A DNA stretch of 59,674 nucleotides, taken from IMG/VR virus record IMGVR_UViG_3300025769_000116, positions 1-59,674 of that record, one strand, 5' to 3'. The notes under the pieces were generated by a model. That model ran no database searches and was not told where the DNA came from. It saw nothing but the letters and a program-made list of their open reading frames with translations. The stretch is from a virus. The stretch's first letter is position 1; each line of letters begins with the position of its first letter. This document shows positions 1 to 59,674 of the stretch, piece by piece. A program made the translations under genes and the position numbers.

Positions 1-1
1 C

Positions 2-538
2 TTACCAGCTGATTTCAATTCTACTGTCTCCTGATCCATTCCAATTTACAGTACAGCCACAATCTTCGATCAATTGTAACACATCTTTGAGGTTTTGTAC
101 ACCGTTTTCTGTTCCGTCAAAACAGAACACAGAACTACCGGCAACTTCTGGAGGCATACAAGCAAACCCTTCAACACTGGTATCAGGTTCAAACCCCAAC
201 TCATTCGTGTCAAACGAACCGTAGAGAATACCCTCACCACCGCAGTAATCACACTCAATGTACTCTTCAGTGTCTCCATCGTCGGCATCGTAATCGGGGT
301 TATCGATCATTCCATCACCGTCACATGATGAACAATCCTCACCATCGCTATCAATCTGGCAGTCTTGTGAGTGATTAAACAGCACTTTGCTGAGGTCAAC
401 TTCTTTGCCTTCAAACGGACCTTCTTCGTGTTTGTAAGGTACTTCACTCCAAGCACAGGATTGACAGCAAGGCATGTTCCACCCAACGAACCAACCTTCA
501 GCGATTAGTCGTTCTTGCATTTTTCTAAATCCATTCAT
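2..538 (-). CDS. DUF6891-like protein with a DnaJ-type zinc-finger insert
   Basis: 178 residues. The N-terminal part (CC at 24-25, C28, later an NHSQD segment) and the C-terminal part (VNWNGSGDSRIEI) resemble bacterial DUF6891 proteins, whose function is unknown. Between them sit two CxxC-G-x-G motifs (C69/C72 and C96/C99), the pattern of DnaJ-type zinc fingers, so it probably binds zinc. An in-frame ATG four codons upstream is less likely: the chosen ATG at 538 forms an ATGA overlap with the stop of the preceding gene, indicating translational coupling. The stop lies at the window edge, so the gene is complete. Confidence 0.7.
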   Translation of the reverse strand: MNGFRKMQERLIAEGWFVGWNMPCCQSCAWSEVPYKHEEGPFEGKEVDLSKVLFNHSQDCQIDSDGEDCSSCDGDGMIDNPDYDADDGDTEEYIECDYCGGEGILYGSFDTNELGFEPDTSVEGFACMPPEVAGSSVFCFDGTENGVQNLKDVLQLIEDCGCTVNWNGSGDSRIEISW

Positions 539-870
539 TTCTTTACCCATTCATTAAGATCCCAGTTAAATTCATAGTTTTTCCAATCATGGCGACCATC
601 TACAATAGGAGGCAATGACTTAGGCATTGGTTTCAACATCGTTTCGAAAGTAGGCATTTTAGGACGATACTTAGAAATTACATCGTCTGCTTGCTCATAT
701 CCACGAGCGATCAACACATTTTTCACGAAGTTGATTTTGTCAGCAACTGCAAGACCAGCGTGATAGGCGCGAGAGTCGTCTGCCATTTGGAAGTACCAGT
801 CATGACCAGCACACAATTCTTTAAGATGATCAACGATTTCCATCGTTTGAGTTTCGTTAGTTATTTTCAT
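535..870 (-). CDS. Hypothetical protein
   Basis: 111 residues, not recognised. Soluble, mixed charge, no signal peptide or membrane segment, tryptophan-rich end (HDWKNYEFNWDLNEWVKK). The start at 870 is chosen because it forms a TAATG overlap with the upstream gene; the ATG five codons earlier would lie inside that gene. Part of the small-gene operon running from 1378 down to the window edge. Confidence 0.7.
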   Translation of the reverse strand: MKITNETQTMEIVDHLKELCAGHDWYFQMADDSRAYHAGLAVADKINFVKNVLIARGYEQADDVISKYRPKMPTFETMLKPMPKSLPPIVDGRHDWKNYEFNWDLNEWVKK

Positions 871-1211
871 TATGCATCCTTCCATCGAAAATCGTCATGA
901 ATGTAGATATCAAGACGCTTGCTGTTGGTGTATTTGTTACCAACTATATCGCCATGAAAACTATAACCTCTGGTACGAAAGGTATTCGTCCAACGACTAA
1001 AATATGTTTCTTTTTCAATGGGCTCACGACCCTTTACAGTGACACGCTTAGTCTTACGGACCGTGCCACGATAGTCGCTTGGTTCCCATTGAATGCTTTT
1101 GTTATAGACTGAAACAGACTTACGGATTGCTTCAAGAATTTCCATGTCTACGCAAGAAAGAGGATCAAGAGAGCAGACGTAACTTTCAGTTCGATTAGTA
1201 CGATTTTCCAT
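870..1211 (-). CDS. Hypothetical protein
   Basis: 113 residues, not recognised. Basic middle section (KTKRVTVKGREP) and an aromatic C-terminus. The start at 1211 uses the ATG of a TAATG overlap with the 55-residue membrane protein upstream; a longer reading frame reaching 1253 would overlap that gene heavily. Coupled on both sides, so it is probably translated as part of one polycistron. Confidence 0.65.
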   Translation of the reverse strand: MENRTNRTESYVCSLDPLSCVDMEILEAIRKSVSVYNKSIQWEPSDYRGTVRKTKRVTVKGREPIEKETYFSRWTNTFRTRGYSFHGDIVGNKYTNSKRLDIYIHDDFRWKDA

Positions 1212-1378
1212 TATAAAGTACTCCAAGGTAAGATTGCAAAGGCGATGATACATACTGAAATTCCTAGAATTCCAATTGCCATGGAAATAGTATCCATGAA
1301 CATTTCGTTTAAATCAGTATCACTAACTACTTGTTTAGTGTAGACCGATCCAACTTCATGATTAAGCTTTTTTCTCAT
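1211..1378 (-). CDS. Small membrane protein
   Basis: 55 residues with a polar N-terminal half and a hydrophobic stretch (MAIGILGISVCIIAFAILPW), consistent with one membrane segment and an N-in topology. First gene after the promoter at 1413-1441. Followed by a TAATG-coupled gene. Function unknown. Confidence 0.6.
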   Translation of the reverse strand: MRKKLNHEVGSVYTKQVVSDTDLNEMFMDTISMAIGILGISVCIIAFAILPWSTL

Positions 1379-1412
1379 TTGTTTTCATACCGTTTTTATT
1401 TAATATAGAGCT

Positions 1413-1441
1413 ATTCTACCACACTCGTGGAAAAAGTACAC
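1413..1441 (-). promoter_or_regulatory. GTAC-type phage promoter upstream of 1378
   Basis: On the minus strand -10 is TAGAAT (1413-1418) preceded by TGG (extended -10). The -35 position, 17 bp away, reads GTGTAC, a poor sigma70 box. The 42 bp at 1400-1441 are repeated exactly at 1648-1689, so this is a duplicated promoter. The repeated GTAC element may be read by a phage activator. Confidence 0.7.
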
Positions 1442-1457
1442 AGTTTTTTTCACTTTT

Positions 1458-1631
1458 TTATGACAAATCTCCAGATAGGCTAAGAGGAATGAAATCATCG
1501 TAAATTTCTTCTGAAGTCATGCCAACTTCTAAGCACATATGCACTGCTTCTGATATGCGCCCTTCCTCAACAGCTACGACTGCATCTATTAGATACTCTC
1601 CAACTTCACCTTTCATCCACCATTCTGACAT
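1458..1631 (-). CDS. Hypothetical acidic small protein
   Basis: 57 residues, acidic, starting MSEWWMKGEVGEYLIDAVVA and ending in LSGDLS. No membrane segment or known motif. It has its own copy of the duplicated promoter and is followed by another promoter, so it is a single-gene transcription unit. Confidence 0.6.
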   Translation of the reverse strand: MSEWWMKGEVGEYLIDAVVAVEEGRISEAVHMCLEVGMTSEEIYDDFIPLSLSGDLS

Positions 1632-1660
1632 TTTCTCTTTCCTTTTTTTAATATAGAGCT

Positions 1661-1689
1661 ATTCTACCACACTCGTGGAAAAAGTACAC
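1661..1689 (-). promoter_or_regulatory. GTAC-type phage promoter upstream of 1631
   Basis: -10 TAGAAT (1661-1666) with TGG in front, 17-bp spacer, GTGTAC at the -35 position (1684-1689). Exact copy of the promoter at 1413-1441 over 42 bp. Confidence 0.7.
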
Positions 1690-1714
1690 CGTTTTTTCAT
1701 TTAATTTTTGCTTT

Positions 1715-1758
1715 AAAAACAACCACTTATAATAGTCGATTCACAAGTGGTTGTTTTT
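1715..1758 (-). terminator. Hairpin terminator with 14-bp perfect stem
   Basis: Arms AAAAACAACCACTT (1715-1728) and AAGTGGTTGTTTTT (1745-1758) are perfect complements, so the transcript ends in a stem followed by U residues in either direction. It ends the gene at 1771-1944 just before the next promoter. The stem is almost identical to the one at 487 bp past 9000. Confidence 0.8.
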
Positions 1759-1770
1759 AAAAGGATTATT

Positions 1771-1944
1771 TTAAGCAGCCTTTTTAGCAGCATCTCGACG
1801 AGCAATAACACGTTGGCGACCAACATTATACTCTGAGTATTTGTGCCCCATTTTAGGAAACTTTAGGCTTGGCTTTTCTTTACCAGCAGGCAATATAGTG
1901 ATTTCATTTCCAGCAGCAAGCCATTCTTGAATTTCTTTACTCAT
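1771..1944 (-). CDS. Small basic hypothetical protein
   Basis: 57 residues with a very basic, alanine-rich C-terminus (RQRVIARRDAAKKAA) that suggests nucleic-acid binding, though no fold is recognised. Preceded by AAAAGGAATAAAAA and its own GTAC-type promoter, and followed by a strong terminator, so it is monocistronic. Confidence 0.65.
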   Translation of the reverse strand: MSKEIQEWLAAGNEITILPAGKEKPSLKFPKMGHKYSEYNVGRQRVIARRDAAKKAA

Positions 1945-1979
1945 TTTTTATTCCTTTTCAATTTAATTAATATGAGACT

Positions 1980-2009
1980 ATTCTACTATATTTTAGCAGA
2001 AAAGTACAC
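1980..2009 (-). promoter_or_regulatory. GTAC-type phage promoter upstream of 1944
   Basis: -10 TAGAAT (1980-1985), 18-bp spacer, GTGTAC (2004-2009). Its leader (AATTAAATTGAAAAGGAA) is shared with the promoters near 9435 and 12033. Confidence 0.65.
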
Positions 2010-2035
2010 CGTTTATGAAATAAAAAATGGTATAA

Positions 2036-2078
2036 AAAACAATAGCTTGCGTATAAAGGTTATATAAGTTATTGTTTT
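2036..2078 (-). terminator. Hairpin between promoter and upstream unit
   Basis: Arms AAAACAATAGCTT (2036-2048) and AAGTTATTGTTTT (2066-2078) pair with one mismatch, which is a G-U wobble in plus-strand RNA. Equivalent in position to the hairpins at 1715 and 9487. Confidence 0.5.
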
Positions 2079-2091
2079 ATAAAGAAAAAGA

Positions 2092-2113
2092 AAAGGGGCC
2101 CGAAGGCCCCTTT
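2092..2113 (-). terminator. Rho-independent terminator
   Basis: On the minus strand AAAGGGGCC-TTCG-GGCCCCTTT: a nine-pair GC-rich stem with a UUCG loop followed by U residues. It ends the operon containing 2130-5839. Confidence 0.85.
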
Positions 2114-2129
2114 AGGTTTTGAGACTAGA

Positions 2130-2354
2130 TTACAATATCATCAAGATACCGATCAGAAAACCGATGTTCAGTCCTACAGAACAGACCAGGGCAAAATCTT
2201 TACGATAGCTCTCTGGTTTGTAATCAACAACTATCTCGTTGTGAGTAGAATATAACGGATAACTTCTAGAAGGAATCGTTATGATGGGGTCGACTAAGTT
2301 TTTATATGGATCGTTAGTCGACCCCCTTTTAGGGAAGTCGATAACGGTTGCCAC
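2130..2354 (-). CDS. Small membrane protein, last gene of the envelope cassette
   Basis: 74 residues; soluble N-terminal 50 residues and a C-terminal membrane segment (ALVCSVGLNIGFLIGILMIL), so probably tail-anchored with the N-terminus inside. Uses a GTG start with GGAGGA six bases upstream, overlapping the end of the preceding gene. Followed directly by a strong terminator. Function unknown. Confidence 0.65.
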   Translation of the reverse strand: MATVIDFPKRGSTNDPYKNLVDPIITIPSRSYPLYSTHNEIVVDYKPESYRKDFALVCSVGLNIGFLIGILMIL

Positions 2355-2355
2355 G

Positions 2356-2571
2356 TTAGTCCTCCTCGTCTTCTACTCTTACGATATACGCAACATTCGA
2401 TTTGTTCAATTGAACTGTTCGACCGTTGGGTTGAATAAAAGGAATGAATGTGTGTTCGAGATTCATAACCCAAGCTAATGCAGCGTCAGGTTCTAAAGCC
2501 GTCACATATTCATCTTTTACCAACTCACCGTACATCGTTGTACCATTGTTAAATGTTACTTTAACACGCAT
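2356..2571 (-). CDS. Small hypothetical beta-rich protein
   Basis: 71 residues, alternating hydrophobic pattern (MRVKVTFNNGTTMYGELVKD; NVAYIVRVEDEED) typical of a small beta-barrel of SH3 or Sm type; not identified further. ATG at 2571 is chosen because AGGAG lies eight bases upstream; a GTG nine bases earlier abuts that site. Confidence 0.6.
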   Translation of the reverse strand: MRVKVTFNNGTTMYGELVKDEYVTALEPDAALAWVMNLEHTFIPFIQPNGRTVQLNKSNVAYIVRVEDEED

Positions 2572-2602
2572 GAGTTGCACTCCTTTTCTTTAAAAGGAAA
2601 AT

Positions 2603-3061
2603 CTAATCAGCGAGAGGATTGTCTAGTACACCTTGAATCCTAGAATTGAGACGGTCTTCGACTGCCTTAATTTTTAGTTCAGTATCGGTTTCTAAACTTT
2701 CCCTTTTATTATCGAACCGCTCATTTGCTTTATCGATCATATCTCTGACTTTATCTTCCATATCCCTGTTCTGGTCTTCGATCCGATCAACGTTTTTTTC
2801 CATTCGGTTAAAATCGTCTCTTAAATCGTTTTTGATGCTACGTGAATAGTCTATAGCCTCGTCTAGTTTGGTTTCAATGACGTTATTTCGAGCTGCTATA
2901 GCGTCTGTATCGATATTCTGGATTATCTCCTTCATATCCATATAGTCTTTATAGAACTCAAAAGCTCCCCACGTCGCACCACCTAGGGTGGATAGAGCGG
3001 TGAGTAATACCATCATTTTGCCACCTTTGAAGGTCATCCCTCCAAATTCGACTTCTGCCAT
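2603..3061 (-). CDS. Membrane-anchored coiled-coil protein
   Basis: 152 residues. A hydrophobic segment near residues 13-35 (KMMVLLTALSTLGGATWGAF) is followed by about 100 residues of charged heptads rich in D, R, E and N, predicting a long coiled coil, probably exposed on one face of a membrane. The gene lies between four genes with signal peptides and two small genes, all in one direction. Architecture mirrors the protein at 32746-33258 with the order reversed. Function unknown; an envelope tether or spacer is one possibility. Confidence 0.65.
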   Translation of the reverse strand: MAEVEFGGMTFKGGKMMVLLTALSTLGGATWGAFEFYKDYMDMKEIIQNIDTDAIAARNNVIETKLDEAIDYSRSIKNDLRDDFNRMEKNVDRIEDQNRDMEDKVRDMIDKANERFDNKRESLETDTELKIKAVEDRLNSRIQGVLDNPLAD

Positions 3062-3064
3062 GTC

Positions 3065-3514
3065 TTACTCCTCGTTATCATCTGCGAATTGAAGTTGCCT
3101 TAAATTCGCGACCTCTTGTTGTAATTTTTGTATCTCTAGTCTTCTTCTCTCTAATTCTAGTTTGTAAAGTTCATTACAGTTAAGCCTTTCCTTTGGCTTA
3201 TCAAGCGGAATGGTGATCTTAGCATATACGCCAACATCTTTTACCATACCACTTTGATCCCAGCCATCGGGATTAATGTAGGTATTACTACCAAACACAT
3301 TATCATAAGGCCCGTTTTGGTTTAAAATACCGACCACACCAAATTCAAGAGCTGTAGCTCCTCCAATGGCATTTTGGCATTCCAAAGTTCCTGCTCTGAC
3401 TCTGTCTGATGCATAAGAACCTGGTGATGAAGGTAAAGCTAAGTTCAAAGAACTTGACTGACCAAACACCAAATCAGGTAACATCATTAACAATAAAATA
3501 ACGAATATACGCAT
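3065..3514 (-). CDS. Exported protein with C-terminal coiled coil
   Basis: 149 residues. Signal peptide of about 18 residues (MRIFVILLLMMLPDLVFG, then QSSS). The mature part contains two cysteines (LEC, LNC), a central region resembling a short beta domain (KDVGVYAKITIPLDK) and a C-terminal heptad stretch (RRRLEIQKLQQEVANLRQL). Probably periplasmic or outer-membrane associated. Not recognised as a known family. Confidence 0.65.
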   Translation of the reverse strand: MRIFVILLLMMLPDLVFGQSSSLNLALPSSPGSYASDRVRAGTLECQNAIGGATALEFGVVGILNQNGPYDNVFGSNTYINPDGWDQSGMVKDVGVYAKITIPLDKPKERLNCNELYKLELERRRLEIQKLQQEVANLRQLQFADDNEE

Positions 3515-3520
3515 AATAAT

Positions 3521-3898
3521 CTACTTTACTTTAGAACAGATCCTCGATTTCAGTAATGTCTTCGTCTTTCCATCTTGAAGTGTTTTCGACATAGTGCAAA
3601 TATATCGTACTTTTTTTCTAGACTTAGATTGAATATAGACATCAAAATTTTTTGTTTCAAGATACTCAACGTTGATTATCTTTCCGCCCATAACGACAAA
3701 TGGAACTTTATTCCAATCATCATCATACACGCCAACTTGATAGTAACGAATATCATTACGCTTATTAAACAATCTCATACTCACCTTCAACACACCCTCC
3801 ATATAGGATTGCTCCAATTTTGGATATGTTGGGGTAAATTCGTGGGCGGTTGCCCGCCCACTATAAAGAATGATCAACAATAGCATAACGTATTTCAT
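3521..3898 (-). CDS. Exported protein, possible periplasmic chaperone-like fold
   Basis: 125 residues. Signal peptide MKYVMLLLIILYSGRATA before HEFTP. The mature part begins with a proline and beta-strand pattern (LKVSMRLFNKRNDIRYYQVG, DDDWNKVPF) reminiscent of the first domain of fimbrial chaperones, but it is too short for the complete family. The ATG at 3898 is preferred over a GTG at 3931 since it gives a clean signal peptide and has GGAG nine bases upstream. Confidence 0.6.
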   Translation of the reverse strand: MKYVMLLLIILYSGRATAHEFTPTYPKLEQSYMEGVLKVSMRLFNKRNDIRYYQVGVYDDDWNKVPFVVMGGKIINVEYLETKNFDVYIQSKSRKKVRYICTMSKTLQDGKTKTLLKSRICSKVK

Positions 3899-3915
3899 GT
3901 GGTTTATTTCTCCAT

Positions 3916-4425
3916 TTAGATTGCAATGCACTCAGCAGTAACGACTGCTTGATATTGTCCGCCTGGAAACGCTTTGTCATAGCCATAGTCTGCAGTTGAT
4001 TCTACCTTGAACCAGGTTGAACCAGCAACTGATAAGTCTATTTCAGTAACGTTATCATATTCCACTTTGTTCGTATCATAAGCTGACATACTGGCGTCAG
4101 AGACTTGGTCGACAGACGTGCTGCCAGTGAAATCTACAACGTCATTCAACACAGGGCTTTCGGAAAAGGAAGTAGGATGAGTAATTTTAGCCATATAATA
4201 ATCAGCCTGAATTACATCATACCTTACAACAGGATGCACACCACCTGAAGCCGAAGCCGTAGTCAACGACTCTGGTGATGGGTTTCCGTAAACTCCAGCC
4301 GTGTCTTGCGTCACAATGCATTTGGATTCAACACTACCAGTGATAGGAATATCCTCCGCATACGAACTCAAAGACCAAAAGGACAATAATATACATGATA
4401 TAGTTGTTTTATTAAGCATATTCAT
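3916..4425 (-). CDS. Exported protein, possibly pilin-like
   Basis: 169 residues. Signal peptide (TTISCILLSFWSLSSYAED). The mature protein is small, acidic, serine and threonine rich, with a cysteine near each end (SKCIV and AECIAI) that could form one disulfide. This size, composition and cysteine spacing recall spore-coat-U or fimbrial-subunit folds, but no family signature is certain. Next to the possible chaperone-like protein at 3521-3898. Confidence 0.6.
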   Translation of the reverse strand: MNMLNKTTISCILLSFWSLSSYAEDIPITGSVESKCIVTQDTAGVYGNPSPESLTTASASGGVHPVVRYDVIQADYYMAKITHPTSFSESPVLNDVVDFTGSTSVDQVSDASMSAYDTNKVEYDNVTEIDLSVAGSTWFKVESTADYGYDKAFPGGQYQAVVTAECIAI

Positions 4426-4446
4426 GCTCTCCCTTTTGTGGTTTGT

Positions 4447-5346
4447 TTACTTTCTTTCATACTGTAATTTGACAAGTTCTTGATGCAACAACTGCTGCGC
4501 CATCCCTTGTCTCAAACCTCTTTTGTTTGTAGGTAAATCCCCACCATTAAGCACAACGCTATCAGGATAAGAACCACCAACAAGAGAGCTATAATAAGCA
4601 TTAGGAATTTGATTTAAATTTGCAAGAATTTGGTGCTGTATAATAGCCATATTTTTCAATTCACTTGTATTAATCGTGCCTAATAAATCTTCTAATGCTT
4701 CTAAAGTTTTTTCCACTTTTTCCTTTTTTTCCAATGCCTCTTTTCTTTCACGTTCTTCATCATCTTCTTCTTGGGCATCTAACATTGCCTTTCGATCAAG
4801 TTCATCCTGTATTAAATCATCGTCAAGCGGATCTACGATTTCCACCTCAGTCAATTCAATAACGAAAGGATCTTGATATCCTGGGCATTGTGGGTTAGAT
4901 TGGGGATCGAAGCAAGGGTCATACTTATAGGTATAGAACACTCCCGCGTCATTTACCTTTCCTGTACCCTCTACTTCAATCGATCCAGGCCCCCAGTATG
5001 ATATGTCAATGGCATCTACCGGAACAGCTTTTTTAATGCTGTTGCCAGGTATTCCAGACCAATCATCTGACGACCTAAAAATGTAGCCGGGCCCTCGTGC
5101 GTTTTCGTTCTGCACGTGAACAATCATATCATCTTCTGTTTCTTTAACAGTCGAATACTGATATATTACTTGACTTACTGTCAATCCAGCTTGTTGTGGT
5201 AATACGTTTCGCATGACCCAGTTCAAACCGAACTGAGCAGCGTTGTTTGTCGTCCCGTAAACAGGCGCAGTGTCAAACTCGCTAGAGTAACAAAAGCATG
5301 AGTAAACTAGCAACCCCAGCGCTACCAAGTAATGTCTTAGTACCAT
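4447..5346 (-). CDS. Large exported protein with acidic coiled coil
   Basis: 299 residues. N-terminal hydrophobic signal (YLVALGLLVYSCFCYSS). Residues of about 25-165 form a globular domain with a CFDPQSNPQC cysteine pair; about 165-220 are a highly charged D/E/K/R stretch (EEDDEERERKEALEKKEK) predicting a coiled coil; the end returns to a globular segment. Overlaps the next upstream gene by 65 bases, so the two are co-expressed. Not recognised, although I recall similar proteins in marine T4-like phages. Confidence 0.65.
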   Translation of the reverse strand: MVLRHYLVALGLLVYSCFCYSSEFDTAPVYGTTNNAAQFGLNWVMRNVLPQQAGLTVSQVIYQYSTVKETEDDMIVHVQNENARGPGYIFRSSDDWSGIPGNSIKKAVPVDAIDISYWGPGSIEVEGTGKVNDAGVFYTYKYDPCFDPQSNPQCPGYQDPFVIELTEVEIVDPLDDDLIQDELDRKAMLDAQEEDDEERERKEALEKKEKVEKTLEALEDLLGTINTSELKNMAIIQHQILANLNQIPNAYYSSLVGGSYPDSVVLNGGDLPTNKRGLRQGMAQQLLHQELVKLQYERK

Positions 5347-5839
5347 CTTTCATCCCTTTTTCTTGTTTAGCAGAAGGCAATTGATCTTCATTCAAAGCCC
5401 ATTGAGCTTTGGCATCTTCACCGATCAAACCATCATAGGGACAAGGAGTTCCAGCCATCATCATGGCATCAAAAACTCTAGTATCTTGGCATAGAGTTGA
5501 TACAGCTGCAACCTTCATCCCCATATCATATAAGGTTTTAGAAAGCTTTAACCGTTCACAGTTTTCGTCAGTTACTTGAGTACCTGTAGAAATACCCAGT
5601 ATCTGTGTTTGAATTGCACCTGCTACACCAAAGGTACATAAGTCTGAATTAGACGTATTGATTGTCGGTGTAATTGCCGATGCGGGTGGAGACTTCAACG
5701 TAGTCGTAGAAGTCGTTGTTGAATTCACATTGCTATCAGTGACAGATTCTGTTTTAATGATATCCTCATCTATAGATGATTCTTCAGCATATAGAGCACT
5801 TGCACTTATAGCCATAACAAAGAATAATAAGTATCGCAT
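5282..5839 (-). CDS. Exported protein of a family seen in marine T4-like phages
   Basis: 185 residues, first gene of the envelope cassette. Signal peptide MRYLLFFVMAISASALYA, a threonine/serine-rich linker (about 25-60), then a conserved-looking block with DLCTFGVAGAIQTQILG, DENCERLKLSKTLYDMGMKV and GTPCP, i.e. four cysteines that may pair, and a hydrophobic C-terminus (LLGSAGVASLLMLLLL) that could anchor it. I recall this block in pelagic phage genomes without a known role. A TATAAATA late box lies about 40 bases upstream, implying late expression. Confidence 0.7.
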   Translation of the reverse strand: MRYLLFFVMAISASALYAEESSIDEDIIKTESVTDSNVNSTTTSTTTLKSPPASAITPTINTSNSDLCTFGVAGAIQTQILGISTGTQVTDENCERLKLSKTLYDMGMKVAAVSTLCQDTRVFDAMMMAGTPCPYDGLIGEDAKAQWALNEDQLPSAKQEKGMKDGTKTLLGSAGVASLLMLLLL

Positions 5840-5876
5840 ACCTTCATTCCTGTTAATAATGTTATTGTAGCAATGT

Positions 5877-5884
5877 TATTTATA
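5877..5884 (-). promoter_or_regulatory. T4-type late promoter box for the envelope cassette
   Basis: TATAAATA on the minus strand, 38 bases before the start of 5282-5839, the usual position for a T4-like late promoter. Confidence 0.75.
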
Positions 5885-5889
5885 ATATT

Positions 5890-7287
5890 TTACGGTTGTT
5901 CTAACCAGGTAATAGATGCAAAACCAGTTTTACCGCCAACCTTACTTGCTGCGCAAATTGTATATACATCTGAAGTCAAATCTGCAAAATCTGGTGAACC
6001 TGGGTTAGTGAATACACGACCCAATTGCAATTGAGCGCTGATTGGCATATTAATTGGAGCCGCGCCGCCAGCAAAATAGCCCGAATAGATGATATCATCT
6101 CGGCCAAAATCGATTGATGTTGCCGCGTCATCTAATTCGGCACCGACCCAATCCGCATCTAAAATACCAAATGTAGCACCAGTCAATGTCCCATTACGAA
6201 CAACGACAAAATACACACCTGAGTCATCTTCGGTGAAAACTTGAAACGCCTGAGGAGCAACATAAGAATCAAGAGCTGCAGCCTTCAATCGAATACTCAG
6301 TAGAGGATAGAAGGTGTTTGCCACTGCAAGATTACCAGAACCCACGGTCATTGTGGGTGGATTTGTCGACGTATTAATTGCTGATAATGAGTTATTTAAT
6401 ACACCGAGCTCTTCAACACCACCTTCAGCAACAACTGATGTTGAGGATTGAAATAAGTAATGATCAATATTATCAGTGTATTCAGGTAGAGCTTCTAATT
6501 CAAACCGAACTGGCAAATTAGGAGTCTTGGTCCAAGTGCCTTGAGTATTATTCGCGTTATAGACCGTATGAATTATATGTAATTCATTATCAATAGCAAA
6601 CCCAAAACGAGTCATACCCGTGCCATACCATTCGTATTCAATACAAAGCAATTGCTGTTTAGCAAAATCGAATGTTATACCGCTACGGCCTGTACCATCT
6701 AATTTATCACCGTTCCAGTTTTCACGACTAATCCGAATAGTTTCAACTCCATTCTTACGAATACAGCAAAAATAGTTATCACCACTGTCTTCAAAGTACA
6801 TTCCGTTTTGGTCGTCGAATGTACCGATGCGTCTGCGGATACCAACTGTTCTTGGTTCGAATCTAATTGCCATTGAGGCAAACTGTTCTTTACCTGGAAT
6901 GTAAGGAATGACACGTCGAGATTGTCGGACAACCTTATCACCAATTGAAGTGACTCGCATGATCACAGATTTTTCTACGATAATATCACTACCTGGGTTT
7001 GTTGGATCAAACGATTCTGGCACTGCTGCATTATTATTGATATAAGCTTCACCACCGCCAGTTCTTGTAGTTTGGAATGTGTCGTTATCAGCAAACGCGC
7101 TGAAAGAATTCCAGAATATTGTTTGAACACCAGATGTTTTTAAACGATTCTTTGAAGTAAAGTCTGGTCTCCAATCTGTGATTGCTCCAAACCTGTCAGC
7201 GATTACAACACCTTGAAAGTCTTCACGACCTGGCCATGTTGTATCTTTGCCTAAAAAATTCTGGGTATCTCTATTCCATTGAGCCAT
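5890..7287 (-). CDS. Virion structural protein, paralogue of 48141-49532
   Basis: 465 residues beginning MAQWNRDTQNFLGKD. It matches the 463-residue protein at 48141-49532 along its entire length (for example WRPDFTSKNRLK versus WRPSFTSKNRLR, YIPGKEQF versus YVPGKEQF, YEWYGTG in both, GTWTKTP versus GTWIKTP, KTGFASITW versus KTGIASLSW). Proteins of this kind are virion components in marine T4-like phages, probably tail-fibre or baseplate-associated and rich in beta structure. Late box 37 bases upstream. Lies apart from the other structural genes. Confidence 0.75.
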   Translation of the reverse strand: MAQWNRDTQNFLGKDTTWPGREDFQGVVIADRFGAITDWRPDFTSKNRLKTSGVQTIFWNSFSAFADNDTFQTTRTGGGEAYINNNAAVPESFDPTNPGSDIIVEKSVIMRVTSIGDKVVRQSRRVIPYIPGKEQFASMAIRFEPRTVGIRRRIGTFDDQNGMYFEDSGDNYFCCIRKNGVETIRISRENWNGDKLDGTGRSGITFDFAKQQLLCIEYEWYGTGMTRFGFAIDNELHIIHTVYNANNTQGTWTKTPNLPVRFELEALPEYTDNIDHYLFQSSTSVVAEGGVEELGVLNNSLSAINTSTNPPTMTVGSGNLAVANTFYPLLSIRLKAAALDSYVAPQAFQVFTEDDSGVYFVVVRNGTLTGATFGILDADWVGAELDDAATSIDFGRDDIIYSGYFAGGAAPINMPISAQLQLGRVFTNPGSPDFADLTSDVYTICAASKVGGKTGFASITWLEQP

Positions 7288-7323
7288 GCTTACTCTCTAA
7301 ATCAAAAGTGGTGGATGTCTGTA

Positions 7324-7331
7324 TATTTATA
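7324..7331 (-). promoter_or_regulatory. T4-type late promoter box
   Basis: TATAAATA on the minus strand 37 bases before the structural gene at 7287. It overlaps the 3' end of iscU. Confidence 0.8.
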
Positions 7332-7707
7332 AATGTTTTTTTCTATAGTCTTCTATCGCAGCTTTGATCGCATCTTCTGCAAGGACACTACAGTGGATTT
7401 TGACGGGTGGGAGGGCGAGTTCGTCTGCGATCTCGGAGTTGGTAATACTCCCAGCTTCATCAAGACTGCGACCTTTAACCCATTCGGTAAGAAGGGAGGA
7501 AGATGCGATAGCACTTCCGCATCCGTAGGTTTTAAACCTAGCATCTTCGATAATTCCATCATCATTTACCTTTATTTGCAATTGCATAACATCACCACAA
7601 GCTGGAGCACCAACCATGCCAGTCCCCACATCACTTGCTTCTTTATCCAGCTTACCTACATTGCGTGGATTGCTGTAATGATCCATGACTTGATCAGAAT
7701 ATGACAT
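7327..7707 (-). CDS. iscU: IscU-type iron-sulfur cluster scaffold
   Basis: 126 residues, almost exactly the length of bacterial IscU. All functional residues are present at the same numbers as in E. coli IscU: C37 and D39 (ACGD), C63 (YGCGS), H105 and C106 (KIHCS), plus the LPPVK motif at 99-103 that HscA recognises. It should assemble [2Fe-2S] clusters with host IscS/HscAB and pass them to acceptors. No other isc gene is nearby, so host partners are needed. TAATG-coupled to a small unknown gene upstream. The strong similarity to cellular IscU suggests acquisition from a host. Confidence 0.93.
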   Translation of the reverse strand: MSYSDQVMDHYSNPRNVGKLDKEASDVGTGMVGAPACGDVMQLQIKVNDDGIIEDARFKTYGCGSAIASSSLLTEWVKGRSLDEAGSITNSEIADELALPPVKIHCSVLAEDAIKAAIEDYRKKHL

Positions 7708-7892
7708 TATTCCTCTTTAATCTTAATGAATTTTCTTCTAGATTTAGAAAAGTTTCTTAACGGCCTATTGAAGACTTTCTTTTCACCTCCAAGAGGCTGA
7801 TAAGCAACCAAGTTAGTACCATTCTCTACCCAATATATTCCATTAGAAATCTTCTCGTCACCCCAGTCAGTCACTTCTTGCAATACTTCCAT
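7707..7892 (-). CDS. Small hypothetical protein upstream of iscU
   Basis: 61 residues, basic C-terminus (RNFSKSRRKFIKIKEE). Its stop overlaps the iscU start (TAATG), so translation of iscU is coupled to it. Function unknown; no cysteines, so it is not itself a cluster carrier. Confidence 0.65.
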   Translation of the reverse strand: MEVLQEVTDWGDEKISNGIYWVENGTNLVAYQPLGGEKKVFNRPLRNFSKSRRKFIKIKEE

Positions 7893-7893
7893 A

Positions 7894-8091
7894 TTATTTC
7901 TCGTATTTAACTATAGTAAAAGCTTGAACAAAATCATTGCCTTCAGCTATCTTTACTTCTTCAAACTCTATTCTTTCGCCCTTTTTTAATTCTAAATCTC
8001 GAATTACTTGAAATGGAAGACGAATCATATCGCCCTTTTCGAGTTCGGCATAATATTTGTCTTTAACAAATATCATTTTTTCTTTAGACAT
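7894..8091 (-). CDS. Small hypothetical protein
   Basis: 65 residues. Contains MIRLPFQVIRDLELKKGERI, which resembles the beginning of AbrB/MazE-like swapped-hairpin DNA-binding domains (a strand, then a helix, then LKKGD), but the match is weak. One-base overlap with the gene upstream. Confidence 0.55.
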   Translation of the reverse strand: MSKEKMIFVKDKYYAELEKGDMIRLPFQVIRDLELKKGERIEFEEVKIAEGNDFVQAFTIVKYEK

Positions 8092-8378
8092 TAATGTTCT
8101 CCGCTTTCGTCTACGTCATTACCACCGGTAAGATACACAGACTTTTTAAACTTATCGAAGTCTTCATAAATTAAAGTTGGTAAAGTTGCGCCATGAAGAA
8201 TTCTAATCAACGTTGTTTTCAGTTCTTCTAAGCTCGAACCAAGAAAAGGAGATGGATCTCGTGTGATTGCAATTTCTTCCATTTGTTCATTATAATGAAC
8301 TTCATGAACCGCAAAAACATCTCGTTCACCATCACTACTTTTTCTTTTAACAATTCTATGATTCCATTGTGCACTCAT
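8091..8378 (-). CDS. Hypothetical protein of the WN-R-V-K family, paralogue of 19142-19378
   Basis: 95 residues. The segments WNHRIVKR, FAVHEVHYN and the spacing to a leucine-rich helix match the protein at 19142-19378 (WNYRLVKK, YAFHEVHYE). Function unknown. Upstream gene ends about 40 bases away. Confidence 0.65.
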   Translation of the reverse strand: MSAQWNHRIVKRKSSDGERDVFAVHEVHYNEQMEEIAITRDPSPFLGSSLEELKTTLIRILHGATLPTLIYEDFDKFKKSVYLTGGNDVDESGEH

Positions 8379-8415
8379 TCAATCACTCCTCAAATAAAAA
8401 AAACTAAACAAAAGA

Positions 8416-8652
8416 CTATTTATCAAGCAAATAGTCTTTTTCGGTTTCAAGAATAACATAATCCCCAAAATAGTGATCAAACGTTTTAACTAAATGATCA
8501 TATTCGCCAGCTTGCATTTCAAGTGCAATCATATCTCCATTCATACAAAGCTGTCTAGCTAACTTTCTAGCATACCCTAGGAGTATAAAGGCGTTACCTT
8601 CTGGACCATCTAGATTGATAGTCATGTCTCTAGATCTACGAGTTCTAATCAT
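8416..8652 (-). CDS. Hypothetical protein of a marine phage family
   Basis: 78 residues. Core INLDGPEGNAFILLGYARKL followed by amphipathic helices; I recall this core in several marine T4-like phages, function unknown. Start at 8652 overlaps the upstream stop (ATGA); an internal ATG at codon 10 is an alternative. Confidence 0.65.
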   Translation of the reverse strand: MIRTRRSRDMTINLDGPEGNAFILLGYARKLARQLCMNGDMIALEMQAGEYDHLVKTFDHYFGDYVILETEKDYLLDK

Positions 8653-8795
8653 ACTTGTGCATCCTCACTTTCTATTAAATTAAGAACAAAATCCAACGCA
8701 TCGAGATAACCTTCATCATAATCACCGCTCTTGGTTAACTCCATTAACTCCATTTTTTCACTAAGAACGAACTTGATATGATCAACTATAATCAT
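8649..8795 (-). CDS. Small acidic hypothetical protein
   Basis: 48 residues (MIIVDHIKFVLSEKMELMEL...), mostly helical and acidic. ATGA overlaps at both ends place it firmly in the operon. No motif. Confidence 0.6.
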   Translation of the reverse strand: MIIVDHIKFVLSEKMELMELTKSGDYDEGYLDALDFVLNLIESEDAQV

Positions 8796-9046
8796 ACTGC
8801 ATACTCCGTATTTGATTTTAAAAACCATCTTTCAAGCGTTTCTTCATCAGTGAGGATATACGCAACGGTCTTCTTGACTTTAGCAAATCGAAATCCTTGA
8901 TCTCCACAGAGTGTGTTGCCAACCCACACCTTATGTGGATACTCAGGAAACATACCAGTGTCATTAACACTATATTCAAAGTAGTTACCTACTTCCTTTT
9001 CAGTAAAACAACCTATTGGTGCTACCGTGTGGTTATAATATGCCAT
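8792..9046 (-). CDS. Hypothetical protein
   Basis: 84 residues, no signal or membrane segment. Three cysteines are not arranged as a metal site. Coupled by one-base and four-base overlaps to its neighbours. Confidence 0.6.
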   Translation of the reverse strand: MAYYNHTVAPIGCFTEKEVGNYFEYSVNDTGMFPEYPHKVWVGNTLCGDQGFRFAKVKKTVAYILTDEETLERWFLKSNTEYAV

Positions 9047-9399
9047 TATGCCACCTCTACTTGAGTAAACCCATAACCATCAACCATGAAAAATGAACCT
9101 TCACTTTCGATGATATCACCAATGCTTATTGAATGCATCCTTTCTGATAAACGCTCCATTGGACGACCTGTGTTGCCAATGAAGAAAACATCATCGAGAT
9201 CTTCAGCTTCAACCTTAGCAACTTTCGAATAAAGATTAAAGTAGTGAGGCTTGAATTCCTCGCTACCACGAAACTTAACATCGCGGTGACATAGAATTGC
9301 ATCTTTGAACTCGCCAAAATTTCCATCCCAACCAACGCTGTTGAGCTTATCACTTGCTGCATTTGAAAGGTGCTGTTGGTAGATAGTGAAGTTTGTCAT
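9046..9399 (-). CDS. Hypothetical protein, first gene of operon
   Basis: 117 residues. ATG at 9399 is chosen because AAAAGGA lies a few bases upstream; the longer frame begins with TTG in that leader. Contains FFIGNTGRPMERLSERMHSI, possibly a small beta domain. First gene behind the promoter near 9435. Confidence 0.6.
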   Translation of the reverse strand: MTNFTIYQQHLSNAASDKLNSVGWDGNFGEFKDAILCHRDVKFRGSEEFKPHYFNLYSKVAKVEAEDLDDVFFIGNTGRPMERLSERMHSISIGDIIESEGSFFMVDGYGFTQVEVA

Positions 9400-9432
9400 G
9401 TTTTTCCTTTTCAATTTAATTAATATGAGACT

Positions 9433-9462
9433 ATTCTACACCAGTTGAACGGAAAAGTACAA
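9433..9462 (-). promoter_or_regulatory. GTAC-type phage promoter upstream of 9399
   Basis: -10 TAGAAT (9433-9438), 18-bp spacer and TTGTAC (9457-9462). The sequence GTACTTTTCCGTTCAACTGG is shared with 12033 and nearly with 22905. Confidence 0.7.
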
Positions 9463-9486
9463 TTATTTTAAGTTTTATTTTCCTAA

Positions 9487-9532
9487 TAAAAACAACCACT
9501 TACACATATACCATCATAAGTGGTTGTTTTTA
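9487..9532 (-). terminator. Hairpin terminator with 16-bp perfect stem
   Basis: Arms TAAAAACAACCACTTA (487-502 of the 9 kb line) and TAAGTGGTTGTTTTTA (517-532) pair perfectly; a 14-base loop. The arms repeat those of the hairpin at 1715-1758. Ends the operon 9541-11993. Confidence 0.85.
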
Positions 9533-9540
9533 AACGAAAA

Positions 9541-9696
9541 TTATGTGTTATCGCCATCAAAGTATTTAACTTTTGCTTTATTAAAGGCTTCATTGGCCCC
9601 TTTGACCTTACGATCAAAGAAGTCAAATCCACCTTTTGCACTAATAAAGCATGCTATGACAACAAAGAGCATGAATGTATATACTATCAGATCCAT
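9541..9696 (-). CDS. Small membrane protein
   Basis: 51 residues: N-terminal membrane segment (LIVYTFMLFVVIACFISA) and a charged tail (FDRKVKGANEAFNKAKVKYF). Last gene before the 16-bp terminator. Function unknown. Confidence 0.6.
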   Translation of the reverse strand: MDLIVYTFMLFVVIACFISAKGGFDFFDRKVKGANEAFNKAKVKYFDGDNT

Positions 9697-9698
9697 TA

Positions 9699-10658
9699 CT
9701 ACGCCGCCTCTGCAAATTTGAGGGCGGTATTGAGTGCATCAACCTTTCGCTTAGCGTTAACACCAAACCAGGCTGAAGACATTCGAGTGTCTTCAGATCT
9801 ACCAAGTTGATGATCAGCCAAGTAGGTTACTGCGTTATAAGCATTCCACCAAGTTCCAGGACGGAATTCAGCACCTGGTTGAGACTCAACGATGTCAAGC
9901 GCCATTAATCCAGATCGAGAAAGAGTTTTTCCTTCTTTGTTAGACTTGCCGAAAACATTAATAAGGAATCTTTCAAAATCGTGATCGGTGTACTTCTTTT
10001 CACCAAGGATTTGAGCAGCTTCTTTAAAGCTATCAAGCTTAGCCTGGCCAATGCCAAGAATTCGCTTGACTTCATTAGCGTCAAATTGACGTCGATGATT
10101 GACTCGTACTGAAGGCTTACCAACTTCGTTGAGTGCAACAACGAGAGTATTATTACATACAACTCTTTCAGCTACAAACTTAATGTCGATAGACTTGCCA
10201 TAAGTGTGAGGATTCGAAAAAAGCAAATAGCCTTTTACTTCATCTCCACCAAAAAGCTCGAAGCCTTCACGTACATCTGCAAGAGCCCACACAATACGAC
10301 CATCTTTGAGAGAGCCTGCGGTATCCATTTGCATGTCACCACTACTTACAAACTCAGAGAAAAAGTCAAATGCATCGGCATTTTGTACAGGCTTCCAGTC
10401 TTCTCCAATCATAGGAGCGAGAACACTGTTGTCTGAAGTTCGTACCAAAGCGTTAGTTCCAGTAGGAACTTGCTTAGATCCAATTTGAGCAAACGTAGGA
10501 ACTGTTTCTACTTCCCAATCGAGACCTGCAGCCACCATCATTTCTTGTGGTGTCAGATCATCTCCAACTGGAGTTCCAAGATGATGCCAAGGACGACCCT
10601 TTGACATTCGATAAGCCATTTGAGCTTCGCCATTGATAATTTCAAGTTCGTGTGCCAT
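9699..10658 (-). CDS. DUF932 phage/plasmid-like protein
   Basis: 319 residues, the usual length of the DUF932 (TIGR03299) family of phage and plasmid proteins. Typical blocks are visible: the start MAHELEI, RPWHHLGTPV near residue 22, NTLVVAL around 170, VNHRRQF, and TWWNAYNAVTYLADHQLGR near 270. Function is not established; a role in DNA metabolism is often proposed. One-base overlap with the next upstream gene. Confidence 0.85.
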   Translation of the reverse strand: MAHELEIINGEAQMAYRMSKGRPWHHLGTPVGDDLTPQEMMVAAGLDWEVETVPTFAQIGSKQVPTGTNALVRTSDNSVLAPMIGEDWKPVQNADAFDFFSEFVSSGDMQMDTAGSLKDGRIVWALADVREGFELFGGDEVKGYLLFSNPHTYGKSIDIKFVAERVVCNNTLVVALNEVGKPSVRVNHRRQFDANEVKRILGIGQAKLDSFKEAAQILGEKKYTDHDFERFLINVFGKSNKEGKTLSRSGLMALDIVESQPGAEFRPGTWWNAYNAVTYLADHQLGRSEDTRMSSAWFGVNAKRKVDALNTALKFAEAA

Positions 10659-10876
10659 TAGATAAATACCTCCTTTTCAAAAGTAACATATTCAGTATCA
10701 CCCACCATTCGTGAGACAGCAAACCCTTCGATGATTGGTTCCTCGTCATGAGCGAATGTGCGTTCTTCAAAAAACACTTCATTGATTGTGCCTCGAACAA
10801 ACTTACCATCTTTTTTAAACTTAACTAACTGACCTACTTCAAACATCATTTTATCGTCACCTATATGAGTAATCAT
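10658..10876 (-). CDS. Small hypothetical beta-rich protein
   Basis: 72 residues; FEVGQLVKFKKDGKFVRGTI suggests an SH3/KOW-like small barrel. GAGG lies eight bases upstream of ATG at 10876. Coupled to the DUF932 gene. Confidence 0.55.
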   Translation of the reverse strand: MITHIGDDKMMFEVGQLVKFKKDGKFVRGTINEVFFEERTFAHDEEPIIEGFAVSRMVGDTEYVTFEKEVFI

Positions 10877-10919
10877 TATACAGTCCTCAAAGAAATTTCT
10901 TTCATATCTACAGCTATCC

Positions 10920-11309
10920 TCAGTTTTCGTAAAAGTTATCTCTAAACTTTACCTCATCCCGCATCACTTTGTACAAAGCTGGACGCATATTCTTCTGCTG
11001 CGTGTCCAAGATAGCTCTAAGGTGGTATGGGTTTAAGCCAGCAATTGTCACATGCCTCAAAGGCTCGTCACCATCCTTGCCGTAAGTTCCCCACTTGACC
11101 ACTTCTCTTATCACTTCATGGCTATCGTCTGAGGTGACAGTTAGCATTTCCTCATCACCGTTAGCAGAGCATCTAACATAATCACAGCCACCATCTAGCA
11201 TATACTTTTTGCCGTTAGCATCTATATGCGTAACATAGTCGTGACGATTGATGGATTCTAGTATTGTTCCATCAGGTGTCTTCATTCTATTGCTTAATAT
11301 AACGCTCAT
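10920..11309 (-). CDS. Hypothetical protein
   Basis: 129 residues, soluble, no recognised family. LNPYHLRAILDTQQKNMRP near the C-terminus is helix-rich. Lies between two other small unknowns in the same operon. Confidence 0.6.
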   Translation of the reverse strand: MSVILSNRMKTPDGTILESINRHDYVTHIDANGKKYMLDGGCDYVRCSANGDEEMLTVTSDDSHEVIREVVKWGTYGKDGDEPLRHVTIAGLNPYHLRAILDTQQKNMRPALYKVMRDEVKFRDNFYEN

Positions 11310-11326
11310 AATTTACCACTCCAACT

Positions 11327-11503
11327 TCAAGAGCCATTAACAATGCCATAAACATTACCACCAACATCGCCATCAACATCGCCACCAACATCGCCACGAA
11401 TGGAGCAGTGCACTCCTTTTATTTCGATATGGCCAGTCATGCCTTTAGCTATTGTTATGTTTTCTTTTACAAAGTCTAGGATTTCTTTATCTGTTAGTTT
11501 CAT
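11327..11503 (-). CDS. Small protein with GDV repeats
   Basis: 58 residues. After a short helical N-terminus the chain repeats a GDVGGDVDGDVGGNV pattern with four-residue periodicity, as in bactofilin-like or other right-handed beta-helical turns, suggesting a short beta-solenoid. ATG at 11503 is chosen; a GTG three codons upstream overlaps the AAAGGG site. Function unknown. Confidence 0.55.
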   Translation of the reverse strand: MKLTDKEILDFVKENITIAKGMTGHIEIKGVHCSIRGDVGGDVDGDVGGNVYGIVNGS

Positions 11504-11538
11504 TGTTTTCACCCTTTAGCTTTTCTTTTCTAAGCACT

Positions 11539-11781
11539 TCATTGTCCGCTTCTTCCTATAGTTTTCTTTTCATAGATTGCTGTAATATTCGCACCCATTT
11601 GAGGACATACTAATATAGTATCAGGTAATCCGTTCTCATCGTGGTCACCACCTTCACCACATATAAAGAATGAACCACTCTTGGCTGGGTGGAAAGCTTT
11701 CCACCCATCAGGTTGTGTGTGGAACCAAATCTTAGTCAGTTTTTTGAAGAGATTGTATTCTTCATCAGTGATTTCTTTCAT
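11539..11781 (-). CDS. Hypothetical protein
   Basis: 80 residues (MKEITDEEYNLFKKLTKIWF...). Contains FHPAKSGSFFICGEGGDHD; not recognised. Start overlaps the stop of the upstream gene (ATGA). Confidence 0.6.
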   Translation of the reverse strand: MKEITDEEYNLFKKLTKIWFHTQPDGWKAFHPAKSGSFFICGEGGDHDENGLPDTILVCPQMGANITAIYEKKTIGRSGQ

Positions 11782-11993
11782 CGTGCACCCTTCTCCAGTT
11801 TAACATCTTTCACTTCCCAAGCCGCTTCAAAGGCATCAAAACCTTCGGCCACCCGAGTGTTACATAAAGACTCATCATTTTTCAATGCAGTCCATAAAGT
11901 CTCAGGCAAAACCTGATGACGTGCTGCCCGTCGATCAGCGACATAGTCGGCATAGGTATCAAAAGAGGCAGCGGTTGCTGTTGTTTTCATCAT
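11778..11993 (-). CDS. Hypothetical protein, first gene of operon
   Basis: 71 residues, helical, alanine-rich. Coupled to the next gene by ATGA. Promoter about 40 bases upstream. Confidence 0.6.
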   Translation of the reverse strand: MMKTTATAASFDTYADYVADRRAARHQVLPETLWTALKNDESLCNTRVAEGFDAFEAAWEVKDVKLEKGAR

Positions 11994-12030
11994 GTCTTTG
12001 TTTCCTTTTCAATTTAATTAATATGGAGCT

Positions 12031-12060
12031 ATTCTACACCAGTTGAACGGAAAAGTACAA
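12031..12060 (-). promoter_or_regulatory. GTAC-type phage promoter upstream of 11993
   Basis: -10 TAGAAT (12031-12036), 18-bp spacer, TTGTAC (12055-12060). About 50 bp including the leader are nearly identical to the promoter at 9433-9462. Confidence 0.7.
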
Positions 12061-12128
12061 TTTTTTTTCAAATAAAATTTGTTTTGAAAACAATAAGTTG
12101 CGTTAGAACCAAGGTAAGTTGTTGTTTT

Positions 12129-12512
12129 TTAATGGATTGTTTCTTCTGCTGAATTCCAGAGTTGAGTAGCCATAGTTCCTACGTGGGCGCCATATCCCTG
12201 TTTGATGAGATCTATAACATTAATGAACTTATCATCACCATCGACTATTTGCGCGGTGATATTGACTTGAGCAGCAGTCGATGCAAACATTTCCATTGCG
12301 AAAAGCTGTGCTGACATTTTTGTTGGAAAAGTAATAGCATGATCAAAATCATAGGGATTTTGTTTTGAAAAAAGAGCGTATAAAGAAAGTTGTTGCTCAA
12401 AGTTTTGATGTACTTTAACAAGATCTTTCCACTCGGTACCTATTTCATCTGGAGAATAAGTCCCTAAAAAGATACCTCTCTTTTTGTCAACTAAGATCCA
12501 TCTCTTTTTCAT
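12129..12512 (-). CDS. Hypothetical protein
   Basis: 127 residues, soluble. Overlaps the exonuclease gene upstream by 26 bases, so co-expressed with it. Alternating hydrophobic pattern around ITFPTKMSAQLFAMEMFAS suggests a helix-strand fold. Not recognised. Confidence 0.6.
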   Translation of the reverse strand: MKKRWILVDKKRGIFLGTYSPDEIGTEWKDLVKVHQNFEQQLSLYALFSKQNPYDFDHAITFPTKMSAQLFAMEMFASTAAQVNITAQIVDGDDKFINVIDLIKQGYGAHVGTMATQLWNSAEETIH

Positions 12513-13176
12513 ACATATACCCGTATCTTCTACGTGTTTTTAAGAATTCTTTAAGATAATCGTAAACATTTATTTTAAAGACTTGAGGTTCTGAATCGTC
12601 TACACCAATTAAGATAACACCTTGCTTAATTGGTATTTCTGTTCTTTCGTAAAATGCGGCAGCGTAGAATGCTACTTGCATAAAATAACTTTGAATTTTA
12701 TCTTCTGTTTTTACACGCTTTGATGTTTTAAAATCAATAACAGAAAGTTCTCCGTCAAACTCAGCGATACAATCAACCTGCCCCGCAGTTCGTAAATGAT
12801 CAGAATAGAGAAATGCTTCTTGAAAATAAACGTTGTCAATAGACTTATCTATAACACTCTTCATTGTGTTAAACATAAAAAGATTTGCAGGTTGTGCTTT
12901 TACTGAAAAGTCTTCTACATTGTCGATGTAGTCTTCACAGAGTTTGTGAATAGACGTTCCACGAGATGAAGCTTGTCGAGCAATTTTATTTGCAACTTCT
13001 TCTCCGACGCGTTTACGCCATTCCATCAATTCCTTTTTACCGATGATTGATAATACAGTAGTGACAGAAGGATAAGCATCACCATCTTCGGTGAAATACT
13101 TTCTTCCTGAGTCTGTTGTTTTACGAGTAAGTTTAGGGAGTACGATCCCATGATCTACATGATTAAAAGTTTTCAT
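12487..13176 (-). CDS. RecB/Cas4-like PD-(D/E)XK exonuclease
   Basis: 229 residues. The nuclease core is GQVDCIAEF (D135) and SVIDFKTS (D148, K150), with upstream H77 in GTSIHKL and a downstream QVAFYAAAFYE helix, the order typical of RecB/Cas4-family nucleases. Marine T4-like phages commonly carry such an exonuclease, probably for DNA recombination or host DNA turnover. No cysteine cluster is visible, so it is not an iron-sulfur Cas4. Confidence 0.85.
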   Translation of the reverse strand: MKTFNHVDHGIVLPKLTRKTTDSGRKYFTEDGDAYPSVTTVLSIIGKKELMEWRKRVGEEVANKIARQASSRGTSIHKLCEDYIDNVEDFSVKAQPANLFMFNTMKSVIDKSIDNVYFQEAFLYSDHLRTAGQVDCIAEFDGELSVIDFKTSKRVKTEDKIQSYFMQVAFYAAAFYERTEIPIKQGVILIGVDDSEPQVFKINVYDYLKEFLKTRRRYGYMYEKEMDLS

Positions 13177-13184
13177 AATTTAAA

Positions 13185-13511
13185 TTAGCCAATTGTTACT
13201 TTTGTTGCTGAACCAGTAATAGTTCCAGCGTCTGCTGGGTCTCCAAATCTTGCGGCGGCAATACCGCTGAGTGTTACTTTCAATGATCCTTCAATAATTA
13301 CTGCATTTGTGTGAGGTACACAAGTACTTGAGCCGATTGTGTGAGTTGGATCTATTATATCGCCAACAACTGCACCAAGCTTACCCTCAATCGTAACATT
13401 TTGATTAAGCATTGGTGCAGTGTTAGCTGTATCTGCAGGACCGATCTTAGATACGGCGTCGCATCCATGACCGGTCGCTATTGCATCTCCTTGTCTTGCT
13501 GCTAATGGCAT
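13185..13511 (-). CDS. PAAR-motif tail spike tip
   Basis: 108 residues made of PAAR-like repeats (PLAARQGDAIATGHGCDA, GDIIDPTHTIG, AARFGDPADAG). PAAR proteins form the sharp metal-stabilised tip on the gp5/VgrG spike that pierces the outer membrane. One-base overlap with phoH upstream, so this virion part is encoded away from other tail genes, as in several marine T4-like phages. Confidence 0.85.
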   Translation of the reverse strand: MPLAARQGDAIATGHGCDAVSKIGPADTANTAPMLNQNVTIEGKLGAVVGDIIDPTHTIGSSTCVPHTNAVIIEGSLKVTLSGIAAARFGDPADAGTITGSATKVTIG

Positions 13512-14269
13512 TATACTACCTTTAAGTATCTTTCCGGATTTAAACCTTCTTTAGCGAGTATATATTCTCTGACAAGACCAGAACGAACAATGTCGCTAAT
13601 ACCAAAATGAACAACCCTAAACGATGGTATTTTTTCAAGAACATTAATAAACTCTGGTAAACCAGTAACATCCATTTTGTGTCGATTTGTTGCTAAATCA
13701 TCTTGCTTCGTGTCACCGCAAAATATGATTTTAGAACATTCTCCTACTCGTGTAATAATACTATCAAGTTCATGGTATGTCATAGACTGGCACTCATCTA
13801 CAATGATAATAGAATTATCAAATGTTAAACCTCGTACAAACGAAGAGGTTGTGAACTCTACCATATTTTTTTGTTTAAGAATTTCCCACGCATCTCCTCT
13901 TTGAAAGAGATCTTTTGTAATGTCTGCATAGGGTGTTGTGAATACTGCTTCCTTCTGAGCTTTACTTCCGGGCATAAAGCCTTGTTCACGTGTTTGTACG
14001 GCTGAACGTACTATAATAAGTTTTTCGTACTCTCTATTCTGGAGTATGTCTTTTAAACCTAGATACATGGCGCACATTGTTTTACCTGTACCTGCTGTAC
14101 CAATTGCCGCTATATTATAGCCATGTCGGTAATCGATAAACATCTCTTCTTGAGATGCCGTCATTGGATCAATACGTCGCATACCAAATTTATTGTTTAC
14201 TACGTAATTTAAATTACTTTCATTTCTCCTTTTTTCTTTCCGTGAAAGTCGACGTTGTTGTTTAGACAT
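13511..14269 (-). CDS. phoH: PhoH-like ATPase
   Basis: 252 residues. Walker A GTAGTGKT at 57-64, Walker B-like IIIVDECQSM, and the PhoH signature KIIFCGDTKQDD. PhoH is an ATP-binding RNA/DNA helicase-like protein often found in marine phages; its role in infection is not settled. A basic N-terminus (RRLSRKEKRRNES) may bind nucleic acid. Confidence 0.92.
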   Translation of the reverse strand: MSKQQRRLSRKEKRRNESNLNYVVNNKFGMRRIDPMTASQEEMFIDYRHGYNIAAIGTAGTGKTMCAMYLGLKDILQNREYEKLIIVRSAVQTREQGFMPGSKAQKEAVFTTPYADITKDLFQRGDAWEILKQKNMVEFTTSSFVRGLTFDNSIIIVDECQSMTYHELDSIITRVGECSKIIFCGDTKQDDLATNRHKMDVTGLPEFINVLEKIPSFRVVHFGISDIVRSGLVREYILAKEGLNPERYLKVV

Positions 14270-14330
14270 ACTTACCTCCTCGGATTTCAGTTAGCAGTTT
14301 AGGTATCTAGATTTTTCTCAATAAACCACC

Positions 14331-14570
14331 TCAGAAATCATTTATCGTGTTATGTTTATGGACTTTTGCTTTTTTAAGTACATCACGAAAAGTCGCATCA
14401 GGCTTTTTAAGCCCAAGGCGGACTGGGTCACCAATTCCCAGAAAACCGGTGCCTGTATGGATTTGTTTTATATGAGGGTTGGCCTCGAGGTACTCTTTTT
14501 TCGAGGCAATAGACATGAGCTTCGTAAACTGCTCATTTGTTTCTGAGTTTCTAAAATCATATGTCGGCAT
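14331..14570 (-). CDS. FmdB-like small protein without zinc cysteines
   Basis: 79 residues. MPTYDFRNSETNEQFTKLMS resembles the start of FmdB zinc-ribbon regulators, but the four cysteines of that family are absent. Similar cysteine-less proteins are common in marine T4-like phages. A TATAAATA sequence lies only six bases upstream of the start. Confidence 0.65.
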   Translation of the reverse strand: MPTYDFRNSETNEQFTKLMSIASKKEYLEANPHIKQIHTGTGFLGIGDPVRLGLKKPDATFRDVLKKAKVHKHNTINDF

Positions 14571-14578
14571 AATTTTAT

Positions 14579-15178
14579 TTATACCTGATCAGTAATCATG
14601 TGATAGATTTCTTTCCAATTATTTACTCTTGGAAAGGGGCCTAAAGGAGTTGCGGGCGAGTTTATATTATAGTTATGAGCCATAATAATTGAGTTTAAAC
14701 CCATAACAACACCACACTCTGCATTTTCAAGCTTGTCTTCAATCCAATAGCACTCGGTATTCGCATATTCGTAAAGAGCTTTGTCTTTATCTGCCCCACA
14801 ATCCAAATACACATATTTTTCAAATGTAGTATTACCGAATAGTTCGCACAGATTTTTAGTTCTTAAATGCTGAGCGTATTCATCATCACTTAGACTAGTA
14901 ATAGCATGAAAAACGTATCCATGTTCTTCGTGCAATTTCTTTACGTACTTGATTGCATCTCGAAGAGGAGGTACTTTTCTTATAGAAGCTGACTCGTTAA
15001 ACATACGAACGAGTTTTTTAGATTCAGTTTTTTCTAAATTGAATCGTTTATCTATAGAATATTGAGTTGTATCTGTAGGTTGGTAACCGTGTCTATCCAT
15101 CCAACGAGTGAACGCATATTCCCAGTCTAATAAAACACCATCGCAATCAGTGAGTATCACTTTATCTTTCATAATCAT
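14579..15178 (-). CDS. HAD-family 5'(3')-deoxyribonucleotidase-like phosphatase
   Basis: 199 residues. Motif I ILTDCDGVLLDW (D11, D13), a motif II-like AITS, and a motif IV region (YIEDKLEN reads as YWIEDKLEN). The layout matches NT5C-type nucleotidases that dephosphorylate deoxynucleotides. First gene after a consensus-like sigma70 promoter, so probably early and part of nucleotide metabolism. Start may be at codon 1 or at the ATG two codons later. Confidence 0.75.
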   Translation of the reverse strand: MIMKDKVILTDCDGVLLDWEYAFTRWMDRHGYQPTDTTQYSIDKRFNLEKTESKKLVRMFNESASIRKVPPLRDAIKYVKKLHEEHGYVFHAITSLSDDEYAQHLRTKNLCELFGNTTFEKYVYLDCGADKDKALYEYANTECYWIEDKLENAECGVVMGLNSIIMAHNYNINSPATPLGPFPRVNNWKEIYHMITDQV

Positions 15179-15201
15179 ATATCTTCCTTTTCTATGGTGC
15201 T

Positions 15202-15230
15202 ATTCTACCATAGTTAAGGACAAATGTCAA
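15202..15230 (-). promoter_or_regulatory. Sigma70-type early promoter
   Basis: TTGACA (15225-15230), 17-bp spacer, TAGAAT (15202-15207), 24 bases before the HAD gene start. Confidence 0.85.
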
Positions 15231-15407
15231 CTAATTGTTTCTCCAATCTTTATAAGATTGAAACTTTTCTTCTCGACGATTACGCCTTTGATACTTAGCA
15301 CCACCTTTCTTTTGCTTTTCTCGTCGACGTTCTTCGTTAACATCCCCCCATTCGTCTGAGTAATAGTCTTTTTTGCTGTTTCTAAAATTTTTAAATCTTT
15401 TGGCCAT
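15231..15407 (-). CDS. Small very basic protein
   Basis: 58 residues, strongly basic (EERRREKQKKGGAKYQRRNRR), tyrosine-containing, likely nucleic-acid or ribosome-associated. TAATG overlap with the preceding gene. Its stop codon abuts the early promoter for the HAD gene. Not recognised. Confidence 0.65.
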   Translation of the reverse strand: MAKRFKNFRNSKKDYYSDEWGDVNEERRREKQKKGGAKYQRRNRREEKFQSYKDWRNN

Positions 15408-15841
15408 TACACTAACCTAGTTTCATAAATATTTGGAAATGTTTCTTCTAATTGATTATGAGTTAAACCTTTGAAAGGTTTCTGTTGAATCATTTTTACG
15501 AGCAATTCAGCATCATTATTATCTATATCTTCTAAAAGACTAATGAATAATGATTCTCTTTTTATAGGATTAAGATTATCATAACCTCCACCTCTAATGA
15601 AAATCTTAAGTCTACGAGTTTCTCCATAAAGCATATTTTCTACATCAAAATACGAGTTCTTTTTCCAAGGAGGAGGGGTATTTGGTATTAACAGTTCAAC
15701 CCTTTCGTCATCGTAGGCAATTCTCAAAATTTGTCTTAATGGAGCACTGTCATGTTTTCTTAGCCACAACATTTTTTCTTCCTTCTTTTTAATTTTAGGA
15801 AGCTCATTAATAATTGTAGAAATTGCAGGTCTTCTAGCCAT
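15407..15841 (-). CDS. DUF6433-like T4-family conserved protein
   Basis: 144 residues. The start MARRPAISTIINELPKIK, LRQILRIAYDDERVELLIPN and the C-terminal PFKGLTHNQLEETFP match a conserved marine T4-like phage family that I recall as DUF6433. Function unknown; usually next to replication genes, here directly downstream of RNase H. Confidence 0.75.
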   Translation of the reverse strand: MARRPAISTIINELPKIKKKEEKMLWLRKHDSAPLRQILRIAYDDERVELLIPNTPPPWKKNSYFDVENMLYGETRRLKIFIRGGGYDNLNPIKRESLFISLLEDIDNNDAELLVKMIQQKPFKGLTHNQLEETFPNIYETRLV

Positions 15842-15843
15842 AA

Positions 15844-16704
15844 TTAAAAATCCTGTATATCACTCATTAAATTTTTTAATTTTTTCATGACAAAAAAATT
15901 AAATAGTTTTTCTCTACCGATTGTTTTTTCTTTCGAATATTCTTTTTTTATTTTTTCTTGATATTCGCTTGGAATTTGAGATAAGTCGATCATTCTTTTA
16001 TTTCTTTGTATGCGGAGAGCAGTCTCAGAATCTATAGAAGAATCTTCTCTGAGGAATGCTTCTAAACGCTTTTTGGTCATCGGCTTTTGTCGTTGACCAA
16101 CTGCTAGGCAATTGTCTTCTGACAAAACGTTTGGTACTCCGTCGCCAACATCTCCTTTTAAAACATGTTCTTTTAAGTATTTATCTGGATTAGAATGTCT
16201 AATCCATCGCTTTCGTATTGGATCATATTGATCTACGTTTGCATATGTGTGCAATTGAATATAGTCTTTATCACCAGAAAGAATTAAGAATTTTTCACTA
16301 CCCATATTGAGCTCAGTACCATTCTCATGTACAATTGTACCGATGATATCATCTGCTTCGAGTCTTTCAATGTCGATGACTTTATAAGGAAAGTTTTCTC
16401 TTACTTCATCTTTAATCATATGAAGAATTTCAAAAAGACGATTCCAATCCATGTCAGATTGATCACGGGCTTTTTTACGGTTTGCTTTGTAATAAGGATA
16501 GTAGTCTTTACGCCAAACATTAGTGCTATCGGCACAGATGACAATTTCGCCATACTCTTCTGTGAACCTCTTACGATTCATTCGAATTGAGTTGAGAAAC
16601 ATATGACGAACTAGGTTTTCGTCGAGCGCAACATTATGATGATTACCAATACTAGCAAACAATGAAGCTAGCATAACCTGATTATAGTCTACTAAAATAG
16701 CCAT
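15844..16704 (-). CDS. rnh: T4 RNase H-like 5'-3' exonuclease (FEN family)
   Basis: 286 residues. Acidic FEN-family motifs are visible: ILVDYNQVMLAS at the N-terminus, ICADSTNVWRKDYYPYYKANR, DIERLEADDIIGTI and LSGDKDYIQL, then GDVGDGVPN. T4 RNase H removes RNA primers and adjacent DNA from lagging-strand fragments. ATG at 16704 is used; the longer frame begins with TTG. Preceded by an early promoter placed inside the end of the upstream gene. Confidence 0.92.
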   Translation of the reverse strand: MAILVDYNQVMLASLFASIGNHHNVALDENLVRHMFLNSIRMNRKRFTEEYGEIVICADSTNVWRKDYYPYYKANRKKARDQSDMDWNRLFEILHMIKDEVRENFPYKVIDIERLEADDIIGTIVHENGTELNMGSEKFLILSGDKDYIQLHTYANVDQYDPIRKRWIRHSNPDKYLKEHVLKGDVGDGVPNVLSEDNCLAVGQRQKPMTKKRLEAFLREDSSIDSETALRIQRNKRMIDLSQIPSEYQEKIKKEYSKEKTIGREKLFNFFVMKKLKNLMSDIQDF

Positions 16705-16735
16705 TTTTTGGTCCAATTATTTAATTTGAGTAGCT

Positions 16736-16764
16736 ATTCTACTCTATTTCATCGTCAATGTCAA
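16736..16764 (-). promoter_or_regulatory. Sigma70-type promoter for RNase H, inside upstream gene
   Basis: TTGACA (16759-16764), 17-bp spacer, TAGAAT/TAGAGT-adjacent box reading TAGAAT at 16736-16741. It overlaps the last codons of 16739-17074. Confidence 0.8.
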
Positions 16765-17074
16765 CCGTTATTTTTATATCTTCTGCGGTAATCGTTTTCA
16801 CAGCAAAATCTTGTAACCCGTGGTGAATACCGTTTGTCAGAAGGTGTAACGATCTTATTGACTCTAGGATAAGGAGCATATGAGGATAATACTTATCAAT
16901 GTCTTTATTGAGATCGCACCCCGATCTCGTAAGCTCACCAAGTAAGTTTTGCCAAAGGATTTCAGCAATCTCATCTGAATAGCTTTTCTTGTATTCAACA
17001 AGACGATCTGCTATTTCACTTGGTGATGCCGGTGGTTTAAAACCTGGAAATTCAATGACGTTATCGTTGCTCAT
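16739..17074 (-). CDS. Conserved phage protein with VIEFPG N-terminus
   Basis: 111 residues; N-terminal DNVIEFPGFKPP followed by a helical middle (ILWQNLLGEL, HMLLILESIRSLHLL) and an acidic end. Similar short proteins beginning with an I-x-FPG motif occur in marine T4-like phages. Function unknown. The last codons contain the promoter for RNase H. Confidence 0.65.
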   Translation of the reverse strand: MSNDNVIEFPGFKPPASPSEIADRLVEYKKSYSDEIAEILWQNLLGELTRSGCDLNKDIDKYYPHMLLILESIRSLHLLTNGIHHGLQDFAVKTITAEDIKITVDIDDEIE

Positions 17075-17075
17075 C

Positions 17076-18029
17076 TTATTCTTCAGATAAGTTTGCTAAA
17101 AGGGCGTTCCATAAAGTTTTAAACGAAGCAATATTATTTCTTGCTAAGTTAAACCTATCTGAAGTAGTGAACTTATTGAAATACTGTGCATCACTATTAA
17201 TAGTAGTAATCAATTGATTTGCTACAGAATAACAATAGTTAGCATGCAATTGGGGATCTTCGTTGTAATCATACATAATAGTAGCATTGGCACCAGTTTC
17301 TGGTAAAGCACCATAATTAGGATGTACACATATAATTTGACTCTTAATCGCTTCTATCATAGCAATACACGACGTTTCTTTCCAAATATTTGGATATAGA
17401 AAAATATGAGCATTATCAAGAGCTCTTAGTACAGTTTCATTATCTACTGAACCGTGATAAGTCATGTTTGGGTGACTAGAAATTTGTTCAAATAATGGTC
17501 TATATTCAGCATCTCTCGATTCCCATCCATAAATTGAAAACGATGAAAAAACATCGAGATGAATGTTGTTATATTGACGAGCAAGTGCATCAAAAATAGG
17601 AACTAAAAGTTCTAATCCTCGATGAGGAGTAGTGTGATAAACGAATCGAATTTGAGAAGTATCTTTATTGCGAGGAGCATATTGTTTTTCTATAGCGTTG
17701 TAAATGACAGAGCACTCTGAATATGGAATACCATATTTCATAATATATTGATCTCTTTGCCAAGAGCTCACAAAAACAAAGTGATAAAATTGCTCCCATC
17801 CACCGTCTTTTAAAATAGAATTTTCTGGATCTTCGGCGAGATCGTGACAATAAAAAATATTAGGTACATCATCATAAAGTTCCCTGGGGCGAGACAGATG
17901 AATAGCAAAATTCTTAAGTAGATTTGGATCTACATTTTCTATGATTCTTTGTCTCATCATTTCTGTTCCGCCCATAGCGTTAGCAGAAAGATCTGTGTTA
18001 ATGATTTCTCCTTTGTATATACAGCTCAT
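17076..18029 (-). CDS. GT-B glycosyltransferase (GT4-like)
   Basis: 317 residues. N-terminal AMGGTEMM, middle FVSSWQRDQYI and VIYNAIEKQY, and in the C-terminal half FVYHTTPHRGLELLVPIF, NIHLDVFSS, ETSCIAMIEAIKS (the nucleotide-sugar E-x7-E region), which define a GT-B fold retaining transferase similar to GT4. The acceptor is unknown; options are host lipopolysaccharide, virion glycans or modified DNA. Overlaps the next upstream gene by four bases. Confidence 0.82.
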   Translation of the reverse strand: MSCIYKGEIINTDLSANAMGGTEMMRQRIIENVDPNLLKNFAIHLSRPRELYDDVPNIFYCHDLAEDPENSILKDGGWEQFYHFVFVSSWQRDQYIMKYGIPYSECSVIYNAIEKQYAPRNKDTSQIRFVYHTTPHRGLELLVPIFDALARQYNNIHLDVFSSFSIYGWESRDAEYRPLFEQISSHPNMTYHGSVDNETVLRALDNAHIFLYPNIWKETSCIAMIEAIKSQIICVHPNYGALPETGANATIMYDYNEDPQLHANYCYSVANQLITTINSDAQYFNKFTTSDRFNLARNNIASFKTLWNALLANLSEE

Positions 18030-18304
18030 TTTTCTACCTCAATGCTTTCCATGAAATCTACACGAAAAGATTTCCAAGAGTCGGTATCTATTTCATAGAC
18101 AGCAATTACGTTTGGTTTTTCTTGTCGTGCTTTTTTTAGTTGTGGGTAACGAGTTTCTGCTGGGTGTACAATTTCTTCTACTACGGCAGGAAGAAGATCT
18201 TTTACAAGAGTACATTTCATTGTTCGCTTTTCACCGTTAACTTTTTCAAATTTAACAGTACAAACGTTTTCTTTTAGCATTGCTTCAATTTCACTTTTAT
18301 TCAT
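18026..18304 (-). CDS. DUF2693-like protein
   Basis: 92 residues. CTVKFEKVNGEKRTMKCTL and VIAVYEIDTDSWKSFRVDFM match the conserved core of a phage family I recall as DUF2693 (related to T4 small proteins). Probably a small beta-rich nucleic-acid-associated domain; no proven function. ATGA overlaps on both sides tie it to the two glycosyltransferases. Confidence 0.7.
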   Translation of the reverse strand: MNKSEIEAMLKENVCTVKFEKVNGEKRTMKCTLVKDLLPAVVEEIVHPAETRYPQLKKARQEKPNVIAVYEIDTDSWKSFRVDFMESIEVEK

Positions 18305-19149
18305 AATTCAATTTCCATAAATTTTTTACTTTCTTGACGATCGTAATTAAAAATTTCATCTAGTGTTAGATGAGTTCCAGTTTCCTTCCACCATCTGTCA
18401 ATAAGTTGATACGAATAAATGGAAGCGTTTGCTTGTTCCCGGTATTCGTCTGAATTAGCCATTAATTCAACCTTAATACCATATATATTCGTTGTATCAA
18501 AGTCATTGACATTATGGTTAAAGAGAGGGAATGAATAACATCTACCGAATCCAGTCAAAACATTATTTTCAGTTGATGTATGGTTAAATGGCAATGGCAT
18601 ATGCCATTTGATTACGTTTTCTCCTAGTTCGTGATCAAAATAAAAACGAACTAATTTTTCTGCATATTTTCTTTTAAGTACATAGCATTGTAATCCATGA
18701 TCATAATATTCTCTACGCCTTGGAGCCATAATTGGATAATCTTTCCACATATTCCACGGTTGATCATAAATGCCACAAAGATGAAGTGCCAACCATTTAT
18801 TCCCAAGTCTATTAATAAACTCTTGATACGTGAAATTCCAATGTTGTACTGGTGTGAAGTCTACATCGTCTTCAAAAAAAATGCCAACCTCTTCATTTGT
18901 ATTTTCATACCACCACTTGATGGCAAGCAGATGAGAAGAAAAAGTTCCTTTTGCAACTCCTTTTTCTACACCTGGATTTGGATACCAAATCTCCCAATCG
19001 CCTTCCCCATCTTTCCAACGAGTAAATCGTATGAAATTAATGTCAGAAATTCCTAACTTAGCAAATTCCTGAGTAGTATATTCCATTCTCTCAGGCGCTT
19101 CGTACAAATTGATGACATTAGGACGAGGCATTCCTTCAAGTTTATTCAT
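18301..19149 (-). CDS. GT25-like glycosyltransferase
   Basis: 282 residues. NVINLYEAPERMEYTTQEF is the usual start of GT25 (LPS biosynthesis) enzymes, followed by LLAIKWWYE and the acidic metal motif FFEDDVDF, then LQCYVLKRKYAEKLV. Probably transfers galactose-like sugars. ATG at 19149 is preferred because GAGG lies seven bases upstream; a longer frame to 19176 would overlap the upstream gene by 35 bases. Confidence 0.75.
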   Translation of the reverse strand: MNKLEGMPRPNVINLYEAPERMEYTTQEFAKLGISDINFIRFTRWKDGEGDWEIWYPNPGVEKGVAKGTFSSHLLAIKWWYENTNEEVGIFFEDDVDFTPVQHWNFTYQEFINRLGNKWLALHLCGIYDQPWNMWKDYPIMAPRRREYYDHGLQCYVLKRKYAEKLVRFYFDHELGENVIKWHMPLPFNHTSTENNVLTGFGRCYSFPLFNHNVNDFDTTNIYGIKVELMANSDEYREQANASIYSYQLIDRWWKETGTHLTLDEIFNYDRQESKKFMEIEL

Positions 19150-19378
19150 CAATTTCCTCAAGCGTTTCATAATCAATAACTGGCATACACCAATTTGCTT
19201 GCATCATTCTTAAAACCCATTTGGCGTCTTCTTTACTACCAGCTTCAACCGGAACAGGATTCTCAGTAACAAAAACAGGTTTTGCATTTTCATAATGAAC
19301 TTCGTGAAATGCGTAAAGATTTCCTTTCTTTACTAGACGATAGTTCCAATGAGTTTCTTTTGTGTCGTATTCATCCAT
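19142..19378 (-). CDS. Hypothetical protein, paralogue of 8091-8378
   Basis: 78 residues. Shares HWNYRLVKK and YAFHEVHYE, and a C-terminal acidic tail, with the protein at 8091-8378. Unknown function. Overlaps the dNMP kinase gene by eight bases. Confidence 0.65.
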   Translation of the reverse strand: MDEYDTKETHWNYRLVKKGNLYAFHEVHYENAKPVFVTENPVPVEAGSKEDAKWVLRMMQANWCMPVIDYETLEEIDE

Positions 19379-19991
19379 GCTGTTTTATCACTCCATATAC
19401 ATCACTTAGATTCTGATGGAAAGCCTCTAAAGACCCATTATTATAGATTCTAAAGGTTACGATATTAAACCTTTCAGGAAGGACGTATTGATCATCAAAG
19501 TCTTTTGTAAATCCTGCGGCATATTCATACATTAAGTCACCGTTAAAATATCTACGAGAGTCAGTTGAATACGAACAACCTTCTCTTACTAACTGAACCA
19601 AGCGGATGCCTTGTTCACCTACTTTTTGAATGATAGGTCTAAGCTCTTCTACAAATCCACCATCTGAAATTGCATAGTTTTGATCAGGCTTCATTACACT
19701 CGCAACCTGTTCACCAAAATAAGCAGGGCCATGATTTGGCTTAATTACATTTTCAGAAACATGAATCATCGCTTCTCGGCGAGACATACCTTTTAAAGCT
19801 GATTTGGGTTCTTCTTTTTGATCTCGGTCATGATATCCATCCATGAACCAAGCCTTTGTAACTTGAAAATATTTACATGTTTCTTCATAAAGAATATGCT
19901 TAAAAGACAGGTGACGAAAGCCACGGTCACAAAAATAACTCGTGGCTTCGTCTTTACCTGAACCGGGCGGGCCATTAAATATTACAATCAT
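19371..19991 (-). CDS. Deoxynucleoside monophosphate kinase (T4 gp1-like)
   Basis: 206 residues. N-terminal P-loop GPPGSGKD at 7-14 followed by LSFKHILYEET, SRREAMIHVSE and AISDGGFVEEL, the arrangement seen in T4 gp1-type dNMP kinases that phosphorylate dGMP, dTMP and hydroxymethyl-dCMP. This would close the nucleotide pathway with ThyX and RNR. It has its own consensus promoter inside the upstream resolvase gene. Confidence 0.75.
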   Translation of the reverse strand: MIVIFNGPPGSGKDEATSYFCDRGFRHLSFKHILYEETCKYFQVTKAWFMDGYHDRDQKEEPKSALKGMSRREAMIHVSENVIKPNHGPAYFGEQVASVMKPDQNYAISDGGFVEELRPIIQKVGEQGIRLVQLVREGCSYSTDSRRYFNGDLMYEYAAGFTKDFDDQYVLPERFNIVTFRIYNNGSLEAFHQNLSDVYGVIKQHG

Positions 19992-20544
19992 TTGTTTCCC
20001 TCATGAATCCAAGTTTAGCAATGTAATACGCATCAACGATGTCATTCACTGCATTAGAATTTGTTATTATATCACATTGAGCCAAGATGTCAACCCCTGT
20101 GTCAAAAATAAATGATTCATACATTTTATCTTTATTTGCATTACCTTTACCAGTTGCAAATTTTTTGATTTCGGTTGGAGCAAATACTTCCATTGGAATT
20201 TGTTGTTGGTGAGCTATACGATATTTCAAAACACCGGTATTCTCAGCAATTTGAAAAACTCTACCAACAGACCCAAACGAATATCCTTCAATGAAAGCTT
20301 TGTTTATTACATAAGACTTTACTATCTTTATTGCCCATTGTGAGATCTTGTGATATCTTTCGGAATCAGAACTCCAAAGTTCAGGATATCGCGTACCGTG
20401 GAATTGATCTAATTCGATTCGATCTTTTTCTGTTTTTGATTTGAAAAAATAATAGAAGTTACAATTATCATAATGCCACTCATCACCTTCGTGAACACAT
20501 ATCGCTGGACTGGAAAGACTATAGTCTATTCCGCATATAATCAT
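19975..20544 (-). CDS. RuvC-like Holliday-junction resolvase / RNase H-fold nuclease
   Basis: 189 residues. CGIDYSLSSPA (D7), FIEGYSFG (E86) and AVNDIVDAYYIAKLG (D168, D171) give the four acidic residues of the RuvC active site in the right order. Likely resolves recombination intermediates before packaging, in place of T4 endonuclease VII. Late box 27 bases upstream; also contains the promoter of the next gene. Confidence 0.85.
   Translation of the reverse strand: MIICGIDYSLSSPAICVHEGDEWHYDNCNFYYFFKSKTEKDRIELDQFHGTRYPELWSSDSERYHKISQWAIKIVKSYVINKAFIEGYSFGSVGRVFQIAENTGVLKYRIAHQQQIPMEVFAPTEIKKFATGKGNANKDKMYESFIFDTGVDILAQCDIITNSNAVNDIVDAYYIAKLGFMRETNDCNI
20066..20093 (-). promoter_or_regulatory. 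Consensus sigma70 promoter inside the resolvase gene
   Basis: TTGACA (20088-20093), 16-bp spacer, TATAAT (20066-20071) preceded by TGTGA. Both hexamers are perfect. It would transcribe the dNMP kinase gene. Confidence 0.8.
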
Positions 20545-20570
20545 GTCGAATAACCTTCATTACAAAGGAT

Positions 20571-20578
20571 TATTTATA
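20571..20578 (-). promoter_or_regulatory. T4-type late promoter box
   Basis: TATAAATA on the minus strand 27 bases before the resolvase start at 20544. Confidence 0.75.
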
Positions 20579-20580
20579 TC

Positions 20581-21138
20581 TTAATCTGCCCTGAAAAATA
20601 CGTGTGATCCAATTCGGCCTACAGAATAAAATGACTTATTCCATGTAGGTGAAACATATGTTGTATGATAATGAGTGGCACCTTCCGTGATACCTCTATA
20701 AAGTTTATCATGTAACATGGAGTAAGCAACATATTGTGCCTGTGCCCAAGCTTCTGTTTCATGTGGGGTGTCATCTTTACCGTCACAGTACCAAGAGAAC
20801 TGACACTTGTTTAGAACTGGAATCATCTTCTCTGGATCTTTCCACGAGGGCTTCATTCGGCCTTGATAAATCACATCACATACTGTGTCTGGATAACGAA
20901 CACTTTCAACACGATTCATCACAACATCTGCGACTGCATATTGTCCCGCAAGATTATCACTTCGACTTTCGTGGTAGATATTGAGAGCGAGACAATGCGC
21001 CTCACTGAATTCTACAAGCGACCAAAAATCTTCATTGATAATAATCAATCTTTCGTCAGGCGAGGAATGTGTTTTCAACGCCATCAATCCATAACAAAAT
21101 AATATAAACACTATAGTAAACTTTAATATTTTTCTCAT
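20581..21138 (-). CDS. SleB-type cell-wall hydrolase
   Basis: 185 residues. N-terminal membrane or signal-anchor segment (ILKFTIVFILFCYGLMAL), then the hydrolase_2/SleB domain with ALNIYHESRSD (probable catalytic E57), AVADVVMNRV, QFSWYCDG and a C-terminal THYHTTYVSP. It should cleave peptidoglycan glycan strands. The hydrophobic N-terminus lets it reach the periplasm by Sec without a holin. Second lysin candidate besides the lysozyme at 35373-35828. Confidence 0.88.
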   Translation of the reverse strand: MRKILKFTIVFILFCYGLMALKTHSSPDERLIIINEDFWSLVEFSEAHCLALNIYHESRSDNLAGQYAVADVVMNRVESVRYPDTVCDVIYQGRMKPSWKDPEKMIPVLNKCQFSWYCDGKDDTPHETEAWAQAQYVAYSMLHDKLYRGITEGATHYHTTYVSPTWNKSFYSVGRIGSHVFFRAD

Positions 21139-21935
21139 TTCATCACCATAATTTGATTTTTGTCAATAAGCGGTTTAGTTGGGCTTTCACGGTCTCGTTT
21201 AAACGCGCCAGTAGAAACAACGAGAAGCATAACAGCAAGCGGATCAAAAACCAACACAATAATAAGAATAATGCTACGGACTGCTACATCATAATAATCA
21301 TTAGCATTATCTTCTCCGTAAAAGAGCTCAGCAACATATTTGAGAGGTCCAATCTCTGCTTCCAAAGCAAATCGTTCGCGCTGTAGCGGTATAAGTTCAA
21401 TATTCAGTTCATTAATTCGTTGCTGAGATTCCTGAATGTTTTGATCGATTTGCCGCCGCTCGTCTTTTTGATTTTCTCGTACAGCAAGTGCACCATCTTC
21501 GCCACGAATTCGATCATAATCAATGAGTACTTGTACAGCGCGGTCTAGACTTGAAAGAACAGTTTCTCCAGATAAAATGTTTCTTTCTTCACTTTTGATT
21601 TTGTTTTGCAAGAGTCTAATTTCGACATCGTTATTACCGCTTGCCTGTATTTTTTGATCGAGATGGGCTTTACTTAAATATCCAAATATGCCCATTGATG
21701 TTATAAACATTAGAATGATAATTGCACTAATGAAATAAGAACGGGTAAGTATGTTTACGTTTTCCCATTCAAAGTGTAGCCAAGCAGTGCTTACTAATTT
21801 TCCTACTTCAAGAATTAGGGCCATAACAACTACTGACCAAAATGCGCCAGCAAAAAGAGTGGCTAAGCCTATTATAGAAAAATAGGCTGCCACCGAAGCA
21901 ATTGCTATTGAAGTAGCAAGTGTTAAATATTTCAT
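21135..21935 (-). CDS. Polytopic membrane protein with coiled coil
   Basis: 266 residues. Three hydrophobic N-terminal segments (residues about 5-90), then a long charged coiled coil (about 100-200), then one C-terminal membrane segment (SIILIIVLVFDPLAVMLLVVST). This resembles DUF4407-type proteins. Common in marine T4-like phages, role unknown. ATGA overlap with the SleB gene suggests involvement in lysis or envelope remodelling, which is inference. Confidence 0.7.
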   Translation of the reverse strand: MKYLTLATSIAIASVAAYFSIIGLATLFAGAFWSVVVMALILEVGKLVSTAWLHFEWENVNILTRSYFISAIIILMFITSMGIFGYLSKAHLDQKIQASGNNDVEIRLLQNKIKSEERNILSGETVLSSLDRAVQVLIDYDRIRGEDGALAVRENQKDERRQIDQNIQESQQRINELNIELIPLQRERFALEAEIGPLKYVAELFYGEDNANDYYDVAVRSIILIIVLVFDPLAVMLLVVSTGAFKRDRESPTKPLIDKNQIMVMK

Positions 21936-21940
21936 TTAAC

Positions 21941-22120
21941 TTAAATTAAAGGATGACCATCTTCATAATCGAGATAAGCCATTAATGCTAAAGCAACTGC
22001 TAAAAAATACTCAATAGGGGTTTGAGCTAAAAGGAAAAATAGAACAGATAAGCCAATCTGCATTTTAACAGAGTGCTTATAAGATATATCCTTTATAAAG
22101 CGAGTTACAAATCCTCGCAT
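21941..22120 (-). CDS. Small membrane protein
   Basis: 59 residues: basic N-terminus (MRGFVTRFIKDISYKHSVKM) and a hydrophobic hairpin (LSVLFFLLAQTPIEYFLAVALALMAYL without long polar gaps), possibly two short membrane passes. Position ahead of a membrane protein and SleB hydrolase makes a holin-like role conceivable but unproven. Confidence 0.6.
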   Translation of the reverse strand: MRGFVTRFIKDISYKHSVKMQIGLSVLFFLLAQTPIEYFLAVALALMAYLDYEDGHPLI

Positions 22121-22144
22121 AAGTTAATCCTCTTGTTGGTGTAA

Positions 22145-22152
22145 TATTTATA
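22145..22152 (-). promoter_or_regulatory. T4-type late promoter box
   Basis: TATAAATA on the minus strand, 25 bases before the start at 22120. Confidence 0.75.
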
Positions 22153-22165
22153 AGCAAACAAACGT

Positions 22166-22181
22166 GGGGCCCAAAGGCCCC
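22166..22181 (-). terminator. GC-rich hairpin
   Basis: GGGGCC-TTTG-GGCCCC on the minus strand directly after gene 22193-22441, but with no U-tract behind it. The stem is the same as in the terminator at 2092-2113. Confidence 0.6.
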
Positions 22182-22192
22182 TTAAAGTTTGC

Positions 22193-22441
22193 TTAGACTC
22201 CAGCAGCGAATGCTCGGTAGCCAGCTGCGATCAAAGATGCAGTAGGAGTACCAATTCGATACTTACGAGTTACTTCACCAGCTTTGTTGGTGCGCGTATT
22301 AAGATAAACTGCGTTACCTCGTTGACGTACCAAACTTATAACTTTAGCAGGTGATTTCACATTAAATCGCGAAGCGATTTGCTTTGCAGTCAATTCTGCG
22401 CCTGATTTAAGAGCTGCTTCTACTTTAAGTACTTGTGTCAT
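22193..22441 (-). CDS. Small winged-helix-like DNA-binding protein
   Basis: 82 residues. A helix-turn-helix pattern (ALKSGAELTAKQIASRFNV, then SPAKVISLVRQRG) is followed by a beta-wing (NAVYLNTRTNKAGEVTRKYRI). Similar small proteins are frequent in marine phages and may regulate transcription. Target unknown. Confidence 0.7.
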   Translation of the reverse strand: MTQVLKVEAALKSGAELTAKQIASRFNVKSPAKVISLVRQRGNAVYLNTRTNKAGEVTRKYRIGTPTASLIAAGYRAFAAGV

Positions 22442-22518
22442 ATTTCAATTTCCTTTACATTATTTAAGTTTCTTGCGTATACCCGCCGGTATTTAGCGTT
22501 GCACTAAATTCTTTTTGC

Positions 22519-22860
22519 TTAAGAAATCATATCCGATATTTCTTTAGCGTATTCTGGATTTGTAACAGGAACTGCATTACTTTTATGCAGCGTTGCAATT
22601 CCTATGACAAAGTTTCCTGTGTATTTTCGAGATTCTTGTTTATTTCCCGTGCCTTTACTTCCTGTAAAATCTGATCGGCTTGGGTATTTTTTAAATTCTG
22701 CGAGTCTCTGGTTTGCATATGATACGCTTTTCTCTGAACCTGTTGGCGATAGTTCACGAAACGCTGGTGCCTTATATTTTTCATACACTTCTCCTTTAAC
22801 TTTGCGCGGTTTGCGCTTTCGGCCAGAAAAATCATATTTATAGGAGTTAGCTATATACAC
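22519..22860 (-). CDS. Conserved marine phage protein
   Basis: 113 residues. Very basic, low-complexity N-terminal half (SGRKRKPRKVKGEVYEKYK) and a conserved-looking C-terminus (VIGIATLHKSNAVPV) that I recall from many marine T4-like phages. Function unknown. First gene behind the promoter at 22903. Confidence 0.65.
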   Translation of the reverse strand: MYIANSYKYDFSGRKRKPRKVKGEVYEKYKAPAFRELSPTGSEKSVSYANQRLAEFKKYPSRSDFTGSKGTGNKQESRKYTGNFVIGIATLHKSNAVPVTNPEYAKEISDMIS

Positions 22861-22902
22861 CTATCTTTTACCTCTCAATCTCTATTAATTTAATAAGTAG
22901 CT

Positions 22903-22932
22903 ATTCTACACCAGTTGAAGGGAAAAGTACAA
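22903..22932 (-). promoter_or_regulatory. GTAC-type phage promoter upstream of 22860
   Basis: -10 TAGAAT (22903-22908), 18-bp spacer, TTGTAC (22927-22932); spacer nearly identical to those at 9433 and 12031. Confidence 0.7.
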
Positions 22933-23031
22933 TACTTTTTAAACTAAAATTTGTATATAAAACAATCGGTTATGATTTATTATTTTTAAGAGGTTGTTTT
23001 TTATAGGTTTTTTATTCTCGTGAAATATTTG

Positions 23032-23061
23032 AAAAAAACAAGGCACCCAAAAGTGCCTTGT
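23032..23061 (-). terminator. Rho-independent terminator of the porin gene
   Basis: Minus strand ACAAGGCAC-TTTTGG-GTGCCTTGT followed by TTTTTTT. Nine-pair stem. Confidence 0.85.
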
Positions 23062-23077
23062 CTTTATATCATTCAGA

Positions 23078-23704
23078 TTAGAATGATTTGGTAAGCATTA
23101 ATACTGCAGATTTCTCATCTGCAATGTCGTCTTCGCCTTGGAAGTAACGATAGCCAAAGGTAACATCAACACCTTCGACATCAATTGTCTTAGAGATCAT
23201 AGCGTGGCGACCAACAGTGTCGAAATCACCTACTGTCAAATCTGCAACACCAAGATCAACACCTAACTCCATGTAATCAGGAGCGTCATCGAGACCCATG
23301 TAATATTTAGCAGTCACTGCTTTATAAGCTAATTGAAAACCTACTTCTTCTACATCTAAAGCAGATTCTTCAAAATCGCTTAAAGTGTCAAGTGCAGTGT
23401 AGTTATAATCAATATAAGCAGCGCCTACAGTAACATCACCGAACGTAAAGTTCTTAGCTACCATAACATCGTATTCTACTTCGATGTCTGTACCATAATC
23501 TACTTGGCTTGCCCACAATTGAGCAAAGAAGCCGTTATGTACTATATGAGCTTCACCAGAAGCTGCAGCGTTACCTGCATTCTGTGCAGCGCCACGAAAA
23601 ATGTAATTGCTTCCCAAAGAAACCGAACCGCCGAAGTCAAGAGCTTGAGCAGACATTCCGATTGTAGACATAGCTAATAATAGCATTAATTTTAAATTTT
23701 TCAT
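23078..23704 (-). CDS. TorF-like outer-membrane porin
   Basis: 208 residues. Signal peptide (MKNLKLMLLLAMSTIGMSAQA), then alternating strands with SLGSNYIFRGAAQ, the characteristic start of the TorF/TIGR02001 putative porin family, DVMVAKNFTFGDVTVGAAY and FGYRYFQGEDD, ending in a terminal phenylalanine (LTKSF) as required for BamA-dependent barrel assembly. It should be inserted in the host outer membrane. Bracketed by its own late promoter box and terminator, so it is expressed alone. Most likely acquired from a Gram-negative host. Confidence 0.82.
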   Translation of the reverse strand: MKNLKLMLLLAMSTIGMSAQALDFGGSVSLGSNYIFRGAAQNAGNAAASGEAHIVHNGFFAQLWASQVDYGTDIEVEYDVMVAKNFTFGDVTVGAAYIDYNYTALDTLSDFEESALDVEEVGFQLAYKAVTAKYYMGLDDAPDYMELGVDLGVADLTVGDFDTVGRHAMISKTIDVEGVDVTFGYRYFQGEDDIADEKSAVLMLTKSF

Positions 23705-23757
23705 GTTTTTTCCTTTTCTTTGAATTGAAAAATGAATCTATAAGATCCATTACAAAT

Positions 23758-23765
23758 TATTTATA
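23758..23765 (-). promoter_or_regulatory. T4-type late promoter box for the porin gene
   Basis: TATAAATA on the minus strand, 54 bases before the porin start. Confidence 0.75.
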
Positions 23766-23792
23766 AAAAGTTAAGGAATAAGTAAAGAAAAA

Positions 23793-24272
23793 TTAATTTT
23801 TTTGTTTTGCCACCAATTTGTCATAAGCAGCTCGGTCAACAACACCTTCTTCAAGAAGTTTTTCACGGTTCGCCATGTGAGAGTTTTGAGTATCCTCTTT
23901 AGATCCACCGTAATAAGGAACGCAATGACCTTCTTCTGACATTACCGAAGTAACAGGTCTCCAAGCATCAGTAACAGGACAGTAGACATCAAAATCACCA
24001 AGGATACGACCAAACTTACCTTTCATGTCTTCGCCATCTTTTGCAACTTGTGTTTTCAACACGGGGTTTGGACCAAGGAGTTCTTTCAGCCTTTTCTTTG
24101 CTGCCAGGCCAAATAATTTCTCAACCTTATCACTAGTTCTAGATTCGGGTGTATCGATACCCATGATACGTACCCGTTCATCTTTTAACCACACACCAAA
24201 GCCAAGATCGATGTCAACATCAACAGTATCACCATCTACTACTTTGATTAATTTTGTTCTATATTCGTACAT
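23793..24272 (-). CDS. Staphylococcal-nuclease-like (thermonuclease) protein
   Basis: 159 residues. VVDGDTVDVDIDLGF, then R35, D40, T41 and E43 in VRIMGIDTPESR, and GKFGRIL (R89) reproduce the SNase active site. No signal peptide, so it acts inside the cell, perhaps in host nucleic-acid degradation. Frequently found in marine T4-like phages. Confidence 0.88.
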   Translation of the reverse strand: MYEYRTKLIKVVDGDTVDVDIDLGFGVWLKDERVRIMGIDTPESRTSDKVEKLFGLAAKKRLKELLGPNPVLKTQVAKDGEDMKGKFGRILGDFDVYCPVTDAWRPVTSVMSEEGHCVPYYGGSKEDTQNSHMANREKLLEEGVVDRAAYDKLVAKQKN

Positions 24273-24277
24273 TTACT

Positions 24278-24475
24278 TTACTCCGTTAATAATTGAATCA
24301 TACCGCTTTCCCAATTTTCAACCAAGTCTTCGGCATAATGTCTACTTTTTCCGGGTACTTCTCTGATTTGGACTAGCTTATCGTTTTCATAAAGATCTAC
24401 TGCATATGTTCCTTCACCATTTACACCATCAAAAGCTTGTTTATAAGCCATTCGTATTACAGCTCTTCTACTCAT
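24278..24475 (-). CDS. Small hypothetical protein
   Basis: 65 residues, soluble (MSRRAVIRMAYKQAFDGVNG...). No recognised motif. Start overlaps the end of the small membrane protein upstream by eight bases. Confidence 0.6.
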   Translation of the reverse strand: MSRRAVIRMAYKQAFDGVNGEGTYAVDLYENDKLVQIREVPGKSRHYAEDLVENWESGMIQLLTE

Positions 24476-24602
24476 CTTCTAATTCCTTTTTCTTTGTTTC
24501 TTTTTTAATATGATATATGGCACTGAAATACATAAAAGCTGCATATGCCATCATACAAAGACCTACAAATATAATTCCATTGATGAAAACTGCGAGATTC
24601 AC
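24468..24602 (-). CDS. Single-pass small membrane protein (GTG start)
   Basis: 44 residues: hydrophobic N-terminal half (AVFINGIIFVGLCMMAYAAF) and a charged tail (HIKKETKKKELEDE). GTG start shares four bases with the upstream stop (GTGA). Function unknown. Confidence 0.55.
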   Translation of the reverse strand: MNLAVFINGIIFVGLCMMAYAAFMYFSAIYHIKKETKKKELEDE

Positions 24603-24754
24603 CTTCCCTGGCCTCTGTATTTTTTATAACTAGCTTTTTTTCTTTTGTTCATTGATGCCATTTTTTTAGTTCCATCACCAATTGATGTTCCTTTTTTAAT
24701 CGGATCAGGTCTTGTAACTTGACCGAGGCCTCCGCCTGATTTTGCCTTTGCCAT
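24599..24754 (-). CDS. Small basic glycine-rich protein
   Basis: 51 residues; KSGGGLGQVTRPDPIKKG and a basic end (NKRKKASYKKYRGQGR). Probably nucleic-acid-associated. Sits eleven bases downstream of glyA. Function unknown. Confidence 0.6.
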   Translation of the reverse strand: MAKAKSGGGLGQVTRPDPIKKGTSIGDGTKKMASMNKRKKASYKKYRGQGR

Positions 24755-24764
24755 ATTCTATTTC

Positions 24765-25943
24765 CTATTGTGCATTAATAATATCAACGATTCTATGCGC
24801 TAATTCGTTAAAATAATTTGTGTTATGACCTCTTGTCGTCATAGCCGCCGTACCTATTCGAATTCCAGACGTTTCTACAAAACTTTTTGGATCATTTGGT
24901 ATACCATTCTTATTAACAGTAATACCATTTTCTTCGAGTAAATCAGCAGCTTCTTTTCCACTACGACCAGTAGAAGTCAAGTCAAGTAAAACAATGTGCG
25001 AATCTGTTCCTTCTGTTTGCACTTTCAGACCTCGAGAAGTGAACACGGAGCACATTTCCATTGCATTATTTATTACTCGTCGAGTATAAAGAGAAAATTC
25101 ATCTGTGTTGGCTTCTATGAATGCTTGTGCTTTGGCTGCGATTTGATTCATGAGTGGTCCACCCTGCGTTCCTGGAAAGATTGCAGAATTGATTTTTTTA
25201 GTATAGTCTTTGTTATTCCAAAGAATGATACCACCCCGTGGTCCGCGGAGTGTCTTGTGCGTAGTTGATGTTACGACATCTGCATAAGGTAAAGGATTAT
25301 CATAAGTCTTTCCGGCAATGAGACCAGAATAGTGTGCCATGTCAACCATTAACTTAGCACCAACAAAATCAGCAATTTCTTTAAAGCGCTTCCAATCGAT
25401 TTGTCGTGGATAAGCAGAAGCACCAGCAATTATTAATTCGGGACGATGAAGTTTTGCTTTTTCGTGTACTTCATCATAATCAATCCAGCCTTCTTCATTT
25501 ACTCCATAAGAAAACGATTGATAAACTTTACCTGATAAAGTTACACGCGCACCGTGAGTTAAATGTCCACCGGCCGCAAGATCCATTCCAAGGATTGTAT
25601 CTTTAGGTTGGAGAAAAGCTTGAAACACTGCAAGATTTGCGTTGGCACCAGAATGTGGTTGAACATTGGCATATTCGGCACCATAAAGTTCTTTCAATTG
25701 ATCAATTGCAAGATTTTCAATTTCATCATAATTTTTGCAGCCGTTATAATATCTCTTGCCAGGATATCCTTCTGCATATTTGTTAGTAAAGATAGATCCA
25801 CAAAGGCTCATTACTGCGGATGAAGCAAAGTTTTCTGAAGCGATTAATTCGACATTTTTTCTTTGTCTTTCTTTTTCGTGTTCCATTAAGCGCATAATAC
25901 GCTCATCAATATGTCTAGGAATACCCGTCACGTTTTTCTCCAT
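24765..25943 (-). CDS. glyA: Serine hydroxymethyltransferase
   Basis: 392 residues, a little shorter than cellular GlyA (about 417). Substrate and cofactor sites are complete: ELIASENF, NKYAEGYPGKRYY, QPHSGANAN, VDMAHYSGLIA and the PLP lysine K230 in TSTTHKTLRGPRGG. It converts serine and tetrahydrofolate to glycine and methylene-tetrahydrofolate, the carbon donor for the phage ThyX at 31019-31681. One-base overlap with the glutaredoxin gene places it in the nucleotide operon. Confidence 0.95.
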   Translation of the reverse strand: MEKNVTGIPRHIDERIMRLMEHEKERQRKNVELIASENFASSAVMSLCGSIFTNKYAEGYPGKRYYNGCKNYDEIENLAIDQLKELYGAEYANVQPHSGANANLAVFQAFLQPKDTILGMDLAAGGHLTHGARVTLSGKVYQSFSYGVNEEGWIDYDEVHEKAKLHRPELIIAGASAYPRQIDWKRFKEIADFVGAKLMVDMAHYSGLIAGKTYDNPLPYADVVTSTTHKTLRGPRGGIILWNNKDYTKKINSAIFPGTQGGPLMNQIAAKAQAFIEANTDEFSLYTRRVINNAMEMCSVFTSRGLKVQTEGTDSHIVLLDLTSTGRSGKEAADLLEENGITVNKNGIPNDPKSFVETSGIRIGTAAMTTRGHNTNYFNELAHRIVDIINAQ

Positions 25944-26173
25944 TAATATAGTTTTTCAAAAAGTTTTTTTGTTAGATCATTGTAGTCCCCTACATATTCA
26001 GCATCCCACCAAATTTGCGGAATCTTTCTAGGATCACCACCTCGCTCTATCATTTCATTATAAAATTTTTTGTAGGTTACGTTTTTATAAGTGTACTCTT
26101 CTTTATGTTTTTTACTATCTCTTACAGCCCACTTACAATTATTACAATCATCTGTTCCATAGATGTAAATCAT
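25943..26173 (-). CDS. Glutaredoxin-like protein
   Basis: 76 residues. Thioredoxin-fold start YIYGTDDCNNCKWA with a CNNC active site, and the cis-proline loop KIPQIWWD. Similar to T4 NrdC-type thioredoxins/glutaredoxins; could reduce the phage RNR or other thiols. Coupled to glyA. Confidence 0.82.
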   Translation of the reverse strand: MIYIYGTDDCNNCKWAVRDSKKHKEEYTYKNVTYKKFYNEMIERGGDPRKIPQIWWDAEYVGDYNDLTKKLFEKLY

Positions 26174-26535
26174 AGTGTAATATCTTTTTTGTCTTTTTGT
26201 TTCCAGGTGTACTTATCTTTCCAATCATTGAGATATTCAATTTTCTTTTCTTCATCCCACCCAGCAAGAGCATCACCATTGTGTTCTTCAAAAATTTGTA
26301 GTGCTCTTGTTTTACTAATGACATGGCAGTCAATAATATTTTCACCTATGAATCTTTGACCGGATTCTTTTACTTCTTCACAGGTTACTGAATCTTTTAT
26401 CCAGGTTTTAATAAATTCATCATCAACATTTTGATCCTCTGCTTCCGCACGAATATAATCAACTGGTATCATATAAATGCTTTTAACAGAAGTCACAGTA
26501 GTGACAAGCGCGTAATCTTTAGGCCGTTGGCTCAT
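26170..26535 (-). CDS. Hypothetical protein
   Basis: 121 residues, soluble, acidic. Recognisable only by its context between two small genes in the nucleotide operon; ATGA overlap with the glutaredoxin gene. KSIYMIPVDYIRAEAED and a tryptophan-rich C-terminus are visible. Confidence 0.6.
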   Translation of the reverse strand: MSQRPKDYALVTTVTSVKSIYMIPVDYIRAEAEDQNVDDEFIKTWIKDSVTCEEVKESGQRFIGENIIDCHVISKTRALQIFEEHNGDALAGWDEEKKIEYLNDWKDKYTWKQKDKKDITL

Positions 26536-26671
26536 ACAATCTCACTCCATCTTTCATAATCATTTTTCTTGATTCATGAGGAGCACCAAAGTCTCGCTCA
26601 TAAACTGTCTTGCCCTTATCTGGGCTTTCGTAAATCTTAGTTGTTTTTGTTGTTTCGCTTTGATTGCTCAT
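26519..26671 (-). CDS. Small conserved phage protein
   Basis: 50 residues. KIYESPDKGKTVYERDFGAP is a segment I recall in several marine T4-like phages, function unknown. Overlaps genes on both sides (17 and 35 bases), in different frames. Confidence 0.6.
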   Translation of the reverse strand: MSNQSETTKTTKIYESPDKGKTVYERDFGAPHESRKMIMKDGVRLYEPTA

Positions 26672-26894
26672 ATTTTTCTTGCCTCTTTACATTATAAACC
26701 ATTCTTTTCCAAATATCATTGGCATGGGGAAGATCATAATTCATAAATTCTACATAAGAATCTATGTGTTCTAATTCAGTTATATAACTTTGACAAATAT
26801 ATTCACGATATTGTTTAGCATACTTATCGACTAAAGCACGAGACCAACTATCCTTTTCTTCATGGGTGTTTGGATTATGATCTTTTGATGACAT
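26637..26894 (-). CDS. Hypothetical charged protein
   Basis: 85 residues, helical, very polar, ending in a lysine/asparagine tail. Not recognised. Confidence 0.55.
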   Translation of the reverse strand: MSSKDHNPNTHEEKDSWSRALVDKYAKQYREYICQSYITELEHIDSYVEFMNYDLPHANDIWKRMVYNVKRQEKYEQSKRNNKNN

Positions 26895-26897
26895 AGG

Positions 26898-27116
26898 CTA
26901 TTCCTTAACAATTCCGTACCTAATATATCTATACCAAATTCTTTCATGGCCGTAATATAAAATGAATTTGATTATAAGGTCTGCAATGAATACCATTCCT
27001 ACTGCTTTTGGTGGAAGGCCGAAGAACCATGCAATCAATGCTGTAGTAATCGATGCGATGATTCTCCATGTTACTGCTTTACCTAGATGTCTTTTCTTTG
27101 TTACTACTTCAGCCAC
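26898..27116 (-). CDS. DUF2061 membrane protein
   Basis: 72 residues. KKRHLGKAVTWRIIASITTA, a second hydrophobic stretch (VGMVFIADLIIKFILYY) and YGHERIW are the signature of bacterial DUF2061 two-pass membrane proteins. Function unknown. Overlaps the DUF454 gene upstream by 13 bases. Confidence 0.85.
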   Translation of the reverse strand: MAEVVTKKRHLGKAVTWRIIASITTALIAWFFGLPPKAVGMVFIADLIIKFILYYGHERIWYRYIRYGIVKE

Positions 27117-27511
27117 GCAATTCTCCTACCTTCGGCAACCCTCCTGTCATATTCTTCTGGTGACCCAGGGTATCTCCAGCCCCAGATACAAACCAATAAC
27201 ATAAAAATACCCGTATAGATTACACCTTTGATAGGTACCGTGAAGTACATGATCGCTAAGGATGACATCATCATTCCAGCCATTAAGTACTTTGCTTTCT
27301 GTGGAAATACTTTTTTCTCAGTCCAATTATTTACAAAGGGGCCAAAGTGCTTGTGATTCATAATATAGGCATGCATTCTAGGACTTGACTTTGCAAAACA
27401 AAATGCTGCACCTAAAACAAAATGACTAAATGGGATACCAGGAGTCACTACTCCAATATACGCCATCACCAAACACAAATAACCACCCGCCATCCAAGCG
27501 TATCGTTTCAT
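27104..27511 (-). CDS. DUF454 (YbaN-like) inner-membrane protein
   Basis: 135 residues. GVVTPGIPFSHFVLGAAFCFAKSSPRMHAYIMNH and KHFGPFVNNW are the DUF454 hallmarks, with three to four membrane segments. Function unknown in bacteria too. With DUF2061 it forms a membrane pair inside the nucleotide-metabolism operon, probably acquired from a cellular host. Confidence 0.85.
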   Translation of the reverse strand: MKRYAWMAGGYLCLVMAYIGVVTPGIPFSHFVLGAAFCFAKSSPRMHAYIMNHKHFGPFVNNWTEKKVFPQKAKYLMAGMMMSSLAIMYFTVPIKGVIYTGIFMLLVCIWGWRYPGSPEEYDRRVAEGRRIAWLK

Positions 27512-27520
27512 AATAACTCC

Positions 27521-28759
27521 TTATACAGCGATCGCGCAAACCTCGTCCTCGCATTCTTCTTCAAAATTATATGCGTCATCCCAATCACCTTTCAAACCAG
27601 CAACCTCGTATTCAGTTACACGATTTTCAAAAAAGTTAGTATGATCTGCACCGTTTAAAATCCATTCCAACCAAGGAAGTGGATTATCTTTCACTTTAAA
27701 TACAGTCTTCATACCGAGTTGTAATAAACGGCGATCAGTAATGTACCTAATGTATTGTTTGACGTCAGCCATATCCAGCCCTTCAATAGGACCGAGCTTA
27801 TAAGCTAACTCAACAAACTTGTCTTCGAGACGAACAACGTGTTTTGCCATCTCATAAATCTCTTTCTTGAATTCATCGTCAACGACACGAGGATGTTCCT
27901 TACAGTAAACCTTAAACAATTTAGAATTGCCTTCTACGTGCATAGATTCATCTCTAATCGACCATTCTACTACCTTACCCATGCCTTTCATTTTGCCGTA
28001 TCGTTGAAAACTCAACAGCATTACGAATGAAGCAAAAAGAGCAACACCCTCGTTGAATACTGACTTAGCAAGAGCGAGGCCTAAACCTTTCATAGTGTTT
28101 GTATCTGATTGCATCATATAAGCAATTTTATCAGCCATTTCAGAATATTCGAGGAACGCATGATATTCTTCGGCTGACAAACCAAGAGTCTCATTTAAAA
28201 GAGCATAAGCACGTTGATGAATACCTTCTCGAGCAGCAAATGAGCTCAACATATTACGGACTTCATTATTCTTAAACTTAGGAATGAATTGATCGAAATA
28301 GTTTTGGCCAACAGCTACGTCGGATTGAGTAAACAAACGAAGAATGTTTGTGATGTATGCTTTTTCTGTTTCATTAATTTTACCACTCTTCCAATCAGAT
28401 ACATCTTCTGATAAGTCAAGTTCATCCTCAATCCAATGAGCTTTTTCATGACGAGTTGTCATCTCAACAGCCCAAGGATAATGAAATGGCTTGTATGTTT
28501 CTGAGAACTCCATCAGCCCACCTTGCTTTTTCACCAACGCATTAGCAATACTCATAAAGTCATTATACGTACCAATGTGCTTATCATTAATAAAAATTTG
28601 TGGTACAGACTTTACATTTGGATAGCGCTGATAAAATGCCATCCTTTGTTCTTCGTCGTCTAATTTAATTTCTGTAAACGTATGACCATGTTGTGTAAAC
28701 CAAGCCTTTGCCTTCTCACAGAATGGGCAATTTGTTTTTGAATAGATTACTACCTTCAT
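27521..28759 (-). CDS. nrdB: Glutaredoxin-NrdB fusion (ribonucleotide reductase small subunit)
   Basis: 412 residues. Residues 1-80 are a glutaredoxin with CPFC at 11-14 and VPQIF at 52-56. From about 84 onward lies NrdB with di-iron ligands D147, E178 and H181 (REGIHQRAY), E237, E271 and H274 (RDESMH), and the radical tyrosine Y185, so it is class Ia. The fusion brings the electron donor directly to the reductase. ATG at 28759 forms ATGA with the preceding gene; the seven codons upstream belong to a longer frame without a better site. Confidence 0.93.
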   Translation of the reverse strand: MKVVIYSKTNCPFCEKAKAWFTQHGHTFTEIKLDDEEQRMAFYQRYPNVKSVPQIFINDKHIGTYNDFMSIANALVKKQGGLMEFSETYKPFHYPWAVEMTTRHEKAHWIEDELDLSEDVSDWKSGKINETEKAYITNILRLFTQSDVAVGQNYFDQFIPKFKNNEVRNMLSSFAAREGIHQRAYALLNETLGLSAEEYHAFLEYSEMADKIAYMMQSDTNTMKGLGLALAKSVFNEGVALFASFVMLLSFQRYGKMKGMGKVVEWSIRDESMHVEGNSKLFKVYCKEHPRVVDDEFKKEIYEMAKHVVRLEDKFVELAYKLGPIEGLDMADVKQYIRYITDRRLLQLGMKTVFKVKDNPLPWLEWILNGADHTNFFENRVTEYEVAGLKGDWDDAYNFEEECEDEVCAIAV

Positions 28760-29010
28760 GATTCCATGGCCATTACACAAATTATAGTTTTCGGCCTAAA
28801 GTTTAGATTTTTTGGGCCTCGATTTCTAATGGGTACTACATCTGATTGACGAGGTAAATGAAATTTAGAATTTCTTCCTCCATAACTGTAGCCAATTTTA
28901 GCAAACAGCTCTGGGTATTCTTCTTTTTCTAACACCTGGCCATCGCACTCCATAAAACATTCTGGTATATCAATGCCAATGATGGTCTTAATTTCTCCTA
29001 CTATATACAT
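28756..29010 (-). CDS. Tail-collar-domain protein inside the nrd operon
   Basis: 84 residues. GEIKTIIGIDIPECFMECDG, EYPELFAKIGYSYGG and FHLPRQSD match the phage tail collar domain, usually part of tail-fibre or short tail-fibre proteins; here it stands alone. ATG at 29010 is preferred (AAGGAG six bases upstream). It lies between nrdA and nrdB, an unusual place for a virion part. Confidence 0.8.
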   Translation of the reverse strand: MYIVGEIKTIIGIDIPECFMECDGQVLEKEEYPELFAKIGYSYGGRNSKFHLPRQSDVVPIRNRGPKNLNFRPKTIICVMAMES

Positions 29011-29020
29011 TTGTTTCTCC

Positions 29021-30811
29021 TTATCCTTGACAGGATTCGCACTCATCTTGTTGTTCTTCTGTTCCGTTATTAAAGTTAATCGTTTCAGGATTGATCATAG
29101 TATCAAGTGATTCACGTTCAATTTTTTGTGAAACGTTTTCTGCTTTGTTTGATGTTTCTGTTCTTAAATAATATAATCCTTTACAGCCATCTTCCCAAGC
29201 CTGGAAATGAACCTTATGCAAATCTTTTTTATCTGCTCCTGCTTGGAAAAACAAGTTAAGGGATTGGCCTTGGCATAAATATTTTTGACGATCACCGGCC
29301 AATTTGACTATGTCACGTTGATCTATTTCAATAGCAGTTTTAAACACTGCTTTCACATGATTCGATAACGAATCTAAATGTTGTACTGATCCACCATTCG
29401 TGATAATGGATGACCAGATATCATCAGTGTTCATACCAAGTTTTTCTAATTCAGCCTCAAGATACTTATTCTTATTCAGATGAGAGCCTACACGTGTTCT
29501 TGATGTAAACGCGTTAGCCTTCCAAGGTTCAATACTTGGTGAAGTATCAAGGATCATAGAAGAATTTGCGTTCGGTGCGATCGCAAGCATATGAGCATTG
29601 CGTCGACCCGTTCCTTTCATATCAGGTGCTTCACCTTTCTTTTTTCCAAGAGCAAGGGTAGACTCAACAGACTTATCATACATCGTTTTAAAAAGCATTT
29701 CATTGTGTTCAATTGCTTCTTCACTTTCAAAAGCAATTGAGTGTTGTTGGAAATAAGAATGTAATCCCATTGCTCCAAGACCCAATGATCTTTCTTGTTG
29801 TGCTGAGTATTTAGCACGACTAATTTCATCGCCCGCGTTATCTATGAAAAATTGCAATACGTTATCGAGAAATACAATAAGATCTTCAATCATTGAAGTA
29901 TCTTTCCACTCATCAAACATTTCAAGATTTACTGAAGATAGACAACACACCGCAGTACGATCTTCGTTTGTTACGAGATGTATTTCGTTACACAAATTTG
30001 AACCTTTAATATGCAGTCCCATATCTTTTTGTGATTGGGGTAATGCACGATTAGCAGTATCAATAAAATTAAGATAAGGCTCGCCTGTACGATATCGAGT
30101 TTCAAGTATTAACTCCCAAAGCTTACGAGCTTTCATCGTGTCTCGAACCGACTTATCGTTTGGATCAATTAAATCCCAATTAGCATTAGTAGCAACAGCA
30201 ACCATAAAAGCATCTGATAAATTAACCGCATGATGTAGATTTAAATTTTTTCGATTCACGTCACCAGTAGGAATACGCATATTGATAAACTCAATAATGT
30301 CAGGATGAGAAACATCCATATATGCAGCGTAAGAACCTTTACGAGTTCTACCCTGTCGATACGCTACCATGTCAGCGTCAACTGTATGAAGGAAAGGCAT
30401 TGGTCCGGGCGCCTTTTTCGAAACTGCACGAACATCGGACCAATGACCTCCTACACCTCCGCCCTTTACCGATAGCCATCGGAGTTCGGCTGAGTGATCG
30501 ATCAAGCCATCTAAACTATCTGGCACATATGTTAGAAAGCAAGAGATGGGCAATGCCTTTGATGTTTCACCGGGTAATGGTGCATTCGAAAGAACTGGTG
30601 ATGAATACATGAACCAGCCTTTTGAAACATAATCGTATATTCTTTGTGCAAATTCTAAATCACCATCACAATAAGCAACTGCTGCTCGAGCAAACGCGTG
30701 TTGCGGTGACTTTTCGTTCTCTTGGCAATAATAGTCTTTCAATAATTTAAGAGATTGTTCCGAAAGCAACTTATCTCTTTTTGTTTCAATACGCAACCCA
30801 AGGTGTTGCAT
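29021..30811 (-). CDS. nrdA: Ribonucleotide reductase large subunit (class Ia)
   Basis: 596 residues, about 150 shorter than E. coli NrdA, lacking the N-terminal ATP-cone. Active-site residues are present: LPISCFLT (first redox cysteine), GSNLCNEIH (N, C and E of the radical site), AVCCLSSVNLE (second redox cysteine), PNANSSMI, and a C-terminal CESC redox pair. The absent cone suggests loss of dATP feedback, as in other phage RNRs. ATG at 30811 with AAGGAG upstream is chosen; the frame extends 17 codons further. Confidence 0.95.
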   Translation of the reverse strand: MQHLGLRIETKRDKLLSEQSLKLLKDYYCQENEKSPQHAFARAAVAYCDGDLEFAQRIYDYVSKGWFMYSSPVLSNAPLPGETSKALPISCFLTYVPDSLDGLIDHSAELRWLSVKGGGVGGHWSDVRAVSKKAPGPMPFLHTVDADMVAYRQGRTRKGSYAAYMDVSHPDIIEFINMRIPTGDVNRKNLNLHHAVNLSDAFMVAVATNANWDLIDPNDKSVRDTMKARKLWELILETRYRTGEPYLNFIDTANRALPQSQKDMGLHIKGSNLCNEIHLVTNEDRTAVCCLSSVNLEMFDEWKDTSMIEDLIVFLDNVLQFFIDNAGDEISRAKYSAQQERSLGLGAMGLHSYFQQHSIAFESEEAIEHNEMLFKTMYDKSVESTLALGKKKGEAPDMKGTGRRNAHMLAIAPNANSSMILDTSPSIEPWKANAFTSRTRVGSHLNKNKYLEAELEKLGMNTDDIWSSIITNGGSVQHLDSLSNHVKAVFKTAIEIDQRDIVKLAGDRQKYLCQGQSLNLFFQAGADKKDLHKVHFQAWEDGCKGLYYLRTETSNKAENVSQKIERESLDTMINPETINFNNGTEEQQDECESCQG

Positions 30812-30822
30812 AGTTTTTCTCC

Positions 30823-31008
30823 TTATTTTGAATGTGGAGGCTTCTTTACCTCGACGAACCACTCGTGTTTCCTCGACACGGGATTATATTTTTTCTTTCT
30901 AAATTTTTCCATCTTTTTAGGTTTACTAACTGTGTAATGATAATCATGTGATTCACGAGTTTGTCCTTCTGGAATCAAATACACGATGTCGTTGTCTTTT
31001 CTAGCCAT
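30823..31008 (-). CDS. Probable bL33 ribosomal protein homologue
   Basis: 61 residues. Residues 24-55 line up with bacterial L33: HYTVSKPKK against the FYTTTKNKR region, then EKFRKKKYNPVSRKHEWFVE against [20 protein letters not shown], i.e. conserved Y-T, E-K, K-K-aromatic, P-V, R and H. L33 is a small 50S protein near the E-site. No zinc cysteines, so it is the C-minus type. Sits between nrdA and thyX, twelve bases upstream of nrdA. The identification rests on my alignment by eye. Confidence 0.7.
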   Translation of the reverse strand: MARKDNDIVYLIPEGQTRESHDYHYTVSKPKKMEKFRKKKYNPVSRKHEWFVEVKKPPHSK

Positions 31009-31018
31009 ATTCTAAACC

Positions 31019-31681
31019 TTACTGTATGTAGTTTTCGATTGAAGGATATACTGAACTAATTGCACAAGCAATTTCTCGGGCCAATTCAATATGTTCTTTT
31101 TGAGTACCATTGGAGCTGCGCAATTCAATATAATGAATCCAGCTACGAAGCGTACCATTAACATAAAGTCTTGAGACTGTGTTACCTTCAGGAAGTACAG
31201 CTCGAGCTTGTTCTTTAGCAATACCATTATTGATTGCCCAGCGATAAGCTCTTGATGCTGCGCTGATCACTTGTTCTTGTTGCCATTTCCATTCATCTTT
31301 TAGATATTCATCATTAACTTCAACGCTGTTTTGTCGATTTTTTTCATCTTGCAAACGAGCTTCACGAGTTTCAAATTCCAAATCTTCAAGAGGATCTGCA
31401 TATCGTTGACTAAATTCTTGAAAAGAAAATGATCTATGTCTTAAAAGCTGTCGAGCAATATCTCTTGTCGTTTCAATTTCCATACACACAGAAACCATTT
31501 CGAACGGAGACCAATGCTTATGTTTTGAAAGATACTTAAGAAGCTTTTCAGATGTTTCGGTATTCATTTGATTTGAAGGATTAGATACCCTTGCGCAATA
31601 AGCAACAAGGTCTTGAATATTTCCAAGATCTTCAAATTCACCTTGAGGTGCTTGTGAGTAACTCACCATTTTAACTTTCAT
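31019..31681 (-). CDS. thyX: FAD-dependent thymidylate synthase
   Basis: 220 residues. The ThyX signature RHRSFSFQEFSQRY is present (with Q where N is usual), as are the FAD/dUMP-binding LLKYLSKHKHWSPFE block and the ARAVLPEGNTVSRLYVNGTLR region. It makes dTMP from dUMP using methylene-tetrahydrofolate and NADPH. ATG at 31681 gives an ATGA overlap with primase and has GGAG seven bases upstream. Confidence 0.95.
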   Translation of the reverse strand: MKVKMVSYSQAPQGEFEDLGNIQDLVAYCARVSNPSNQMNTETSEKLLKYLSKHKHWSPFEMVSVCMEIETTRDIARQLLRHRSFSFQEFSQRYADPLEDLEFETREARLQDEKNRQNSVEVNDEYLKDEWKWQQEQVISAASRAYRWAINNGIAKEQARAVLPEGNTVSRLYVNGTLRSWIHYIELRSSNGTQKEHIELAREIACAISSVYPSIENYIQ

Positions 31682-32685
31682 ACTTTTCTCCATTCTATAA
31701 ATTTCAATTTTGCCTCAAGTCCTTTGTATATATTTGATTCTATAATCTCACGTACGTTTGATACGCCACCGAGAACCATTTCATTGATGTCTTTCCCTGG
31801 TAGATTATCTGGCCAAATACAAATCTGATAGCCCGAGTTAATAATTTTTTCCATTCTTTTCCCGATTTCTTTATTTCGAGGTTCTGCATCAAATATAAAC
31901 ACAGCGTTCTCTAAATGTTTCATTCCATTTACGTTGCCATCGGCTCCCGCCATTGCTACACTATTTTTAAGAAATAGACTGTCAATGGCTCCTTCGACAA
32001 CGAAGTACCTTCTACTAAAGTCTACGGTATCAAGTCCAAAAATCTTAGGATGATCTTCAAACATGATCGTAATATACCGTATACCACCAGGCTTGAAACC
32101 ACGTGCTGAGACGCCGAAAACCTGATTATGTTCATTAAGAAAAGGCAACACTAGACGAGCTTCGTCTTTATCAACATTATCAAATTTATCGGGTATTATA
32201 GAATTAATCCACGATTTAAACTCAGGTGCCCAGTACATCTTATAGTGTGTATGACTGGGAATCTGTCTTTGTTTTATATATCTATTGATAGCATGATCGT
32301 GCCGCAATTGACTCACTTTTTTTAATTTTTTTAGTGGATTGTTTTTTTTGAAAACGGGTTTCTCAAACTTTGCTGTTTCGAGAGGAAGGGGCTCAGTGTT
32401 GGCAGTCTTAATAAACTTTTCTGCTACCCAAGACTGATAAGTGACACCATCCAGTCCTTTTAAAAACCACGAGAAGGACTGGCTGACACCACAGTTATGA
32501 CAATAATAATAGAAAGAATTTTCTTTTTCTAGAAGCCATCCTCGGGCCTTAGATCTTGACTTCTGAGAATCGCCACATAATGGGCATCTAAAATTAATTT
32601 TATATGGATTAGTAGATCGTATACGAAACTGATCCAATTTAGAAGATAGCATTTGAGCATATTGTAAGTCAACATAATCAATCAT
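31678..32685 (-). CDS. 61: DNA primase (T4 gp61)
   Basis: 335 residues. Zinc-binding CPLC (34-37) and CHNC (62-65), then a TOPRIM core with FGVSARG, RRYFVVEGAIDSLFLKN and VFIFDAEPRNKEI. Makes RNA primers for the gp41 helicase-primase complex. ATG at 32685; a TTG three codons upstream extends the frame. Has an early promoter overlapping the upstream gene. Confidence 0.92.
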   Translation of the reverse strand: MIDYVDLQYAQMLSSKLDQFRIRSTNPYKINFRCPLCGDSQKSRSKARGWLLEKENSFYYYCHNCGVSQSFSWFLKGLDGVTYQSWVAEKFIKTANTEPLPLETAKFEKPVFKKNNPLKKLKKVSQLRHDHAINRYIKQRQIPSHTHYKMYWAPEFKSWINSIIPDKFDNVDKDEARLVLPFLNEHNQVFGVSARGFKPGGIRYITIMFEDHPKIFGLDTVDFSRRYFVVEGAIDSLFLKNSVAMAGADGNVNGMKHLENAVFIFDAEPRNKEIGKRMEKIINSGYQICIWPDNLPGKDINEMVLGGVSNVREIIESNIYKGLEAKLKFIEWRKV

Positions 32686-32720
32686 AATAAACAAAACTTA
32701 TTAGGGAATGTGATACGTAT

Positions 32721-32749
32721 ATTCTATCACAGTAAAATGTAAATGTCAA
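32721..32749 (-). promoter_or_regulatory. Sigma70-type promoter for primase
   Basis: TTGACA (32744-32749), 17-bp spacer, TAGAAT (32721-32726). The -35 box overlaps the stop of the upstream gene. Confidence 0.85.
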
Positions 32750-33258
32750 CCAATGTTTACGATATTTAATCCTACGCCACTGGCTATTAGTCCTATTACG
32801 CCAATAACACCCATAGCATACCACTTGGTTATTTCAAGTTGACGCACTCGAATTTCAATAGTATCAGACATATCTTTAATTTGTGCTAACATTTGCGTAT
32901 GTCTTTTTTCATTCCAAAGTTTTACTTCATTTGCAAGTGCAGCGTGATCTTTATGGGCGTTGCTCACTCTATCTTGCATGTCTTCAGCAAAATCTTGTTT
33001 AAATTCTTCAAGCTGTTCTTTTAAAGCTAGCCGCCCTTCAAGACTTTCTTTTTTTGCTTCTAGAAGTCTTTGGTCGGTATAGGATAATTTAGAATCAAAA
33101 TTTGCAAGAAGTTGCTGTTGTACCGCGATTGCTTTAGCTATTTCAGACATTTCATCAACGACAGTATCTACTTTATCAAAAAATTTTTCTATTTGTTTAA
33201 TATCTTTTTTAATAATAGCAAGATCTACTTTTAACTCGTTGAGTTCTTGTTGGTCCAT
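32746..33258 (-). CDS. Coiled-coil protein with C-terminal membrane anchor
   Basis: 170 residues. Heptad-rich from residue 1 to about 140 (MDQQELNELKVDLAIIKKDI...), then a single membrane segment (WYAMGVIGVIGLIASGVGLNIV). Tail-anchored and likely cytoplasmic-facing. Lies next to the spanin genes, so involvement in lysis timing is possible but not shown. Confidence 0.65.
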   Translation of the reverse strand: MDQQELNELKVDLAIIKKDIKQIEKFFDKVDTVVDEMSEIAKAIAVQQQLLANFDSKLSYTDQRLLEAKKESLEGRLALKEQLEEFKQDFAEDMQDRVSNAHKDHAALANEVKLWNEKRHTQMLAQIKDMSDTIEIRVRQLEITKWYAMGVIGVIGLIASGVGLNIVNIG

Positions 33259-33313
33259 TTAGAACCTCCTTTAAAGTTAGTCACCGTTTATTACGCATGA
33301 TCAACAATATTAT

Positions 33314-33604
33314 TTATTTTAAAGGAAGTCTACTAGGGTTTTTTATTTCGCCTGTACCAGCGCACGTGGGACACGAGATCGTTTCTGAAGGCCTTTCTTT
33401 TAATAGTGATGTAGAATTATTAACATCAAATGCAATGAACGAGATTGCACCTATATGAACTTTGTCGCCTTGGTTAATTTCTTCATAAGGATCCAAATCA
33501 TATTTTTGGCACATTTTTACCAAAGAATTTTCTCTTCGCTCTGCAGAAGTCCATTCTCCGGTCGTATGACCAAGTGCATTATCTAGTGCTGTTATAAGTT
33601 TCAA
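33314..33604 (-). CDS. Small protein with CxxCxGxG motif
   Basis: 96 residues. C-terminal CPTCAGTGEI is a half DnaJ-type zinc motif. Start overlaps the end of the o-spanin gene by four bases. Unknown function. Confidence 0.6.
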   Translation of the reverse strand: MKLITALDNALGHTTGEWTSAERRENSLVKMCQKYDLDPYEEINQGDKVHIGAISFIAFDVNNSTSLLKERPSETISCPTCAGTGEIKNPSRLPLK

Positions 33605-34035
33605 TCTTTATTATTATCCATCCACTCTTCAGCAGTAGTTCCTTCAGACTCAGTGGTTGCTTCGCGATAATAGATGATTAACTCTTTCTGTTGTCTGACA
33701 TAACGTCGAACCTCTTGGAAGTTCTCTGCCATTTTCTCGTATCCATCAGGTGTGAGTGCGAACACGACAAACTGACCGTCGAGCATCTTTTCGATCTCTT
33801 TCACCTTTTCTTCGATGTTCTCTTCGGTAATGACAAAGAAGTTTACATTGAGTAAATCAATCTCTTGAGGAAGAGGTGGTTGGTAGATGCGTAGAGGTAC
33901 CTTCTCAGTTACCGTTACTATCTGTGGTTCCGGTTGGATTATCTGTTCCTTCGGGCCCCACTCCAGTCTTGGCATCAGGTTGCACCCCGTCAGCAGGAGG
34001 GGTATCATCAATATCCATAAGTTCTTTTGTATCAT
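33601..34035 (-). CDS. Probable o-spanin lipoprotein (Rz1-like)
   Basis: 144 residues. Lipoprotein signal with lipobox LLTGC (residues 14-18), followed by a proline-rich VTEKVPLRIYQPPLPQE segment and a helical C-terminus. The gene overlaps the preceding inner-membrane protein by 131 bases in another frame, the usual Rz/Rz1 arrangement. Should anchor in the outer membrane and join the i-spanin to fuse membranes. The conserved C-terminal domain is common in marine T4-like phages. Confidence 0.72.
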   Translation of the reverse strand: MIQKNLWILMIPLLLTGCNLMPRLEWGPKEQIIQPEPQIVTVTEKVPLRIYQPPLPQEIDLLNVNFFVITEENIEEKVKEIEKMLDGQFVVFALTPDGYEKMAENFQEVRRYVRQQKELIIYYREATTESEGTTAEEWMDNNKD

Positions 34036-34411
34036 CTTCTAACATCCTAAACACTTTTTCAGTTCCATTGTTAATCCGTTTCTCGATCATGCCTGGTTTG
34101 GCACGAGCAAGTCGGGTCAAGTTGTGGTCCTTAAAGACCTTCATATAATTTGATTTCTCTTTTGCCAACTCGTTATTTGCTAAGGTAAGCTTGTTCATTG
34201 CCTCACCTTGTTTCTTGGCGTTTTCTTCTGCTGCTTTGAGAGATGCTTGCGCAGTATTAACAGCAAGTTCTAATTGAACTTGATTTTCTTTGAGAGTGCG
34301 ATTATTTGCTTCGAGTTGAACCACTTCTGATTCAAGATTTGAGACTGTTACTGAGTGGTAGGCGTACCCACCACCCAGTGCTAACAGGCATAAAAGAATA
34401 ACATAATGCAT
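33905..34411 (-). CDS. Probable i-spanin (Rz-like)
   Basis: 168 residues. N-terminal signal anchor (MHYVILLCLLALGGGYAYHS) followed by about 80 residues of coiled coil (LESEVVQLEANNRTLKENQV), then a flexible acidic tail. This is the layout of Rz inner-membrane spanins. Overlaps the lipoprotein gene. Confidence 0.72.
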   Translation of the reverse strand: MHYVILLCLLALGGGYAYHSVTVSNLESEVVQLEANNRTLKENQVQLELAVNTAQASLKAAEENAKKQGEAMNKLTLANNELAKEKSNYMKVFKDHNLTRLARAKPGMIEKRINNGTEKVFRMLEDDTKELMDIDDTPPADGVQPDAKTGVGPEGTDNPTGTTDSNGN

Positions 34412-34432
34412 AATATAAAATTCCTAATTCGA

Positions 34433-34936
34433 CTATTCTTTGTCCCAGACAGATCTAGACTTTCCAGAGCGAATCTTATCTTGTTCACCATCGTAATTTT
34501 TAATTTTAGTTGTTTTCATAACTGTACGGGTTTTACCATCAACACCAGTTACATTAACTCCTCTTTTAGTAGCAGCAATAGTAGTTTCTTTAAATGGCTT
34601 GCGTTTATTTAATCTAGGAGCTTTTTGTATTCCTTGAACAGGTTTATTTAGATTAGGATTAATTGGTGTTTGTATACCAGTCCGAATAACTCGTTCTTGT
34701 ACGTCTTCTTCTTCATGAAGAGAACCCATAAATTTATCAATTTGCTTAGTATTACCTATCACTGTTATAGTAGATAAACCGGGTTTAGAACCTTTTTCTA
34801 TTTTAGTTTTGAGCTTATGCTTTTTAGCTGCAGCTACAACAATTTTTGAACGCTTGGCGTTCAAGTCTGGCAATTCAAAATTGTCTTCGACAAGAGCGCC
34901 AAGAATAGCTTCGTTGATAATTTGTTTGAAATTCAT
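34433..34936 (-). CDS. Hypothetical virion-associated protein
   Basis: 167 residues. N-terminus MNFKQIINEAILGALVEDNF resembles the capsid-targeting N-termini of other genes here. Middle contains KSKIVVAAAKKHKLK and a basic C-terminal part. I recall related proteins in marine T4-like phages, role unknown. Confidence 0.6.
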   Translation of the reverse strand: MNFKQIINEAILGALVEDNFELPDLNAKRSKIVVAAAKKHKLKTKIEKGSKPGLSTITVIGNTKQIDKFMGSLHEEEDVQERVIRTGIQTPINPNLNKPVQGIQKAPRLNKRKPFKETTIAATKRGVNVTGVDGKTRTVMKTTKIKNYDGEQDKIRSGKSRSVWDKE

Positions 34937-34948
34937 ATTAGAAAGAAA

Positions 34949-35323
34949 TTACTTTTTAGCGGCTTTCTTAGCATCTTTTTCACGTCGAGCGGCTTTAGTT
35001 AAGATAGCTTCGTCAGTCTTATCTTCGCCGTCATCGTCGTCGTCATCATCGTCATCATCGTCGTCAGACTTATCAGACTTACCGCTACCATCGCACTTAG
35101 AACAATCTACTTTGTTACCATCTTCATCTTCATGATAACCGACGCCTTCGCAATGAGAGCATTCCTCGTCATCGCTCTCATCGCTAGCCTCGTGCTTATT
35201 CATTTTCTTATATTTTTCTTCAAGAGCAGCTTGAATACGCTCACTCATTTCTTCAGCAAAAGCATCTTGAAGCCCTAAAGGATTATTTTCAACTGCTGTT
35301 TCAATAATTTTTTTGATAGACAT
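34949..35323 (-). CDS. Prohead-core-like protein with zinc motif and poly-Asp run
   Basis: 124 residues. Helical N-terminus, paired CSHCEGVG and CSKCDGSG motifs (DnaJ-type zinc), a run of more than ten consecutive aspartates, and a basic lysine-rich tail. Acidic/basic low-complexity composition is typical of T4 prohead core or scaffold proteins. First gene after a late promoter box. Confidence 0.65.
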   Translation of the reverse strand: MSIKKIIETAVENNPLGLQDAFAEEMSERIQAALEEKYKKMNKHEASDESDDEECSHCEGVGYHEDEDGNKVDCSKCDGSGKSDKSDDDDDDDDDDDDGEDKTDEAILTKAARREKDAKKAAKK

Positions 35324-35362
35324 TTGGTCTCTCCTAACTTTAAATTAAACAATCTATTCGTT

Positions 35363-35370
35363 TATTTATA
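35363..35370 (-). promoter_or_regulatory. T4-type late promoter box
   Basis: TATAAATA on the minus strand, 40 bases before 35323. It precedes the stop of the lysozyme gene. Confidence 0.75.
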
Positions 35371-35372
35371 TT

Positions 35373-35828
35373 TTAAATTGCTTCCATGCGCTTCATTAAT
35401 CTTTCAGCGCGATTAGTTACTTGTGTATACCACAACGAATCTCTACCTTCAATAGCAGCTGTTTTCCAATCATGCTTAATAACGGCAGCGTTGAATTTAC
35501 GAAACTTAGATAATCTTGTTCTACCCATGTTGAACATCATATTCACAAGAATTTCTTGACATTCGACAGGAAGTACGTCCCATCCTTTTTCTGTATAGAG
35601 AATTTGACATTCAGAAATAGCAACGTTTAAATCTTTTTGAAATGCATCTTCAACTCTTTCTTCTGATACTCTTGTACCGATTTCTTCACCGTACTCTGGA
35701 TCAGTTTCTAAAATAAGATGGCCAACACCGAACGTAGGCAAGTCAAGATGATCGAGATAGATTTTATATTCTACACCTTCATCTTCTCTAAGTTGATTAA
35801 ATACTCTTTTGCGTGCATCAAGATCCAT
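35373..35828 (-). CDS. T4-type lysozyme (GH24)
   Basis: 151 residues. The catalytic triad E17, D26, T32 has the same spacing (9 and 6) as E11, D20, T26 of T4 lysozyme, in REDEGVEYKIYLDHLDLPTFGVGHL-type order, and the C-terminal RAERLMKRM matches the family. Cleaves the glycan of peptidoglycan. No signal peptide, so it needs a holin or acts from the virion. Located beside head genes, so a virion role is possible. Confidence 0.88.
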   Translation of the reverse strand: MDLDARKRVFNQLREDEGVEYKIYLDHLDLPTFGVGHLILETDPEYGEEIGTRVSEERVEDAFQKDLNVAISECQILYTEKGWDVLPVECQEILVNMMFNMGRTRLSKFRKFNAAVIKHDWKTAAIEGRDSLWYTQVTNRAERLMKRMEAI

Positions 35829-35860
35829 TTTTATAACTCCTAAAGTAAAATTATCTATTT

Positions 35861-37240
35861 TTAATCCTTATCATAAGGTTTGTGATCTGGTTGTTCGTGG
35901 ATGTTAAAGTGGTGTAGACGATATCCATCTTTTGTTAAATGAGATTTGATATGTTTAAGTTTAGTACCGGCCGGAATTACAGTTTCTTTTTCTCCACCGC
36001 CGGTGCCTGGGTGTTTACCATCCACATAAACACCTTTATGTTTTTTCTTAGCATGGATTACGACTATGTCCCCACCTTCCCCAGCAAAGTCTGCTGCAAC
36101 CGAATGATCGTGAGAAGTTGATAAGTGAGCTGGACTGTGAATGATTCCATTTTTAGATTTTTTAGCTGCATGTTCAAAGTCGTGTCCCGTCCCATGATAA
36201 AGAGCGATGTTTTTACCAAGCGGCTTAGAATGTTTTAAAATTGTATGATGAACGTGTGCTTCTGTTCTGCGATCCTCTTCTTCATGCTCATCGCCATTTC
36301 TTTTATGCGATTTTGCAGCATTCCTATCATAACGATGATCAGCTTTACGACCCATTTTATGATCACGAATCAAATTTTGATTCATATTTACAGAATTTTC
36401 TTTAAAATGGTGTATTGATTTAGATTCATGAGAATCTTTATGAGCATCTTCAGAATGCTTTGTTAAATATTTGTGATTCTCATTTACACTATCTTTGTTA
36501 TGCTCTGCAGCATGGTCAGACAAAGTCTTTTCATGATCTGGCTTACCCTTACCAAAAAACTTTTTAAGAAGACTTTCGTTTATTTTCTTTTTTTTTCTTG
36601 GACGCTTATTGCTAGTGTCGTGATCAATACTTATAGTGCCATCTTTATTTTTATAAAAACCCTTTGGCGCTTCTTGATCATCGATATCCTTTTTAAAACC
36701 TTTCATTTTAAGAGAAGCTTCTTTAAAAGTCAACATTTGAGCATCTTTTTTATTTTTATCTTTATATTTTTTAGCAACCTTTTTAGTGATCCCGGGTTCA
36801 CCGTCTGGTCCAACTCCTAAGCCAGCAATTGCACCAGATCCTACCGCCATAGATTCTTCTTCAAAAGATTCATCAAGAAGAATGGTCTGATAATATTCTA
36901 AAAAGCTTTCCATACATTCTTCTATTTTATCATCTAAAACGTCTTCTGTCAATACATTTTCATCTAATTCTTTAAATTCTCTAATAAGAAAAAGTGCAGC
37001 AGCATACGTAGCAAGCTTAGTTTGCCCACCGGGAACTTTTGCTAAAAGTTTTTTAATATTGAGAATCATTAAGTCAAAAAGACCAAACGCTTTTCTTTCA
37101 TCACCACGTGTAAGATCCTTTCTTTTTCTAAGAACCTTACCTTGGTCGTCGATAATACCTAACTCGTAAGCGTCCCAATCCTTGAAAGGTTTGACTAGCT
37201 TACGAATGAATTGGTATACTAGAAATAAATCAACGACCAC
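35861..37240 (-). CDS. Conserved phage N-terminal domain fused to an ADP-ribosyltransferase
   Basis: 459 residues. Residues 1-140 form a domain shared by marine T4-like phages (MVVDLFLVYQFIRKLVKPF, PGGQTKLATYAAALFLIREF). A long charged, histidine/lysine-rich linker follows. Residues about 340-430 have ADP-ribosyltransferase motifs: LYHGTG (347-352, His in the place of the usual Arg), STS (374-376) and EKE (417-419, the ExE catalytic pair). T4 Alt is packaged with DNA and modifies host RNA polymerase; this protein may be analogous. Confidence 0.72.
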   Translation of the reverse strand: MVVDLFLVYQFIRKLVKPFKDWDAYELGIIDDQGKVLRKRKDLTRGDERKAFGLFDLMILNIKKLLAKVPGGQTKLATYAAALFLIREFKELDENVLTEDVLDDKIEECMESFLEYYQTILLDESFEEESMAVGSGAIAGLGVGPDGEPGITKKVAKKYKDKNKKDAQMLTFKEASLKMKGFKKDIDDQEAPKGFYKNKDGTISIDHDTSNKRPRKKKKINESLLKKFFGKGKPDHEKTLSDHAAEHNKDSVNENHKYLTKHSEDAHKDSHESKSIHHFKENSVNMNQNLIRDHKMGRKADHRYDRNAAKSHKRNGDEHEEEDRRTEAHVHHTILKHSKPLGKNIALYHGTGHDFEHAAKKSKNGIIHSPAHLSTSHDHSVAADFAGEGGDIVVIHAKKKHKGVYVDGKHPGTGGGEKETVIPAGTKLKHIKSHLTKDGYRLHHFNIHEQPDHKPYDKD

Positions 37241-37241
37241 T

Positions 37242-37619
37242 TTATATTTCCTTTAATGTATTTGTAATCCTACTATCTGGTACTATACTATCTTTTGAAA
37301 TTTGATAAGTATCATACATTATAATATTTGGCATATAATTTAAGTATTCTACAAACGGTTTTAAATATTCATGATATTCTTTTAATTTCATGAATAACAT
37401 ATTTGTAGCACTCTCGCCAAATACGTTATATATCACAATTAAGTGATTCAAAATCAACCTTTCTTTTAAATCTCCATCTTGTCGATATCGACCAAAAAGC
37501 TTACGCAAATATTGAAATCTTTTCATATCTTCCTCGAACTCTGACATTTCAGAGCAATGAGGATTATCATAGTGTTTCATTGCATAAAGTAGAAAGGTTG
37601 ATTCTGTCAACTGCATCAT
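37242..37619 (-). CDS. DUF7207-like conserved T4-family protein
   Basis: 125 residues. LTESTFLLYAMKHYDNPHCSEMSEF... is a conserved start seen in marine T4-like phages. All-helical, soluble. Function unknown, commonly next to head genes. The family number is recalled from memory. Confidence 0.65.
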   Translation of the reverse strand: MMQLTESTFLLYAMKHYDNPHCSEMSEFEEDMKRFQYLRKLFGRYRQDGDLKERLILNHLIVIYNVFGESATNMLFMKLKEYHEYLKPFVEYLNYMPNIIMYDTYQISKDSIVPDSRITNTLKEI

Positions 37620-37648
37620 ATAATACCACGATTCAAGAAGATTTTAAA

Positions 37649-38218
37649 TTAGCTATCAGCTACTGTAGCATCTTCAACCGCAGTATCACCAGTAAGACCA
37701 GCATCTCCAGCGCCACCGTCTGTAGTAGGTGTAGCAGCACCTGCAGTACGCTTCATAGCTACTAAGACTTCAACCCTTTTACGACCAGCGCCATACTCTT
37801 CGTACTTAACCCATCCAGGCGTAACCAAACCCTTGGCTCGGTTTGCAGGAACTGCTGCTTCGTCAATGTCGATAAAAAAGACATCATCTGGTGTAATTTG
37901 AATTGTGTCTTCACCACCACCTAAACCAGTAAGCGGAATTTCAGTTCCGGCGGCCGCGTCTGCTGCGTCTGCTGCAAGCTGAAATTTATTTTGATCAACT
38001 CGAATAACATGGTACAAAAGTCCATTAGTTAAACCAGTGATTGCACCGGCGCCAGCAGTGTAAGTAACTCGATCGCCAGTAGCAAGGCCGTGGTCTGGAA
38101 CGACAATCTCGTCGTCTGCCAACACTACGACTGCTGCATCAGTTGCATCAAATGAAACTGACGGCGTCTCAAACTTGGGCGCATCTGCAAGAGTATCTGT
38201 ATCTCCCCACTGTGCCAT
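37649..38218 (-). CDS. Virion structural protein
   Basis: 189 residues. Beta-rich with HGLATGDRVTYTAGAGAITG and YHVIRVDQNKFQLA, a module common in marine phage virion proteins, and an alanine/threonine-rich end. Precise position in the particle unknown. Confidence 0.65.
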   Translation of the reverse strand: MAQWGDTDTLADAPKFETPSVSFDATDAAVVVLADDEIVVPDHGLATGDRVTYTAGAGAITGLTNGLLYHVIRVDQNKFQLAADAADAAAGTEIPLTGLGGGEDTIQITPDDVFFIDIDEAAVPANRAKGLVTPGWVKYEEYGAGRKRVEVLVAMKRTAGAATPTTDGGAGDAGLTGDTAVEDATVADS

Positions 38219-38253
38219 TTTACTTCTCCTTGAGTATTAAAACTTAATTTTAT

Positions 38254-38463
38254 TTATTTTTTTGTATTTGGCTTTCTTGGTGCTCTAGGCTTTTTAGCTT
38301 TCGATTCAGCCGATACCTTAGTACCTTTTGCCTTAGCCGTATCTTTTTTAGGTGCGGCTTTTCTTTTAGGCGCTGGCTTTTTAGCCGGCTCTTTATTTTC
38401 AATAACATTTTCTACAACAGGCGCTGGCTCGCCACCAAACAGTTTTTTCAACCACCCAAACAT
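38254..38463 (-). CDS. Lysine/proline-rich small protein
   Basis: 69 residues. Hydrophobic-aromatic start (MFGWLKKLFG) followed by a KPAPKRKAAPKK-type low-complexity tail. The composition resembles DNA-binding head-internal proteins. No fold recognised. Confidence 0.6.
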   Translation of the reverse strand: MFGWLKKLFGGEPAPVVENVIENKEPAKKPAPKRKAAPKKDTAKAKGTKVSAESKAKKPRAPRKPNTKK

Positions 38464-38489
38464 AATAATCTCCTCATGATTATTTTAAA

Positions 38490-38921
38490 TTAATAGCTTT
38501 TAGAAGCTTTCAAAGATTTTTTACTACCACAACTACTTTCATCTTTTTGTTCAGCTTCCCTTGCTTTCCTTGCTTTATCTTTCATAGCCATCGTTCGGTT
38601 GATCTGCTTGAATATTGCGCTTGTCTTTGCTCTTACTCGAGCAGCCCTGAGCTCATCTTCAGTAGGCTTAGGAGGTATACCTCTTGCTCTATCAATTGCC
38701 GTTTTCGCTTTACTGGCAATATCTGACATTATGCCTTCTTTCATATTTGCCTTTTGTTTAGCAATTGCTGCACGCCTTTTTTTAAGATACTGATCAGAAG
38801 AATCAGAATCGCCATCATTATCAATGTCATCATCTTCTTTACCGACTGGATCCATTTTTTCTTCTAAAGCTTTTAAAAATACGTCATCAATAATTTCGAT
38901 GAGATCTGATGTCTTTTCCAT
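38490..38921 (-). CDS. Protein with EF-hand-like acidic loop, possible scaffold
   Basis: 143 residues. DDDIDNDGDSDSSDQYL has the D-x-D-x-D/N-G spacing of a calcium-binding loop, followed by basic helical stretches (KKRRAAIAKQKAN, RARGIPPKP). This loop recurs in marine T4-like phage proteins. Probably virion or assembly related. Confidence 0.62.
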   Translation of the reverse strand: MEKTSDLIEIIDDVFLKALEEKMDPVGKEDDDIDNDGDSDSSDQYLKKRRAAIAKQKANMKEGIMSDIASKAKTAIDRARGIPPKPTEDELRAARVRAKTSAIFKQINRTMAMKDKARKAREAEQKDESSCGSKKSLKASKSY

Positions 38922-38959
38922 TAAAAACTCCTCTTAATGTATAATTTATAGATTGTTTC

Positions 38960-39220
38960 TTATTTATTCGTTCGTGTTATTCTAACTAATAGATCGTTTT
39001 TGCCTTTGATTAAACGATGATATTCATAAGCTTTAATATTAAATTCAGACCCACGCTTTAAAACGAAAGGAAGGCAATCTTCAAATTGAAAACACCAACC
39101 ATCTCCATCTAAAACTTTTATTTTTCTATCTTCTTCGTCTCTATGCCAAACAAAACTTTCAGAGGGAGCCCAGGCTAAAAATAATCTGCAATCAGCAGAA
39201 TCGTAATATGGGGTTACCAA
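38960..39220 (-). CDS. Cupin-like small protein
   Basis: 86 residues. FVWHRDEEDRKIKVLDGDGW and FNIKAYEYHRLIKG give a histidine pattern like a small cupin barrel. Found in other marine T4-like phages. Substrate unknown. Overlaps the next upstream gene by seven bases. Confidence 0.65.
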   Translation of the reverse strand: MVTPYYDSADCRLFLAWAPSESFVWHRDEEDRKIKVLDGDGWCFQFEDCLPFVLKRGSEFNIKAYEYHRLIKGKNDLLVRITRTNK

Positions 39221-39594
39221 AAATAGTTTCCTCCACCTGAAAGACCGAGTTGCTTAGCATATTTAGGAAGGCGGCAAGCCCAATATCCAGGTGACATTTT
39301 ATCTGTTTTAGTATCGCAATTGTGTCTTGCTGCAAAATTACGAGCTGCATCTCTATCATTAATCTTAGAAGTCAACCCACCTTTTTCATCACCAAATTGA
39401 ATCTTTTTTACATTACCTGTAGTAGGATTTTTAACATACACAACATACTTTTTGTTACCACTTGATCTTTTAGGTGAGTTTAATTCTGGATCACCTTCTT
39501 CTTCAAGCTCGATAAGTGGCATTTCTAAAGGAACAGTAACTCCTTCGTATAAACCAAACTCTTGCGGATCTACAAAGCCTTTAAACGATTTCAC
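39214..39594 (-). CDS. Head-associated protein with targeting-like N-terminus
   Basis: 126 residues. N-terminus MKSFKGFVDPQEFGLYEG resembles the T4 capsid-targeting sequence. The core (KYVVYVKNPTTGNVKKIQFG, AARNFAARHNC, PGYWACRLPKYAKQLG) is a conserved phage domain common in this phage group. Probably internal to the head. Confidence 0.7.
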   Translation of the reverse strand: MKSFKGFVDPQEFGLYEGVTVPLEMPLIELEEEGDPELNSPKRSSGNKKYVVYVKNPTTGNVKKIQFGDEKGGLTSKINDRDAARNFAARHNCDTKTDKMSPGYWACRLPKYAKQLGLSGGGNYFW

Positions 39595-40010
39595 TTTTCG
39601 CGCCTTTTAAGTGATTTAAGAGCGCGTTGAAGACCGCGGTTTCTTTTATCTTGGCGGCTTGCTGCATCAGGATCACCGTCGTATCTAGATGAGTCCCTAG
39701 AAGCATTGGCAGCATCAGCTGCTGATTTGTAGAAGTACTGTTTCATTTTATCAGTTGAAAGTTCCGCAACAACTTCTTCCTTCTGACTTGTTTGGCTTTT
39801 CATATAATCGCGAGCTGAATCGATGTAATCTGTAGCTTTTGTAATTTTACCTTGAACCCATTCAGGAAGATTATCATCATCGCCAAACATATCGTGCAAT
39901 TCTTTAGCTGCGTCAAGCATAGTCTTGAGTTGACCTTTAGCCATACCACCTTCTTGATCGTATTCGCCTTTATCTTTAACTTGATTTAAACTTTCTTTAA
40001 AAGTTTTCAT
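39591..40010 (-). CDS. Head-associated protein with targeting-like N-terminus
   Basis: 139 residues. MKTFKESLNQVKDKGEYDQEG start, then AKGQLKTMLDAAKELHDMFG and LPEWVQGKITKATDYID, a conserved helical phage domain. Overlaps its upstream and downstream neighbours by four bases. Confidence 0.7.
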   Translation of the reverse strand: MKTFKESLNQVKDKGEYDQEGGMAKGQLKTMLDAAKELHDMFGDDDNLPEWVQGKITKATDYIDSARDYMKSQTSQKEEVVAELSTDKMKQYFYKSAADAANASRDSSRYDGDPDAASRQDKRNRGLQRALKSLKRREK

Positions 40011-40037
40011 TTTTTTAGCTACCTTTTTTATTAATAC

Positions 40038-40361
40038 TTAAGATCCGAATTCGTGTCCTGCTACACGCTTCATTTGTTTTGTGAACTCTTTGAAGCCAGG
40101 CCTATCTTTATATAACTTAATAGAAATCTCGGGTCTTTCTTTGCCTTTAATGCGCCAGTTGTAGCCCTTCTCTTTATGATCAGGGCTAGTGGTTTTTACA
40201 ACCCGGCGTTTAAACCCAGCTTCCCAAGTCTCAGACTTTTTTTCTTCAATCTCGTTTTCTTCAGGTACACAATTAGGGACTATCTTTTTCCCTTTCTTTT
40301 TCATACCAACTTGTTTATAGCCATCCCAACAAGCTTCTATAAATTCTTTAAATGGTTTCAT
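40038..40361 (-). CDS. Head-associated protein with targeting-like N-terminus
   Basis: 107 residues. MKPFKEFIEACWDGYKQVG followed by MKKKGKKIVPNCVPE, a segment frequent in marine T4-like phages, and a basic C-terminus. Overlaps the fibre gene by four bases. Confidence 0.68.
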   Translation of the reverse strand: MKPFKEFIEACWDGYKQVGMKKKGKKIVPNCVPEENEIEEKKSETWEAGFKRRVVKTTSPDHKEKGYNWRIKGKERPEISIKLYKDRPGFKEFTKQMKRVAGHEFGS

Positions 40362-41575
40362 GAGATTTCTACAATATTAATAATTGCTTCTGAAGTATAA
40401 AACGTAAACAATTGTTCACTATTTAATTGTATATATACGTTGTTATTTATTGGTGTTGCGTTTTCAAATGTAAAAATACCTGACATTGAAACAACTATTG
40501 GATCTGTATTATCAACTGCACCACTACCTGGATAAACACACGTTCCTTTTGCTACATTACCGCTACTGCCCACAATTGAAAATGATTGTATTGCTGCAGA
40601 AGTTGTAGTGTTAACAATTTCAACATCTGCAGAAATGTAATATCTTTTTCCTTGCTCAAACCCACTAAACACGCCGTTTGTTTGAGTAATACTAGTTAAG
40701 TCAGAATTATAATCTGCTGACGATGGGCTTAGATTTCCAAGTGCTCCAACACCGCTATTTGGAAATTCGACTTGATTCCAAATGCCATAGCCGACGCCTA
40801 AAGTATCTGAATTTGCAATTGGGGCTGGGCCGGGTGAGGCACCTTCGTTATAAAAATAAAAGCGTACATGGGGATTTCGATATTCCCAACTAAATTGTCC
40901 AACACCATCAGTAACAACAACTTGACCTTTTGATCCATCAGTTGTTGGCCAAGCTGTATCCTTAAGGGTGATAACATCTCCAGCAACAGATAAAATTGTA
41001 TTTGCTGAAGTGTTCTGAACATTTAAACTAATTGTTCCGACTGGGTCTTGTCGAATAATTACACCTGAGCTTGAACCACTATTTTTAAGTATAAAGTCTC
41101 TAGTATCTAAGTCACCGCCCAATTTTGGGGCCGTATCATCTTCGACTGCTTCCAATACTGTACCAGATCCAGCAATATTAGATAAGAGTGCAATAGTACC
41201 TGGACCAGAAGGAATAGTCAAGCCGTTTAGTGTACCAAAGTTGGTTTCGCTTGCAGTGATAGTAGAATCTATTTCTACATTACTTGTAAAATATATTGGA
41301 TCTAAATCATTAAGAGATTCGAGAGTATTAATTTTAATGCCACCGGCAAAGGTAGCTTCAAGAGATGCTGTTTGATCAACTTGTAAAACTTGATTTAGAG
41401 TAGGAGTCGATCCACCAATACCTTGCTCAAGACCGGCACCATATGGTGTATCACCATCTGAAATCCGCAATTCGCCGTATTCGGGGTCATAAAAAATATC
41501 ACCTTTTCTTCCGATATATTCGTAAGGGTTTGTAGCCCCCATTTTATCTACAGATATTTTAAAAGTACTAGGCAT
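40358..41575 (-). CDS. Tail-fibre-like structural protein
   Basis: 405 residues. N-terminal repeat-like domain (YIGRKGDIFYDPEYGELRIS) typical of phage fibre proteins, then beta-rich repeats (GPGTIALLSNIAGSG, LGGDLDTRDFILKN), and a C-terminal jelly-roll-like part (residues about 245-405). The N-terminal module is duplicated in the small gene at 41584-41712. Likely a receptor-binding or accessory fibre. Confidence 0.7.
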   Translation of the reverse strand: MPSTFKISVDKMGATNPYEYIGRKGDIFYDPEYGELRISDGDTPYGAGLEQGIGGSTPTLNQVLQVDQTASLEATFAGGIKINTLESLNDLDPIYFTSNVEIDSTITASETNFGTLNGLTIPSGPGTIALLSNIAGSGTVLEAVEDDTAPKLGGDLDTRDFILKNSGSSSGVIIRQDPVGTISLNVQNTSANTILSVAGDVITLKDTAWPTTDGSKGQVVVTDGVGQFSWEYRNPHVRFYFYNEGASPGPAPIANSDTLGVGYGIWNQVEFPNSGVGALGNLSPSSADYNSDLTSITQTNGVFSGFEQGKRYYISADVEIVNTTTSAAIQSFSIVGSSGNVAKGTCVYPGSGAVDNTDPIVVSMSGIFTFENATPINNNVYIQLNSEQLFTFYTSEAIINIVEIS

Positions 41576-41583
41576 TTTTAGTC

Positions 41584-41712
41584 CTAGGTTCCGTCTATGT
41601 TAATCCAAGCGCCTGAGTCTGGATCGTAAAAAATGTCTCCATCTCTACCGATATAAGTTGCAGGGTCTGTTGCACCTATTTTGTCAGCATAGAGTTTAAA
41701 TGTTGAAGCCAT
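41584..41712 (-). CDS. Mini-gene copy of the fibre N-terminal module
   Basis: 42 residues: MASTFKLYADKIGATDPATY and IGRDGDIFYDPDSG correspond to residues 1-42 of the next gene (MPSTFKISVDKMGATNPYEY, IGRKGDIFYDPEYG), then it stops at DGT. AGGAG lies ahead of ATG. A free copy of an attachment domain or the remnant of a lost fibre. Confidence 0.65.
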   Translation of the reverse strand: MASTFKLYADKIGATDPATYIGRDGDIFYDPDSGAWINIDGT

Positions 41713-44445
41713 TTATTTTTCTCCTGGCGTATCTTTTTTATACTTCCTAACTAATTTATTTGTACCCCATTCGCCAGCGCCACCTTCTTCATTAGTTACA
41801 ACAACCTTAGAGTCTACTCCTTTTTTCTGAAGAGTTTTTAATATTGCTTGCGCGTGTCTTTCGTTGTCGGCTTTTTTCCAAGGCTTACCATTAATATGAA
41901 CAGTATGTGTTTGCTTTGATCGTGGACGGTATGATGTACGTGATGTACGGCGGCGACCAAACCTAAGTTCATCTGGCTCATTACGTAATTCATATTCAAT
42001 TTCACGCCTTTTAAAATCACTAATTTCGTTAGTTGTTGACTCAATGCTTACTTCTTCTTTGCGAACTTTAGCAGCTAAATCTTTGTCTGCCTTACCCCAT
42101 GTACCGGATGATTTAGTTGCAAAACTATTGACGCGAGCTAAGCCCCATTGTGCCGGAGTCGTGCCTGGTCTATGACCAGTTTTCCATGCAGCAACACCAC
42201 GATCAAAAACTTGTTTAAGAATAGAATAAGAAATACCAGTCTTTTCTGCTTTATTTTGCAACGCAGCTTTAGGATTACTTTCGAAGATAAAATCTACTTG
42301 TTCTATTAGATCATTTAATTCTTCGTGCACCTGCGATGCTGGAACATTTTTCCACTTTTTAAATTGAGAGAAACGACCATCGAATTTTACTTGATTTTCT
42401 TTTGTTAGCGCCTGATGAGGTCTCTTTAACTGAGTTTCTTCTTGTTTACGCTTAGATTCGACTTTCTTATCTAATGGTGTTTTTGCTTCGCCAAACATCT
42501 TCGCAAAAGTTTTTGTATGTTTAGATGTTTTAGTTTTTGCAGTAGCATCACCGGGTGCCGGCTTATAAGCGGCTGGATTGTTATCTGACATTTTAGCTTG
42601 CTTGTCGAATTGCGCTTGCCTTTTTGATTGTGTAGATTTAGACAATCCTTTATGATAAGATTTATTAAGGTTTTCTTCACTAACGTGTTTACCTCTACCA
42701 TGTTTAACAAGGTACTTGCCGGAAGGATCTTTGTGAACAACGCCATTATGTTTTTTGGCATGGCTGTATGCGGTGTCTTTATCGAACGTTCCAGCGTTAC
42801 GATAGTCGCGACCCTTTTCGCCTTTGGCGCCAAGGTATCCTTCTTGCGTAATAATCTCTCTAACGCTTTCTTTTTTCTCTTTGTTTCCATCCAATTTGTC
42901 TTTAGCTTTTTTAGCAGTATATGCTGCGGCAGCAGCAGGGATTGCGGCTGCGGCCGCAGCCTGACCAACGGCACCAGCAGCACCAACTGCTACTCTTTTC
43001 GCCACTTTCTTTGCGACAGCTTTGGTTGCTTTCTTGGCAAGATATCTTCCGGCTGTTTTAGCTACACCGCGTGCAGCCAAACCAACTAGAGGTGCCGCGA
43101 GCGGGATGGCTTCATTAACTTTTTCTTCGCGAACCATTCGCCTTTGCATTCTTTCTTTCTCAGCCTGCTTAACTTGAGGAAGTAATCTTTTAGCAAGACG
43201 ATCTATTAAACCTTTTTTAGTTTTTGCTTTGTCGTCTATTTTCATTTTTTGATCAATAGACAATGTATTATAATCTCTTTTTCCAGCAACGATATGCTTA
43301 ACTTTGAGAAGAGCTTTTTTGTGAGCTCTCATTTTTAATCGGCCAATGTCAGCCTTTTTTCTCATCATAATTTTTCTTCTCATAGCAATTCTTTTTGCTA
43401 ATCTTTTCATGAGTAGACCACGCTTTCTTCGAGCAGCTCTACTTAATGCTTCATCGAGATTTTCTTCGGTCATTTTATTTTGATCTCGAGTTGCAAGAAT
43501 TCTTGCTCGATCGAGCATACGATCATGTTTAGCTTTATCTGAAGCTTTTTCTCTTTCAATAGCTGATTTAGCACGATTCACGTGATCAGTTGCTTCTCTA
43601 ATACCCATTCCTTTACGTGTTAGAGTATATAATGCTTTACTAGATTTTTGATTAATAGCAAGCTTATTTGGTAAGCCCATTAAAAAGTTTGATATTTTAC
43701 CGTCTTTAGCAAGCTCTCTCATTTTAGAAGCAGACATACCATCGACACCTTCTGAGTCTGGATCTCTCTCCCCGGCAGTTACTGTTTGGATTGATTTAAA
43801 ATTATATTCTTTACCATTATACTTGTTGGCAAGTGTATCAAATTCTTTAACGCGATCAGAACCCACGACAATGGTGACATCTGTATATGCTGAGTCAAGT
43901 TCTTTGAGTACTTCGATGATATTTCTAGCAGAAGATTTTTTAACAACATCACCGAATGCTTTCTGAGCCCAAATTAATTTGTCTTTGTAAGATAAAGGAT
44001 TTTTTTTAGCATCTTGACTGTGAGAAAGATAAATTGCTGCTTCTCCACCTACCCTTTTAGCAGTCTTATTTAATGCCCTTACTAATTTTTCGTGGCCGGT
44101 GGTAGGTGGATTCATGCGACCGAAAGTGATAACAATTTTTTTATCGCCGTTAACTGCTTCGCTTTTAACTTTTTGAACCTTTTCTTTACTAGCGCCAGCG
44201 CCCGATTCTTTATTTTTTTCAGCATCACTATCACTAGTGTTTGGTTCGAGTTCTATGTATTTCTCTGGATCGATTTCTGTAAAAGCAACTTTCTTTTTTC
44301 CGCCGTCAATCGTTTTGCTATCAGAATCAAAAGATTTGAACTTTTTGAGTTTTTTTCTATCTTTTTTCTTGTCGTTTGAATTGTTTGAAGCATCATCAAC
44401 ATCTACTTCAGCGTCGGTTTCAACGTCTTTATCTAATTTAGGCAT
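41713..44445 (-). CDS. Nucleotidyltransferase-containing large virion-associated fusion protein
   Basis: 910 residues. Acidic/basic low-complexity N-terminus (1-100); a cytidylyltransferase/NMNAT-type domain (about 101-260) with ITFGRMNPPTTGHEKL at 107-121 (HIGH-like GH) and SASKMREL (ISSTxxR-like); basic helical section (about 300-430); an alanine/lysine-rich hydrophobic stretch (about 450-520); a conserved phage domain with SYSILKQVFDRGVAAWKTG near the C-terminus; and a KYKKDTPG end. Late promoter box 33 bases upstream implies a particle-linked protein. The nucleotide substrate is unknown. Confidence 0.72.
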   Translation of the reverse strand: MPKLDKDVETDAEVDVDDASNNSNDKKKDRKKLKKFKSFDSDSKTIDGGKKKVAFTEIDPEKYIELEPNTSDSDAEKNKESGAGASKEKVQKVKSEAVNGDKKIVITFGRMNPPTTGHEKLVRALNKTAKRVGGEAAIYLSHSQDAKKNPLSYKDKLIWAQKAFGDVVKKSSARNIIEVLKELDSAYTDVTIVVGSDRVKEFDTLANKYNGKEYNFKSIQTVTAGERDPDSEGVDGMSASKMRELAKDGKISNFLMGLPNKLAINQKSSKALYTLTRKGMGIREATDHVNRAKSAIEREKASDKAKHDRMLDRARILATRDQNKMTEENLDEALSRAARRKRGLLMKRLAKRIAMRRKIMMRKKADIGRLKMRAHKKALLKVKHIVAGKRDYNTLSIDQKMKIDDKAKTKKGLIDRLAKRLLPQVKQAEKERMQRRMVREEKVNEAIPLAAPLVGLAARGVAKTAGRYLAKKATKAVAKKVAKRVAVGAAGAVGQAAAAAAIPAAAAAYTAKKAKDKLDGNKEKKESVREIITQEGYLGAKGEKGRDYRNAGTFDKDTAYSHAKKHNGVVHKDPSGKYLVKHGRGKHVSEENLNKSYHKGLSKSTQSKRQAQFDKQAKMSDNNPAAYKPAPGDATAKTKTSKHTKTFAKMFGEAKTPLDKKVESKRKQEETQLKRPHQALTKENQVKFDGRFSQFKKWKNVPASQVHEELNDLIEQVDFIFESNPKAALQNKAEKTGISYSILKQVFDRGVAAWKTGHRPGTTPAQWGLARVNSFATKSSGTWGKADKDLAAKVRKEEVSIESTTNEISDFKRREIEYELRNEPDELRFGRRRTSRTSYRPRSKQTHTVHINGKPWKKADNERHAQAILKTLQKKGVDSKVVVTNEEGGAGEWGTNKLVRKYKKDTPGEK

Positions 44446-44476
44446 TTGAAAACTCTATCTTATTGAGCAATAAAAT

Positions 44477-45199
44477 CTATTTATAATTCTCTTTGAATGA
44501 ACGGATAAAATCATAATTCAAAGTAGAAGATCCTTCATTCCAAATAGTAGAATCTCTAACATAGCCCAAAGCTACATTTGGATTAGCTAACACGAGAGGC
44601 AATTGGCATTTTCTTTGATGTCTAAGGAAATAAGCATTATCAATACAACCAAGCAATCCCACATCTTCAATTTCATCAACTAAAAACTGCGCTGTCTTTT
44701 TTGTAATTGCATAGGCATGGGCACCTTCGTGGCCATTTATACTTAACCACTCTTTAGCATTGCCGGCTTTGACATGATTATATTTTTCTGGATCTGGAAT
44801 TTTATAGCCCAAAACTGCTATTTTATAGTCAGGTACTTCTAATTCTAAAGGATGCAGCATAATTGCATCGTGTTCTAAAATAACAACAGCTTCATCTGGA
44901 CCTTGGGCTATTCTTTTCCACATCGCTCCATGACCGGCAGAAGCACATTCTGCTTTATGACCGGGCAACGGATTTAATAAAAAGGTTGGTTGATGCGGTT
45001 CTAAAATGGGCCAACGCATTTTTACACCTGTTAAGCTCCACGCGTCTCTTCCGGTCATATGAGAATAGCCGTCGAAATAGCTCCAAGCTAATCCTACCTT
45101 GTCGCAAGACTCGGCTGCACCTTGGGCGTACTCTATAGATTTAGGTTCATTAATTCTTAGAATAAAAGCCTTCGACACTTTGTGCGTATTGTTGCTCAT
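44477..45199 (-). CDS. GT25-like glycosyltransferase
   Basis: 240 residues. KAFILRINEPKSIEYAQGAA start, GHGAMWKRIA and VVILEHDAIML (acidic EHD motif), with AYAITKKTAQFLVDEI near the end, as in GT25 family members. Overlaps the sulfotransferase gene upstream by 50 bases. Part of the glycan island. Confidence 0.72.
   Translation of the reverse strand: MSNNTHKVSKAFILRINEPKSIEYAQGAAESCDKVGLAWSYFDGYSHMTGRDAWSLTGVKMRWPILEPHQPTFLLNPLPGHKAECASAGHGAMWKRIAQGPDEAVVILEHDAIMLHPLELEVPDYKIAVLGYKIPDPEKYNHVKAGNAKEWLSINGHEGAHAYAITKKTAQFLVDEIEDVGLLGCIDNAYFLRHQRKCQLPLVLANPNVALGYVRDSTIWNEGSSTLNYDFIRSFKENYK
44478..44485 (-). promoter_or_regulatory. T4-type late promoter box
   Basis: TATAAATA on the minus strand, 33 bases before 44445. 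The same bases encode the last codons and stop (Tyr-Lys-stop) of 44477-45199. Confidence 0.75.
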
Positions 45200-45872
45200 A
45201 TTTGGCTACCTTAATTTTTGAATATAGGTCAAAATCTTCTCTGAAGTGATTGGCCATTTTTTGTACAGTTGGTCTATCGAACTCAAATTCTGCATTTCTT
45301 TCTGTTCTAAACTCAGATTTAAAGTTCGGTAATTTTTCTACTATATCTATATTTAAACTACGAACGAACTCGGCCAATTCATCATTTAAATTTTCATACA
45401 ACCAAAACTTGCCTTTATAACTGTCTTGAAATCTGAGCATGTCGTATTGGAGAATTCTTGAATTAGGTTCATTTGTAAAACAACCAAATTGATCTACATA
45501 AGAGTTATAATGTTCAAGAGTGCCGGGACCAGTATGACCTCTCCATTTTTTAAAGAAATAATAAAAACTTTTTTGTCGATCAATAGGATCTCTCAAAACG
45601 GCAAATATATTCCAATGCCTAATGTGGTCAAGATTAATTAAACCATCTTTATACAATTCTTCGAGTGTTACATGATATATCTTAAAGTTTTTTTGATATT
45701 TGAACATTATTGCTTGAGGAAGATTGCCTTGAAATTTAGTATCTTCGATTGGGCCAATAATCGCGTTTGGATCATGCGGCATGACGTTTTTACGAAAAAA
45801 TTCCATCATGCTACTACTGGCAGTTTTAGGTGTCCTCAAAAAAATAAATTTGTATCTTGGTGATATAAACAC
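45150..45872 (-). CDS. Sulfotransferase (PAPS-dependent)
   Basis: 240 residues. 5'-phosphosulfate loop FLRTPKTASSSMM (R13-S21, with K16 and T17) and 3'-phosphate motif AVLRDPIDRQKSFYYF (R94), the two PAPS-binding signatures of carbohydrate sulfotransferases. It would add sulfate to a glycan, presumably one built by the neighbouring transferases. One-base overlap with the GT32 gene. Confidence 0.85.
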   Translation of the reverse strand: MFISPRYKFIFLRTPKTASSSMMEFFRKNVMPHDPNAIIGPIEDTKFQGNLPQAIMFKYQKNFKIYHVTLEELYKDGLINLDHIRHWNIFAVLRDPIDRQKSFYYFFKKWRGHTGPGTLEHYNSYVDQFGCFTNEPNSRILQYDMLRFQDSYKGKFWLYENLNDELAEFVRSLNIDIVEKLPNFKSEFRTERNAEFEFDRPTVQKMANHFREDFDLYSKIKVAKYEQQYAQSVEGFYSKN

Positions 45873-46525
45873 TATTGTCCCTCATTATATTGTTTAGTCC
45901 ATGGCATTCCAGTAGAACCCCAATGGTGCTCAGCGTATACTTTATCTGGTCCATTATAATATTCAGCTCCGCGCGCATAATATTGTGGGATAAAGTAATG
46001 GGATGGCCAAATCCTTAAATCGTCTCTATCAACATAACGTGATAGGTATTTGTTACCAGTAGACATATAAGGTTCTGGCATTAGTTGTCCAGGATATAAT
46101 TTATGAAGATCGTCAATAATATCTTCAAGTAATTTGTTTCCAGGATTTGCTGCCATAATTGGCTGCACAAAGTTTTTATAGTTAGGATCTGTATGCTTGC
46201 TATTTTCAAAACAAGTATAAGCAAAGTTATCAGGAGAATCAAAAAGTTCTTCACAATTATTTAAACAAACCATATCTGCTTCAGGCCAAAAGCCACCTTC
46301 TTCATATATCAATTCATAACGAATTAAATCAGAAACTCCACACCACTTACGAGTATAATAATAACGATCAATAAGTTTTTGATTTCTAAATGTTCTTTGC
46401 TTAAGCATATCATCTGTAAAGATTTTATACTCCCAGTCTGGATGTTTATCTTTCCAGGTATTCATCCATTGAAGAGGCGGTTGATAAGGACCTATCCAAA
46501 TTTGAGTAATTTTTTTTTCAATCAT
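45872..46525 (-). CDS. GT32-like glycosyltransferase
   Basis: 217 residues. KKITQIWIGPYQPP, GVSDLIRYELIYEEGGFWPEADM (with E82-x-D84 in the place of the DxD metal motif) and a C-terminal AEHHWGSTGMPW are typical of GT32 (OCH1-type) transferases. ATG at 46525 forms ATGA with the preceding gene; a five-codon extension is unlikely. Confidence 0.82.
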   Translation of the reverse strand: MIEKKITQIWIGPYQPPLQWMNTWKDKHPDWEYKIFTDDMLKQRTFRNQKLIDRYYYTRKWCGVSDLIRYELIYEEGGFWPEADMVCLNNCEELFDSPDNFAYTCFENSKHTDPNYKNFVQPIMAANPGNKLLEDIIDDLHKLYPGQLMPEPYMSTGNKYLSRYVDRDDLRIWPSHYFIPQYYARGAEYYNGPDKVYAEHHWGSTGMPWTKQYNEGQ

Positions 46526-47310
46526 TGTATTAAATTCCACCTTTTATTATCATCACATAATTTCAATACACTATCTCTTTCAACAAACCAATCGTGTTTA
46601 AAAAAACAAAGTCTTTTACCCTCTTCTGTCATTTCAATTTTTTCTTTTGGAGAACTAAATGTAGGTGTTTCTTTAAAATCAAAACCGTAAATATTTACTG
46701 ATTGCACTTGATCACGATTTTTTCTTTTAATATTTTTATTAAATGCGTCGAGTATGTGTAATACTGTTACACCAGTAGATGGGTTTCTAAATTTTCGCCA
46801 AAGGAGCGCTTTTAAATCCCTTTCATTAGCATATTTTTCATTGTATTCATGTTCAAATTCTTTTTTAGCAAGAGGATTTTGATATTTTAAAGGGGTGCCT
46901 TTTGGAAGCCAAAAAAAGCCTTTTGTCATTTTATTAAAGCCTAGACCTAAGTCTAAAACATTAACTTTAACACCATCATCTCCATTTAAAGTATCTACCA
47001 TTTTTGGTGCAGCTATAGGCCCTGGCACTACGCCAGGATGATCTGCACCTATTCTACTAACCCAAAAGTGATAATTTTCGGTATCCCATACAGACCAAAC
47101 ATCTATTTTAGATCCAACAGCTGACTTTAAATCATATTCTTCATTATCATACCTTTCATCTCCAACAAAAAAAATTCCTGAATGATTCATTCTAATCACG
47201 ACATCGTGTGAATCTATTTCTTCACCATATGTTTTAGAATTAAGAGATTGCGCGTTTCCTACAACTGCAACCCTTTTTTCAGCTACTAATGCGTGAAATT
47301 CGGGTATCAT
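46522..47310 (-). CDS. GT29-like (sialyltransferase-type) glycosyltransferase
   Basis: 262 residues. VAVVGNAQSLNSKTYGEEID and SHDVVIRMNHSG reproduce the L-motif of GT29 sialyltransferases, which bind CMP-sugars (residues about 14-41). A downstream NPSTGVTVLHIL fits the S-motif region. A eukaryotic-looking family reported sporadically in marine bacteria and viruses. ATG at 47310 has AAGG upstream. Confidence 0.8.
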   Translation of the reverse strand: MIPEFHALVAEKRVAVVGNAQSLNSKTYGEEIDSHDVVIRMNHSGIFFVGDERYDNEEYDLKSAVGSKIDVWSVWDTENYHFWVSRIGADHPGVVPGPIAAPKMVDTLNGDDGVKVNVLDLGLGFNKMTKGFFWLPKGTPLKYQNPLAKKEFEHEYNEKYANERDLKALLWRKFRNPSTGVTVLHILDAFNKNIKRKNRDQVQSVNIYGFDFKETPTFSSPKEKIEMTEEGKRLCFFKHDWFVERDSVLKLCDDNKRWNLIQ

Positions 47311-47312
47311 TT

Positions 47313-47876
47313 TTATACCTTTTCTACCCACCAAACAAAATCGTCTGCTGTAGTATAAGTATCGCCAAACGCTTCCTTTACTGCTTGTTGTACAGTTGGA
47401 AAATGAATGTCGTGTCCAATGATTCTACCACCTTTCTTAATCTTAGGTGTCCAGTCCTTAATATCTCTTGAGCATCCTTCGTAACCATGATCAGCATCAA
47501 TAAAAACAAAATCTAAGCTTTCGTCTTCAACTTGCTCAGCGGCTTTTGACGTGTAGTCTCGAATAAACGTTGTTCGATCTGGATGTTGAGCACAAAATTC
47601 CATGATATTAGAATAATATTTGTCATGATCCCAAGCATGGCCATTTTCGCCGGGAGTCCATTTTTCAGGTCCATTGTTTCCTGGTTGAGGAGCATATAAA
47701 TCAACGCCGATCATATGCATATTTCGACACGTTTTAACTAAGTGCCTAAACGTATGTCCTTCCCAAGTACCGAGTTCAGCACCTTTAGTCCAGCCAAAAG
47801 ATCTTGCCATTTTTTCAATTACTAACCATCTCCACATATCACCGCCGTCGTGCCCTCTGTCTCTTATACGTCCCAT
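47313..47876 (-). CDS. Class I SAM-dependent methyltransferase
   Basis: 187 residues. Motif I GAELGTWEGHTFRHLVKT, motif II-like DFVFIDADHGYEG and GGRIIGHDIHFP match the Methyltransf_24 family, often used in sugar or glycan modification. First gene of the glycan island in transcription order. Confidence 0.82.
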   Translation of the reverse strand: MGRIRDRGHDGGDMWRWLVIEKMARSFGWTKGAELGTWEGHTFRHLVKTCRNMHMIGVDLYAPQPGNNGPEKWTPGENGHAWDHDKYYSNIMEFCAQHPDRTTFIRDYTSKAAEQVEDESLDFVFIDADHGYEGCSRDIKDWTPKIKKGGRIIGHDIHFPTVQQAVKEAFGDTYTTADDFVWWVEKV

Positions 47877-47914
47877 AATATAAACTCCATCTTATAGTTT
47901 ATTCTATTTATTGA

Positions 47915-48136
47915 TTATTCTTCGGTAACATTATTACTTAATAATCTTCCCGAAATAAGATCTGCTTTTTCTGATTGTATTACTTCAATACAAAGATTAG
48001 TAACTTCTATTTCTTTACGAATCCACCACATTTTTTGTTGCAATTTATCTAGCTCTGCTTGATAGTATTCTAACTCTTTTTCTTTCCGAATTTTTTGCTC
48101 AATAATATCGGTTAAGAGCAGAATATTATTAGCCAT
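47915..48136 (-). CDS. Small coiled-coil protein
   Basis: 73 residues, one long amphipathic helix (EQKIRKEKELEYYQAELDKL). No known family. Between the fibre-type structural protein and the glycan island. Confidence 0.6.
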   Translation of the reverse strand: MANNILLLTDIIEQKIRKEKELEYYQAELDKLQQKMWWIRKEIEVTNLCIEVIQSEKADLISGRLLSNNVTEE

Positions 48137-48140
48137 TTTA

Positions 48141-49532
48141 TTACAGTAGTTCAGACCACGACAACGATGCTATACCTGTTTTATTACCAAGCGTCGAAGC
48201 CATAGCTATAGTTATAGTTTCTGATTCGACTGAGGCAAAAGAATTTGTAGTGAATTTTCTTTTTAATTGATAACCTACATCTCTATCGAATAAAACGGGA
48301 ACGCTAGTACCAGATAGAATAGTAGCAGAATAAATGATATCGTCTTTTGTAAAAGACATGTCCGTGGCATCCTCATCGACTTCAACTGCGGAATATAATT
48401 CACCTTGATCTGCAAATGTAGCACCGGTAAGTGTGGCATTTCTCACTATCAAAAGAAATACAGTTGTGTTATCAGTGGTAGCAGCCTGGATTCCTCTCAA
48501 TTTCACAGCAGATTGTTTTGCTACATCTTTCAATCGCATTGTTAAAATTGGGAAAAATGTATTTGCGGCTCCTATATTATTGCCAGACGAATCGATTTCG
48601 ACAGCTGGTGCACTAGATGTATAATCTAATTTATTGATTACAGTATGAACTTGACCAACCTCTTCATACTCACCTTCAGAAATAACTGATGTAGAAGATA
48701 GATAAAAATAAGCACCACTACCTGCATAGGTTGGACTAGCAATTAATTCAGCACTTAGGGGAAGAAATGGAGTTTTGATCCAGGTACCAACGGTATTATT
48801 GGCATTATTAACTGTATGGATAACATGAAATTCGCCATCGATAACATAACCAAACCTAATACTACCAGTTCCGTACCACTCGTATTCGACACCGAGTAAT
48901 TGTTGTGCAAGTGGATTAGCAGTAATTTGAGATCTGCCGTCACCTTCAAGGGTATCACCATTCCATTCTCCAGCATTTCTACCTACTCGAACGGTCTCGA
49001 CACCATTCTTTTTAACTACAAGGAAGTAATCTCCAGTACCGTCATCTTCAAAATAGAATCCGTTATTTGCATCATACATACCTATTCTTCGAGTGATTCC
49101 TACTTCTGGTAAGTCGAATCGACATGCCATAGTTACAAATTGCTCTTTACCAGGCACATAAGGAATAATAGTAGCGGTTTCTCTTCGTATCGAATCATTT
49201 GCAGCAATAACATGAAGTACGGCAGTATTTTCTATGATACTATCAGCACCAGGGTTAAAAGGATCAAACGCTGCAGGATTAGCTGCATTATTTGCAATAT
49301 ATGATTCAGCAGTACCAGTCTTCTCTTCGAGCCAAGTCGGATCTCCAACAAGTGTATGAGAAAATGTATGATGGAATACTGTGTGGGGATTACTAACTCT
49401 TAAACGATTTTTAGAGGTGAACGAAGGTCGCCAGTCGGACTGGGCACCAAATTTATCTGCTAGATTAACGGTCTCAAATATCGAGGTGCCATTAGGCAAA
49501 TATGATTGTGTCTGTTTATTCCATTGAGCCAT
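48141..49532 (-). CDS. Virion structural protein, paralogue of 5890-7287
   Basis: 463 residues, MAQWNKQTQSYLPNG start. It aligns with 5890-7287 along the full length, with the same TSKNRLRVSNPHTVF and YEWYGTGSIRFGYVID-type blocks. Probably tail-fibre or baseplate related, beta-rich. One base separates it from the KWDG protein gene. Confidence 0.75.
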   Translation of the reverse strand: MAQWNKQTQSYLPNGTSIFETVNLADKFGAQSDWRPSFTSKNRLRVSNPHTVFHHTFSHTLVGDPTWLEEKTGTAESYIANNAANPAAFDPFNPGADSIIENTAVLHVIAANDSIRRETATIIPYVPGKEQFVTMACRFDLPEVGITRRIGMYDANNGFYFEDDGTGDYFLVVKKNGVETVRVGRNAGEWNGDTLEGDGRSQITANPLAQQLLGVEYEWYGTGSIRFGYVIDGEFHVIHTVNNANNTVGTWIKTPFLPLSAELIASPTYAGSGAYFYLSSTSVISEGEYEEVGQVHTVINKLDYTSSAPAVEIDSSGNNIGAANTFFPILTMRLKDVAKQSAVKLRGIQAATTDNTTVFLLIVRNATLTGATFADQGELYSAVEVDEDATDMSFTKDDIIYSATILSGTSVPVLFDRDVGYQLKRKFTTNSFASVESETITIAMASTLGNKTGIASLSWSELL

Positions 49533-50771
49533 TTATTTTTGCCATCCTTTAATATATTGATCTGAAAAATTAGCATTACTAAACTGAAGCCTATCAACTA
49601 GCTTAAGAGAATTTTGACCAAGATGATCAATAGCTACAAATCCTTCTTGACCCGTAATTTCATAACCATTGCGCGTCTTAAGAAATGTTTTCAATCCACC
49701 AACCTTTTCAAGCTTACGAACAATCATTAATTTAGCATCAACTAAATGATTATAAAGCGTAAATACTTTTTCTATTTCTCTTGCATTATTCTTTTTAAAA
49801 TAAGTTAATGCTTGATTTCTGAGATCATCTTGTTTTTTCTTTCCTTTAGGTGTAGATCTTTTATCTGCTTGCTTATCATAGTAATCATTAACAAATACAA
49901 TCAAACCCTTTACAAATGTTTTTACGTTTGTAATTCTTTGACCTTGTCTTACTAAACTATTAATATACGTATTCACTCTCATGTTTAATTCGGGATCAGC
50001 CAAGTCATTAAGCGCATTCTTTGGAATAGTTCTAAACAGAGAACCGGCTTGAGAAAGAATAGAAGTAAGAGCAGCGGTTTCTTCTTTTGTAAATGTGGCA
50101 TTACCCGATTTATCTTCGAAGGTAGCGTCGACAGACCAAACAGAACTTACTTCTTTGAGGCCTGGTGTAATCGCCTTTCCAAAAGTTGCTGACATTGTTT
50201 CAAATGATTCTCCTCCGTATAGAGTGTGCCAGACCACACCGATTTTGGATCGCTTGATTCTCTTAGCGAGACTGCTATTTTCCGGTATCGCATAAACAAT
50301 GGTATTAGGATGGAAAGTAATATACGATTCTCCATCAATCGTATCCGTAGATATATCTTCTTGCGTAAAGAGAAAATCACCTTGAATTACGCCTTTCTTA
50401 ATGCCGAGCTTTGAAAATTCGGCAAGAGCAACTTTAAATTTAGCATTGAGTTCACCACTTAAATCATTGTCAATTTCAGAATTTGTTTTATAAATTTTTG
50501 GGTTCTTATTAAATACGCCTTTTTTTGCTATAAAGAATTTTCCATCAGATGGATCTATACCGGCAAAAATTGCCGGCGCTCCATCCCACTTCACACTAAT
50601 GTTAACTGGGGCACGTGCGTTACCTGAGAGCATATCTCTAATAGCACGAAAGTAATTAATAACATTACGTGTACCAATTACTCCACCATCTATAACAGCA
50701 TCTTCTGCATGAGTCATGTGAAGATTTTTACCGGTAGCCGCTTCTTCTAAATGCGTTTTAAACGTTTTCAT
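49533..50771 (-). CDS. DUF6267-like protein with ligase-type KWDG motif
   Basis: 412 residues. N-terminus MKTFKTHLEEAATGK matches the capsid-targeting pattern. SVKWDGAPAIFAG (K61-G64) resembles motif I (KxDG) of nucleotidyl-transferring ligases, followed by GVIQGDFLFT and KIGVVWHTLYGG, which fall where motifs III and IV would. I recall the family as DUF6267, found in marine T4-like phages. Ligase activity is not shown. Confidence 0.72.
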   Translation of the reverse strand: MKTFKTHLEEAATGKNLHMTHAEDAVIDGGVIGTRNVINYFRAIRDMLSGNARAPVNISVKWDGAPAIFAGIDPSDGKFFIAKKGVFNKNPKIYKTNSEIDNDLSGELNAKFKVALAEFSKLGIKKGVIQGDFLFTQEDISTDTIDGESYITFHPNTIVYAIPENSSLAKRIKRSKIGVVWHTLYGGESFETMSATFGKAITPGLKEVSSVWSVDATFEDKSGNATFTKEETAALTSILSQAGSLFRTIPKNALNDLADPELNMRVNTYINSLVRQGQRITNVKTFVKGLIVFVNDYYDKQADKRSTPKGKKKQDDLRNQALTYFKKNNAREIEKVFTLYNHLVDAKLMIVRKLEKVGGLKTFLKTRNGYEITGQEGFVAIDHLGQNSLKLVDRLQFSNANFSDQYIKGWQK

Positions 50772-51261
50772 TACCGGCTGCCTTAAGTGTTCTATCAGAA
50801 TTTGTTTGTTTTGCTTTTTCTTTAAACTTTTTACTATCTACGTAATTTATTTTGATGCCTTGTTTTCTAATATGACTAGCAGATTTTATTTTTTGTTGTT
50901 TATGTGGAATTTGATCTTTTTGACTAACATTTTCTTCATCTCCGCCGTCAAGGCCTTTAAAACCACTATCTTTTTTAAAATGAGATATTGTTGCTGTATG
51001 CTTTTCTACTTTATCTTTATGTTTTTGATCAACATATAAATGCTTTTCGCCATTTTCATGATGGTGATATACCCAAGGTGTTTCTCTAGGAATAGCGTAA
51101 GCATGTCCTATAGTGTGTTTTTTATGAGTCGCATATACGCCAGTTATATGATTCCCGTCGTCGTCGTGGCCGTGAGATTGTTTGCCAGAGAATTTTTTAG
51201 GAGCGTCACCGTGATCTATTCTATAGTATCCTTCTTCGAGAAAGTTCTTAAACGTTTTCAT
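50758..51261 (-). CDS. Histidine-rich protein with capsid-targeting-like N-terminus
   Basis: 167 residues. MKTFKNFLEEGYYRIDHGD start, then histidine-rich GHDDDGNHITGVYATHKKHTIGHAYAIPRET. The VYAT-...-AYAIP spacing faintly recalls ADP-ribosyltransferase-like folds, too weak to assign. Overlaps the next gene by 14 bases. Confidence 0.6.
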   Translation of the reverse strand: MKTFKNFLEEGYYRIDHGDAPKKFSGKQSHGHDDDGNHITGVYATHKKHTIGHAYAIPRETPWVYHHHENGEKHLYVDQKHKDKVEKHTATISHFKKDSGFKGLDGGDEENVSQKDQIPHKQQKIKSASHIRKQGIKINYVDSKKFKEKAKQTNSDRTLKAAGNENV

Positions 51262-52259
51262 ATTTTTGTACTTGTTCCTACGATTTTAGCCTTAGGAAAA
51301 ATACCGACACGAGCATTTTTTACTGTAACGCTAGCAGCCTTAGCATCACCTCTTCTAGCTTGATATCTAATAAAGTAATAAGCTTCAAATTCACCTTTAG
51401 GAAAATCTCCATTGGTTCCTTTGTGACTAGAAATAATTTCATAAGGACCTTCACCAGAACCTTTCAAAGACATATTACCTAAGTGAAACTCATCGCAATT
51501 ACTAATACTAGGTTTGCCACCGTATTCCGGTCCATATATTGAATCAAAAACCATTGATCTATCTTTTACTACTCTATAAAAACTTTGACCTGATTTAAGC
51601 CCATTAGGCGCTGCTTTGGCAACCGCTTTCATAAATGCCGCAACATCTCTGTTTCTATTATATCTTTTTGAAGACAATCCACCATATTGTTGATAGTCTT
51701 TAGCGCTCTTACCGGCTTTATGAGAAATATAAGCTTGAGGTTCTCCAATTGCATTTACAAGTGTAAAGTCAGACTTAGGATCTCTACCTTCAAATTTACC
51801 AGTAGTACTAGCCAAATGTGCAGCATCAACAATTCTTCCATTAATCTTTATCTTAATTTGTGGAAGATTTTCTTTTGCTAATATTGCTTCAAGCTTATTA
51901 TTAAAATCAGACCTTGCCATTTCTTCGGCAGAAGTACCAGAACCAGCACCTTTACCTCCAAAAGAAGGAGTCTTTAAAAAATCTTTAGGAATCGAAAGCG
52001 AACCTTTATTTGTTTCAACTTCAAGTTTACCGCCCTTTAGAGGAAACTTGCCGTCATCAGCTTTCATAAACTCTGTTACTTTTTGAAGTTCGCTTTTATT
52101 GATAATAACTTCATCATGATCTACACCACCAAAAGGAATACCATCTTGAATTTTTTTAATAAAATTAAGAGGGCGATTTTCATCTTTACGTAAATCTGAT
52201 ATAGTTAATGTTCTAAAGGGAACTTTAGCTTCTGCCATAAAAGCTTTAAAGCGAATCAT
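51258..52259 (-). CDS. Conserved phage protein with capsid-targeting-like N-terminus
   Basis: 333 residues. MIRFKAFMAEAKVPF start. A central DPKSDFTLVNAIGEPQAYIS followed by HKAG could be a PD-(D/E)XK-like core, and a YQQYGGLSSKRYNRNRDVAA helix follows. Similar proteins occur in marine T4-like phages without an assigned role. Late box 27 bases upstream. Confidence 0.65.
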   Translation of the reverse strand: MIRFKAFMAEAKVPFRTLTISDLRKDENRPLNFIKKIQDGIPFGGVDHDEVIINKSELQKVTEFMKADDGKFPLKGGKLEVETNKGSLSIPKDFLKTPSFGGKGAGSGTSAEEMARSDFNNKLEAILAKENLPQIKIKINGRIVDAAHLASTTGKFEGRDPKSDFTLVNAIGEPQAYISHKAGKSAKDYQQYGGLSSKRYNRNRDVAAFMKAVAKAAPNGLKSGQSFYRVVKDRSMVFDSIYGPEYGGKPSISNCDEFHLGNMSLKGSGEGPYEIISSHKGTNGDFPKGEFEAYYFIRYQARRGDAKAASVTVKNARVGIFPKAKIVGTSTKI

Positions 52260-52285
52260 TTGTTTATCTCTTAAGCAATTTTAGT

Positions 52286-52293
52286 TATTTATA
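52286..52293 (-). promoter_or_regulatory. T4-type late promoter box
   Basis: TATAAATA on the minus strand, 27 bases before 52259, just after the gp41 gene. Marks the boundary between replication and virion genes. Confidence 0.8.
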
Positions 52294-52294
52294 A

Positions 52295-53728
52295 TCACTT
52301 AAAATCAAACTTGAGTTCTTTTACTCCATGAAATTTCTTTTTTCTATTACTATCTTGAAATCCAAACTCGGTGTTATCAAAAACAGGTTTGTCTTCTTCC
52401 TCTTTTGATTTTTTGGGTTTGTCAGTTGTAATACCTTCTTGAGCAGATTCTTCGAGATCATATATTTTCATTTTAGCTCGATCAATACCTACTAAAAATC
52501 TACGATAATAGCTCAAGTCACCCCAGCGATTTTTCAATTGTTTAAACATAAGTTGGCCAAGCTCATCGAGATATTCAGAAGTTACTAACCCAAAAATTGC
52601 ATCGGCTGTATGCGTAATACCCATTGACTCAGAAGTATTCGTGAGATCAACATCAGAGTTGCCATAACCATCTCTATTGAATTGTGATGAAGTGACGATA
52701 GCGCAATTGAACTCCATTGCTAGACCCCGAACTTCTTCTGCAATTGACTTGACAAGAGTGTAGCTATTGGCTGCTGCAGCACCTTTTACTCTCGAGGATG
52801 CACAAATATTTAAGTAATCGACAAACACAACATCAGGAACAAAGTTTTTCTTCATCCTAAGTTCATTCAACAAATGTCGAAAGTGACCAACATGGGCTGA
52901 GCCAGTAGGATATTCTTTAATCACAAGCTTCCCAGGTGTTTTTGATTTGTATCGATTCATTCTCTTTTCGAGTACATCACGAGGAATTTCACCAACTTCA
53001 TCTAAGGTAATATCCATTATATTAGCATCAATACGTCGAGCAACTTCTTCCTCAGCCAACTCCATAGTAACAAACAAAACGTTTTTACCGTGCATTAACA
53101 TAGACGACGCCATGTGACATTTTACCAACGATTTACCACCACCGGTTGTTGCCAATAACACAGTCATTGACTTACGAGGTAGACCACCCTTTGTTATCTT
53201 GTTTAAGAGATCAATGTCGAATGGAATGCGCTCTTCTTTCTTATGATAATAATCGTAACGCTCGTCATAATCGTCTAAGAAATCATGACCAACGCTGCTG
53301 TCAAATGTAACACCAAGAGAATCAGACAAGAGTTTTGGAATTTCACCTTTATCTAAATTCTTTTCTTCTCCATCGAGAATTAAAATTGCTTTTCGTATTG
53401 AATTATATAAATCTTTATCTTGACAAAACTTTTCAGTTTCATCTATTAAAAATTGCGTGTTAGTGTCTGTATCGATTTTAAGATCAGACAGTTGTTCTTG
53501 TATAATCTTATAGCCGTCTTCATTGAGATCCTTTCTCTTTTCAATAGACAAACGCAGAGCCTCTATGGATGGAGGCTCTTTGTATTGTTCTACATATTGA
53601 GAAAACGTATTGAAGATTTTGCTAAGATTATTGTCTTCAAAGTAATCAGATTTGATGTAAGGAAATACCTTGCGGTAGTAATCCTCATTCAGAATCAGAT
53701 TCGACAGTATCGTAGTCTCTATCATCAT
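52295..53728 (-). CDS. 41: Replicative DNA helicase (T4 gp41, DnaB family)
   Basis: 477 residues. Walker A ATTGGGKS at 193-200, Walker B-like PDVVFVDYLNIC, DnaB motif SSQFNRDGYGN and an acidic C-terminal tail. Hexameric lagging-strand helicase, loaded by gp59 and partnered with gp61. Overlaps uvsX by 44 bases. Confidence 0.95.
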   Translation of the reverse strand: MMIETTILSNLILNEDYYRKVFPYIKSDYFEDNNLSKIFNTFSQYVEQYKEPPSIEALRLSIEKRKDLNEDGYKIIQEQLSDLKIDTDTNTQFLIDETEKFCQDKDLYNSIRKAILILDGEEKNLDKGEIPKLLSDSLGVTFDSSVGHDFLDDYDERYDYYHKKEERIPFDIDLLNKITKGGLPRKSMTVLLATTGGGKSLVKCHMASSMLMHGKNVLFVTMELAEEEVARRIDANIMDITLDEVGEIPRDVLEKRMNRYKSKTPGKLVIKEYPTGSAHVGHFRHLLNELRMKKNFVPDVVFVDYLNICASSRVKGAAAANSYTLVKSIAEEVRGLAMEFNCAIVTSSQFNRDGYGNSDVDLTNTSESMGITHTADAIFGLVTSEYLDELGQLMFKQLKNRWGDLSYYRRFLVGIDRAKMKIYDLEESAQEGITTDKPKKSKEEEDKPVFDNTEFGFQDSNRKKKFHGVKELKFDFK

Positions 53729-54752
53729 GTTCCTTATTAGATGTCGTCAGTTTAAATTTATTTTCAACGAATGTCTTGAACTTAGAATTTTCAACTAAAG
53801 CTTTAAAGAACTCATCATCTTTTTCGATGTCTTTTGCTCTTCGCTTTGTATCATCAATCTCACCCGTTTTTGGATCGACTATATTATACCATCCCGTACT
53901 GGCTTTTGTCAAATGGCCAGATTCAAGTGCTAAGTCAAATAAGCTAGACCACTTATCTATACCTGTGTCAAACATGACTCGGAATGGAAGCTTAGCTTTT
54001 TCCTTAACATAACGCGATTTTTCAATGTTAATCGTAAATTTAAATCCCGCCAAATCACTTCCATCTTTTTCTTGAGATTTACCAATGATAAAGATTTGAT
54101 TAGCAGAATAGTATATACCAGTACCACCACTAACAATGTTCTTTGGAAACAAACCAATCTCTTGATAAATGTGATTGATTGCAACACAAGGAATATCTTT
54201 AGTAGTGAGTCTTGGCGTGACAATTCTAAAAAGTGACTTGAGTTGTTTAGCTCGTGACATGTCAGCAACTGACTTTTCATTCATAGCATCCTCAACTTCT
54301 TTCTTCGAAGCAAGATTACCAATTGAATCAATAAGTACAAAGACATGATCACCTTTTTCAAGTTCGTCTAGACGCTTTGTCATATCGAACTTAAGTTGTT
54401 CAACATCCTCAAGAGGAACGTGTAGAACTCGACTCGTATCAATATCATAACTCTCTAAATAATCTGGAGTAGCGCCGTACTCAGAATCATAAAGAATTGC
54501 AATACTGTCATCATACTTGTCAAGATACGCTTTCATACAATAGAGACCAAGAAGAGTCTTGAAACTCTTTGATTGTCCAGCCAATACTGTTAAGCCGGGA
54601 AGTAATCCACCATCGAGTGAACCACAGAAAGCGATATTTAAAATAGGCAAATCAGTTCGAATAGGATCTTTTTCTTTAAAAAAAGAAGAATCCGCAAGAA
54701 TTGATGAACCTTTGACTGTACCAGCCTTAAGCATTTTATCCATTAAACTCAT
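53685..54752 (-). CDS. uvsX: UvsX recombinase (RecA-like)
   Basis: 355 residues. Walker A VLAGQSKSFKTLLG at 57-69, Walker B DHVFVLIDSIGNL and a KDIPCVAINHIYQE region, close to T4 UvsX. Carries out strand exchange in recombination-dependent replication. AGGAG upstream of ATG at 54752. Confidence 0.95.
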   Translation of the reverse strand: MSLMDKMLKAGTVKGSSILADSSFFKEKDPIRTDLPILNIAFCGSLDGGLLPGLTVLAGQSKSFKTLLGLYCMKAYLDKYDDSIAILYDSEYGATPDYLESYDIDTSRVLHVPLEDVEQLKFDMTKRLDELEKGDHVFVLIDSIGNLASKKEVEDAMNEKSVADMSRAKQLKSLFRIVTPRLTTKDIPCVAINHIYQEIGLFPKNIVSGGTGIYYSANQIFIIGKSQEKDGSDLAGFKFTINIEKSRYVKEKAKLPFRVMFDTGIDKWSSLFDLALESGHLTKASTGWYNIVDPKTGEIDDTKRRAKDIEKDDEFFKALVENSKFKTFVENKFKLTTSNKEHDDRDYDTVESDSE

Positions 54753-54753
54753 A

Positions 54754-55035
54754 TTAATCTCCTGAATTCAAAAGTTTATATAACATATCTTCAAAGGCTT
54801 CGAGTTTTTCATAACGATTAGGCCAATAAATGTAATCTTTTTCAGGATTAGATTTAAGATTGGTGAGCAATGGAACAATTGCATTGTAAATTTGTTGAGC
54901 TTTAGTACCTTCCTCTTCAAGACGACGATAAAGGTTTACGTTTTGCTCATTTTTTTCACGAACAACTTCGAGCTCATCTTCTGATACAACCGAGAATCCA
55001 AAATCAAAGTCTAATGGATCATTAATAGTTGACAT
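54754..55035 (-). CDS. Small acidic protein between gp32 and UvsX
   Basis: 93 residues (MSTINDPLDFDFGFSVVSED, then helices). A short gene at this place is common in marine T4-like phages. Position next to single-stranded-DNA-binding and recombination genes suggests a recombination mediator role (UvsY-like), but the sequence does not prove it. Confidence 0.6.
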   Translation of the reverse strand: MSTINDPLDFDFGFSVVSEDELEVVREKNEQNVNLYRRLEEEGTKAQQIYNAIVPLLTNLKSNPEKDYIYWPNRYEKLEAFEDMLYKLLNSGD

Positions 55036-55046
55036 AGAAACCTCCT

Positions 55047-55082
55047 AGAAAGAGAAATAGGGATGACTCACGCCATCCCTAT
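55047..55082 (-). terminator. Terminator after gene 32
   Basis: Minus strand ATAGGGATG and CATCCCTAT form a nine-pair stem with an eight-base loop, followed by TTCTCTTTC. Confidence 0.8.
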
Positions 55083-55089
55083 GTTATAA

Positions 55090-56019
55090 TTAACCTTTAG
55101 CGAGTTCCTTAAAGATTGACAAATCATCGTCATCATCGTCAATAGAAGGTGACTCACTAGTACTCTCTTGCATACTAGGAGCTTCAGCAGTTTTACCAAG
55201 TGAACTCAAGTCAAGTTCATTATCTTCATCATTTTCAAAGTTATCTTGACTGCGAGAAACCTCAGCTGATTCACCAAGTACTCGATAGAGCTTAGCTTTT
55301 AATTCAGCATAGGTCTTGAAGTTTTTAGGATCAAGCAACTCTTGAAGAGAGTGCTGTTGTTCCCAAATAGATTCAAGGTCGTCATCATCAGCAAGTTGTT
55401 CTGGTGGATCAAACTCAGACTTATCGTAATTAGGATATCCTTCAAACTGTCGAATTTTCAAACGAAAGTTTGCACCTTCCCAGAAATCGAAAGGATTAAC
55501 GGGATTCTCATCTTCAAAAGATGGGTTCATCAAATCATTGAGCTTATCAAAGATTTTTTTGCCAAATGAGTACAAGAATACTTTACCTTCATTCTCAGGC
55601 TTGGCTGAATCTTTAATTACGTAAATGTTTGAAACATACTTGAGTCGTCTCTTTTGCTTACGTGCCTGATCTTTGTCGGAATCAATTCCAGAGTTCCATA
55701 GTTTAGAGTTAAACTCGGAAACAGGATCGTCTTGACCAAGTGTAGTCAAAGAGTTTTCGATATACCATTGACCAGTAGTAGGGCCTTGGAATCCATGATC
55801 CCAAATGCGAACAAACGGCATTTCTTCATTTTTAGGGGCAGGTAGGAAACGAATAATTGCAAACCCATTACCAGCTTTATCGCGAGTAGGTTTCCAAAAC
55901 TTACCTTCGTTTGGATCTGAGTACGAGGACTTAGATGACATTTTATCAAGCTGAGAAGTCAACTTGTCGAGGGACTTATTGCGGTTTTTCTTAAGTGAGG
56001 CAAAATCTGTTTGTGCCAT
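55090..56019 (-). CDS. 32: Single-stranded DNA-binding protein (T4 gp32)
   Basis: 309 residues. SLKKNRNKSLDKL (the basic LAST-like N-terminus), GNGFAIIRFLPAPKNE, QWYIENSLTTLG, ENEGKVFLYSFGKKIFDKLN and the acidic C-terminal tail correspond to T4 gp32. The zinc-binding cysteines of T4 (in WYIEN-C...C-x2-C) are replaced by Ser and Asp/Glu, and the protein has no cysteine, so it is a zinc-free variant. Driven by a consensus promoter inside gp59 and followed by a terminator. Confidence 0.95.
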   Translation of the reverse strand: MAQTDFASLKKNRNKSLDKLTSQLDKMSSKSSYSDPNEGKFWKPTRDKAGNGFAIIRFLPAPKNEEMPFVRIWDHGFQGPTTGQWYIENSLTTLGQDDPVSEFNSKLWNSGIDSDKDQARKQKRRLKYVSNIYVIKDSAKPENEGKVFLYSFGKKIFDKLNDLMNPSFEDENPVNPFDFWEGANFRLKIRQFEGYPNYDKSEFDPPEQLADDDDLESIWEQQHSLQELLDPKNFKTYAELKAKLYRVLGESAEVSRSQDNFENDEDNELDLSSLGKTAEAPSMQESTSESPSIDDDDDDLSIFKELAKG

Positions 56020-56058
56020 TGTATTTCTCCTTATATTGCGTAATATTGCATTTTATTT

Positions 56059-56664
56059 TCATAACGTAAATCGATCTTTAACGTATTGCTTAAAGCGTTT
56101 TTGATCGTATGTTAGAAAGGGTTTATACTTTCTAGCATATCTAATTATATCACGTGATACGATTTTGTCAACTATTTTTTGATCCCAATAATCAAAAATA
56201 TTCGCATAGGCTGTAATAATAGAAAAAGTTTCAAGTGTAATCTTTCTTTCTACGTACAACCTCATGATGTAAGGATGTTGACCATCCACGGATATAAAGT
56301 TTTCCGAGTAATCATCTCGGAGTTTATTTAAATCAGACTTAAAGTTATGACTCAACGAATCAATTCTTTTTTTCCAATCTAAATAATTTTTTTCTCCCTC
56401 ATCATCGAGTAATTGTCTAATCCATACATTTGGATTACGCAATACATTCGATAATATAAGTTCGAAACAATTTTCTTTTGATGCCAGTTTAGTAAAAAAG
56501 TAAGCATCATTTCTTGTTCTAAACGTCTCGATTGACGCTTTCACTTTACCATTATATTTATGATAATCGTATTGATCTGAACTAAAATGTTTTTTAAGTG
56601 CTAGATATTCTATATAAACATTATAACCCGGATCATTTAACGATGTCGGTGAGGTCCTTTTCAT
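56059..56664 (-). CDS. 59: Helicase loader (T4 gp59)
   Basis: 201 residues, close to T4 gp59 (217). Matching blocks: FSSDQYDYHKYNGKVKAS, RRDAYFF-type segment TRNDAYFFTKLASKEN, and ETFSIITAYANIFDYWD. It binds forked DNA and gp32 and loads gp41. Its 3' end contains the gp32 promoter. Confidence 0.9.
   Translation of the reverse strand: MKRTSPTSLNDPGYNVYIEYLALKKHFSSDQYDYHKYNGKVKASIETFRTRNDAYFFTKLASKENCFELILSNVLRNPNVWIRQLLDDEGEKNYLDWKKRIDSLSHNFKSDLNKLRDDYSENFISVDGQHPYIMRLYVERKITLETFSIITAYANIFDYWDQKIVDKIVSRDIIRYARKYKPFLTYDQKRFKQYVKDRFTL
56144..56171 (-). promoter_or_regulatory. Consensus sigma70 promoter for gene 32, with palindrome
   Basis: TTGACA (56166-56171), 16-bp spacer, TATAAT (56144-56149). 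The spacer contains TATCACGTGATA, a perfect 12-bp palindrome (56148-56159), a possible operator overlapping the -10 box. Confidence 0.85.
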
Positions 56665-56896
56665 CTTTTTTTACCATTTTTAAACCGACGGCTTCTGATC
56701 TAATTTTTTCTTTAAGAATAGAAGACTTTTTTACTACATCTGCGACAGATTCAATTTCAAGATTATTTTTTTCTGCGTATGTAATAAGGGCGTCGATGTA
56801 AGGTACACCACTAGCAATCATTTCTGAAATTGCATGATGAATTTTTTCAGGTGTCATTGAAACTACCATGTCAAATGGATCCTCCCTTTCTTTCAT
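56633..56896 (-). CDS. 33: Late transcription co-activator (T4 gp33-like)
   Basis: 87 residues. VPYIDALITYAEKNNLEIES followed by VADVVKKSSILKEKIRSEA matches the conserved helix block of gp33 homologues in T4-like phages (position, spacing and order). gp33 bridges RNA polymerase and the sliding clamp at late promoters, consistent with TATAAATA boxes across this window. First gene after a strong early promoter; overlaps gp59. Confidence 0.8.
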   Translation of the reverse strand: MKEREDPFDMVVSMTPEKIHHAISEMIASGVPYIDALITYAEKNNLEIESVADVVKKSSILKEKIRSEAVGLKMVKKDEKDLTDIVK

Positions 56897-56918
56897 TTAA
56901 TTCCTTATTGAGTGGCTA

Positions 56919-56947
56919 TTCTACCATAGTCAAGGACAAATGTCAAC
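56919..56947 (-). promoter_or_regulatory. Sigma70-type promoter for the gp33-gp59 operon
   Basis: TTGACA (56942-56947), 17-bp spacer, TAGAAT (56919-56924) with TGG before it. The spacer and flanks are almost the same as at 15202-15230. Confidence 0.88.
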
Positions 56948-57020
56948 CGTTTATTTATCAATGCCGATTAAACATATCTTAAATATATAAGAAATCTTAA
57001 TAAATTAAAGGAATCTTAAT

Positions 57021-57359
57021 ATGAAATACTTAATTCTTGCAATAGGTGTTTTGTGTATGCTTGCTGCGTGTTCAGTCAAGGCAGGACCATACGTAGAAAT
57101 CAAATCTGAAGTAACATACAAAGATTTTGCTACTACTGATGCAGTCAATCATACTCGTTTCGGATACGAGAAAAAATCACTCACAGGCAGTAACGTGTAC
57201 TTCGAAGCAGGGCACATGACGGGTGGTTCATCTTGGGAAGCAGGATACAAAACTCGTTTGTCCGATACCCTCACCATCAAAGGCAAACTCGAAGGCAAAC
57301 GCGAACGAGGCACGGAAGCAAAGACTAAACTCGAAACAGAGATTCGATTTACTTGGTGA
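57021..57359 (+). CDS. Exported envelope protein, only plus-strand gene
   Basis: 112 residues. Signal region KYLILAIGVLCMLAACSVKA could be read as a lipobox (LAAC, cysteine retained) or as a signal peptide cut before GPY. The rest alternates polar and hydrophobic residues with GSNVYFEAGHMTGGSSWEAG and ends in TEIRFTW, suggesting a small outer-membrane beta-barrel. AAAGGA lies twelve bases before ATG. Divergent from the gp33 promoter region and convergent with the small-gene operon. Confidence 0.65.
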   Translation: MKYLILAIGVLCMLAACSVKAGPYVEIKSEVTYKDFATTDAVNHTRFGYEKKSLTGSNVYFEAGHMTGGSSWEAGYKTRLSDTLTIKGKLEGKRERGTEAKTKLETEIRFTW

Positions 57360-57374
57360 ATTGCTAGTTGGATA

Positions 57375-57433
57375 GTTTGGTGCGAGAGTTTTTGTAAGTG
57401 GCCCTTCCCAGGCCCAAGGAACTCTCGCCAAAC
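57375..57433 (+). terminator. Large imperfect hairpin between convergent genes
   Basis: GCGAGAGTT (57382-57390) pairs with AACTCTCGC (57420-57428), extended by GTTTG/CAAAC after a two-base bulge; the loop holds a GGGCC-rich inner hairpin. Likely stops transcription from both sides. Confidence 0.7.
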
Positions 57434-57445
57434 CTTGTATTCTAT

Positions 57446-57565
57446 TTAAGATACCGCTATCACTAAAAACACTGGTACTACAAATAACGCCAGAGCTAAT
57501 TGGCCAATTGCAATCATTTGATCTTTTTTAGAATCTTGAAAATTGTTGCTCATATACTTTTTCAT
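57446..57565 (-). CDS. Tiny single-pass membrane protein
   Basis: 39 residues: soluble MKKYMSNNFQDSKKDQ then one membrane segment (AIGQLALALFVVPVFLVIAV). Last gene of the operon behind the bilin genes. No known family. Confidence 0.55.
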   Translation of the reverse strand: MKKYMSNNFQDSKKDQMIAIGQLALALFVVPVFLVIAVS

Positions 57566-57581
57566 TAAATTTAGTTATCTC

Positions 57582-57722
57582 CTACAGGTAAGGTGTGAAA
57601 TTATAACCAGCCATGTGGCTGAACGGCATTAATTCTGGGTACATGATGGGACCCAAAAGCCCCATCACACAAGCACTTACTACCAAAAAGGCAAGCGCAG
57701 AATTTCTTAATTTAATTAGCAT
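57582..57722 (-). CDS. Tiny membrane or exported protein
   Basis: 46 residues: basic start MLIKLRNSA, hydrophobic segment LAFLVVSACVMGLLGPIM and a short polar end (SHMAGYNFTPYL). May be a signal-anchored peptide. Three bases downstream of 57726-57953. Confidence 0.55.
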   Translation of the reverse strand: MLIKLRNSALAFLVVSACVMGLLGPIMYPELMPFSHMAGYNFTPYL

Positions 57723-57725
57723 GTC

Positions 57726-57953
57726 TTATTCAGCCGCCTTAGGAGCAGTTACTGTGTAACCTGCCTTTTCCCATTGTTCGAGAGTACGACACACTCTTTT
57801 TTTCATAGGAAGACCAGCAGGTCCACGAACTTCGATACGTGCACAAAACTTTCCATCTTCGGTAAGTTTGGCTGTTTCTTGTACTGCTGGTTGAGGGCTT
57901 GCGCTTGTGGGCAGCGCGATTAAAAGACATACGAATGCAATAATTTTCTTCAT
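57726..57953 (-). CDS. Small exported cysteine-pair protein
   Basis: 75 residues. Signal peptide MKKIIAFVCLLIALPTSAS, then a short domain with FCARIEVRGPAGL and KRVCRTLEQWEKAG. The C...C-x-T-x-x-W pattern resembles small periplasmic proteins of alphaproteobacteria, without known function. AGGAG upstream. Confidence 0.6.
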   Translation of the reverse strand: MKKIIAFVCLLIALPTSASPQPAVQETAKLTEDGKFCARIEVRGPAGLPMKKRVCRTLEQWEKAGYTVTAPKAAE

Positions 57954-58155
57954 TAGAAAACTCCTTAAATATTATACATGGGTTGGGCTCAGTGATTCAG
58001 CAAATCACGGTACATATATATAATGCTTTTTTCATAAGACCGTTAATATTGTGTAAAAAAGTTATAAAATATAGCTCAACTATTATATTCCATTTATGAA
58101 TGGAAAGTATTGGTTCAATAAACACAAGTTATAGATGAGTATGAACCGTTTTTGA

Positions 58156-58845
58156 TCACAATTCTTCGAAGAGAACATTATTGACGTAGTCGTTTTTATC
58201 TTCTTCTGATATACCCATCGATAAAATTGAGCGATGTAATTGTACGTTTTTCTTTTGATTATGGCAATACTTATTTTGAGCTGGTAAAAAATCTTGACCC
58301 ATGTTTCGATAAACTTTTGAGGTAATCCCGTTCATATAGAACGAAACAGAAGTCAATCCTACTTTACAAAATTGTTCAAGCTCATTTTCATTATCAATTC
58401 CACCCGCCGCCACGATGTTTGGTGAAAAGATTTCAAGAGCCCACTCAGGAAGTTCTCTTTCTTTCTTCCAGCTCAGATTAGAAGTTAATCCTGCAAAGTA
58501 TTCCATATAAGAATGATTCTCACTCGAAACCGGCGAGTAGTCCATAAACGACCCGCTAATTTTATTTGGTCCTGAGACAATATCAAATCCAAGGATAGGA
58601 AGATTCATCCAAGGTTGCGGAAACACATTAATGTGTAACAACCAAAGCTTTTTATTTCCTTCTGTTCCTGGTTCAATAATTTTTAAGTGAGCCTTTCTAA
58701 TAGATTCAGATTTCCAAAACTTATCAGTCCAACCATCAAAATGTTTTGTCAGTTTTGGGTTTTCATAGCGAGCAAGATTTTGGTCGAAAATATTTTCGAT
58801 TTCGTTAGATAGCAACCTTAGTCTATTCCAAATCACACTGTCCAT
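58156..58845 (-). CDS. pcyX: Ferredoxin-dependent bilin reductase (PcyX-like)
   Basis: 229 residues. LLHINVFPQPWMNLPILGFDIV aligns with the bilin-binding core of the family: H71 and D88 have the same 17-residue spacing as His88 and Asp105 of PcyA. FMDYSPV and QNKYCHNQKKN (the PcyA-like QxxK-N region) are also present. It would reduce biliverdin IX-alpha made by the heme oxygenase using host ferredoxin. PcyX-type enzymes of oceanic phages are known to make phycoerythrobilin; which bilin this one makes cannot be read from the sequence. Confidence 0.9.
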   Translation of the reverse strand: MDSVIWNRLRLLSNEIENIFDQNLARYENPKLTKHFDGWTDKFWKSESIRKAHLKIIEPGTEGNKKLWLLHINVFPQPWMNLPILGFDIVSGPNKISGSFMDYSPVSSENHSYMEYFAGLTSNLSWKKERELPEWALEIFSPNIVAAGGIDNENELEQFCKVGLTSVSFYMNGITSKVYRNMGQDFLPAQNKYCHNQKKNVQLHRSILSMGISEEDKNDYVNNVLFEEL

Positions 58846-58860
58846 AATATAAGTCTTTTT

Positions 58861-58983
58861 TTAAGCCAATTGTGCTATTGGTACAAACAATCCAAACATG
58901 ATTACACCAATAATGACAATTTCTGCGGCTTGCATATTTTCTGTAGTATTAAGCTTATTTAAAATTTTATTCATTGCTTCCAT
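58861..58983 (-). CDS. Tiny membrane protein between bilin genes
   Basis: 40 residues: amphipathic N-terminal helix MEAMNKILNKLNTTENM then one membrane segment (AAEIVIIGVIMFGLFVPIAQ). Lies between heme oxygenase and bilin reductase in the same direction, 15 bases upstream of the reductase. No chromophore-binding histidine or cysteine, so its link to bilins is unknown. Confidence 0.55.
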   Translation of the reverse strand: MEAMNKILNKLNTTENMQAAEIVIIGVIMFGLFVPIAQLA

Positions 58984-59026
58984 TAATTGTATTTTTTTTC
59001 CTCCGCCGATCAGGCAGTCGTTATAG

Positions 59027-59641
59027 TTAATAGTCGTCATTGTAATCAGACTCGTTTTCGTATTCAGGATCTATGAAACTTGTGATTTCATCTAACCCAT
59101 CTTCTAATCGCCAAAAATCTATTAGCTCATAGAATAATCTTTCAGCAAAGCTGAAACATATTTTGGCCTCTTTTACCATGTCATCATTTAAAAGTTCTCT
59201 GATACCAGCTATGAGATCAGAACGATTCTCGAATTCATACATCAAACCAGAACCGGGTACATTCTTTTTAATAATTTGTCCGCCATGCATATCTCCAAAA
59301 TGCCGAACATATACGTGTGCAATCAAACTTTCATTATCCAGATGACTTAAATGTTCAACGTAATCGTCAACCGAAGGTAAAAAATCTGTAAGCTCTTTTA
59401 AACGATGTTCTGCTTCAAGCTCTTGCAAATCTTCCAGAATAAGAGAAGATCTAAAAACACCCTCTAACTTTAAAGGTAAATCAACAAGCGACTCGAGTGT
59501 TGAGTAAATAATGAGTTGTGAATGTAAATATTTTTGATAAAGCCTTGGATGTATATCTCCATCAATTAATATATTTGCGAACTCAGTTCTCTCAGCATTT
59601 TGATGGTGCTCCCAAGTCAATTCTTTAAGATTGTTAGACAT
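59027..59641 (-). CDS. ho1: Heme oxygenase
   Basis: 204 residues. LKELTWEHHQNAERTEF provides the proximal histidine (H13, as in the E-x-H-x-x-A-E of HO-1). YVRHFGDMHGGQIIKK corresponds to the YxRYLGDLSGGQ distal helix. It opens heme to biliverdin IX-alpha, CO and Fe2+ with electrons from ferredoxin. First gene of the bilin operon; its promoter lies outside the window. Confidence 0.93.
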   Translation of the reverse strand: MSNNLKELTWEHHQNAERTEFANILIDGDIHPRLYQKYLHSQLIIYSTLESLVDLPLKLEGVFRSSLILEDLQELEAEHRLKELTDFLPSVDDYVEHLSHLDNESLIAHVYVRHFGDMHGGQIIKKNVPGSGLMYEFENRSDLIAGIRELLNDDMVKEAKICFSFAERLFYELIDFWRLEDGLDEITSFIDPEYENESDYNDDY

Positions 59642-59674
59642 ACGCGAAATACCCCAAAAAAAAATAAGTGGGAC

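Follow-up and report, generated by a model that had tools for sequence, protein, structure and literature searches.

Gene organization of the island

The stretch of viral DNA analysed here (the window; IMG/VR record IMGVR_UViG_3300025769_000116, 59,674 nucleotides) carries five co-linear genes on the minus strand, each of which abuts or overlaps its neighbour. The first (47313-47876) encodes a SAM-dependent methyltransferase (Methyltransf_24, PF13578, E 1.1e-17). It is followed by genes for a glycosyltransferase of the sialyltransferase fold, GT29 (46522-47310; 262 aa; Glyco_transf_29, PF00777, 8.3e-10), a GT32-like GT-A glycosyltransferase (45872-46525; Gly_transf_sug, PF04488, 9.7e-9), a sulfotransferase (45150-45872; Sulfotransfer_2, PF03567, 1.3e-8) and a GT25-like glycosyltransferase (44477-45199; Glyco_transf_25, PF01755, 1.4e-4, below the cut-off). 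The GT29 and GT32 coordinates are given from ATG codons; the GT29 open reading frame itself begins with a TTG at 47334 and there is an alternative GTG start for GT32 at 46540. This arrangement agrees with the five-gene glycan unit described in the first-pass annotation.

The unit had also been placed between fibre-type structural genes, which holds only in part. Upstream there is a 73-aa ORF (47915-48136, minus strand), kept beside the cassette in sister contigs (79-82%), and then a virion structural protein gene (phrog_1645, 9.4e-93; 48141-49532, minus strand), which sits between the cassette and a DUF6267 gene (PF19782, 3.5e-103; 49533-50771, minus strand). Downstream, the neighbour is a 910-aa cytidylyltransferase-like protein with a DUF5824 match (phrog_3041, 5.8e-90; DUF5824, 1.4e-15; 41713-44445, minus strand). 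A role for this protein as a maker of CMP-sugars was dropped because its CTP_transf_like match in Pfam is merely 0.032. The GC content across 40-53 kb is 31-41%, with the minimum at GT32/GT29, and a search of this region for marks of mobile elements (repeats, composition) gave merely weak imperfect repeats.

A late-promoter-like ATAAATA motif (NATAAATA type; 47905-47911, minus strand) precedes the methyltransferase start by 35 nt. A second late-promoter-like motif (TATAAATA; 44478-44484, minus strand) precedes the cytidylyltransferase-like gene by 39 nt and bounds the unit. ATAAATA occurs 20 times on the coding strand and 3 times on the other, compared with order-2 Markov means of 11.1 and 12.9, respectively. 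Thirteen of the 20 coding-strand copies are 8-70 nt upstream of listed gene starts, a zone that makes up 8.3% of positions (binomial p 4e-10). Across loci, the motif precedes 13/36 first cassette genes (it is absent upstream of the other 23) in comparison with 1/53 internal genes (Fisher p 1.7e-5). Taken by itself, the strict form TATAAATA did not reach significance (10 copies against 6.5 expected on both strands, with 11 of 100 shuffles as high). All 10 of these copies fall on the coding strand. From the position of the motif in front of the cassette, we infer that the genes are late-transcribed.

The GT29 protein and its relatives

The window GT29 scores 39 bits against PF00777 (cut-off 23), but the match spans residues 20-52 only, which is the L motif. 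All 25 proteins in our alignment, consisting of the window protein and the 24 of 63 that were closest to it, match PF00777 at E <= 0.01. Sialylmotif L reads VGN...EIDSHDVVIRMN, and sialylmotif S reads NPSTG...YGF, aligning with PSTG...YGF of ST3Gal1. HDWFVE follows the HxxxxE pattern, which we take to be that of sialylmotif VS, and H239 and E244 are invariant in the 25 sequences. The profile built from these 25 viral relatives finds GT29 structures, with a PDB profile match of 4.2e-15 to ST3Gal1. The model of the protein (pLDDT 71.5, pTM 0.74; poor at residues 92-132) gave the same result when compared using VIA-align: the top 14 rows were all GT29 (Z 12.0-9.0, with ST8SiaIII at 12.0) and the next row scored 7.6. 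A protein without an S-motif that clustered with other folds would not have been a GT29; here both the S and the VS motif occur, and the nearest folds belong to GT29. Taken together, the motifs, profile and model confirm the original call and the window protein is a true GT29-family glycosyltransferase.

GT29 had been regarded as mainly a eukaryotic family. This view does not hold, as GT29s of bacterial genomes as well as of viral contigs are among the listed matches to a DNA pattern for the L motif, and bacterial GT29s were described in 2018 (PMC5811610). Searches with single proteins had suggested extreme rarity: tblastn against 50,697 phage records gave no match for GT29, the sulfotransferase or GT25 and four distant matches for GT32, and related-locus searches with GT29 gave only near-identical copies, and no match in bacterial genomes. 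The L-motif matches overturned this. In the phylogeny that the first-pass annotation had called for, the window protein groups exclusively with viral rows, in a clade supported at UFBoot/aLRT 91/84, within which a 20-row subset is supported at 95/90. The tree has 36 viral and 65 bacterial rows, drawn from 72 and 76 readable ORFs at 80 loci each; divergent GT29s are absent from it because duplicates and rows without an S-motif by regular expression were left out. The regular expression finds both S and VS in 43/72 viral and 61/76 bacterial rows. As far as the accessible part of PMC5811610 describes them, the bacterial proteins resemble the window GT29 in having sialylmotifs L, S and VS and no transmembrane anchor, whereas the window protein differs in belonging to a virus-only clade and in lying in a phage cassette with a sulfotransferase. 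We found nothing on phage GT29 in the open-access literature on GT29, sialyltransferase, PF00777 and sulfotransferase, and the viral clade looks new. This sialyltransferase family, which attaches sialic acid to the cells of animals and was for many years regarded as eukaryotic, includes a separate viral branch.

The GT32 protein scores 36.3 bits against PF04488 (cut-off 23) and its profile matches DXD glycosyltransferase folds in the PDB (4.8e-6). The DxD motif itself was not found, the window having ExD (PEAD) at that place, and A88 and D89 are invariant in 15 sequences. With the cut-off passed and ExD in place of DxD, we call it GT32-like. The sulfotransferase call is upheld by 35.7 bits against PF03567 (cut-off 22) and by two conserved PAPS-loop-like motifs, RTPKTASSS and RDPxDRxxS, which are presumably the PAPS loops; K16, S19, S21, R94 and S102 are invariant in 15 sequences. 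Its profile matches bile-salt and heparan-sulfate 2-O sulfotransferases in the PDB (4e-4 to 1e-3). The window GT25 protein, at 22.2 bits, is under the 24-bit curated cut-off of PF01755, but its profile matches a GT25 structure in the PDB (5.8e-4) and its AlphaFold model (pLDDT 90.5) is closest by Foldseek to human COLGALT1 (2.8e-7) and to a second protein, named GT25 (4.6e-7). It is designated GT25-like on the strength of these profile and model matches.

Recurrence of the cassette at a hotspot

The island occupies a hotspot between the DUF6267 gene and the cytidylyltransferase-like gene. We took the best 80 of at least 599 such stretches, with near-duplicates retained; 42 were without the downstream flank and the 38 contigs with both flanks were counted. 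Within these 38 (from the best 80 of at least 599), GT25 is the most persistent member (32 contigs); the sulfotransferase is present in 17 and GT29 in 7. The methyltransferase, GT32, sulfotransferase and GT25 occur together in 13 of the 38 and all five families in 3. At the hotspot loci there are 17 further homologues of the methyltransferase (64-70% identical) and 28 of GT32 (53-64% identical). In the search for this island in other contigs, suggested earlier, divergent contigs were found to carry the cassette with its synteny retained, so it is not due to chance. The carriers form a group of uncultured T4-like phages of marine origin, and the cassette is modular and located at a fixed, swappable hotspot. 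None of the five families lies between the flanks in five annotated phages (Melnitz, C48C1, HTVC008M, DLP6 and S-WAM1). The culturable Stenotrophomonas phage DLP6 encodes a GT29 (gp202) that has methyltransferases and glycosyltransferases as neighbours. The viral GT29 branch is tied to a conserved, swappable sulfation cassette that is found at this locus in 0/5 of the annotated phages examined.

Module content varies widely, as might be seen if the genes were cargo or stuffer DNA without a common product, an idea put forward for cyanophage LPS genes in 2010 (PMC3037559, in the portion accessible). However, 35 of the 38 two-flank hotspots (from the best 80 of at least 599) retain one or more of the five families, the frames are intact with catalytic motifs conserved at 40-70% identity, and the order methyltransferase-GT32-sulfotransferase-GT25 is maintained. 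We regard the stuffer explanation as very improbable. The five genes are best read as a phage-encoded, late-transcribed, modular glycan-assembly cassette at a fixed hotspot, and this reading, together with the course of action proposed below, has about an even chance; the predicted product is a sulfated, methylated sugar chain.

Such a glycan had been thought unusual for a bacteriophage. In the accessible portions of PMC7029224 and PMC3037559, to which our comparisons are confined together with those of the other papers cited here, islands of sugar enzymes are not unusual in marine T4-like phages. The glycosyltransferase clusters of the pelagimyophage host-recognition region (PMC7029224) are likewise in marine T4-like phages with sugar genes near structural modules, but GT8 dominates them and term counts in that text give no sialyltransferase, methyltransferase or sulfotransferase. 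The LPS clusters of cyanophages P-SSM2, S-SM2 and S-SSM7 (PMC3037559, PMC2984593) are also multi-gene surface-sugar islands of T4-like phages, but differ in gene set and in place, which is reported to be near hli03 or phoH. Phage sugar-enzyme islands are already known, whereas this cassette and its hotspot look new.

Sugar donor and acceptor

The first-pass annotation had suggested a nonulosonic-acid-like glycan. NeuB was found in 0/17 hotspot contigs, so sialic-acid synthesis as a donor route is not supported in the hotspot group, and one of 50 GT29-bearing contigs has NeuB-like and PseF-like genes. KdsA, in comparison, is present in 5/50 GT29-bearing viral contigs, usually adjoining KdsB; these were the 50 longest-contig loci among 79 GT29 loci first tried, and there is one further KdsA contig (G013). 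KdsA is present in 0/40 GT29-lacking contigs (Fisher p 0.04), a control that omits nine GT29-bearing contigs, including one (G012) that is GT29-positive only by a custom profile, and in 6/50,697 phage records. Where present in IMG/VR contigs, the kds genes are approximately 14-37 kb from the GT29s. No kds genes were found in the window (KdsA and CTP_transf_3 were looked for), and a KdsB-like gene occurs in one contig (G017) in which GT29 was not detected. The occurrence of KdsA in 5/50 GT29-bearing contigs, usually beside KdsB, makes CMP-Kdo more probable as the donor than CMP-sialic acid, which would shift the earlier suggestion to an octulosonic acid. There are plant GT29s that use CMP-Kdo. 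The structural neighbours of solved chemistry are all sialyltransferases, and the contig with NeuB-like and PseF-like genes would also fit a sialyltransferase in the strict sense, with CMP-sialic acid or some other CMP-nonulosonic acid drawn from the host; given the NeuB and KdsA counts, we consider this unlikely. Because of the link to Kdo, a single purified enzyme would suffice for a direct test of the donor.

We propose that the five enzymes, predicted to be soluble, would work during late infection in the cytoplasm of the host. A short oligosaccharide would be extended by GT32 and GT25 using host UDP-sugars. A 2-ulosonic acid, most probably Kdo, would be added by GT29 from its CMP-activated form, which would be drawn from the host pool or, in relatives, come from phage KdsA/KdsB. 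The PAPS-dependent sulfotransferase and the SAM-dependent methyltransferase would then cap the glycan with sulfate and methyl groups. We slightly favour a virion surface protein as the acceptor, at roughly one chance in two, and the probability that it is a host envelope glycan instead is somewhat below even. If the product is on virions, it would form a sugar coat that matters for adsorption and for recognition. More speculatively, and rather doubtfully, the viral GT29s may be Kdo transferases that help to give particles a sulfated, methylated, Kdo-bearing coat resembling LPS core or capsule, with some phages making CMP-Kdo through KdsA/KdsB and the hotspot swapping modules to change the coat. 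Glycans on virion proteins, along with phage-encoded glycosyltransferases, are reported for mycobacteriophages (Freeman et al. 2023, via PMC12619734), although these are different phages and neither sulfation nor GT29 is mentioned in the part of that source available.

If the product is on hosts, the cassette would be a conserved receptor-masking system of marine phages, in which LPS, capsule or another envelope glycan is altered and superinfecting phages are excluded. This has a real, if less than even, probability. Kdo is a core sugar of LPS, and the Pfam descriptions place relatives of GT25 and GT32 in LPS and capsule assembly. Gtr-type O-antigen seroconversion uses a membrane flippase and a membrane glucosyltransferase. 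In the five island proteins, by contrast, there is no transmembrane-like segment (no hydrophobic 19-mer above 1.07, Kyte-Doolittle), and we recognised no island gene for a membrane enzyme, a flippase or a lipid carrier. Additionally, the late-promoter-like control and the adjoining virion structural gene suit virion assembly better. Glycosyltransferases of marine T4-like phages have been read as acting on the host surface (PMC7029224, PMC2984593), and for comparable genes the authors of PMC7029224 prefer an explanation by modification of the host O-chain.

Finally, the host-surface explanation is also consistent with the capsule-type and pyruvyl-transferase genes of LR756500, a 462-kb uncultured phage record without annotation. 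Within one 9-kb run, which also counts in favour of our main proposal, genes for capsule synthesis accompany those for GT29, methyltransferase, sulfotransferase, KdsA and KdsB. The run resembles the window in bringing GT29, methyltransferases and a sulfotransferase together, but the order is unrelated and KdsA, KdsB, capsule-type and pyruvyl-transferase genes are extra. The Kdo of LR756500 could serve the capsule-type gene rather than GT29.

Layout of the island and identity of the GT29

In the window, an IMG/VR virus record of 59,674 bases, nearly all long ORFs lie on the minus strand, and there are T4-like replication genes (gp41-type helicase, gp32, UvsX, gp59 and a late-transcription coactivator). 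The island runs from 47876 to 44477 on the minus strand in the order methyltransferase (MT), GT29, GT32-like, sulfotransferase, GT25-like, with abutting or overlapping frames. Four of the families score above their curated Pfam cut-offs and GT25 falls slightly under its own, its assignment being backed by a profile and by a high-confidence model whose top PDB matches are GT25 enzymes. This bears out the five-gene glycan island described in the first-pass annotation, which is of the same broad kind as the sugar-gene islands described for marine T4-like phages in PMC7029224, PMC3037559 and PMC2984593.

PAPS-loop-like motifs are retained in aligned relatives of the sulfotransferase. E109-H110-D111 is invariant in the GT25-like protein, and the GT32-like protein has ExD at the usual DxD position, the second D being invariant. 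None of the five island proteins has a transmembrane-like stretch. Elsewhere in the window there is a second sugar-gene pair (17076-19176; a glycosyltransferase of group 1 alongside a protein with weak similarity to GT25), a serine hydroxymethyltransferase (24765-25943; PF00464, 4.6e-150) that PHROGs labels 'methyltransferase', and ThyX.

The Pfam match of the window GT29 is confined to the L motif. In an alignment with 24 viral relatives chosen from 63, the L-motif residues are invariant, and there is an S motif (PSTG...YGF) and a VS motif (HxxxxE). Every PDB match below E 0.1 to a profile built from this alignment is a GT29 structure (ST3Gal1, 4.2e-15; ST8SiaIII, 1.9e-11; ST6Gal1, 6.1e-11; ST6GalNAc2, 1.2e-9). 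The AlphaFold model is of moderate quality (pLDDT 71.5; residues 92-132 unreliable); its top 14 structural matches are all GT29 (Z 12.0 to 9.0), followed by HPPK (Z 7.6) and GT42-type bacterial sialyltransferases (Z 7.1 or less). The first-pass annotation would have given up the GT29 call for a protein lacking the S motif and clustering with other folds; as the S motif is present and the closest folds are GT29, the call stands.

Distribution of GT29 and variation at the hotspot

The L-motif pattern occurs in at least 119 stretches in viral contigs and at least 119 in bacterial genomes, and a 2018 paper (PMC5811610) describes bacterial GT29s with L, S and VS motifs and no membrane anchor. The earlier view of GT29 as a mainly eukaryotic family is therefore not supported. 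In the phylogeny that had been proposed as a check (103 rows), the window groups with 33 viral rows (support 91/84) and bacterial rows fall outside, several long branches limiting deeper placement; a 20-row subset of this clade, all viral besides the window, has support of 95/90. Among 50,697 phage records searched with another viral GT29, only DLP6 and LR756500 matched. DLP6 is a Stenotrophomonas phage isolate whose GT29, above the Pfam cut-off, adjoins two methyltransferases and glycosyltransferases. A search of the open-access literature found no paper on phage GT29.

The island is repeated at 99-100% in the two closest contigs (L002 and L003), and sister contigs (neighbouring structural gene 66-69%) keep GT32-sulfotransferase-GT25 and lack GT29 and MT. 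The search of other contigs, likewise proposed earlier, used the DUF6267 gene that flanks this hotspot; 38 of the best 80 of at least 599 matching stretches in viral contigs also had the other flank, a cytidylyltransferase-like/DUF5824 gene. Counting a family as present at E < 1e-10, 35 of these 38 loci contain one or more members of the five-family set: GT25 in 32, sulfotransferase in 17, GT29 in 7, MT, GT32, sulfotransferase and GT25 together in 13, and all five in 3. None of the families lies between the flanks in the annotated phages Melnitz, C48C1, HTVC008M, DLP6 and S-WAM1. Other variants have tandem GT29s or, judged by eye, an FkbM-like or a kinase-like gene.

Of the three complete loci, L298 is almost identical to the window, whereas L307 and L321 are divergent and have GT29 ahead of MT. 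The GT29s of L307 and L321 are only 30-31% identical to that of the window, against 69% for MT, 61% for GT32 and 57-58% for GT25, making GT29 the least conserved module. They are closer (51-52%) to the GT29 of another cassette, L072, so there may have been several separate gains or replacements of GT29.

Donor sugar of the GT29

NeuB, the sialic-acid synthase, was not found in 17 hotspot contigs. Among 50 GT29-bearing viral contigs, the longest from a set of 79 GT29 loci, KdsA is present in 5 (3 above the curated cut-off) and a CTP_transf_3 protein in 13 (12 above), the CTP_transf_3 gene adjoining or lying near KdsA in 4 of the 5; the KdsA-bearing lineages are partly related, so these counts overstate independence. 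Contig G013 has three GT29s and a KdsA above the cut-off adjoining a KdsB-like gene. It is the only contig with KdsA in a set of 49; the 40 of these that lack GT29 also lack KdsA (Fisher p 0.04 against the GT29-bearing contigs). KdsA occurs in 6 of the 50,697 phage records, including LR756500, an unannotated 462-kb phage. There, a run at L405:2513-11740 reads GT29, glycosyltransferase, capsule-type, MT, sulfotransferase, GT2, pyruvyl transferase, MT, KdsA, KdsB, the last two above curated cut-offs.

Several observations count against a simple Kdo reading. GT29 lies about 14-37 kb from the kds genes in IMG/VR contigs, contig G017 carries a KdsB-like gene but no detected GT29, a GT29 contig has NeuB-like and PseF-like genes (L393:637-2217), and the window has no kds, NeuB or PseF-type genes. 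Apart from these, another contig has a GT29-like ORF directly followed by a cytidylyltransferase-family ORF (L391:896-2433). The cultured Synechococcus phage S-SCSM2R (PQ898602) has genes annotated as KdsA and KdsB close to one for a glycosyltransferase; GT29 was not found in the stretch of it examined.

Probable late expression and possible target of the glycan

PMC2984593 gives NATAAATA as a late promoter of marine T4-like phages. There are 20 copies of ATAAATA on the coding strand of the window (Markov mean 11.1; maximum 19 in 100) and 3 on the opposite strand (mean 12.9). Of the 20, thirteen fall in the zone 8-70 nt before a listed gene start, which covers 8.3% of positions; these include one site 35 nt ahead of MT and one 39 nt ahead of the gene at the downstream flank. 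Across hotspot loci the motif precedes 13 of 36 first cassette genes, the other 23 being without it, against 1 of 53 internal genes (Fisher p 1.7e-5). This pattern is consistent with the cassette being a single late unit.

Three features speak for decoration of the virion, to which we give roughly an even chance: the apparent late control, the adjoining virion structural gene and the predicted solubility of the enzymes. Family precedents and published opinion point instead to modification of the host envelope, which we judge a serious but somewhat less probable alternative. Two paralogues of the virion structural protein phrog_1645 are encoded at 5890-7287 and 48141-49532.

Finally, 14 of the 17 hotspot contigs carry PF05996, which means that the phages with the cassette partly coincide with the PcyX phages. 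The window encodes a PcyX-type bilin reductase (58156-58845; PDB 5owg, 2.5e-39), and there is a heme oxygenase among its 52 scanned ORFs, probably at 59027-59641.

Follow-up and report, generated by a model that had tools for sequence, protein, structure and literature searches.

A putative heme-to-bilin pathway with a Lys-type bilin reductase in uncultured T4-like phages

Introduction

Phages have in the past yielded bilin reductases (FDBRs) with novel activities, PebS and PcyX among them, and the pairing of a phage heme oxygenase (HO) with PcyX or PcyA, also together with alaS, has already been published. When considered from a catalytic point of view, two residues deserve mention: Glu76 is specific to PcyA and required for 18-vinyl reduction (Rockwell et al., PMC10151467), and Asp55 has been called a PcyX-specific catalytic residue (Wegner et al., PMC11480375). 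Marine myophages are also known to carry a two-piece tmRNA, the type of which need not correspond to the host (PMC9004378).

The DNA considered here, referred to as the window, is the IMG/VR record IMGVR_UViG_3300025769_000116 (59,674 nt), which is probably a fragment, since it is much shorter than T4-like genomes. A second contig, L002, is 99.95% identical to the window and adds 9.2 kb beyond the HO gene.

Organization and distribution of the cassette

The cassette is encoded on the minus strand and begins with an HO of 204 aa (59027..59641; PF01126, E 2.2e-19; PDB heme oxygenases, E 2.4e-10). It is followed by MP40, a single-TM peptide known from its translation (58861..58983), for which an ATG behind GGAGG gives 40 aa, the longest frame beginning at 59040, and by an FDBR of 229 aa (58156..58845; PF05996, E 1.1e-19; PcyX structure 5owg, E 2.5e-39), termed Lys-type because of K55, which accompanies H71 and D88. 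Downstream on the same strand lie three tiny genes, which encode a 75-aa secreted protein with two Cys and a CRTxxxWxxAGY motif, defined from a 12-member alignment (family A; 57726..57953), a 46-aa single-TM peptide with a Pro-rich C-terminal tail, recognized by alignment, dN<dS and recurrence (family B; 57582..57722), longer members of which contain QHHxExC, and a 39-aa single-TM peptide read from an SD-led ORF and only loosely placed with family C (57446..57565). This module is adjoined on the plus strand by the gene of a 112-aa outer-membrane barrel-like protein, Phage_OMP (57021..57359; PF24653, E 4.2e-11). The minus strand then continues with a gp33-like late-transcription coactivator, which is the fixed downstream landmark of the locus (56633..56896; PF16805, E 1.9e-12), the gp59 helicase loader (56059..56664; phrog_269, E 3.3e-49) and the gp32 ssDNA-binding protein (55090..56019; phrog_224, E 1.1e-116).

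An earlier note on this DNA had listed the HO, the 40-aa membrane peptide, an FDBR with H71/D88 and three tiny exported or membrane proteins, and all of them are present on the minus strand where that note had placed them. Its further claim that they form one transcription unit holds in part: the HO, MP40 and FDBR genes are tightly packed, but a gap of ~200 bp separates the FDBR from the secreted protein, and a promoter scan performed no better on the real sequence than on shuffles. This gap is of similar length across relatives, but a search for a conserved RNA in it gave no Rfam match.

Among the best 80 of 454 gp59 relatives, the HO-FDBR pair lies upstream of gp33-gp59-gp32 in all 21 distinct relatives whose sequence extends 3.5 kb or more upstream of gp33. 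The near-core status of the bilin pathway applies to this clade and not to T4-like phages at large. The same site beside gp33 is occupied in three loci with a PcyX-type enzyme (L024, L025 and L044), and thus its use may predate the split between the Lys and PcyX types. The gp41 and gp32 proteins are about 50–61% identical to those of isolates, none of which is close, and a search of the cassette DNA against isolate phages gave no match. A bacterial origin was considered for four matches in genome contigs and rejected, since gp33/gp59 lie next door and the contigs are therefore phage contigs within MAGs. One MAG, Rhodobacteraceae Water_Bin34, has several different T4-like phage contigs (L121, L123 and L124) binned together, and eight permuted tmRNA matches occur in the bin. 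An FDBR is found in at most three of 385 Alphaproteobacteria, one of the three being a MAG with phage contigs.

The reductase and its partner oxygenase

Both enzymes score above the curated Pfam cut-offs and match solved structures, and the assignment of the reductase to the FDBR family is based on the PF05996 profile match together with the FDBR fold. The AlphaFold2 model of the latter has a mean pLDDT of 95 and superposes on PcyA-biliverdin with a Z of 25 and on PcyX with a Z of 22 (1.6 A over 175 residues); in this model K55, H71 and D88 are located on strands 49–57, 68–76 and 84–91, respectively.

For comparison, FDBRs were taken from viral contigs, from loci found independently via gp59, and from reference PcyX, PcyA and PebS sequences. 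In an alignment of 46 FDBRs, H71 and D88, the equivalents of PcyA His88 and Asp105, are invariant. The position of PcyX Asp55 and PcyA Glu76 is occupied by Lys, within the motif HLK, in 44 of the 44 distinct sequences of the T4-like group to which the window belongs, with the His and Asp retained, whereas the remaining sequences of the table, the two references included, have Asp (13), Glu (3) or Asn (1) there. Within the clade the Lys is invariant although its members drop to 39% identity. In the IQ-TREE phylogeny the Lys group (45 rows) forms one clade (99/97), recovered in 100% of bootstrap trees, which is sister to the PcyX group with its Asp, Glu or Asn (98/93), while cyanophage PcyA and PebS fall outside.

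The earlier note had called the enzyme PcyX-like and proposed a phylogeny against PcyA, PebS and PcyX as a check. Now that this tree is available, the reductase stays within the FDBRs as the sister clade of PcyX; its nearest solved relative by sequence is indeed PcyX, with 34% identity between the window enzyme and 5owg, but it groups beside the PcyX clade rather than in it, and Lys replaces Asp55. Nor can it be ascribed to PcyA, because a Lys stands at the position of Glu76, or to PebS, the outgroup, which has Asn at the His88 position where the window has His. In the literature examined no description of the Lys-type clade was found, and a Lys-type sequence may be present in the alignments of Ledermann 2016/2018. 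Since Lys55 takes the place of the acid that PcyA needs for 18-vinyl reduction, phycocyanobilin is an unlikely product. Judged from sequence, known relatives are no safe guide to the product of the Lys-type enzymes; either phycoerythrobilin or the product of a two-electron reduction would be likelier than phycocyanobilin, and Lys55 could also be neutral for product choice.

The HO of the window belongs to its family by the PF01126 match, the proximal His13 (HQNAE) and a distal helix reading G116-D-M-H119-G-G-Q122, in which His replaces the Ser of GDLSGGQ enzymes. In a motif table over the relatives, the distal helix of every HO with a Lys-type partner reads G-(D/E)-x-H-G-G-Q. Where the partner is of the PcyX type, the position of this His is occupied by Ser, Tyr, Ala or Phe, with the exception of L023, whose partner FDBR is of the Asn type and whose HO has the His too. 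A crude pattern lists the FDBRs of L009 and L072 as N in this table, whereas the FDBR alignment shows Lys in both. The distal-helix His, a change close to the heme, appears to be specific to the clade and correlated with the reductase type.

Host signals

The earlier note had described a T4-like phage with a two-enzyme heme-to-bilin pathway and without photosystem genes or a cyanobacterial host signal, and this description, in which the pathway is predicted from sequence, is supported. No photosystem families occur in the window, and Photo_RC has no match either there or in eleven other records, a 170-kb contig included. An alphaproteobacterial-type permuted (two-piece) tmRNA lies directly upstream of the HO in L002, L005 and L008 and nearby in other relatives; it is located just past the right end of the window (L002 8871-9180) and is also present in L104, L114, L123 and L124. 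The tags that these tmRNAs encode vary, e.g. ANDNVYDMPMAA and ANDDVYDMEYALAA. Taken together, the tmRNA type and the absence of photosystem genes suggest a non-cyanobacterial, probably alphaproteobacterial host. By tmRNA similarity the top matches cover no more than about 70 bp (83%) and lie in genomes of 1.2–1.5 Mb, which resolves no genus.

A short ORF upstream of the HO with a conserved CICN...CGKC pattern (L002 8783-8944; L008 2973-3134) was considered as a Bfd-like ferredoxin and rejected, as it gave no Fer2_BFD HMM match; its 3' part overlaps the 5' end of the tmRNA gene. No phage ferredoxin (Fer2) above cut-off is encoded in the Lys-type contigs, and there is one in pelagiphage Mosig.

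Mini-proteins around the bilin genes

SD-led small TM ORFs are about 20 times as dense in the cassette gaps (0.50/kb) as elsewhere on the same strand (0.023/kb), as counted by a finder with fixed thresholds that misses some of them, those of the window among them. Those tiny ORFs that have homologues show dN<dS in pairwise comparisons, several of which are close to saturation at synonymous sites; by this measure, purifying selection apparently conserves the downstream tiny proteins. MP40, which also shows dN<dS, is matched at the corresponding site by homologues in L004/L005 and L007/L008 alone (three lineages in all); most relatives are without it, and the HO and FDBR genes often abut or overlap there. 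The tiny ORFs to which the earlier note drew attention therefore fare differently in related phages, where the downstream ones recur with dN<dS and MP40 is confined to the closest relatives. As for the 39-aa peptide, no close homologue occurs beyond near-identical contigs, and peptides of similar size are found at the same place in relatives. In L210 (1166-1382), a small TM peptide unrelated to MP40 lies between the HO and a PcyX-type (Asp) FDBR.

Family A is represented by 50 loci in viral contigs, about 16 of which have no HO or FDBR nearby. Among ten records without these genes adjacent, nine lack an FDBR throughout contigs of up to 146 kb; in the tenth (the L194 contig, G405), a module of families A and B lies 10 kb from a PcyX-type FDBR. 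Away from the bilin genes, family A is again often followed by tiny TM peptides, for instance at a site flanked by hsp20 and DNA polymerase; a barrel resembling Phage_OMP comes after the family A protein in L207. L199, L200, L194 and L207 are loci of this kind, in which family A and tiny TM peptides recur away from bilin genes. That the secreted protein might be a host gene was considered and discarded, with one marginal match among 385 Alphaproteobacteria. Because family A and the TM peptides occur in phages that lack HO and FDBR, the simplest reading is that they form a mobile, independent envelope module and not a pigment anchor.

Proposed function and alternative explanations

Taking these observations together, we consider it probable that the locus represents a phage heme-to-bilin pathway with a Lys-type FDBR, directed at net bilin production, in which the mini-proteins are a separate envelope module. 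HO would open heme to biliverdin, which the Lys-type FDBR would then reduce with electrons presumably drawn from host ferredoxin, the D88/H71 pair serving in proton transfer. That larger relatives additionally carry a gene for 5-aminolevulinate synthase (AlaS) suggests that the purpose, in a host that is not a cyanobacterium and probably an alphaproteobacterium, would be net bilin synthesis and not just the liberation of iron. AlaS is found with 546–570 bits in each of the three Lys-type contigs that are at least 72 kb long (G002, G003 and G004, the contigs of L009, L070 and L114), tens of kb from the cassette, the match in G004 containing two in-frame stops, and it is absent from the window's own 59.7-kb record, a fragment. 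In a phage that combines AlaS with HO and FDBR, the iron built into heme would be freed again, leaving bilin as the net output, and thus a dedicated flux from ALA via heme and biliverdin to bilin is plausible. The downstream secreted and membrane mini-proteins would merely share the neighbourhood.

The same cycling of iron weighs against the alternative in which HO would draw on host heme as a source of iron for the Fe-S proteins of the phage and for ribonucleotide reductase (RNR), the FDBR doing no more than dispose of biliverdin. This idea, which is discussed in PMC11480375, is in line with several genes: the window encodes an RNR and a NifU_N/IscU-like Fe-S scaffold protein (7327-7707, minus strand), and about 13 distinct relatives have an IscA-like gene beside the HO or between the FDBR and gp33 (e.g. 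L104 3058-3384), so that the NifU and IscA-like genes also fit iron recycling. However, IscA is absent from most loci, that of the window included, whereas no distinct locus with enough DNA lacks an FDBR, and we regard iron salvage as unlikely. Exploitation by the phage of a host photoreceptor, either a phytochrome or a bilin-binding globin, with the bilin as its chromophore would find precedents in the PcyA of phage CB_2, which makes PCB that assembles with Cph1, and in a Bradyrhizobium island linking hemO, pcyA, alaS and bphP (PMC11480375), but no photoreceptor gene was seen beside the cassette, which leaves this use of the bilin quite improbable. Least probable is a tethering of HO, FDBR or bilin to the membrane by the mini-proteins, a role for which the earlier note had suggested the membrane peptides. 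The strong local enrichment of small TM ORFs speaks for it, as do the TM peptide that separates the two bilin genes in the closest relatives and the unrelated one in L210; against it, the downstream set stands at other loci in phages without HO/FDBR, and most Lys-type loci, lacking MP40, have no TM peptide between the two genes.

Net bilin production by the cassette could also proceed through an ordinary PcyX function, in which phycoerythrobilin is made as by PcyX and Lys55 is a neutral swap of a residue that is not strictly needed. We take this as a serious possibility, albeit not the expected one. PcyX is the closest solved relative by sequence and the sister clade, D88/H71 are retained, and Asp55 of PcyX is reportedly perhaps dispensable (Ledermann 2018). 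On the other hand, the Lys is invariant across a deep clade whose sister varies between Asp, Glu and Asn, and the naming of Asp55 as a PcyX-specific catalytic residue (PMC11480375) runs counter to its dispensability.

The Lys-type FDBRs may tentatively be viewed as a separate class with a product or regiochemistry unlike that of PcyA and PcyX, matched to a distal-His HO; together with AlaS they may make up a dedicated, near-core bilin pathway of a large T4-like clade that is uncultured and infects non-cyanobacterial, probably alphaproteobacterial hosts. A deep clade with an invariant Lys in place of the PcyA/PcyX acid offers a natural test of how the family sets product choice, and a pathway near-fixed in phages of hosts that seemingly do not use phycobilins makes the role of phage bilins outside cyanobacteria testable.

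Comparison with known systems

With PcyX (5owg; pelagiphage Mosig and oceanic metagenomes), the window shares a phage FDBR adjoining a phage HO, the fold, the His and Asp and 33–34% identity; it differs in that its FDBR belongs to the sister clade, with Lys for Asp55, and is partnered by an HO with a distal His. Moreover, the cassette lies upstream of gp33, whereas that of Mosig is found beside neck genes. PcyA of alphaproteobacteria, cyanobacteria and phage CB_2 has the same fold and the His88/Asp105 pair whose equivalents occur here, but the window FDBR is without a Glu76 equivalent and only 22% identical to PcyA of P-SSM4, and cyanophage PcyA is placed outside in the tree. The valaS-hemO-pcyA/X cassettes (Wegner 2024, PMC11480375) combine the same three functions that the larger relatives hold; in the latter, however, the cassette is broken, with AlaS tens of kb away, the FDBR is of the Lys type, and the T4-like clade is one without isolates. 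Finally, the two-piece tmRNA of the marine myophages Melnitz and Mosig (PMC9004378) is likewise an alpha-type permuted tmRNA upstream of the late-transcription coactivator, whereas here the HO-FDBR pair sits between the tmRNA and the coactivator.
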